IMG/VR virus record: IMGVR_UViG_3300032240_000420
Location: 1 to 24,480 of that record
DNA from: a virus
Length of the DNA stretch: 24,480 bases
Direction: 5' to 3' (one strand)
This document shows positions 1 to 24,480 of this stretch, in pieces. A program made the translations under genes and the position numbers. The notes under the pieces are model-generated. The model was not told the origin of the DNA, searched no databases, and was given only the letters and a program-made list of their open reading frames with translations. Positions within the stretch are counted from its first letter, which is position 1; every line of letters starts with the position of its first letter.

Positions 1-122
1 GTAATAGTAACCGCACCATCATCAATGGTTTCGGTTGGAAGTGCGAAAGAAGCTTGTTCAGGTTTCTCTACCTGAACAATATCCTTTTTACCTAAGGTGA
101 ATCCAAAAAGTTTTACCGCCAT
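1..122 (-). CDS. 20: Portal vertex protein gp20, N-terminal fragment (3' end outside window)
   Basis: Forty codons are visible, from an ATG at 122-120 to the left edge. The product begins MAVKLFGFTLGKKD and continues into a polar, acidic stretch. The portal is the dodecameric ring at the head vertex through which the packaging motor threads DNA and to which the neck attaches. The call rests mainly on synteny, because gene 20 follows gene 19 in T4-type phages and this reading frame starts directly after gp19. The N-terminus is also of the kind seen in T4-like portals. An AGGA ribosome site lies about 10 bases upstream. A UUCG hairpin separates it from gp19, so it may be expressed apart from the tail genes. 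Too little is present to see portal domains. Confidence 0.75.
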   Translation of the reverse strand, partial: MAVKLFGFTLGKKDIVQVEKPEQASFALPTETIDDGAVTI

Positions 123-144
123 AAATTTATCATCCTAAAGAGTA

Positions 145-166
145 AAGAAAGGCCGAAGCCTTTCTT
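145..166 (-). terminator. UUCG-loop hairpin after gp19, probable intrinsic terminator
   Basis: A perfect 9 bp stem (AAGAAAGGC paired with GCCTTTCTT) closes a TTCG tetraloop and starts one base after the gp19 stop codon. On the minus strand it is followed by TACTCTTTA, so the U tract is short and interrupted. Partial termination or 3'-end protection of the tail-gene mRNA is therefore as likely as full termination. Function is inferred; the hairpin itself is directly visible. Confidence 0.7.
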
Positions 167-167
167 A

Positions 168-713
168 TTACACAACACCAGTATCAGCTGATTCCCACCA
201 TTGGTAGGACAGAGTTACGGTAAATTCTTCAATTGTATCGTTTGAACCCCAATCAACATCAATTGGAGCTACATCAGTTGGAAACACACCTAAGAATTTA
301 TACTTCTTCAAAGTTGCGCCATTTTTACCAAACTGTGTTACTTCTGAATCAACAGTATAACTAGAAGGTGATTGAGCTAATGGATTGCGAATGTTGGTTG
401 CATGGCTGTTAATACCATTTAACCATCTTTCGAAAGCATTACGAACAACGAAATCTTCGTCATTGATAACTGTGATTGTCCAGTCTTGGAATGTGCGGTT
501 GCCTGCAAACTTCAACTCACGGCCAAAGTATTGAACAGGTACAACACCTACTGTCGTACCTGGCAATTGAGCAGTCTTACACATAAAGGTCAACTTCTGT
601 TGAGCGTCACCTGGATTTGAAAATCCAGGAAACGGCATACTCACCTCAAATAGATTTGGGCGAGCACCGTCTCCAGTCATCTGAGAGCGGAATTGATTTA
701 CATTAAATGCCAT
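168..713 (-). CDS. 19: Tail tube protein gp19
   Basis: This 181 aa protein is the likely tail tube subunit, which polymerises on the baseplate as stacked hexameric rings inside the sheath and forms the DNA channel. It begins MAFNVNQFRSQM. The features expected of T4-type tubes are present: an N-terminal segment with a GARPNLFEV motif (residues ~16-24), a central GRELKFAGNRTFQDWTITV strand region (~65-83), and a C-terminal FTVTLSYQWWES strand. It is slightly longer than T4 gp19 (163 aa). The start has a strong AGGAGA site 5 bases upstream. It lies directly downstream of the sheath gene, as in T4, behind an AATAAATA late-type box, and ends at a UUCG hairpin. Nothing looks truncated. Confidence 0.93.
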   Translation of the reverse strand: MAFNVNQFRSQMTGDGARPNLFEVSMPFPGFSNPGDAQQKLTFMCKTAQLPGTTVGVVPVQYFGRELKFAGNRTFQDWTITVINDEDFVVRNAFERWLNGINSHATNIRNPLAQSPSSYTVDSEVTQFGKNGATLKKYKFLGVFPTDVAPIDVDWGSNDTIEEFTVTLSYQWWESADTGVV

Positions 714-731
714 TTGTTTCTCCTATCTCTC

Positions 732-739
732 TATTTATT
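732..739 (-). promoter_or_regulatory. Candidate late promoter box AATAAATA upstream of gp19
   Basis: AATAAATA followed by GAGAGA lies between the sheath stop codon, which it overlaps, and the gp19 ribosome site. It matches the T4 late consensus at 7 of 8 positions. The T4 geometry puts the start of transcription near 726, a few bases before the Shine-Dalgarno site. The same AAATAGAGA context recurs at 14469 and 15355, which supports a real motif. It is a weak call alone, because the DNA is AT-rich. Confidence 0.4.
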
Positions 740-2642
740 AGAAGCGGCCAACAATTTCTTCAAACGAAACGCCTGTGCGGACTGCCACAAAGTTAAGTTG
801 GATGAAGTTGACTGAGCGTGCTGGTTTGATGTAGATGTCACCAACAAAACGGTTACTATCAATTACTTGAGCAGTATTGTTTGTTGTGTCGCACACTACA
901 CGGAAGTCGGTAATACCACGGCGTCCTTGAACATCACGCAAGAATGGTTCTACCAAATTAACGAACTGAGCACGAGTAAATTGGTCGTTGAATTCGAACA
1001 TTGTTGAACGAGCTGCACGAGCAATTGACTTCTCTAATACAATGAATAAACGGCGAACATTGATGCGGTCAAACACGGATGGTTTGCTCAACATGGTCTT
1101 GTCACCAAATAGAATTGTGCCTTCACCTTGAAATGTTACAACTGGATTGATACCTTGAACATACAAGTTATCTCTTTCAGCTTTGTTTGGATTGTATGCC
1201 AACTTGATAACATTCTTAATAACACCACGACTTAAACCGCCTGGTGAATACCATGGATCACGCTCAAGGTCTGTGCGAGCACAAGTACCAGCGATATCGC
1301 CATTCAATGGAATCCAACGGTATACATCGTTGTATTTGTCGTATTGATATTTGTAACCTGAATCTAATACTGCATATGAAGAACTTGTTAGACCTGCACG
1401 GAAAGCAAGAATAGAAGTTGATTCTGCACCAGCATTATTAACAACAGATGCTTTAGTTGGTGATACAAACACCAACACATCTTTGCGTGATTCGGCAGTA
1501 GCAATAACAGATGCTGCAACAGTAGCGTTGCCTGGACCAGTAATCAACAATGAAACATCAACAACATCTGGATTAGCAAAGAATCCAAAAGATGTAGTGA
1601 TTTCTGAGTTACCAATTGTACCATCTACACCAGCACTCAATGATGTTGAATATGCATTATTCAAATTAGTGAAAGTAATGCCATAAGCAGTATTACCCCA
1701 ATTTACGGAACCAGGTAGATGACCTAACCACCATGCATATTGTGATTGAGTATTGATGACTGTCTTGTAGTAGTTTGCAGAACCATCGTTATTAGAAGCA
1801 TCAGATGCCTTAGAAACGAAAGCATATTTTTCCAATACTGTGTTAGCAACACCAGTAAATTTACCATCTTCGTCAATAACAATAATGTGCATTTCGTCAC
1901 CAGAACCAGCTTTGTCTGATACATAAGATGAAGTGCCTGGAGCAACACCAAAGTCACCAGCATACTGCCATTTACGCAAGATTGGTGTGTTTGCAGTTAC
2001 AGCATTTGAAATAGCGGTAGATAATACAATTGCAGTTGCATTTACAGAAGCTGCACGAATGTATGTTGAACCGTTGTCAACAGAAATTAAATCGCCTGCA
2101 ACAACGTTAGCATTTGCAGTTGCGGTACCGTTAATATTGATGACAGTATCACCAATAGAAGCAGCATTAGAACGCATATTATCTGTAACAGTTAAGTTAG
2201 CAGAATATGCTTGTGTTGATGGACAAACTGAAATACGCAAACTGTTACCCAATGCACCAGCATACTTAGCAGCCCAAGGACCATAAGTTGTGTTAGTTGC
2301 AGTTTCACGGTTTGAAATATAATCATCGTTGTTTTTAATCAAAATACCAGATGCGTTAGCAGTAGCATTAAGAGTTGTAGTTGTGTTTGCGGCACGAACT
2401 ACTTTTAAATTATTTGAATATGCAAGGAAGTTTGCAGCTGAGAACCAGTATTCATTATTTGTATTGTCTGGCTTACCGAAGCGACTAACGAGTTGAACCT
2501 CATTAGACACGGTAACGACTTCATTTACTGGACCCCAATTGAAATTACCAGCAATGCCACCAATTGAAGTGGCAACGGAAGGGACAATTGTAGTCAGGTC
2601 GATTTCTGATACATTTACCCCAGGTGATAGCTGAAATGCCAT
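738..2642 (-). CDS. 18: Contractile tail sheath protein gp18
   Basis: This 634 aa protein is the tail sheath subunit that contracts to drive the tube into the cell. The N-terminus has the sheath signature SPGVNVSEIDLT (residues 6-17) followed by a GGIAGNFNWGPV strand region. The C-terminal third carries the conserved sheath fold, with RRGITDFRVVCD, GDIYIKPARSVNFIQLNF and a final GVSFEEIVGRF. Length is close to T4 gp18 (659 aa). The middle (about residues 80-330) is Thr/Ala/Asn-rich and holds what looks like a surface β-module at ~148-224. The start has an AAGGAG site 6 bases upstream and MAF follows the ATG. A CTAAATAG late-type box lies in the gap after gp17. It is followed by gp19 in canonical order. 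Confidence 0.95.
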   Translation of the reverse strand: MAFQLSPGVNVSEIDLTTIVPSVATSIGGIAGNFNWGPVNEVVTVSNEVQLVSRFGKPDNTNNEYWFSAANFLAYSNNLKVVRAANTTTTLNATANASGILIKNNDDYISNRETATNTTYGPWAAKYAGALGNSLRISVCPSTQAYSANLTVTDNMRSNAASIGDTVININGTATANANVVAGDLISVDNGSTYIRAASVNATAIVLSTAISNAVTANTPILRKWQYAGDFGVAPGTSSYVSDKAGSGDEMHIIVIDEDGKFTGVANTVLEKYAFVSKASDASNNDGSANYYKTVINTQSQYAWWLGHLPGSVNWGNTAYGITFTNLNNAYSTSLSAGVDGTIGNSEITTSFGFFANPDVVDVSLLITGPGNATVAASVIATAESRKDVLVFVSPTKASVVNNAGAESTSILAFRAGLTSSSYAVLDSGYKYQYDKYNDVYRWIPLNGDIAGTCARTDLERDPWYSPGGLSRGVIKNVIKLAYNPNKAERDNLYVQGINPVVTFQGEGTILFGDKTMLSKPSVFDRINVRRLFIVLEKSIARAARSTMFEFNDQFTRAQFVNLVEPFLRDVQGRRGITDFRVVCDTTNNTAQVIDSNRFVGDIYIKPARSVNFIQLNFVAVRTGVSFEEIVGRF

Positions 2643-2683
2643 GGATTTCTCCTTAGTTTACGGGTCAATTTTTTCTTTATAGA

Positions 2684-2691
2684 CTATTTAG
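2684..2691 (-). promoter_or_regulatory. Candidate late promoter box CTAAATAG upstream of gp18
   Basis: CTAAATAG sits in the 53-base gap between gp17 and gp18, about 42 bases before the gp18 start. The same octamer occurs in the gaps upstream of the genes starting at 15320 and 22885. T4-type late promoters consist of such a box alone, with no -35 element. This would give the highly expressed sheath and tube genes their own late transcript. Confidence 0.45.
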
Positions 2692-2695
2692 TTTT

Positions 2696-4390
2696 TTATA
2701 GATTTGAGGTTAGGTAACCGGCTGGAAGTTGAGGTTTGTCTGAATCACCCCTATCTTGCCGCCATACATCACCAGAATCTACATCATATTCTTCTTCGGT
2801 TCCTGTCAATACAAATCCAAACGGAACCACATCTTCTTCGATTTGTTTTATTCTTTCTTGGTACATTGCTTCACGGAGATTGACATTGTTTAACTCTTTA
2901 AAGTAAGGGTTGGTTGTTAACCAACTAAACAACACCAATGGCATTACTAAGTCATCGTGATAACCATCATCAGCTTCATAGCTATCTCTTACCTGAATGA
3001 AGGTTGATATCTCTGAAATTATGTCAGCATCGGTAATCAAAAGTTTCTTTTCTTCTACTAATGCCTTAAAAGTAAAACAACCAATTCGTTTTACTCTCTT
3101 GTCGGTTTGAACACCCAACTGTGTTTTACCGCCACCAAAACCACCAGAAACAATCTGGCCACTCTTAGTGTTTCTATTTACAAAAACAATGTTTTCGTAT
3201 TCTAGTTCATTGTGCATAATATGTGCAACTTGTTCTGAGGAGTTAATCTCAATCAAAACATATGCCATATTATAGTCTTTAGCCACCTTATGTATAATAC
3301 TTGGATAGAGCATAGGTGCAATCTTATTATCTCTATACTTACCAACTAACTTATAAGGAACCTCTGTAATATCTATAATCACAAAAGCAGAGTAGTCACC
3401 ACCAACACCTTTGGCAGTATCGGCAACAATAACATAACTATGAGGCTTCTTGATTAGTTCCTCATTATCATTTCTTTCACCCTTAACTGGATAATCATAC
3501 AAATCTAACCCATCTTTGGAATAGACTGTTGGACAGGTCGACATATATTCGATAGTGTCCGAGTTGATTAATGTAAGGGACGAACCTAGGAACTTGCACA
3601 GAACTTCCTGGTTGTATTTTAAGTCACCTAGTTGTCTGCGTTGTTCTAAAGCCCACTTCTCATCTCTGCCTGGAATCTTAGAATATGGAATGAACATTGG
3701 CACAAAGTCATTATTGCCATTAACCGCATCATTCCAAAATTTCCAAAAGTGATTATAACCAAGTGGTGTTGAAGTAATCAGAATCTTTGTGGTCTGACCA
3801 GCAGAAATAACTGGATATACCGCAGTAAAAAACGCATCAGCAACAGTATTTGGAATAATTGCGGCTTCGTCAATATACAATAAGTTAACGGATTTACCAC
3901 GAATACCAGCAGCAGTCGTTGCAGCTGTAAAAACAATCGAACCATTTTCTAATTCAATGTCACCTTTATTCCATGTCTTAATACCTTGTTGCATCCATGC
4001 TGGCAAATGCTCAAACATTAACTGGTACCGTGACATAATTTCACGAGCAGTTGATGCTTTGTTAGCAAGAACGGCTACAGTTTTAGAATCTTGGAATAGA
4101 GTATACCAAAGAATGTATGCGGCAGCAGAAGTAGTTTTACCTTGCTGACGACCTTCCATAAGAATAACCTTTCGGTTATCATGGATTAATTTAATTTTTT
4201 CTTTTTGGCAATCGTAGAGTTTGAATGGCTGTATACCATGGTCTAGTGTTACAATGTAACAGTAATTATCAATAAAATATACAGGATCTTCAGCACACTT
4301 TGCAACTTCTAAAATCTGTTCCTCGGTATAGGATATTTCTATACCGGCTCGTTTTAGACTTGCATTACCATTATAACCATTATTAATCAT
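2696..4390 (-). CDS. 17: Terminase large subunit gp17 (packaging ATPase and nuclease)
   Basis: This 564 aa protein (T4: 610) is the DNA-packaging motor that docks on the portal, pumps DNA with ATP and cuts the concatemer. Visible ATPase motifs are Walker A RQQGKT (residues 81-86), Walker B LLYIDEAA with D174 and E175, and coupling motif TSTP (206-209). The RNase H-like nuclease domain follows, with candidate metal ligands D324 (VADTAKG), E381 (LIEINSS) and D479/D480 (GYHDDLVMP), in the order and spacing seen in T4 gp17. All catalytic motifs are intact. No strong ribosome site precedes the ATG, which lies 6 bases after the stop of the Dps-like gene, so coupled translation is likely. The unusual point is that the Dps-like gene separates it from the small subunit. 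Confidence 0.96.
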   Translation of the reverse strand: MINNGYNGNASLKRAGIEISYTEEQILEVAKCAEDPVYFIDNYCYIVTLDHGIQPFKLYDCQKEKIKLIHDNRKVILMEGRQQGKTTSAAAYILWYTLFQDSKTVAVLANKASTAREIMSRYQLMFEHLPAWMQQGIKTWNKGDIELENGSIVFTAATTAAGIRGKSVNLLYIDEAAIIPNTVADAFFTAVYPVISAGQTTKILITSTPLGYNHFWKFWNDAVNGNNDFVPMFIPYSKIPGRDEKWALEQRRQLGDLKYNQEVLCKFLGSSLTLINSDTIEYMSTCPTVYSKDGLDLYDYPVKGERNDNEELIKKPHSYVIVADTAKGVGGDYSAFVIIDITEVPYKLVGKYRDNKIAPMLYPSIIHKVAKDYNMAYVLIEINSSEQVAHIMHNELEYENIVFVNRNTKSGQIVSGGFGGGKTQLGVQTDKRVKRIGCFTFKALVEEKKLLITDADIISEISTFIQVRDSYEADDGYHDDLVMPLVLFSWLTTNPYFKELNNVNLREAMYQERIKQIEEDVVPFGFVLTGTEEEYDVDSGDVWRQDRGDSDKPQLPAGYLTSNL

Positions 4391-4396
4391 TCAATA

Positions 4397-4831
4397 TTAC
4401 TTAGTAATACTTCTCAACATCCACGCTTTCTTCTGATGGGCACCAAGAAGGTCTTGTAAAAAATTACCAATAGCTGGTTCGTTTCCTTGGTCAGCAGCAA
4501 CAATGCCTGCACGAAGATGAACAATGTAACGGTCATTATCTTCTTTTAATGTTCTCATCATTGTCATAGCATCAGGAACAGTTAATGCTTCTTGAATATC
4601 TGATAACTCTAAGAATCTTTCCATAGAACCAGGAACATAAACATTCAATTGACGAAGCTTCTCAGCAATATCATCTGTTTGTAACCACACAGCATTATAA
4701 AAATCATTTAAAAAATCATGGTATTGTGGAAAGTTTGAGCCTTCAATATTCCAATGATAGTTGTGGATTTTTAAGTATAACGCAAAGTTAGTACCTAAAA
4801 TTACTTTAAGTTGTTGAATTAATGTTTCCAT
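4397..4831 (-). CDS. Dps/ferritin-like protein encoded between the terminase subunits
   Basis: This 144 aa protein looks like a Dps-family (ferritin-like) protein. Such proteins form 12-subunit shells that oxidise and store iron and often shield DNA from peroxide. The Dps signature is clear: KIHNYHWNIEG (residues 21-31), QYHDFLNDFY (36-45) and QTDDIAEKL (51-59). Residues at the ferroxidase positions are H26, H38, D53 and E57, with the H-x11-H and D-x3-E spacing of bacterial Dps. A position that is often Asp (H38+4) is Asn42 here, with Asp43 beside it. There is no long basic N-terminal tail, so DNA binding is not evident. The gene sits 4 bases after gp16 and 6 before gp17, with an AAGG site. 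Co-expression with the packaging proteins is inferred. It is complete, with no sign of decay. Confidence 0.85.
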   Translation of the reverse strand: METLIQQLKVILGTNFALYLKIHNYHWNIEGSNFPQYHDFLNDFYNAVWLQTDDIAEKLRQLNVYVPGSMERFLELSDIQEALTVPDAMTMMRTLKEDNDRYIVHLRAGIVAADQGNEPAIGNFLQDLLGAHQKKAWMLRSITK

Positions 4832-4835
4832 GACC

Positions 4836-5243
4836 TTATTTATTCTCTCTAATTTGTTTCAATAATTCTGCCGTAGAACCGACAAAAACTGCCTTTTCTA
4901 CATTGATTGATTGGTTTGTTGTTTGCGTTGGACGCAAATCAGACTTTTTCTTTTGCACTTCCAACAAATCTTTATTTAAATCTGCCAATGTTTTAATAAA
5001 ATTGGCGGCAACTTCATATGCTCTAGGGTGTTCAGATTCTTGTGCAACCAACAATAGGTTGTCAATAGCACCGTTACCTTTATCTAGTAAAGATTTAATA
5101 TTTTTTCTGGCCAAAGCGGCATCTGTTTCAACCTCATCACCAGCCACAATCTCCGTAACCTGTGTTGCAACAGGCAAAGATGGTGTAGTTTCTAGTGGTT
5201 CGATGTCAAAAATTTCAGACAAATTATCATTTAGTTTTTTCAT
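4836..5243 (-). CDS. 16: Terminase small subunit gp16
   Basis: This 135 aa protein is the likely small terminase, the ring-forming regulator that recognises DNA and controls gp17. The core is typical of the T4 family: ARKNIKSLLDKGNGAIDNL (residues ~45-63) followed by VAQESEHPRAYEVAANFI and LADLNKDLLEVQKKK, two helices forming the oligomerisation coiled coil. The acidic N-terminus and polar C-terminus are the variable parts. It is slightly shorter than T4 gp16 (164 aa). The start overlaps the gp15 stop as ATGA (5240-5243), so translation is probably coupled, and no strong ribosome site is visible. In T4 gp17 follows directly; here a Dps-like gene intervenes. Confidence 0.9.
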   Translation of the reverse strand: MKKLNDNLSEIFDIEPLETTPSLPVATQVTEIVAGDEVETDAALARKNIKSLLDKGNGAIDNLLLVAQESEHPRAYEVAANFIKTLADLNKDLLEVQKKKSDLRPTQTTNQSINVEKAVFVGSTAELLKQIRENK

Positions 5244-6244
5244 ATCAAAGTATTAGGCCATTCAATAAAAGTTTCTTCAAATCCATATGGTTCATTTACA
5301 TTTGCAGTAGATGGTTTTACCTTATCAATAACAATGGCTGTTTTTGCCAAACTTGAATCAACACTACTGATTTTAAATGAAGCATTAGAATAAACACCAT
5401 TGACTACATCATTGGCACTTACTCTATCACTTAAATCGGTTAACACCAAAACACCAGTTGCAGTATTACTAAAGTATAAAACTTTACCTGTAATGCCTTT
5501 GGCATCTACTGTAATATCTTCACCTGTGGTATAAACACCTTTACCAGTTGAATAGTTGACATACACTCTTTGAGCACTTAAATCTGTGTGGTCAGTATAT
5601 ATGTTTGTGTTAGCTTGTTTAATTAAACCTTTATCGTCATTAGAATAAACTGGTGGCCAAATATATGCTTTTGCAGTAAATGTTAAATTCCAAACAATCA
5701 AACGAGTGGCCATAAAATCGCCTTCATAATCAATTTCAGGACTTACTGAGTTGAGTAAAACAGGCATATCATAAGTTTGATCCATTTTTCCAATAAAATC
5801 AACCGTAACTGTAAAATCTGGTGTAAAGAATGGAAGTATTTGCTCTAAAATTTGTGTACCATCTTCTGTATTACGAACATAGATGGACAAATTAAAATCA
5901 AAATTGTAAGGAATAGGAACATATTGTTTGGCAAATTTACCAGAACTATATCCAAAATTTTGCATTGTAGTTTGTTGTTTTCTACTGGAATCATATGTCA
6001 TTCCAACCAAATCAAAACTCATACGAGGTACAAGTGTTGCAATAGATTTTGTAAGTGTTGGATCCGATGTAATACGGGTCATGTATTTTTCTTTAGCACC
6101 ATATGATAACGGAACTTTGGTTATTTCATATGATGTTAAACCATCTTTAGAATACCGAACCAATTGCACATCATTAAACATAGTGCCAAAAGCCACCACA
6201 ATCTTACGAATGGTACGATTATAGAAATGTGGATTACTTAACAT
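5240..6244 (-). CDS. 15: Tail sheath stabilizer / tail completion protein gp15
   Basis: This 334 aa protein matches gp15, which caps the finished tail as a hexamer and joins it to the neck. The family pattern is clear: MLSNPHFYNRTIRKIVVAFG at the N-terminus, KVPLSYGAKEKY (residues ~43-54), LVPRMSFDLVGMTYD (71-85), YNFDFNLSIYVRN (113-125) and EGDFMATRLIVWNLTF (174-189). It exceeds T4 gp15 (272 aa). The excess is C-terminal: a Gly/Thr-rich β-type stretch at ~236-311 before an ending EWPNTLI. It overlaps the gp14 stop by one base (TAATG) and the gp16 start by four (ATGA), so the genes form one coupled series. Confidence 0.92.
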   Translation of the reverse strand: MLSNPHFYNRTIRKIVVAFGTMFNDVQLVRYSKDGLTSYEITKVPLSYGAKEKYMTRITSDPTLTKSIATLVPRMSFDLVGMTYDSSRKQQTTMQNFGYSSGKFAKQYVPIPYNFDFNLSIYVRNTEDGTQILEQILPFFTPDFTVTVDFIGKMDQTYDMPVLLNSVSPEIDYEGDFMATRLIVWNLTFTAKAYIWPPVYSNDDKGLIKQANTNIYTDHTDLSAQRVYVNYSTGKGVYTTGEDITVDAKGITGKVLYFSNTATGVLVLTDLSDRVSANDVVNGVYSNASFKISSVDSSLAKTAIVIDKVKPSTANVNEPYGFEETFIEWPNTLI

Positions 6245-7143
6245 TAGGCTTCACCAAATGGGTTATGTTCTGTGAAATCAAGAATAGAATCAGATTCAGT
6301 TTCAATACGATTATTATCAACAACATCTTCAAATGCATTATCCATTGTGGCAGTATCAGAAACAGTATTCAATGTCCAAATAGCACCGCTTGTGTTGCCT
6401 CTTAATGAACCAGAGCCAAAGGTACCAATGGTTCTATAAACATCTAATGAAGAACCGACAACATAGTTGTGAACAATTGCTTGTGCGGTACTATTTGCCA
6501 ATGTGGCATCAGGACTTATAAACACAATTTCATCAGGAACATATGCACCAGAACCACCTGCTTGTAATGTAAAGCGAGTGCGTGGATAAGAATCTCTAAT
6601 TTGGTCATCAATCTCTGCAATACCAGTTTGAATAACTTCAGTAGAAAATACAAACTGTTTCATTTTTAAAGCATAAACATATACATTACCACCACGACCA
6701 CGGCCTAATGTATAATACATTGCTTGTTGATTTTCGTGTTCTACAAAAGTAATTTCAAAAAAGTTTTGTAGTAATGGAACATAAACTAAGTCGCCTTCAT
6801 ATGGTCGATGTTTGTTTACTGTTGCCATAAATCTTCTACGGGACATAAGCAAAGTCATTTCATCTCGAATTTCTAAACCAAATTTAGAGATAAAATCACC
6901 TTCGCCTTCCATACCAGAAACATCTTCCATATACATTTCAATTGGATATGCTGATGTGTAGGTTTTTAATGTATCTTCGCCATACAACATATCAACTCCG
7001 CCTGAATCACGAGTTGACCTTGGAAGATAATAAACATCCATGCCATTGATTTGCATAGCCTCAATAACAAGGTCTTCCACCAGTAATTGCTCACTGGTAA
7101 CCTGAGTTATTGGATAGTTATTGAAATAAAAATTTGTGGACAT
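6244..7143 (-). CDS. 14: Neck (head completion) protein gp14
   Basis: This 299 aa protein matches gp14, which with gp13 forms the neck that closes the filled head and receives the tail. Visible family features are VEDLVIEAMQINGMDVYYLPR (residues ~22-42), the FGLEIRDEMTLLMSRRRF segment (88-105), RPYEGDLVYVPLLQNFFEI (113-131) and the C-terminal acidic ending IETESDSILDFTEHNPFGE. It is longer than T4 gp14 (256 aa), and a β-type insertion at ~200-262, just before that ending, accounts for the excess. It follows gp13 by 6 bases with only a weak ribosome site, and the gp15 start overlaps its stop (TAATG). Confidence 0.92.
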   Translation of the reverse strand: MSTNFYFNNYPITQVTSEQLLVEDLVIEAMQINGMDVYYLPRSTRDSGGVDMLYGEDTLKTYTSAYPIEMYMEDVSGMEGEGDFISKFGLEIRDEMTLLMSRRRFMATVNKHRPYEGDLVYVPLLQNFFEITFVEHENQQAMYYTLGRGRGGNVYVYALKMKQFVFSTEVIQTGIAEIDDQIRDSYPRTRFTLQAGGSGAYVPDEIVFISPDATLANSTAQAIVHNYVVGSSLDVYRTIGTFGSGSLRGNTSGAIWTLNTVSDTATMDNAFEDVVDNNRIETESDSILDFTEHNPFGEA

Positions 7144-7149
7144 TCACGA

Positions 7150-8103
7150 TTAACCCATCATAATTTCGCCAGGCAACACATTGATAACATGGATTTGTTC
7201 TTCTAGTTTATCAATTTCAGCCTGTGCTTCTTGCATAATGCGAGGACCATCAAGTGTAATACCACCTGGCAATTGTATGCCAGCAAATTTACTAAGATTG
7301 CTACCCCATTGGTATTTAATTAATGCAGTAGCATATAATTTTAAAAATCTATCGTTCCAAATATCAGAATAACCAGCAGCAGTCATACTTACACCAGATT
7401 GTGTAGATGTGAATGGACCACGAACTGTGATAGATGTTGGTGAATTAATTTTGTCAATCTGTAATGTTTCTGTACCAAATGTAATGAAGTCGTTTTCTAA
7501 AACTTCTTGGTCAAAAATTGTACCAGTACCAACTACTGTATTTGCATTAGCTGTTGTTGCACAAGTACCAGTTAAAGTAATAGTAGATGGATTTAATGTG
7601 CGATAACATTCAATAATAACATATTGACCTGGTATTAAATCTCTTGCCCAATCAATATCAAGGAATACTTTATTCTGTTTACGATTGAATCTAAACTGTG
7701 GTGTACCAGAAAACAATAGGTTTAAGGTACGAATATGTTGCATAGTAATTTCATATGAAACATAGCTTACTGATGTAAAGTCGTAAAGGTCATGCAAGCG
7801 TAATTGATAACGCAAGTCAAACATATTGACTGAAGCATTTGAAGCATCAAATGGAAACACACCAGTTACAAATGTAACGGCATCAGGTGCGTAAATCCAA
7901 CGGCGATTAATATCTTCTGCCGTAATTTGATGTTTCATATAAATCTTTTCAGTACCATCAAAGTGGTAATCTTCAAAGAATTGTAATGCTTCGTCTATGC
8001 GGTCATCTACTTGGTCGTCATCCACATTAATTTCAATGACAGGAAAACCAAGTTTTCTTTTACAATAAAGTGCGAGTTCTGCTCTTGATTTTGGTTTTGC
8101 CAT
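7150..8103 (-). CDS. 13: Neck protein gp13
   Basis: This 317 aa protein matches gp13, the neck protein that binds the portal after packaging and recruits gp14. The N-terminus has the typical SRAELALYCKRKLGFPVIEI (residues 6-25) followed by the acidic helix DDQVDDRIDEALQFFEDYHFDG. The late part has LKLYATALIKYQWGSNLSKF (254-273) and LPGGITLDGPRIMQEAQAEI, both hallmarks of the family. Residues ~173-245 look like an inserted small β-module: a GTGTIFDQEVLENDFITFG stretch, then IDKINSPTSITV. Length is close to T4 gp13 (309 aa). The start has an AGGA site 7 bases upstream, and the gene lies 3 bases after the 991 aa fibre gene, in the position next to wac in T4. Confidence 0.93.
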   Translation of the reverse strand: MAKPKSRAELALYCKRKLGFPVIEINVDDDQVDDRIDEALQFFEDYHFDGTEKIYMKHQITAEDINRRWIYAPDAVTFVTGVFPFDASNASVNMFDLRYQLRLHDLYDFTSVSYVSYEITMQHIRTLNLLFSGTPQFRFNRKQNKVFLDIDWARDLIPGQYVIIECYRTLNPSTITLTGTCATTANANTVVGTGTIFDQEVLENDFITFGTETLQIDKINSPTSITVRGPFTSTQSGVSMTAAGYSDIWNDRFLKLYATALIKYQWGSNLSKFAGIQLPGGITLDGPRIMQEAQAEIDKLEEQIHVINVLPGEIMMG

Positions 8104-8106
8104 TTT

Positions 8107-11082
8107 TTATCCTAATGCGATTGCTAGTGCCAACACATCACCGAGTGTTGCGCCACCAGAAGCAGCTGTTGTTTGTCTTGTATTGTCAGGGAATATAATA
8201 CCGTCTGCGGCCACATTACCTTTAACACCAATACCACCAACTACTTGTAAAGAACCAGTAATGTTTGATGTTGCTGATGTAGCAGATGTAATTTTTACAT
8301 TTGAATTTGATTTGCCTTTTGCAAACCCACCAGTTACAAACTCAATCGTATTGTATATACCGGTTGAATCTGTTGCAATAACCAAATTACCAGAAGTGCC
8401 TGAACCACCAGGCGCAGACATAAACAAGTAACCTTCGTTACGGCCAGTAATTGAATATGCGGTGCAAGCATAAGCATTACTTGTAATACCCATATCAATC
8501 CAACCATTCGAATCATTACCATTGTTTGGATATGCAACTAAGTCAGCAGAAGCGTTTGCTGTATTTGCATAGTTGATTGTATATGTTTGAATGTATTGGT
8601 CAGTATTACCAATAGCAGCAATAATTGGATTTGTTGCACCACCTAATGTTGGGCCATCTTGTAGACCAGCAATAACATCATTCCAAGCGTAAATAGAAGC
8701 ACCGGTATATAAATTACCGTTTGCAGAAAAACCACCTGCAACTGTTAATGCACCAGTATTGTTTCCTGTTGATATAGTTGTATTTGAAATTGAAACTATA
8801 CCAGCAACTGTACCACCGTTATTAGCATTTAATGAGTTGTTAGCACGAGTGAAGGCCGCATTAGCCGTTGCCCATGCAATAGAACCATTTGTTGATGTTA
8901 GTGCATTATTGGCAACAGTAAACGCTGAGTTAGCATAAGAAGCAGCTGAGTTAGCAGTTGACCAGGCAATTGAACCATTACTTGAAGTAAAGGCTGCATT
9001 AGCAACAGTAAAGGCCGCATTTGCTTGTAAGAAGGCTGCATTGGCAGTCGCTTGTGAATACAAATCACTATTTGCGGCTGCAAAGGCTGCGTTAGCAGTT
9101 GCCCAAATAATTGAGCCGTTAGATGCAGTTAAAGCATTGTTAGCTACTGTAAAGGCAGCGTTTGCCTGTAAAAATGAAGCGTTAGCTGAGTTCCATGCAA
9201 TCGTGCCATTAGCACTTGTAAAGGCACTATTTGCAACTGTAAAGGCAGCATTGGCCTGTGCAAAAGCGCCGTTAGCATATGCACCTGCTGAGTTAGCAGT
9301 ATATGATGGAGTATTTGCTTGTAAGAAGGCTGCGTTGGCAGTTGCAAAAGCAGCCGTAATGCTATTATTCTGTGTCGTATCAGTTGCAGTAGCCGCATTG
9401 GCAGCTGCAAAGGCCGCATTAGCGTAAACACCAGCGGAGTTCGCAGTTACAAAAGCAGAGTTGGCATAAGAAGCTGCTGAGTTTGCAACATACGATGGAG
9501 TATTTGCTTGTAAGAAAGCGGCATTGGCATATGTACCAGCATTAGTTGCATTTGTCGCAGCCGTATTTGCCTGTGTATAAGCATTTGTGGTATAAACAAA
9601 TACATCAACACCATTGCTTGTAATAGAATACGCTTGAACGTTTGCAATTAAAGTTGCAGTATTAACTGGTGTAATTGAACCAGCTGCAAGAGTATTTGCA
9701 GAAGGATCAGCAGTTAATCCTTTAAATAAGAAGAAAGTATTTGCACCAGCATTTCTTACCAAGCCTTGATAAGTTGGTGCAGATGAACCAGCAGTATTAG
9801 CAACACCATAAAAACCAATATCTAATACATCACCAACAATATTATTATTAGCAAGTCTAATTAACGAATCTTGCGTTGTAATTGTTCTAGTGTCAATATA
9901 ACTTGTGTTGCCACTAATAGTCAAGTTACCTGTAATACTTAAATCACCAGTAATTGTACCGCCTGTGTTGGCATTTAAAGCATTGTTAGCACGAGTAAAT
10001 GCACCATTAGCATAAATTGCAGCTGAGTTGGCAATATAACTCGGAGTATTAGCTTGCAAGAAAGCCGCATTAGCTGCCGCAAAAGCAGCAGTAATAGAAT
10101 TGTTTTGCGTTGTGTCAGTAGCACTAGCAGAGTTAGCAGCTGCAAAGGCTGCATTAGCATATGAACCTGCTGAATTGGCAGTTGCAAATGCTGCGTTAGC
10201 ATAACTAGCTGCGGAGTTTGCTACATAACTTGGTGTGTTTGCCTGTAAGAACGCAGAGTTGGCATATGAACCAGCAGAGTTTGCAGTTGACCATGCAATA
10301 GAACCATTTGAACTAGTGAGTGCGTTATTAGCAACAGTAAAGGCTGCGTTTGCCTGTAAAAATGAAGCATTAGCAGTATTCCACGCAATCGTTCCGTTTG
10401 CACTAGTAAAGGCTGCATTTGCTACTGTGAAGGCGGCATTTGCTTGTAAGAAGGCTGCGTTGGCAGTTGCTTGCGAATATAAGTCTGAGTTAGCAGCTGC
10501 AAAAGCTGCATTAGCAGTTGCCCAAATGATTGCTCCATTGGAACTAGTTACAGCATTATTAGCAACAGTAAAGGCAGCATTTGCTTGTGCGTAAGCGGCC
10601 GTAATAGAATTATTTTGTGTAGTATCAGTAGCAGTAGCTGCGTTGGCTGCCGCAAAGGCTGCATTGGCATATACGCCAGCAGAATTTGCAGTTACAAATG
10701 CTGAGTTAGCATATGACGCTGAACTATTGGCAGTAGACCACGCAATTGTGCCATTAGAACTTGTAAATGCATTATTAGCAGTTGTAAAAGCAGCATTAGC
10801 AGTATTAAAGGCTGCATTAGCATTAAAATTGGCAGTATTTGCGACAGCAGAAGCTGCATTTCCAGTATTAAACGAAGCGTTGGCAGTATTAAATGCAGCT
10901 TGTGCTAATTGACTATTTGCGGTTAATGCACTTTCACGAGCTAAAGCAAAACCACCGGCAGTTGACCCATCGTGGACAACTATCGTCTTTTTATCTGTAT
11001 CTACGGTAATTTCAGCAGAAGCACCAGTAAATGTGCTGGTCTGTGCTGTATTACCTCGCCTAAATTGAACTTGTGTTGACAT
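8107..11082 (-). CDS. Very long Ala-Asn heptad-repeat fibre protein (991 aa)
   Basis: This is a predicted trimeric fibre. Residues 1-50 form a head-attachment-type domain beginning STQVQFRRGNTAQTSTFTG with EITVDTDKKTIVVHDG, a module common at the N-terminus of phage fibres. Residues ~61-368 and ~498-754 are two long repeat arrays with Ala-Asn every 7 residues (units such as ANAAFLQ, ANAAFTV, ANSAASY), interrupted by SNG-x-I-x-W stutters and DTTQNNSITAA blocks. Between them (~371-497) is a globular module (GDLSITGNL through GLVRNAGANTF) shared with the 543 aa protein. The C-terminus has GSLQVVGGIGVKGN and IIFPDNTRQTTA elements. It sits directly upstream of gp13, the slot of T4 wac, so a neck-whisker role is possible, but a side tail fibre is equally possible. 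It has no ribosome site; a TATAAATA box lies 7 bases before ATG. Confidence 0.8.
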   Translation of the reverse strand: MSTQVQFRRGNTAQTSTFTGASAEITVDTDKKTIVVHDGSTAGGFALARESALTANSQLAQAAFNTANASFNTGNAASAVANTANFNANAAFNTANAAFTTANNAFTSSNGTIAWSTANSSASYANSAFVTANSAGVYANAAFAAANAATATDTTQNNSITAAYAQANAAFTVANNAVTSSNGAIIWATANAAFAAANSDLYSQATANAAFLQANAAFTVANAAFTSANGTIAWNTANASFLQANAAFTVANNALTSSNGSIAWSTANSAGSYANSAFLQANTPSYVANSAASYANAAFATANSAGSYANAAFAAANSASATDTTQNNSITAAFAAANAAFLQANTPSYIANSAAIYANGAFTRANNALNANTGGTITGDLSITGNLTISGNTSYIDTRTITTQDSLIRLANNNIVGDVLDIGFYGVANTAGSSAPTYQGLVRNAGANTFFLFKGLTADPSANTLAAGSITPVNTATLIANVQAYSITSNGVDVFVYTTNAYTQANTAATNATNAGTYANAAFLQANTPSYVANSAASYANSAFVTANSAGVYANAAFAAANAATATDTTQNNSITAAFATANAAFLQANTPSYTANSAGAYANGAFAQANAAFTVANSAFTSANGTIAWNSANASFLQANAAFTVANNALTASNGSIIWATANAAFAAANSDLYSQATANAAFLQANAAFTVANAAFTSSNGSIAWSTANSAASYANSAFTVANNALTSTNGSIAWATANAAFTRANNSLNANNGGTVAGIVSISNTTISTGNNTGALTVAGGFSANGNLYTGASIYAWNDVIAGLQDGPTLGGATNPIIAAIGNTDQYIQTYTINYANTANASADLVAYPNNGNDSNGWIDMGITSNAYACTAYSITGRNEGYLFMSAPGGSGTSGNLVIATDSTGIYNTIEFVTGGFAKGKSNSNVKITSATSATSNITGSLQVVGGIGVKGNVAADGIIFPDNTRQTTAASGGATLGDVLALAIALG
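8822..9590 (-). repeat. Degenerate 21-bp repeat array 2, encoding Ala-Asn heptads
   Basis: DNA repeats with a period of mostly 21 bases encode heptads beginning Ala-Asn (residues ~498-754 of the 991 aa fibre). Larger blocks of array 1 recur here in a different order, for example the block around DLYSQATANAAFLQ. Copies are nearly identical as protein but differ at many third codon positions. Confidence 0.85.
9979..10902 (-). repeat. Degenerate 21-bp repeat array 1, encoding Ala-Asn heptads
   Basis: This is the same type of 21-base periodic array (residues ~61-368 of the 991 aa fibre). It contains several nine-residue stutters of the form SNG-x-I-x-W-x-T in place of a heptad, and DTTQNNSITAA insertions. 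Shorter arrays of the same unit occur in the fibre genes at 11108-12292 and 12809-14440. Confidence 0.85.
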
Positions 11083-11088
11083 AATAGT

Positions 11089-11096
11089 TATTTATA
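11089..11096 (-). promoter_or_regulatory. Late promoter TATAAATA upstream of the 991 aa fibre gene
   Basis: This is a perfect T4 late-promoter octamer in the 25-base gap between two fibre genes. Its downstream edge is only 6 bases from the ATG. With T4 geometry (box at -13 to -6), transcription would start at about 11083, one base before the start codon, and no Shine-Dalgarno site is present. The transcript would then be nearly leaderless. Confidence 0.6.
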
Positions 11097-11107
11097 GTTG
11101 TTCCAAA

Positions 11108-12292
11108 TTACGCTAATGAACCGTAATCTATTGAGTAATATGTTGGTGCAGAAACATATCCATAATCTACTGTCAAACCTTGTAAACCTGGAGTACCTGC
11201 AAAAGTGATTGTTTTTGTTGTTGCATTAGCATAAACAACTGTGCCATTTTCACCTACAAAATTAACCTGCGAATTTGCAGCGGCTGCATTAGCATATGTA
11301 TTGTTGTTTGCGGTATAGATAATACCGAAACCCCAATCGGTAGTTCCGCCACCGCCACCACCTGAACCAGCGTTTGCAGTATATTGTTTTGACCCATCCG
11401 AAAACTGAATATAGCCGCCTGTGTTGGCTATAAAAGTATTTGCAAAGATGGCATTTGCGCCTTGAATATTACCAAAACTGCCTGTTGTAATAAACGAGTT
11501 TGCGGTAATTGTGCCGTTAACAGTACCGCCGTTATTAGCATCTAGTGAGTTGTTTGCTCTAATGAAGGCCGCATTAGCAGCAATAAAGGCTGAGTTTGCT
11601 TTTACAAATGCGGAGTTAGCATATGATGCGGCACTATTTGCCACATTACTTGGAGTATTAGCTGCTAAAAATGCTGAGTTTGCGTAACTAGCGGCAGAGT
11701 TAGCAGTAGCAAATGCAGAGTTAGCATATGATGCCGCTGAATTAGCAGTATAACTTGGAGTGTTGGCCTGTAAAAAGGCCGCATTGGCTTGATTTCGTGA
11801 CCAACCATCAGTAGATGACGATGGCGTTAATAGATTTGTTCCAACTCCAGATGAAGCACCATTGGCCAAATCAATATAAACACCACGATTTGTTCCACCA
11901 GATTCAAAAATTCTTAATTTATTTTGAAAAATATCAATGTTAACAAAACCGCCAACAAGTGTATTATTTGTTGCGGCAGTAGCTAAATCTAATTGACCAC
12001 CTTCATCACCAGCAGATTGACTACTTCTTAATAATGTTGAAGTTAAATAACCGGTTGATTTGTCAAATGCTAGGCCTGAATTTGAACCTAAAGTTCCACT
12101 ATCATTAAATTGAATTTCCTTATTGAGACCTGCTGGACCCAAATAAGGATAGTGGGTGATGACTGCGCCTGCTGGCGTGGAATAGAAAAACTTTCCATCA
12201 CGACTATTGATGGAAATTTCACCGTTTGCTAACGATGACGGAACATTACCTGTTACCGTTGAATTTCTAAGTTGTATTACTGTATTTGCCAT
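11108..12292 (-). CDS. Ala-Asn repeat fibre protein (394 aa)
   Basis: This is a fibre-like virion protein of 394 aa. The N-terminus MANTVIQLRNSTVTGNVPSS followed by LANGEISINSRDGKFFY is a typical fibre attachment module, related to the MANT-IQL start of the 543 and 83 aa proteins. Residues ~60-165 form a globular domain (KEIQFNDSGTLGS, LDLATAATNN, RIFESGGTN). Residues ~165-245 are Ala-Asn heptads of the same kind as in the 991 aa protein. The C-terminal domain has GGYIQFSDGSKQYTA, a Gly6 linker, then WGFGIIYTANNNTY. The ATG overlaps the stop of the 163 aa gene (TAATG), so translation is probably coupled. Receptor or assembly partner is unknown. Confidence 0.75.
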   Translation of the reverse strand: MANTVIQLRNSTVTGNVPSSLANGEISINSRDGKFFYSTPAGAVITHYPYLGPAGLNKEIQFNDSGTLGSNSGLAFDKSTGYLTSTLLRSSQSAGDEGGQLDLATAATNNTLVGGFVNIDIFQNKLRIFESGGTNRGVYIDLANGASSGVGTNLLTPSSSTDGWSRNQANAAFLQANTPSYTANSAASYANSAFATANSAASYANSAFLAANTPSNVANSAASYANSAFVKANSAFIAANAAFIRANNSLDANNGGTVNGTITANSFITTGSFGNIQGANAIFANTFIANTGGYIQFSDGSKQYTANAGSGGGGGGTTDWGFGIIYTANNNTYANAAAANSQVNFVGENGTVVYANATTKTITFAGTPGLQGLTVDYGYVSAPTYYSIDYGSLA

Positions 12293-12783
12293 TAGAATGA
12301 ACTACCGTCATCTACCTTTATTTTAAATAGGTCAGTTGAGGCAGAATCATCAGGCTTCTTTTCTTCAGTTTTTACAGTAGTCTTTTTTGCTGGCGCTTTA
12401 GGTGCAGGTGGAATTAATTTTTCCAACTCTGCAATTCGAGATTTCAGTTCTTTGACTTCTGCCTGACTTCCCTCTAATGCACCTTTTGTTGTACCAAGCT
12501 CTCGCATGGTATCATTCAAAGCGGATTGAATCCTACTTTTTTCTTGGACAATCGCATCATTACTTGATGCTTGAACCCTATACTGTTCAGCTGCACCAAC
12601 TTGCTCTAAAGCTTCTTGGTATTTTGCTGTAACATCATCTAATTTTACCTGCAATTCTGTCTTAAAGTTTGCTTCTTTTTCAAGCAATTTTAGTCTTGCT
12701 TGAAACATAAAATTCTGCTTAAGAATAGCGTCTAAATTCTCAAGCAGAACCTCTTGATAAGCATTTGAAAACTCCACACTCAT
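12292..12783 (-). CDS. Coiled-coil protein between fibre genes, function unknown (163 aa)
   Basis: I do not recognise a named family with certainty. The first ~130 residues are strongly helical: SNAYQEVLLENLDAILKQNF, then long charged heptad-like stretches (LKLLEKEANFKTELQVKLDD, VKELKSRIAELEKL). This predicts a continuous coiled coil. A Pro/Ala/Lys linker (PPAPKAPAKKT, residues ~127-137) leads to an acidic tail DLFKIKVDDGSSF. There is no signal peptide or membrane segment. It has a good AGGAG site 5 bases before ATG and overlaps the next fibre gene by one base. By position it could be an assembly factor or a structural component for the repeat fibres, or a whisker-type protein; none of this can be shown from sequence. 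Confidence 0.7.
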   Translation of the reverse strand: MSVEFSNAYQEVLLENLDAILKQNFMFQARLKLLEKEANFKTELQVKLDDVTAKYQEALEQVGAAEQYRVQASSNDAIVQEKSRIQSALNDTMRELGTTKGALEGSQAEVKELKSRIAELEKLIPPAPKAPAKKTTVKTEEKKPDDSASTDLFKIKVDDGSSF

Positions 12784-12808
12784 AATAACTCCTATTCACC
12801 ATGATTAA

Positions 12809-14440
12809 TTAAAATGTTCCACCAGAAATCATAGCAAAGGTAGGAACACCAGAGCTATTGATTGTTAAGACATGACCTTCAGTAGAAGATGATGCGGTTG
12901 CAAATGCAGATGTACCTTGGCCTAACAGAACACCATTGTTTGTAAATGTGCCGGCACCAGTACCACCTCTTGGTACACCTAGTGTGCCAGAAGTAACTGC
13001 GGAAGCATCAATTGCAATCGAAGTGTTATTAGCAGAACTGATACGACCATTTGCCTCAACTTTAAACGAAGCGACTGCCGATGCAGTACCGTAGTTACCA
13101 GCAGAGATTGTTAAGTTGGTGTAGTCAGTATTAGCAACAAAAGCGGCACCGTTTGCAACAATGAATGAAGCATTAGCAGCTGCAAAAGCGGCAGTAATAC
13201 TATTGTTCTGTGTTGTGTTAACACCAGCACTATTGTTTGCGGTAGCAAATGCTGAGTTAGCGTAACTAGCAGCACTATTAGCAACTGCAAATGCAGAGTT
13301 GCCATAAGAAGCCGCAGAATTAGCGACTGCAAAACCAGAGTTAGCTGCAATGAAACCAGAGTTAGCATAACTTGCGGCTGAATTGGCAACTGCAAATGCG
13401 GAGTTACCATATGAACCAGCACTTAATGCGTTTGTTGCAGCTGTATTTGCCTGTGTATAAGCATTTGTTGTATAGAGGTTAATGTCTTGACCGTTAATTG
13501 TAACAGAGTATGATGTTAAATTAGCAGTCAATGTGCCTGTGTTGGCAGCAGTTAGTGAGCCAGGAGCAAGAACGTTTGCAGTTGGGTCACTAGTTAAGTT
13601 TTGGAACAAGAAGTAGTTTGCACCAGCTTGTCTTACAAGACCGGTATATTTCTGACCACCTGAGTTATATGTTCCGTAGAAGCCGATATCAACTGTGTCA
13701 CCTGCCGTATTATTATTGGCAAGGTGAATTAATGAATCGCCTGTTGTAATTGTTTTTGTATCAACATAAGTTGTATTACCTTGAACTGTCAAGTTACCAG
13801 TAATAACCAAGTCAGCAGTAATTGTACCGCCAGTATTTGCGTTGATACTATTGTTAGCACGAGTAAATGCTGAGTTAGCATATGAGGCAGCAGAGTTTGC
13901 TGTGTAACTCGGAGTATTTGCCTGTAAGAAAGCTGCATTAGCAGTATTAAACGCAGAGTTGGCATATGAACCAGCAGAAGTTCCTGATGAACTTGCTGAG
14001 TTAGCTGCAGCAAAAGCGGCGTTAGCATATGAACCTGCAGAGTTAGCAGTTGCAAAGGCTGCGTTAGCGTAACTAGCGGCAGAGTTTGCTACATAACTTG
14101 GCGTATTCGCTTGTAAGAAAGCCGCATTAGCGGTATTGAAAGCTGCGTTTGCCTGTGCATATGCACCAGTGGAAAGAGCCGCAGAGTTAGCAGCTGCGAA
14201 GGCCGCATTAGCATACGAACCCGCAGAGTTAGCAGCATCAAATGCTGAATTTCCACGAGTATAGATTGTCGCTTGCTGGTCTAAGTAGAACTTACCGCCA
14301 ATGGCAATTGAACCTGTACCAGATGGTGAGCCGATGAAGAGCGTATTACTTGAGTAAGAATACGCTGGTTCTGCCACATTTAACGATGTCGGTGTCGCTG
14401 TCGTGGTAGAATATTTTAGTTGGATTGTGGTGTTTGCCAT
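12809..14440 (-). CDS. Ala-Asn repeat fibre protein (543 aa)
   Basis: This is a fibre protein in modular order. The N-terminal domain (residues 1-60) holds MANTTIQLKYSTTTATPTSL, VAEPAYSYSSNTLFIG and GGKFYLDQQ. An Ala-Asn heptad array covers ~64-200. A globular module (~205-345) has GNLTVQGNTTYVDT, DSLIHLANNNTAGD, GFYG and GLVRQAGANYFLFQNL, and is clearly homologous to the middle module of the 991 aa protein. A second heptad array follows (~345-455). The C-terminal domain has SGTLGVPRGGTGAGTF and LGQGTSAF, a module frequent in phage tail fibres. It ends ISGGTF. The start has an AGAGGA ribosome site and lies behind a perfect TATAAATA promoter. Its N-terminus is duplicated in the 83 aa gene just upstream. 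Confidence 0.82.
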   Translation of the reverse strand: MANTTIQLKYSTTTATPTSLNVAEPAYSYSSNTLFIGSPSGTGSIAIGGKFYLDQQATIYTRGNSAFDAANSAGSYANAAFAAANSAALSTGAYAQANAAFNTANAAFLQANTPSYVANSAASYANAAFATANSAGSYANAAFAAANSASSSGTSAGSYANSAFNTANAAFLQANTPSYTANSAASYANSAFTRANNSINANTGGTITADLVITGNLTVQGNTTYVDTKTITTGDSLIHLANNNTAGDTVDIGFYGTYNSGGQKYTGLVRQAGANYFLFQNLTSDPTANVLAPGSLTAANTGTLTANLTSYSVTINGQDINLYTTNAYTQANTAATNALSAGSYGNSAFAVANSAASYANSGFIAANSGFAVANSAASYGNSAFAVANSAASYANSAFATANNSAGVNTTQNNSITAAFAAANASFIVANGAAFVANTDYTNLTISAGNYGTASAVASFKVEANGRISSANNTSIAIDASAVTSGTLGVPRGGTGAGTFTNNGVLLGQGTSAFATASSSTEGHVLTINSSGVPTFAMISGGTF

Positions 14441-14468
14441 TATTATTCCTCTAGTGGGACTTACTCTC

Positions 14469-14476
14469 TATTTATA
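14469..14476 (-). promoter_or_regulatory. Late promoter TATAAATA upstream of the 543 aa fibre gene
   Basis: This is a perfect T4 late octamer followed by GAGAGT in the 48-base gap before the fibre gene. Predicted transcription start is near 14463, giving a leader of about 22 bases that contains the AGAGGA ribosome site. This is the most orthodox late promoter in the window and probably drives the 543-163-394 gene group. Confidence 0.65.
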
Positions 14477-14482
14477 TTTTAC

Positions 14483-14500
14483 GGTACTTTAGAAAGTACC
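14483..14500 (-). other. Perfect 8-bp inverted repeat overlapping a stop codon
   Basis: GGTACTTT and AAAGTACC face each other across two bases and include the TAA stop of the 83 aa gene. On the minus strand it is followed by GTAAAATATAAATA, not a T run, so it is not a standard terminator. Its place immediately before a perfect late promoter suggests 3'-end protection, a weak terminator or a protein-binding palindrome. Only the symmetry is directly seen. Confidence 0.45.
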
Positions 14501-14740
14501 GCCTTGAATTGATGTGATATTTACTGAATTTGCAGCTGCATAGGCTGAATTTGCAGTATTAAAAATTACTTGTTGCTGGTCAACATAAAATTTACCACCG
14601 ACTGGCAATACTCCATTACCACCGGCAGTACCAATGAACAGGGTATTACTTACATACGAATACGCCGGTTCTGCAACATCCAATACTGTTGGTGAAGCAT
14701 TAGATGTGGACGACTTTAATTGTATTAATGTATTTGCCAT
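14489..14740 (-). CDS. Miniature fibre-like protein: attachment domain without shaft (83 aa)
   Basis: Residues 1-56 are a paralogue of the N-terminal domain of the 543 aa fibre next to it. MANTLIQLKSST matches MANTTIQLKYST, and VAEPAYSYVSNTLFIG and GGKFYVDQQ align without gaps. Only one heptad-like piece remains (NTANSAYAAANS), and the protein ends SIQGGTF, resembling the fibre's ISGGTF. It therefore looks like a fibre with shaft and tip removed. It is an intact frame whose ATG overlaps the upstream stop (TAATG). It could be a capping or competing subunit at the fibre attachment site, or a remnant of fibre-gene recombination. A virion structural role is inferred. Confidence 0.7.
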   Translation of the reverse strand: MANTLIQLKSSTSNASPTVLDVAEPAYSYVSNTLFIGTAGGNGVLPVGGKFYVDQQQVIFNTANSAYAAANSVNITSIQGGTF

Positions 14741-14988
14741 TAAAATGCGCCACCGTTAACGGATGTAACCGTTGCGGAAATTGTATTTGCTATAAACTTA
14801 CCTGTTGCAGAATCATACTGAATAACTTGCTTGTCTTGAACACCAGCAACATTCAAGTCTGTTAATTCAGCTAATGCAACATTAGGTTTTGGTTTAAAAT
14901 TTTGTGCAGCTACAGTAGTGCGTGTTTGTTGATTTACTACAACTTGACCAATTCCACTACTGTTACCAACTCTGACATTTACTGCCAT
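14740..14988 (-). CDS. Small fibre-module structural protein (82 aa)
   Basis: The N-terminal half (MAVNVRVGNSSGIGQVVVNQQ) is unrecognised. Residues ~37-70 carry the ALAELTDLNVAGVQDKQVIQYDS then TGKFIAN motif, which recurs in tail fibres and baseplate-associated proteins of T4-like phages. The end, SVNGGAF, resembles the SIQGGTF and ISGGTF endings of the next two genes. The ATG overlaps the upstream stop (TAATG), with GGAG about 10 bases before it. Probably a small structural protein of the fibre or tail; a stand-alone version of a fibre module is the best description. Confidence 0.65.
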   Translation of the reverse strand: MAVNVRVGNSSGIGQVVVNQQTRTTVAAQNFKPKPNVALAELTDLNVAGVQDKQVIQYDSATGKFIANTISATVTSVNGGAF

Positions 14989-15320
14989 TATCTTGTAACT
15001 CCAGGCGAAATAACAATGATGCCCTCAACAACTCTTGTTTTGATTCCGCTAGGAGCTGTGATTAAGAGGTCAAACACGGAGCGACCAGGAGTTAAGTTTG
15101 CAGTATTAGCAGCAGTCATAGACAGAGTAATTTCTCCGTTTGCATTACCGGTGACTGTTGCTGAAATGATTGTATTTGATGTTGCGTAAAACGACTTACG
15201 CATTTGGGAAGAAGCAGTATAACCGTAAAGGTTGATTGCAGCACCAGCACTATCTGAAACATTGATTGTGGTGGAGAAGCTGGCTCCTTGCTCGATGAGG
15301 ATTTCCGTGAAAGCAGCTAT
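14988..15320 (-). CDS. Small tail structural protein with an apparent ATA start codon (110 aa)
   Basis: The reading frame is open upstream of its first ATG (15203). The 39 residues before that ATG (AAFTEILIEQGASFS, NLYGYTASSQMRKSF) clearly belong to the protein. Families with QGA-F-T-I, GYTA-SQMRKS, GEITLSM-TAANTANLTPG and a final VVEGI-V-SPGVTR are, from memory, common in T4-like and other phages as tail or baseplate-linked proteins. An AAGGAG site (15328-15333) ends 7 bases before ATA at 15320-15318. The nearest upstream in-frame stop is TAG, and no ATG, GTG or TTG lies between. I therefore place the start at ATA (ATT and ATC just before it are alternatives). It overlaps the next gene by TAATG. 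Confidence 0.72.
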   Translation of the reverse strand: MAAFTEILIEQGASFSTTINVSDSAGAAINLYGYTASSQMRKSFYATSNTIISATVTGNANGEITLSMTAANTANLTPGRSVFDLLITAPSGIKTRVVEGIIVISPGVTR

Positions 15321-15327
15321 GATAATT

Positions 15328-15333
15328 CTCCTT
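15328..15333 (-). promoter_or_regulatory. Shine-Dalgarno site AAGGAG that decides the ATA start
   Basis: A six-base Shine-Dalgarno match lies exactly 7 bases upstream of ATA (15320-15318), the ideal distance for initiation there. No other start codon lies within reach downstream; the first in-frame ATG is over 120 bases away and has no such site. This is the main reason to extend the gene to 15320. Confidence 0.7.
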
Positions 15334-15354
15334 AACTCTGACTATGTTTATTCT

Positions 15355-15362
15355 CTATTTAG
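15355..15362 (-). promoter_or_regulatory. Candidate late promoter CTAAATAG after the adhesin-locus terminator
   Basis: CTAAATAG followed by AGAATAAA lies 24 bases downstream of the terminator hairpin. Predicted transcription start is near 15349, leaving a leader of about 29 bases containing the AAGGAG site. With the terminator it marks a clean boundary between two transcription units. The extended context AAATAGAGA matches the boxes at 732 and 14469. Confidence 0.55.
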
Positions 15363-15385
15363 TCTAATTGGGTATTGATAGCTAC

Positions 15386-15409
15386 AAAAAAACCACCCGA
15401 AGGTGGCTT
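15386..15409 (-). terminator. Intrinsic terminator closing the adhesin locus
   Basis: On the minus strand CCACC and GGTGG pair around a TTCG tetraloop. G-U and A-U pairs extend the stem, and seven T residues follow. It lies 19 bases after the stop of the last MAHFAKV-family gene. This is a textbook factor-independent terminator for right-to-left transcription and the best one in the window. Confidence 0.88.
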
Positions 15410-15428
15410 CTATTGAGTATATGAATAC

Positions 15429-15776
15429 TTACTCTACTTTGTCCCAACTTTGAGTAGATTCATTCCAATTATATACTTTATTATCCGTTGGATATGGTGT
15501 TGGTGCTTCCCACAACCAAGTAGTTTGATTTAATGTCCAACTAGGAAAAGGTTGTTGTGCATAGAACACATCATGTTCACGGTCATATGTGTAACCAACA
15601 CAAGCATAGTTACCACGCAAAGGTGTGCCATTTAATTTATGTTGATTGCCATATGTATTGTATGAAGTTTGGATCCATTCACCTGGACTTGTGTCCACAA
15701 ATGAATTAAAAAATTCAGCTTCCGCCACAATCACTTTAATAACTTTACCTTGGTCTACTTTTGCAAAATGTGCCAT
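15429..15776 (-). CDS. MAHFAKV-family adhesin partner protein, copy 3 (115 aa)
   Basis: One of three paralogues in the window, each directly downstream of a glycine-rich fibre gene. Shared blocks are MAHFAKVDQGKVIKVIVAE at the N-terminus, FF...F-DTSPGEWIQTSYNT (residues ~22-41), GTPLRGNYACVGYTYD, a PFPSWTLN-TT-LWEAP segment (~76-92) and WNESTQSWDKVE at the C-terminus. No catalytic residues, signal peptide or membrane segment are seen; it is rich in aromatic residues and probably β-rich. The family is, from memory, widespread in phages as a hypothetical protein. The ATG is preceded by AAGGAATAATT overlapping the fibre's stop. It is the last gene before the terminator. Its constant pairing with glycine-rich fibres suggests a tip, chaperone or attachment role; that is inference. 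Confidence 0.8.
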   Translation of the reverse strand: MAHFAKVDQGKVIKVIVAEAEFFNSFVDTSPGEWIQTSYNTYGNQHKLNGTPLRGNYACVGYTYDREHDVFYAQQPFPSWTLNQTTWLWEAPTPYPTDNKVYNWNESTQSWDKVE

Positions 15777-15785
15777 AATTATTCC

Positions 15786-16967
15786 TTAAGCCGTATATGT
15801 GCTAGATGATGTGAATGTGTGGATAGTATATCCGTCAGCGGATGTAACTGTTCCGCCTGTTCCACGCTGAGAACCAAGATAGCGAATAATTACAACTCCT
15901 GAACCACCTGAACCTGTGCCAGAGTTTACTTCACCACCACCGCCTCCACCACCAGTATTAGTAGTTCCAGAACCAGCAGCAGTACCTAATGCTCCACCGG
16001 CACCGCCACCTCCATTACCGCCACTTCCTGCTGTTCCAGAGCCATATACTGCGCCGCCTCCACCACCTGCTCGGAAGACAGCAGAGCCTGTAATATTTGA
16101 TGAAACGCCAACGCCGCCATTACCGGCAGTTGAAGCACCTAAATTTCCATTTCCGCCTACAGCACCTGCACCACCACCCCCACCTGATGTATATAGATTG
16201 GTTGGTCCAGAATATCCACCACCAGAACCACCAGCATAACCTTGACCTGCTGTTCCAGACCCGCCTGGAGAACCCGAATTATAGTTACCACCTCCGCCAG
16301 AACCTCCAGGACTACCCGCAGGTGATCCTGTTGAACCTTTACCACCTGCGACTGATGTAATTGTTGCTATTCCAGTACCAGAAAAAGAAGAATCGTTTCC
16401 ATTGGTTGACGCTCCTCCTCCTGCTCCTACGGTTACTGTGTAGGTAGTTCCACCAGTTAAACTAAGTGCAGTTTCTGCGGAACCTCCGCCACCAGAAGAT
16501 TGGCCACTTACAGAACTTCGGTATCCTCCAGCACCACCACCGCCACCTGGATTTCCATAATTTCCGCCGCCGCCACCGCCAGCAATAATTAAATATTCAA
16601 CTGGATAAGTAAATGTAAAAGACTGCCAAGCTCCCGCTTGGTAAATTTCATTAACTCCAAGAGTTGTGTTGAAACGAATTTGTCCGTTAGCGGCAGTTAC
16701 TGGCCTCTGTACCGTTGTACCAGAAGCAATCTGTGTGAAACCTGTTCCGCTTGTAGTTACATTACCTAAAAATGATGGATTGGAAACAATCTTATCGGTG
16801 GTAATTGTGTTACTTGCAATCTTAGCAGCAGTAATAGAACCGTTAGCAATACCAGTAGTGATACCTGAACTGTTGGCAGATAATAGGGTTGTACCAGTAT
16901 TACTCAGAATACTAAAGTTGTTATCTGAATCTAATTGAATCGAAGATATTTGAATTGAACCGGCCAT
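15786..16967 (-). CDS. Glycine-rich tail fibre adhesin, copy 3 (393 aa)
   Basis: A probable receptor-binding fibre in three parts. The N-terminal part (~1-60) begins MAGSIQISSIQLDSDNNFS and carries stalk-like repeats IANGSITAAKIASNTIT. A linker motif (~85-118), TVQRPVTAANGQIRFNTT then YQAGAWQSF, is shared with the other fibres here. The C-terminal ~265 residues, starting YLIIAGGGGGG, are dominated by Gly runs and end GYTIHTFTSSSTYTA. Glycine-rich adhesins such as gp38 of T-even-type phages form polyglycine helices that present variable loops to host receptors; homology to gp38 is not claimed, only the analogous design. It starts 2 bases after the 97 aa gene, whose end supplies an AAAGAG site. 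A MAHFAKV gene follows after 9 bases. Confidence 0.82.
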   Translation of the reverse strand: MAGSIQISSIQLDSDNNFSILSNTGTTLLSANSSGITTGIANGSITAAKIASNTITTDKIVSNPSFLGNVTTSGTGFTQIASGTTVQRPVTAANGQIRFNTTLGVNEIYQAGAWQSFTFTYPVEYLIIAGGGGGGNYGNPGGGGGAGGYRSSVSGQSSGGGGSAETALSLTGGTTYTVTVGAGGGASTNGNDSSFSGTGIATITSVAGGKGSTGSPAGSPGGSGGGGNYNSGSPGGSGTAGQGYAGGSGGGYSGPTNLYTSGGGGGAGAVGGNGNLGASTAGNGGVGVSSNITGSAVFRAGGGGGAVYGSGTAGSGGNGGGGAGGALGTAAGSGTTNTGGGGGGGEVNSGTGSGGSGVVIIRYLGSQRGTGGTVTSADGYTIHTFTSSSTYTA

Positions 16968-16969
16968 AA

Positions 16970-17263
16970 TTACTCTTTAGGATATTTGTCTTTAACAGCT
17001 TGCACTTTAGCAAGCATTTCTTCGGCTGCAGAACCGCCTTTCCACAACGCATCTAATTGGTCACCAATAGATGGATATTCAGCTGCTCTTTTATGTTGAT
17101 ATTGCCAAATTGCATTAAGTCTAGCTAACTCAGTATTTATTTGATTATTTGTAACAGGTGCGGTTGTAGGGTCATTCCATACAATTGTATCTTCATTGTA
17201 AATAGCTACTTGTGCGCCAGGAACTAAAGATAAAATAGCGTCTAATTTTGATGGTGCTTTCAT
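16970..17263 (-). CDS. YPSI-motif fibre partner protein, copy 2 (97 aa)
   Basis: A small protein paralogous at its C-terminus to the 94 aa protein at 17983-18267. Shared blocks are RAAEYPSI-x2-QLD-x-L-x2-GG and a final VKDKYPKE. The N-terminal half (MKAPSKLDAILSLVPGAQVAIYN) differs from its paralogue. Similar RAAEYPSI-QLD segments occur in many phage tail-region proteins, often described as fibre- or tail-assembly related; I cannot name the family securely. An upstream ATG at 17281 would add six residues, but the ATG at 17263 gives the TAATG overlap used elsewhere here and has GGGAGA about 10 bases upstream, so I prefer it. It lies between two fibre genes. The role is unknown, with assembly or attachment of the preceding fibre the most plausible. 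Confidence 0.72.
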   Translation of the reverse strand: MKAPSKLDAILSLVPGAQVAIYNEDTIVWNDPTTAPVTNNQINTELARLNAIWQYQHKRAAEYPSIGDQLDALWKGGSAAEEMLAKVQAVKDKYPKE

Positions 17264-17979
17264 TATGCTGCAATCTCCCAAACTACAAATGAACTTCTAA
17301 CATCTGGTGAATTTGTGTTTGAATTATTATTAAACCAAATACCATTAGTTGTTGGATAAACTTGAACTTTTGTGGTAACAGAAGATGTTGTACCAGAAGT
17401 ATAGTATGTTGTTAATGGAAAACCCCAAGAAATGGCTCCAGAACCAGTATAATAAATGTCACTAAAAGTTCCTATGGTACTAGAATTTCCACCAGTATTT
17501 ACCAATCTAACACTTGAATAAGCGCTTTGTGAAGTTTGCCAAAAAGCACCAATGAATTGAACAACAATTACACTTGTTGCAGAAATAGGAGTATATGTTA
17601 TAGAAACTCCAATATCTTGCCATGATGCGGTACTACTTGAAAAAGTTGTCGTGCTAACAGATGTTACACATTGTAATACTGTTCCTGCAGGTAAATTTGA
17701 TGTAGCTAGTCTTGGAATTCTTGCTGATGGAATAGTGCCACTTGTAATAGTGTTTGCGTTTACACTTGCAATAGTAGCTGCGTTAATTGTTCCGTTCGCA
17801 TTAAATGCTGAATTGACTAAACTCAATGCAGATGGAGATACAGTATTACCAGCAATAGTTAAATTTCCACTAACGACATTCAATCCAGTAGAATCAATAA
17901 ATGCCACATTGGCAGAAGCAATTTGAAATTTAAGATTACTATCTGCTTTTAGTGTATCTACGTTTAAAATTCCGGCCAT
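17263..17979 (-). CDS. Tail fibre protein with β-rich C-terminal domain (238 aa)
   Basis: A short fibre. The N-terminus MAGILNVDTLKADSNLKFQI resembles the MAG-starts of the 393 and 398 aa fibres. Residues ~36-95 are Ser/Asn/Ala/Thr-rich β-stalk sequence (SGNLTIAGNTVSPSAL, ITSGTIPSARIP). The C-terminal ~135 residues begin PAGTVLQCVTSVSTTTFSS with WQDIGVSITYTPISATSVIVV and end SSFVVWEIAA. This domain type is frequent at the ends of phage fibres and is likely a β-sandwich tip. It starts 3 bases after the 94 aa gene, whose end supplies AAAGAG. Its stop overlaps the next start (TAATG). It has no glycine-rich domain, unlike its neighbour. Confidence 0.75.
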   Translation of the reverse strand: MAGILNVDTLKADSNLKFQIASANVAFIDSTGLNVVSGNLTIAGNTVSPSALSLVNSAFNANGTINAATIASVNANTITSGTIPSARIPRLATSNLPAGTVLQCVTSVSTTTFSSSTASWQDIGVSITYTPISATSVIVVQFIGAFWQTSQSAYSSVRLVNTGGNSSTIGTFSDIYYTGSGAISWGFPLTTYYTSGTTSSVTTKVQVYPTTNGIWFNNNSNTNSPDVRSSFVVWEIAA

Positions 17980-17982
17980 ATT

Positions 17983-18267
17983 TTACTCTTTAGGATATTT
18001 GTCTTTAACAGCTTTGATTGTAGCTTTCCACTCAGTCAAACCGCCGTGATATAAGGTATCTAGTTGCTCTTCAATAGAAGGATATTCAGCCGCTCTTTGT
18101 GCTTTACACATTTCTGATTGAACTTCTGCCCAAGTAATTTTATCGTCTGAACGCCATTCAATAATTTCATTAAATTCGGTTTCAGTAGTTGGTTCTTCAC
18201 CATCAAAAATGTAACTTAATCCATTAGCGATTGCTAATTTGTGTAATGTTTCTGTAAATAAACTCAT
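17983..18267 (-). CDS. YPSI-motif fibre partner protein, copy 1 (94 aa)
   Basis: Paralogue of the 97 aa protein at 16970-17263 through its C-terminal ~45 residues: RAAEYPSIEEQLDTLYHGG, then a KAVKDKYPKE ending. Its N-terminal half (MSLFTETLHKLAIANGLSYI, then EIIEWRSDDKITWAEVQSEM) is different, so the two share a tail and differ in head. No membrane or signal sequence is seen; it looks helical. It lies 9 bases after the 398 aa fibre and 3 before the 238 aa fibre, with only a weak A-rich ribosome site. Fibre-assembly or attachment partner is the best guess. Confidence 0.72.
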   Translation of the reverse strand: MSLFTETLHKLAIANGLSYIFDGEEPTTETEFNEIIEWRSDDKITWAEVQSEMCKAQRAAEYPSIEEQLDTLYHGGLTEWKATIKAVKDKYPKE

Positions 18268-18276
18268 TTTATTCTT

Positions 18277-19473
18277 TTAGGTTACAGTAATTGGAACAGT
18301 TAAATTTGAATATCTAAATTTTGGTAAACCTGCTTGCCATGATGCTGCGGATCCATTTGGATATCCATTTCCAAAATACCAATAAATATTGTTTGTTCCT
18401 ACAGGAACTGTTGTTGTCCATTTATACAATTGTGTATCATTAACAAAAAGAGCAATTCTTCTTGAACTGATTCCAACAGTATCAGATTTAATGACTAAAG
18501 TTAATACTGCGGTGCTAGGCCAATCATAGTTACTAGTTCCTTCTCGGTTTGTACCAGTAATTGCATTACCGCCTGCCGCACCACCACCATTCATCCAATG
18601 CCATGTTCTGTTTGTTCCTACTCCTGCGTTCATAAACCAAGCGGCATATCCGCTTGGAGGAGCACTACTACTGGATTGGTTCATTGAGTTTGTTTGTGAT
18701 GATAATACTGATGAACTGCCAGCAGCATACCATTCTACACCCCATTGAAAAAATTGGTCATTCGATTGTGCAAAACTTGAAGCTGTTCCACCAAATCCAT
18801 ATAATTGAATCACAGTATCATAACTAGATGAAGTTCTAATCGAATACTTAGAAACTATACCATATTCATAGGATCCTGAAGCGTAACTAGAAGTACCAAC
18901 AGAATCAATAATTGCCATACGAGCACCATAATAATTTGAATCATCAATACTGTTTGTTGATAATCCAGCATTTACTACAGCAGGATAAGACCAAGTAGTG
19001 GAAATTTGTGATGGTAATATTGATGCAACTGCAGCTGTATTCCAACCACCGTTAGCATAAAATTCTAATGCAGAGTTTGTAGAATTAAATCTAAATGCAC
19101 CGTTAGCACCAGCAGGTTTTTGTGCATCAGTTCCACCAGGAAGAATTATTGCACCTGTGCCGTTTGCTGATAAAGTATCCAAACTAACTCTAGTAATTGA
19201 ACCATTGGCAATTTGTGTTGAAGTAATTGTGTTACTAGTAATTAAAGCGGCATTAATTGATGCGTTAGCAATTTGTGAACCAGTAATTACACCGCTAATA
19301 GAAGTATTAGCAATCGTTGCAACACCGATAGTGCCATCATAACCAATCATTTTTGTGCCGGTATTACTGTAAATACCGGATGCGTTAATAGTAGCAACTC
19401 GTGTGTTGCTAACATTCATCTGAAGGAATGTGCTTTCAGTTTGTATTGTATCAATTATTAATTTGCCAGCCAT
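18277..19473 (-). CDS. Tail fibre protein with lectin-like C-terminal domain (398 aa)
   Basis: A modular fibre. The N-terminus is MAGKLIIDTIQTESTFLQM. A stalk (~35-120) holds I-A-N-x-S-I type repeats (TIANTSISGVITGSQIANAS, SNTITSTQIANGSI), of which SNTITSTQIANGSI is identical in the 381 aa fibre. A linker (~125-150) has QKPAGANGAFRFNSTN and LEFYANGGWN. The C-terminal ~245 residues are Ser/Trp/Tyr-rich, with RIALFVNDTQLYKWTTTVP and IYWYFGNG near the end. This looks like a β-sandwich carbohydrate-binding fold, but that is inference. The ribosome site is AAGG 6 bases before ATG. It is followed by a YPSI partner gene, not a MAHFAKV gene. Confidence 0.76.
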   Translation of the reverse strand: MAGKLIIDTIQTESTFLQMNVSNTRVATINASGIYSNTGTKMIGYDGTIGVATIANTSISGVITGSQIANASINAALITSNTITSTQIANGSITRVSLDTLSANGTGAIILPGGTDAQKPAGANGAFRFNSTNSALEFYANGGWNTAAVASILPSQISTTWSYPAVVNAGLSTNSIDDSNYYGARMAIIDSVGTSSYASGSYEYGIVSKYSIRTSSSYDTVIQLYGFGGTASSFAQSNDQFFQWGVEWYAAGSSSVLSSQTNSMNQSSSSAPPSGYAAWFMNAGVGTNRTWHWMNGGGAAGGNAITGTNREGTSNYDWPSTAVLTLVIKSDTVGISSRRIALFVNDTQLYKWTTTVPVGTNNIYWYFGNGYPNGSAASWQAGLPKFRYSNLTVPITVT

Positions 19474-19481
19474 TTTTTACC

Positions 19482-19904
19482 TTAAACTATTGTCCACGTG
19501 GAATTATTGGAAACTGTTACGACAACATTGTTGGCCACAGTTAATGGCCCGGCAGATGACGCATTATAACCAGAAGTAATCGTCACATTCTCATTTAGAA
19601 TATTAGCGTTAATCCTAACGATTCCGTAGGAATCGGCAGAAAGATATGGGTTGGTCATTACTCGTTGACCCAAATAGATTACTTCGATATTACTGGTACC
19701 TGATGGAGGTGCCTCAGAAAATACGATTTGACCATTTATGGCCGCATATGAATCTGTTTTTTGTTTTACACCAGAAACGAACACCAATAAAGATGCTTCA
19801 TTACCGTATGGGTAAGATAGTGTAAATGTGGTTGCTGAACCTGTACCTGAGAAGAACTCGGATGTAAATGTTCCTGCGACTGCTTGTTGGCCTAAGTATG
19901 ACAT
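19482..19904 (-). CDS. Short fibre-like structural protein (140 aa)
   Basis: Residues ~15-80 contain a β-module with TTFTLSYPYGNEASLLVFVSG, IVFSEAPPSG and NIEVIYLGQR, a pattern frequent in phage fibre and structural proteins. The C-terminus (ENVTITSGYNASSAGPLTV, then VSNNSTWTIV) matches endings used by other phage fibre proteins. It has no shaft repeats and no glycine-rich domain. The start has no clear ribosome site; a GATAAATA box lies 7 bases before ATG. It is located between a MAHFAKV gene and the 398 aa fibre. Probably a small virion or fibre-base protein. Confidence 0.68.
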   Translation of the reverse strand: MSYLGQQAVAGTFTSEFFSGTGSATTFTLSYPYGNEASLLVFVSGVKQKTDSYAAINGQIVFSEAPPSGTSNIEVIYLGQRVMTNPYLSADSYGIVRINANILNENVTITSGYNASSAGPLTVANNVVVTVSNNSTWTIV

Positions 19905-19911
19905 ATTCTTT

Positions 19912-19919
19912 TATTTATC
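19912..19919 (-). promoter_or_regulatory. Candidate late promoter GATAAATA upstream of the 140 aa gene
   Basis: GATAAATA followed by AAAGAA matches the T4 late pattern NATAAATA and recurs, with the same flank, at 21437-21444. With T4 geometry transcription would begin about 2 bases before the ATG, leaving no room for a ribosome site, and none is seen. Confidence 0.5.
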
Positions 19920-19923
19920 TCGT

Positions 19924-20271
19924 TTATTCCACAGCGTTCCAATTTTGGGTTGATTCGCTCCAATCATATCGTTTGCCATCTTTTGGCATTTCTGTTGGTG
20001 CTTCCCACAAACAAGTGGTATTGTTTAATGTCCAAGAAGCAAATGGCTTAGGTGGAATGAAAGCATCTTTTGATGCATCATATGTTCCACCAATTGTAGC
20101 AAAGTTTTTTCTTAAAGGCGTTCCGCCTAATGAGTGGACACCACCATGAGTATTATAGCTTGTTTGAATCCAATCACCTGGTTCCGTATCAATAAAATTA
20201 TTAAAAAACTCAGGCTCAGCTACAATAACTTTAATAACTCTACCTTGGTCTACTTTTGCAAAATGCGCCAT
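19924..20271 (-). CDS. MAHFAKV-family adhesin partner protein, copy 2 (115 aa)
   Basis: Paralogue of the genes at 15429-15776 and 23204-23548. Shared blocks: MAHFAKVDQGRVIKVIVAE, FFNNFIDTEPGDWIQTSYNT, GTPLRKNFATIGGTYD, then DAFIPPKPFASWTLNNTT and WSESTQNWNAVE. Length is the same as copy 3. It begins 9 bases after the 381 aa glycine-rich fibre, and the AAGGA ribosome site overlaps that gene's TAA stop as in the other two cassettes. No enzyme motif is visible. The KPFASWTLN and WEAP segments are the most conserved and may form the binding surface. Role is inferred from context only. Confidence 0.8.
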   Translation of the reverse strand: MAHFAKVDQGRVIKVIVAEPEFFNNFIDTEPGDWIQTSYNTHGGVHSLGGTPLRKNFATIGGTYDASKDAFIPPKPFASWTLNNTTCLWEAPTEMPKDGKRYDWSESTQNWNAVE

Positions 20272-20280
20272 TCTTATTCC

Positions 20281-21426
20281 TTAAGCCGTAAATGTGCCAG
20301 ATGATGTAAAGGTGTGATAAGTATAACCACCAGTTGAACTGATTGTTCCACCGCTTCCTCGTGTGGATCCAAGGTATCGAACAATTGCAAGACCTGAACC
20401 ACCAGCACCAGAACCCGAACCTTGAGCTGCACCAGCACTAGTTAATCCTCGACCTCCGCCACCGCCACCTGTGTTTGTTGTACCGTTTGTAGCAGGAGTT
20501 CCGTTAACACCTCCGTTACCGCCGCCGCCTGTTCCGCCTTGGCCAATACCACCTGTGCTGTTATAATTGTAAGCACCACCGCCAGCGCCAGAAGCATAGT
20601 ATGTTCCTAATGACTGCCAGTTTGCACCTGTTCCACCGCCGCCACCCGTTGTTAGATTTGGAGCGTTGCTTCCTGGCGCACCAGCACCACCACCGCCGCC
20701 ACCACCAAATTGTGTTCCTGATGTTTGAGCAGTACCGCCAGGATTTCCTTGACCTGGAGTTCCTGAACCAGCTGATCCGTTAGTTCCACTATCTCCGCCG
20801 CCACCGCCACCTGAACCGCCTGGACCACCATTACCACCTGTACCGCCATTTCCGTAACCACCACCAATAGCAGTTGAACCAAAACCAGTAGATGGTGTTC
20901 CTTGACTTCCTGCAGGATTTGTTGAAGTGCCGCCGCCACCACCAATTACTATTGAGTATCCTGTTCCACCAATAACAGTTGTAGAAGCAGCAACATATCC
21001 ACCTGCGCCACCTCCACCAATACCGCCGCCTGACCCACCACCCGCAATAACAAGATAATCAACTGTATATGCACCAGATGTTGCAGTAAAAGAAACCCAT
21101 AAAGCATTATTAGCATCATACCATTCAGGATAACCTAATGTAGTATTGTAACGCATATAACCAGCACTATTAGCACCAGGTCTTTGTTGAGTTGTTCCAA
21201 CTGGCATTTTTAAAGCGCCAGTACCATTAGCAGTTGCTACATCCAAATTAACAAACGATATTGAACCATTAGCAATCTGTGTGCTAGTAATTGTGTTACT
21301 AGCAATTTGTGCTGAAGTAACTGTACCATTTGCAATCAGATTACCTGTGATTGAGTATGCAACAAGGTCAGCCGCTTGAACTGTATTATTTGCGATGGAT
21401 AAAGTGTTTATTCTTGATAAAGGCAT
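20281..21426 (-). CDS. Glycine-rich tail fibre adhesin, copy 2 (381 aa)
   Basis: A receptor-binding type fibre. The N-terminus MPLSRINTLSIANNTVQAAD leads into stalk repeats (~25-57) LIANGTVTSAQIASNTIT, then the SNTITSTQIANGSI block also found in the 398 aa fibre. The linker (~80-112) has QRPGANSAGYMRYNTT and EWYDANNALWVSF. The glycine-rich domain starts YLVIAGGGSGGG (~124) and runs to GYTYHTFTSSGTFTA at the end. The DNA shows strong third-position and Gly-codon bias here, which explains the proline-rich shadow frames on the other strand. A GATAAATA box lies 10 bases before the ATG; no clear ribosome site. A MAHFAKV gene follows after 9 bases. Confidence 0.82.
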   Translation of the reverse strand: MPLSRINTLSIANNTVQAADLVAYSITGNLIANGTVTSAQIASNTITSTQIANGSISFVNLDVATANGTGALKMPVGTTQQRPGANSAGYMRYNTTLGYPEWYDANNALWVSFTATSGAYTVDYLVIAGGGSGGGIGGGGAGGYVAASTTVIGGTGYSIVIGGGGGTSTNPAGSQGTPSTGFGSTAIGGGYGNGGTGGNGGPGGSGGGGGGDSGTNGSAGSGTPGQGNPGGTAQTSGTQFGGGGGGGAGAPGSNAPNLTTGGGGGTGANWQSLGTYYASGAGGGAYNYNSTGGIGQGGTGGGGNGGVNGTPATNGTTNTGGGGGGRGLTSAGAAQGSGSGAGGSGLAIVRYLGSTRGSGGTISSTGGYTYHTFTSSGTFTA

Positions 21427-21436
21427 AGTAGTCTTT

Positions 21437-21444
21437 TATTTATC
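21437..21444 (-). promoter_or_regulatory. Candidate late promoter GATAAATA upstream of the 381 aa adhesin
   Basis: Identical octamer and AAAAGA flank to the box at 19912-19919. The predicted leader is about 5 bases, too short for a normal ribosome site. It lies just after the stop of the 54 aa gene. Confidence 0.5.
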
Positions 21445-21446
21445 TC

Positions 21447-21611
21447 TTATTCGTCAGCAGGTTCTGGAGTGTTACCTTCAGCAAGCCAAGCAACAACTTC
21501 TGGATCATTCAACAGTCGTGATTCGTTTCCATTTGAAGAAACAATACCAATGTTTTGATTCGTCCTTAGGTCTTTATAATATTTCCAACCTGTAAAATTT
21601 ACACTAATCAT
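21447..21611 (-). CDS. Small protein overlapping the 425 aa fibre (54 aa)
   Basis: An intact 54-codon frame fills the gap between two fibre genes. Its ATG (21611-21609) overlaps the fibre stop as ATGA, so it is probably translated by reinitiation. The product begins MISVNFTGWKYYKDLRTNQN and ends DPEVVAWLAEGNTPEPADE. Endings of the type WLAEGNTPEPAD are familiar from small phage proteins near tail fibres and from ends of fibre-assembly-like proteins. It may be the partner of the 425 aa fibre, filling the place that the MAHFAKV or YPSI genes fill elsewhere. A truncated remnant of a longer assembly protein is an alternative. Confidence 0.7.
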   Translation of the reverse strand: MISVNFTGWKYYKDLRTNQNIGIVSSNGNESRLLNDPEVVAWLAEGNTPEPADE

Positions 21612-22885
21612 AGTTCACATCCTGTAAATAAAAGTTTTGATGTAGCGGATAATTCACTGGCTAACATACACGCTTGTGCATTACTAAAACTGCTAGGAGC
21701 TACTTGACATCTAATTGTTGCATAAGTTGTTGATCCACTTGAAAATACAAGTCCAATTAATGAAGGTGTAGTTGAACCAACATAAAGCACAAGGCTTGAA
21801 AGTGTTCCTGTATATGTTATTCCGGTTGGAGCAACTCTTGGTTGCACAGGAAGTGTAATTCCGTGAAATGAGTAATTTGTACCATACGTCATTCCGTTTA
21901 TTGCTAATTCTTGCCCAGTTATGAATCTATACATTGGTAGATATCGTTGACACAAAGCTAACTCTGTGGTATATTGGCGATATTCAAAAGGAGTTGCTGT
22001 TGAACCAGCTTCAAATTGGACACCTGTAATATACCAAGTAGCAGCATTTGTGCCAACTACTGATGTTGCACCAGTTGGTGCAGTATAGTTTGCACCAGCC
22101 CAAGCACCAGAAGTTCCACTCATCGTAGAACCAGCACCTAAATTAAATATTACTAAAATGCCTGTTGTGTTGGTTTTATCCCATGTTCCTGATTGGTCAC
22201 CAGGAATCGTAATAATTTTTTGTTCCCAAGTATCAGCTGCAACGATGGTGTAACTGAAAGGATAAGAACGATTAGCACTATTATTTCTAATTGCACCACC
22301 ATGAGTTCCTGTTAAAGAACTACGAACCCAAAATGATAAAGTTACCGTTTTAGCACTAGCAGTTCCCCATGCCAAATCAGCACTATTGTAACCCTCAATT
22401 AAATGGTAAACTTCAAACTCATCAGTTGAGGTAACAGAATAAGAAGATAATGAAGTTACTTTTAATGAATTGGAAAATCCAGCAACTGTGTTTGCGGAAG
22501 AATCTTGTTGAATTGAAAATTTAGCAGCTTGAGCACCATAAGTTTTCCATCTATCAGCGGAATATACTCCACTAGTTGATTGTGTAATAGCGGCACCATC
22601 ATTTCTTTGGTCAATCTGCATGGCGCCGTTAATAATTCTATTCCGCATACCAGCAAATACGCTAGCATTACCTTGAGCTCTCATATAGTTCTCAACAGAA
22701 CCGGTCTGAAATTGGTTATTTGCTACTGAGTTGGCACTTAAACTAATTGCCGTATTTGAAGCCGCAACGATAACACCAGAACCATCAATCTGAAATGATG
22801 GGATAGTATTAGCCGATCCAAAAGTATTGGATGTAATATTATTGGTTACTGCGATGACAGCAGGAACGACCTTGGTAATTGCCAC
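21608..22885 (-). CDS. Tail fibre protein with carbohydrate-binding-type C-terminal domain (425 aa), GTG start
   Basis: A modular fibre that begins with GTG (22885-22883) behind an AGGA site 8 bases upstream; no ATG is available there. The N-terminal ~75 residues form a β-stalk with SFQIDGSGVIVAASNTAISL. From ~80 comes the widely distributed fibre domain beginning MRNRIINGAMQIDQRN and SADRWKTYG, then VTLSFWVRSSLTGTHGGAI, SYPFSYTIVAADTWEQKIIT and YITGVQFEAGS with PFEYRQY. This layout resembles jelly-roll carbohydrate-binding domains of phage fibres. The last ~110 residues are a separate β-rich tip ending TGCEL. It is followed by a 54 aa gene overlapping by ATGA, and preceded by a CTAAATAG box. 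Confidence 0.83.
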   Translation of the reverse strand: MAITKVVPAVIAVTNNITSNTFGSANTIPSFQIDGSGVIVAASNTAISLSANSVANNQFQTGSVENYMRAQGNASVFAGMRNRIINGAMQIDQRNDGAAITQSTSGVYSADRWKTYGAQAAKFSIQQDSSANTVAGFSNSLKVTSLSSYSVTSTDEFEVYHLIEGYNSADLAWGTASAKTVTLSFWVRSSLTGTHGGAIRNNSANRSYPFSYTIVAADTWEQKIITIPGDQSGTWDKTNTTGILVIFNLGAGSTMSGTSGAWAGANYTAPTGATSVVGTNAATWYITGVQFEAGSTATPFEYRQYTTELALCQRYLPMYRFITGQELAINGMTYGTNYSFHGITLPVQPRVAPTGITYTGTLSSLVLYVGSTTPSLIGLVFSSGSTTYATIRCQVAPSSFSNAQACMLASELSATSKLLFTGCEL

Positions 22886-22905
22886 TTTTATGTCCTATTA
22901 ATGGT

Positions 22906-22913
22906 CTATTTAG
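22906..22913 (-). promoter_or_regulatory. Candidate late promoter CTAAATAG upstream of the 425 aa fibre
   Basis: CTAAATAG overlaps the stop of the 91 aa gene and is followed by ACCATTAATAGGACA. Predicted transcription start is near 22900, leaving a leader of about 15 bases that contains the AGGA ribosome site. Same octamer as at 2684 and 15355. Confidence 0.5.
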
Positions 22914-23185
22914 TTGCTCTGTTCGGTGAAATGTTTAATACATTCCGATATTGTTTGTTGTCTAATATACTCATCACGAATCTCTTGTGAAGTCGGTGGT
23001 TCAAGAAACTTCTGTTCAGTTTCGCTCCATTGGTTTTCGTCCCAACGAGTGATTCTGAATGTACCGCCTTCTGCTGTCAGTTCATATAAACATCCAGGTC
23101 TTAGGATACCCATAACACTATTGATACCCCAAGAAAATCCGTTTTCATTCGTTAATGCTTCGATTGTTTCTTTTACTGTTGCCAT
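22910..23185 (-). CDS. Small protein of unknown function in the adhesin locus (91 aa)
   Basis: Not recognised. It begins MATVKETIEALTNENGFSWG and has a β-like centre (CLYELTAEGGTFRITRWDEN) with a helical, charged C-terminus (SQEIRDEYIRQQTISECIKH). Two Cys (positions ~32 and ~82) are present; no metal-site spacing, signal peptide or membrane segment. The ATG has a GAGGA site about 8 bases upstream. It lies 18 bases after a MAHFAKV gene and just before the promoter of the 425 aa fibre. A fibre accessory function is suggested only by location. Confidence 0.7.
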   Translation of the reverse strand: MATVKETIEALTNENGFSWGINSVMGILRPGCLYELTAEGGTFRITRWDENQWSETEQKFLEPPTSQEIRDEYIRQQTISECIKHFTEQSN

Positions 23186-23203
23186 AATATAGTCCTCTAA
23201 TAA

Positions 23204-23548
23204 TTAAAATTCAACCCAACTCTGAGTTGATTCATTCCATTCATAATTTTTATCATCAGTTGGTTTTGCTACTGGAGGTTCCCAATCACAGATTTCTTCG
23301 TTAAGTGTCCAACTTGAAAATGGTTGTGGTGGAATAAAAGCATCCAAAACACTATCATATGAATAACCAACAGAAGCGAAATTCTTTCTTAATGGTGTTC
23401 CACCTAAACGATGAACACCATGAGTTGTATTGATACTGGTTTGAATCCAGTTGCCAGGAGAAGTGTCTTTAAATGTTACAAAGAACTCTGGTTCAGCTAC
23501 AATAACTTGAACTACTTTTCCATCAACTACTTTTGCAAAATGTGCCAT
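23204..23548 (-). CDS. MAHFAKV-family adhesin partner protein, copy 1 (114 aa)
   Basis: The most divergent of the three paralogues: MAHFAKVVDGKVVQVIVAE, FFVTFKDTSPGNWIQTSINT, GTPLRKNFASVGYSYD, DAFIPPQPFSSWTLNEEI and WNESTQSWVEF. It starts 13 bases after the glycine-rich fibre, with the AAGGAATAA ribosome site overlapping the fibre stop, as in the other cassettes. It carries DWEPP where the others have LWEAP. The repeated pairing across three diverged cassettes argues that the two proteins act together. Confidence 0.8.
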   Translation of the reverse strand: MAHFAKVVDGKVVQVIVAEPEFFVTFKDTSPGNWIQTSINTTHGVHRLGGTPLRKNFASVGYSYDSVLDAFIPPQPFSSWTLNEEICDWEPPVAKPTDDKNYEWNESTQSWVEF

Positions 23549-23561
23549 TGTAATTTATTCC

Positions 23562-24480
23562 TTAAGCTGTGTATGTACCAGATGATGTGAAGGTGTGAAT
23601 AGTGTAACCATTAGAAGATGTTATAGTTCCACCCGCTCCCCTTTGGCCGCCAACATACGCAATAATAATAACACCTGAACCACCTGGATTTCCTTGACCT
23701 GGAGATGCATCTGAAGCAGAACCACCGCCACCGCCTTTATTTGTTCCACCAAATCCGGTTCCTGAAGCATATGTTGAAGATGGTCCACCTCCTCCATTTC
23801 CGCCGGATCCTGGCGTTCCATTCCATCCGCCACCACCACCGCCGCCAGCATAAAAAACACCAGAACCACTAATACTAACAGGAACTCCTACTCCTCCAGT
23901 TCCACCATTAACAGGAGGTGCATCTGAACCTGCAGCACCTGCACCACCACCGCCACCGCCTTGACCAGATGGAGTTGGATTAGCTGTGCCTTTTCCACCA
24001 GGATATCCTTGACCGGATGTTCCTGCGCCGCCAGTTGATGGTGCAGGATAATTAGCGCCGTTTCCACCGCCTGATCCACCAGAAGCACCTTGTGCTGGAT
24101 GTGCTGGTTGAGAAGGATCACTATATGTTCCTCCAAAACCACCACCAATTGATGTTATTGTTCCGGCTGTACCAGAAAGACTAGAAGGACTTCCAGATGC
24201 ACCAATGTAATTTGCTCCAGCTGCACCTCCAGAACCACCAGCACCAATCGTTACTGTATAAACTTCTCCAGGATTTACAACTAATTGTGTTTCTGAAATA
24301 GCAGGAGAACCTCCGCCAGAAGTTGAACCCCAATTTGTTCTTAATCCACCAGCACCACCGCCACCGCCATGCCATCTTGAAGCACCGCCACCACCGCCAG
24401 CAACAACCAAATAACTTAGTGTATATGCGGATTTGTTATCAGCAACAGCAGACCAATTATTTCCTGTCCAAACTTCAACA
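23562..24480 (-). CDS. Glycine-rich tail fibre adhesin, copy 1 (5' end outside window)
   Basis: The frame stays open to the right edge, so the N-terminus is missing. The visible part begins VEVWTGNNWSAVADNKSAYT, equivalent to the YQAGAW linker of the other adhesins. It then enters the glycine-rich domain at SYLVVAGGGGGASRWHGGG and runs about 280 residues to GYTIHTFTSSGTYTA. The TTG at 24410-24408 is internal, not the start, because the upstream codons match the family. The domain plan and C-terminal motif are the same as in the 393 and 381 aa adhesins, with different loop sequence between Gly runs, as expected for receptor specificity. A MAHFAKV gene follows. Confidence 0.82.
   Translation of the reverse strand, partial: VEVWTGNNWSAVADNKSAYTLSYLVVAGGGGGASRWHGGGGGAGGLRTNWGSTSGGGSPAISETQLVVNPGEVYTVTIGAGGSGGAAGANYIGASGSPSSLSGTAGTITSIGGGFGGTYSDPSQPAHPAQGASGGSGGGNGANYPAPSTGGAGTSGQGYPGGKGTANPTPSGQGGGGGGAGAAGSDAPPVNGGTGGVGVPVSISGSGVFYAGGGGGGGWNGTPGSGGNGGGGPSSTYASGTGFGGTNKGGGGGSASDASPGQGNPGGSGVIIIAYVGGQRGAGGTITSSNGYTIHTFTSSGTYTA

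Follow-up and report, generated by a model that had tools for sequence, protein, structure and literature searches.

A widespread small phage protein family matched to glycine-rich tail fibre heads: probable folding partners carried in exchangeable adhesin cassettes

Introduction

Why should the tail fibre genes that lie side by side on one viral contig each be followed by a small gene, and does the kind of small gene depend on the kind of fibre? The question is raised by a virus sequence of 24,480 nucleotides (IMG/VR record IMGVR_UViG_3300032240_000420, positions 1 to 24,480; this whole stretch is referred to below as the window), for which the initial annotation had proposed that the family of the small partner follows the C-terminal type of the fibre, that each small gene is a cognate chaperone or tip protein, and that fibre and small gene are passed on together as a cassette. 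Six pairs on one contig are too few to establish that partner tracks fibre type, and it is a comparative count across genomes that settles the point. The fibre-plus-chaperone principle is itself known; what is new here is the assignment of the MAHFAKV family, the quantified matching of partners to fibres, and the trimerisation domain missing from the MAHFAKV model.

Organization of the fibre region

Every gene of the fibre/partner region is read from the minus strand, in the following order:

23562..24480, minus strand: glycine-rich fibre 1, distal part of 305 aa, the 5' end lying outside the window; glycine-rich head with an HTFTSSGTYTA end
23204..23548, minus strand: MAHFAKV partner 1, 114 aa, 13 bases 3' of fibre 1
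22910..23185, minus strand: gene of 91 aa containing an LRPG motif, 3' of MAHFAKV partner 1
21608..22885, minus strand: 425-aa fibre of the CRYY type, GTG start; phrog_4492 (tail fiber protein), E 1.4e-53
21447..21611, minus strand: PADE-type partner of 54 aa, with an ATGA overlap with the 425-aa fibre
20281..21426, minus strand: glycine-rich fibre 2, 381 aa
19924..20271, minus strand: MAHFAKV partner 2, 115 aa, 9 bases 3' of fibre 2
18277..19473, minus strand: 398-aa fibre, stalk related to that of glycine-rich fibre 2, C-terminus unrelated
17983..18267, minus strand: YPSI partner of 94 aa, after the 398-aa fibre
17263..17979, minus strand: 238-aa fibre of the EIA type, C-terminal end VVWEIAA
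16970..17263, minus strand: YPSI partner of 97 aa, its start overlapping the stop of the 238-aa fibre as TAATG
15786..16967, minus strand: glycine-rich fibre 3, 393 aa; Pfam Gly_rich_2
15429..15776, minus strand: MAHFAKV partner 3, 115 aa, 9 bases 3' of fibre 3

These coordinates bear out the pairings first described, namely a MAHFAKV paralogue of 114-115 aa after each of the three glycine-rich fibres (gaps of 9, 9 and 13 bases), a YPSI gene after each of the non-glycine-rich fibres of 398 and 238 aa, and the overlapping 54-aa gene after the 425-aa fibre. The MAHFAKV paralogues share 65-68% identity with the first one, and the Gly_rich_2 (PF21722) score of the fibre at 15786-16967, 33.4 bits, exceeds the curated cut-off of 24.3. 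Fibres whose stalks are related differ here in both head and partner: the N-terminal 100 aa of the 398-aa fibre match glycine-rich fibre 2 with a Z of 11.6, yet the partners differ.

A shared fusion of stop and ribosome site, TTAAGGAATAA, had been noted at the glycine-rich fibre/MAHFAKV junctions, and it is indeed found at all three (15779-15789, 20274-20284 and 23555-23565) and nowhere else in the window, where 0.02 copies would be expected by chance. Few of the MAHFAKV loci outside the window have it, and fibre/MAHFAKV junctions elsewhere vary, with overlaps of 4 or 1 bases or gaps mostly of 8-14; a role as functional junction signal was rejected on these grounds, and the most likely origin of the three copies is therefore that one module was duplicated in this phage.

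Partner family and fibre type across genomes

Tabulation of the genes directly 5' of MAHFAKV homologues revealed a strong preference for fibre type: 221 of 255 distinct homologues have a glycine-rich fibre in this position, as against 1 of 105 YPSI genes (Fisher p 5e-70 in the subset with long 5' genes, relatedness being ignored). After clustering of MAHFAKV at 60% identity a glycine-rich fibre was still found 5' in 32 of 39, and in a separate set of bacterial and archaeal genomes such a fibre directly precedes 19 of 29 MAHFAKV genes, mostly distant homologues. MAHFAKV is the commonest of the small helper families here and occurs in both podoviruses and myoviruses. YPSI genes are mostly located 3' of fibres whose end resembles ...MEIAA, the family pairing with more than one non-glycine fibre type, and the PADE family, to which the 54-aa gene belongs, lies 3' of a CRYY fibre in all 47 cases; conversely, 45 of 46 non-edge CRYY fibres are followed by PADE. 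That partner family is matched to fibre type is thus confirmed far beyond the window, in aquatic phages.

The rule is weaker in the reverse direction, as MAHFAKV follows 220 of some 525 non-edge glycine-rich fibres (about 40%). The initial proposal that partner tracks fibre type therefore stood, over hundreds of distinct loci, from partner to fibre, whilst from glycine-rich fibre to partner it held weakly; since more than half of these fibres have no adjoining MAHFAKV, the protein is not universally needed in cis. Other 5' neighbours are found for about 13% of MAHFAKV genes, and distant homologues in the cyanomyoviruses S-SSM5, P-RSM4 and S-MS29 have no adjoining glycine-rich fibre and adjoin genes annotated 2OG/ferrochelatase. 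Three long MAHFAKV ORFs (L268, L098 and L303), considered as natural fusions, were rejected as wrong-frame reading through glycine-rich DNA.

Joint exchange of fibre tip and partner

Melnitz-2 and Melnitz-3 are near-identical isolates, the regions flanking their exchanges being 99.7-100% identical, and the unit exchanged between them is the distal part of a fibre together with the small gene 3' of it. At genes 175/176 a glycine-rich fibre with MAHFAKV is replaced by a non-glycine fibre with an 85-aa gene, at 181/182 a non-glycine fibre with a 74-aa gene gives way to a glycine-rich fibre with MAHFAKV, and at 177/178 a fibre distal part and small gene are likewise replaced. Gene 183 of Melnitz-3 has turned glycine-rich as well, yet no MAHFAKV lies 3' of it. 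These replacements bear out directly the suggested inheritance as a cassette: a fibre tip moves from virus to virus together with its helper, as one unit.

Fold and relatives of the MAHFAKV protein

MAHFAKV corresponds to phrog_7759, a family with no assigned function (E 5.8e-29, residues 1-114 on positions 1-121 of the 125 in the profile). A Pfam search with 100 members at E 0.1 found no relevant family, Caudo_TAP and other fibre-assembly families included, an NCBIfam and Pfam search of the partner proteins gave no match, and nothing meaningful emerged when PDB chains were searched by sequence with MAHFAKV and YPSI.

The AlphaFold2 model of MAHFAKV partner 3 (15429-15776) has a pLDDT of 96. 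Its top Foldseek match (E 1.4) and its only VIA match among the PDB chains compared (Z 5.7, 2.0 Å over 52 residues) is 7ypx_a, Pam3 gp25, and Foldseek against viral models mainly found uncharacterised phage proteins. Among helpers of glycine-rich fibres, Pam3 gp25 is, to our knowledge, the only one with a solved structure. It is the chaperone of the glycine-rich fibre gp24 (PDB 7YPX; domain limits and function from PMC9608196), and the part matched, residues 3-56, lies inside its fibre-binding beta-sandwich, the match being of middling strength and one of fold only. The head model of glycine-rich fibre 3, a TNF-like sandwich with glycine-rich loops, in turn matches Pam3 gp24 (Z 11.9 over 157 residues, 27% identity). 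The MAHFAKV fold thus resembles gp25 and the fibre head independently resembles the client of gp25, so that the two partners resemble two members of one solved complex; these model-based matches make it most likely that MAHFAKV binds the glycine-rich adhesin head and helps it fold. Of the two roles first proposed for the small genes, the match to the fibre-binding domain favours chaperone over tip protein.

Residues 1-79 of MAHFAKV also align with the N-termini of Tfa-like small partners in a profile comparison (probability 96%, E 2e-9, against a set picked by eye for resemblance). The MAHFAKV model has no helix past residue 25 and hence lacks a C-terminal helical trimerisation domain; because gp25 and Tfa have one, MAHFAKV was not filed as a Tfa member. 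The helical domain of gp25 and TfaMu is thought to mediate trimerisation. MAHFAKV, at 115 aa against the 162 aa of gp25, is glycine-poor and ends in a tryptophan-rich extension (about residues 74-115), mean identity within the family being 57% in the N part and 47% in the C part. When the fibre head and MAHFAKV were modelled as one read-through chain, with the stop read as Q and the 9-base gap in frame, the pLDDT was 90 and the pTM 0.75, overall scores from which no interface is claimed.

Among the closest known parallels is Pam3 gp24/gp25, in which a glycine-rich/TNF-like head is likewise followed by a small gene and whose gp25 beta-sandwich corresponds to MAHFAKV 1-73; it differs in that gp25 carries the helical domain where MAHFAKV has the tryptophan-rich extension, and in the HTFTSSGTYTA strand at the C-terminus of all three window heads. 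With Tfa/Caudo_TAP of the Mu, lambda and P2 type the window shares a small gene directly 3', a beta N-domain and the match to the fibre C-terminus (see also PMC9608196), but MAHFAKV has no Pfam match among the 100 members and no helical C-domain in its model. In Alteromonas phage V22 (gp26/gp27) and in A5 (gp8/gp9), a marine fibre is followed by a dedicated chaperone and the module is exchanged between unrelated phages; V22 gp27, however, is a 21.8 kDa protein similar to proteins with a DUF4376 C-terminus, and gp26 is not described as glycine-rich in the available parts of the reports (PMC7289586, PMC10579305). In T4 gp37/gp38 and S16-type gp38 a fibre is also followed by a small gene, but in S16 the polyglycine-rich domain belongs to the small tip protein, whereas here the glycine-rich part is in the fibre.

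Discussion

We consider it likely that the window carries adhesin cassettes. In each, a trimeric tail fibre would contribute its distal head, as the part that can be exchanged, and the gene directly 3' would encode a small protein that assists assembly and belongs to a family fitting the fold of that head. TNF-like/glycine-rich heads like that of Pam3 gp24 would have MAHFAKV as their dedicated intermolecular chaperone, CRYY heads would be served by the 54-aa (PADE) family, and YPSI would act on non-glycine heads with variable N-terminus and conserved C-terminus. The N-terminal beta-sandwich of MAHFAKV (about residues 1-73) would probably sit on the side of the head, as does the equivalent gp25 domain, and keep the glycine-rich loops covered while the trimer comes into register, the tryptophan-rich extension standing in place of the helical trimerisation domain; MAHFAKV would then be released before maturation.

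The alternative that survives best, though we think it unlikely, is that MAHFAKV is no released chaperone and instead stays in the virion as a permanent fibre tip or cap touching the receptor. Mu Tfa and S16 gp38 remain on the fibre (PMC7289586), and the missing helical domain and conservation along the whole length of MAHFAKV would suit such a role. However, its structural relative gp25 covers the loops that bind the receptor and is missing from the virions of Pam3 (PMC9608196), a receptor-binding tip would be expected to vary whereas MAHFAKV is highly conserved, and the likely receptor-binding part is the glycine-rich head itself.

Less probable still is a merely conserved neighbourhood, in which flanking recombination breakpoints make fibre and partner travel together with no functional interaction. 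Distances in the distal 260 aa of the fibre track those in MAHFAKV (r 0.49) little better than distances in the fibre N-terminus do (r 0.40), so that phylogeny accounts for part of the link, and these Mantel tests cannot tell co-evolution from shared ancestry. Nevertheless, the same partner accompanies the same heads across podo- and myoviruses, the Melnitz exchanges end past the partner gene with one slot receiving a different partner for each head type, and the folds of MAHFAKV and fibre match those of a solved complex. A translational or regulatory partner, controlling for example fibre gene expression, would agree with the tight and frequently overlapping gene coupling but is very improbable, as both the fold and the profile comparisons point to domains of fibre chaperones and not to nucleic-acid binders, and partner family goes with the protein type of the head.

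If MAHFAKV is the folding partner of glycine-rich heads, phrog_7759 would gain a function, and the genomic matching offers a simple annotation rule, a glycine-rich receptor-binding head being expected just 5' of MAHFAKV and a CRYY head next to PADE, so that host-recognition genes of uncultured aquatic phages could be located from their partner genes. For laboratory production of such fibres, the matching likewise points to the small gene with which each could be co-expressed. More tentatively, and with considerable doubt, aquatic phages may possess a typed plug-and-socket adhesin/chaperone system, swapped jointly at a fixed stalk, in which MAHFAKV is a minimal chaperone, the fibre-binding domain alone without a trimerisation domain, possibly staying on each trimer head as a cap. 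Such a chaperone would probe how much of Tfa/gp25 fibre folding needs.

The family model of the 91-aa (LRPG) gene was weak and drifted into YPSI sequences, and counts from it were left out; relatives of this gene adjoin MAHFAKV genes in other genomes too.

Gene units of the fibre region

At 24,480 bases, the window spans an entire IMG/VR virus record, and a search of phage records turned up nothing closely related to it. Throughout 15429-24480 every gene lies on the - strand, arranged in units of a fibre and a small gene, and inspection of the genes reproduced exactly the fibres, partners and gaps listed in the initial annotation. The features discussed here are:

23562-24480, - strand, glycine-rich fibre 1 (5' end beyond the window)
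22910-23185, - strand, 91-aa gene with an LRPG motif
21447-22885, - strand, 425-aa fibre (CRYY type) and 54-aa gene (PADE family)
20281-21426, - strand, glycine-rich fibre 2
15786-16967, - strand, glycine-rich fibre 3
15383-15408, - strand, hairpin
14489-14740, 83-aa gene
12809-14440, 543-aa protein

MAHFAKV paralogues are found 9-13 bases 3' of all three glycine-rich fibres, YPSI genes follow both non-glycine fibres paired with them (398 and 238 aa), and the 54-aa gene overlaps the 425-aa fibre directly 3' of it. The sequence TTAAGGAATAA occurs three times in the window, all at glycine-rich junctions and none elsewhere (chance expectation 0.02); as the junctions differ at other loci, the repeats are most likely the mark of local module duplication and not a signal. 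Just past the last MAHFAKV gene is a hairpin (CCACC-TTCG-GGTGG and a T run), read by eye and not listed on the - strand by the scan, which is the probable end of the fibre operon. The 543-aa protein is rich in ANSA(A/G)SYANSAF repeats, and its N-terminus closely resembles the 83-aa gene (Z 38).

Partner family and fibre type

Viral contigs were gathered by four routes (MAHFAKV, two glycine-rich motifs with the partner disregarded, and YPSI), and the immediate 5' gene was classed for each distinct partner gene. The observation made in the window is real and general. It had been proposed that partner family tracks the C-terminal type of the fibre, with tabulation of the gene 5' of MAHFAKV homologues as a check, and the counts bear this out: a glycine-rich fibre lies directly 5' of 221 of the 255 MAHFAKV genes, several exceptions being truncated glycine-rich ends or having one small gene intervening, and of 1/105 YPSI genes, 70 of which follow a fibre ending in a MEIAA-like motif. 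The CRYY fibre and PADE gene are a near-exclusive pair, the fibre being 5' in 47/47 and the gene following in 45/46 non-edge cases. Among about 525 non-edge glycine-rich fibres, the next gene is MAHFAKV in 220, another glycine-rich fibre in 115 and other genes in the rest, and prediction from fibre to MAHFAKV is thus the weaker direction of the rule.

Because the contigs are related and non-independent, the p value of the pairing is descriptive only; the argument is carried by counts clustered at 60% identity, in which 32 of 39 MAHFAKV clusters keep the glycine-rich fibre 5', and by the exchange between the Melnitz phages. Bacterial and archaeal genomes, taken as a separate collection, yielded mostly distant homologues; of 29 there, 19 sit directly after a glycine-rich fibre, a few more are separated from one by a single gene, and two follow a different head, ending ENPFKYANAR. 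MAHFAKV distances correlate with those of the fibre head (0.49) and fibre N-terminus (0.40), which alone is no proof of co-evolution.

Among annotated phages, the pair occurs in Autographiviridae podoviruses (Roseobacter-group and Pelagibacter hosts), the Melnitz myoviruses and cyanophage Bellamy. Distant homologues in the cyanomyoviruses S-SSM5, P-RSM4 and S-MS29 adjoin 2OG/ferrochelatase-annotated genes, and the wider family may therefore have other roles too. At loci L410, L413 and L414 (around 4001-4381) the MAHFAKV-like genes (T4-GC 616 in S-SSM5 and P-RSM4) lie inside a 2OG-Fe(II) oxygenase/ferrochelatase-annotated cluster, with no glycine-rich fibre beside them.

In Pontimonas phage phiPsal1 (MG835450.1) a 302-aa glycine-rich head (3093-4001) abuts a MAHFAKV gene; two hypothetical genes annotated at 3292-3987 are wrong-frame readings of this head. 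The 91-aa LRPG gene, a possible second partner for glycine-rich fibres, adjoins MAHFAKV, either after or before it, in the window and likewise at loci L406 (3116-3400), L261, L318 and L109.

Exchange of fibre head and partner

Melnitz-2 and Melnitz-3 are near-identical isolates, with 99.7-100% identity either side of the fibre region, in which fibre head and small gene have been swapped jointly, in support of the suggestion that the pair is inherited as a cassette. The first ~100 residues of gene 175 are retained, but its glycine-rich head gives way to one of another type; next to it, at gene 176, an unrelated 85-aa protein takes the place of MAHFAKV. The opposite change is seen at genes 181/182, where a non-glycine fibre with a 74-aa partner becomes glycine-rich plus MAHFAKV, and in genes 177/178 a head of the CRYY type and its 62-aa partner are replaced by a head ending LLYEIAN and a partner with an APC-type helical domain at its end. 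The exchanged blocks start within the fibre gene and finish past the small gene. In gene 183 (L084, 18312-19922, compared with L415, 8376-10058) a non-glycine head is replaced by a glycine-rich one with no MAHFAKV after it in Melnitz-3; a single partner may therefore be shared by several fibres.

In the window itself, glycine-rich fibre 2 has a stalk almost as close to that of the 398-aa fibre, which pairs with YPSI (Z 11.6), as to that of glycine-rich fibre 3 (Z 13.6). As the 398-aa fibre and fibre 2 have similar stalks and different heads and partners, it is the head, not the stalk, which the partner follows.

Structure and probable role of MAHFAKV

The arrangement of a fibre gene followed by that of its cognate chaperone is an established one (T4, Mu, Pam3 and V22), and the MAHFAKV pairing varies on that theme. 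MAHFAKV matches phrog_7759 (function unknown) and no Pfam or NCBIfam family. A model built from 100 aligned members (pLDDT 96) had the Pam3 chaperone gp25 (PDB 7YPX, chain a) as its best Foldseek match and sole VIA match; residues 1-73 of the model superpose on residues 3-56 of the chain, with 52 residues aligned at 2.0 A (Z 5.7). The modelled head of the glycine-rich fibre in the window matches Pam3 gp24 (Z 11.9 over 157 residues), and also a tail-tip protein of mycobacteriophage Bxb1 (Z 12.9). MAHFAKV and its fibre head, as modelled, therefore each have a counterpart in a single solved complex. A profile of residues 1-79 also hits small partners of other fibres that are Tfa-like, a set picked by resemblance in which two members have a helical C-domain.

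Taken singly, each structural match is moderate; combined with the gene pairing, the matches favour a dedicated chaperone as the best explanation for MAHFAKV, most likely one that helps TNF-like/glycine-rich adhesin heads to fold. The initial annotation, which had left open a cognate chaperone or a tip protein, is thus supported in outline and sharpened, the gp25 match favouring the chaperone. A helical domain, thought to trimerise, forms the C-terminus of both gp25 and TfaMu (PMC9608196), whereas the MAHFAKV model has none, its last 40 residues forming an irregular, tryptophan-rich extension; MAHFAKV would therefore work like gp25 but is not classed with Tfa. The YPSI family resembles Tfa in design, with a variable N-terminus and conserved C-terminus (mean identity 29% and 71%, a contrast inflated by collection through the C-terminal motif).

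Two forms of the glycine-rich head

In the three glycine-rich fibres of the window and at many other loci, an HTFTSSGT strand motif lies either ahead of the glycine-rich head or at its very C-terminus. The motif is in front in 109 of 149 scorable heads ending GIVIIRY, compared with only 2/115 of those ending FTSSGT (Fisher p 6e-37), a pattern suggestive of circular permutation or strand swapping in the adhesin domain. Heads of either form are followed by MAHFAKV.
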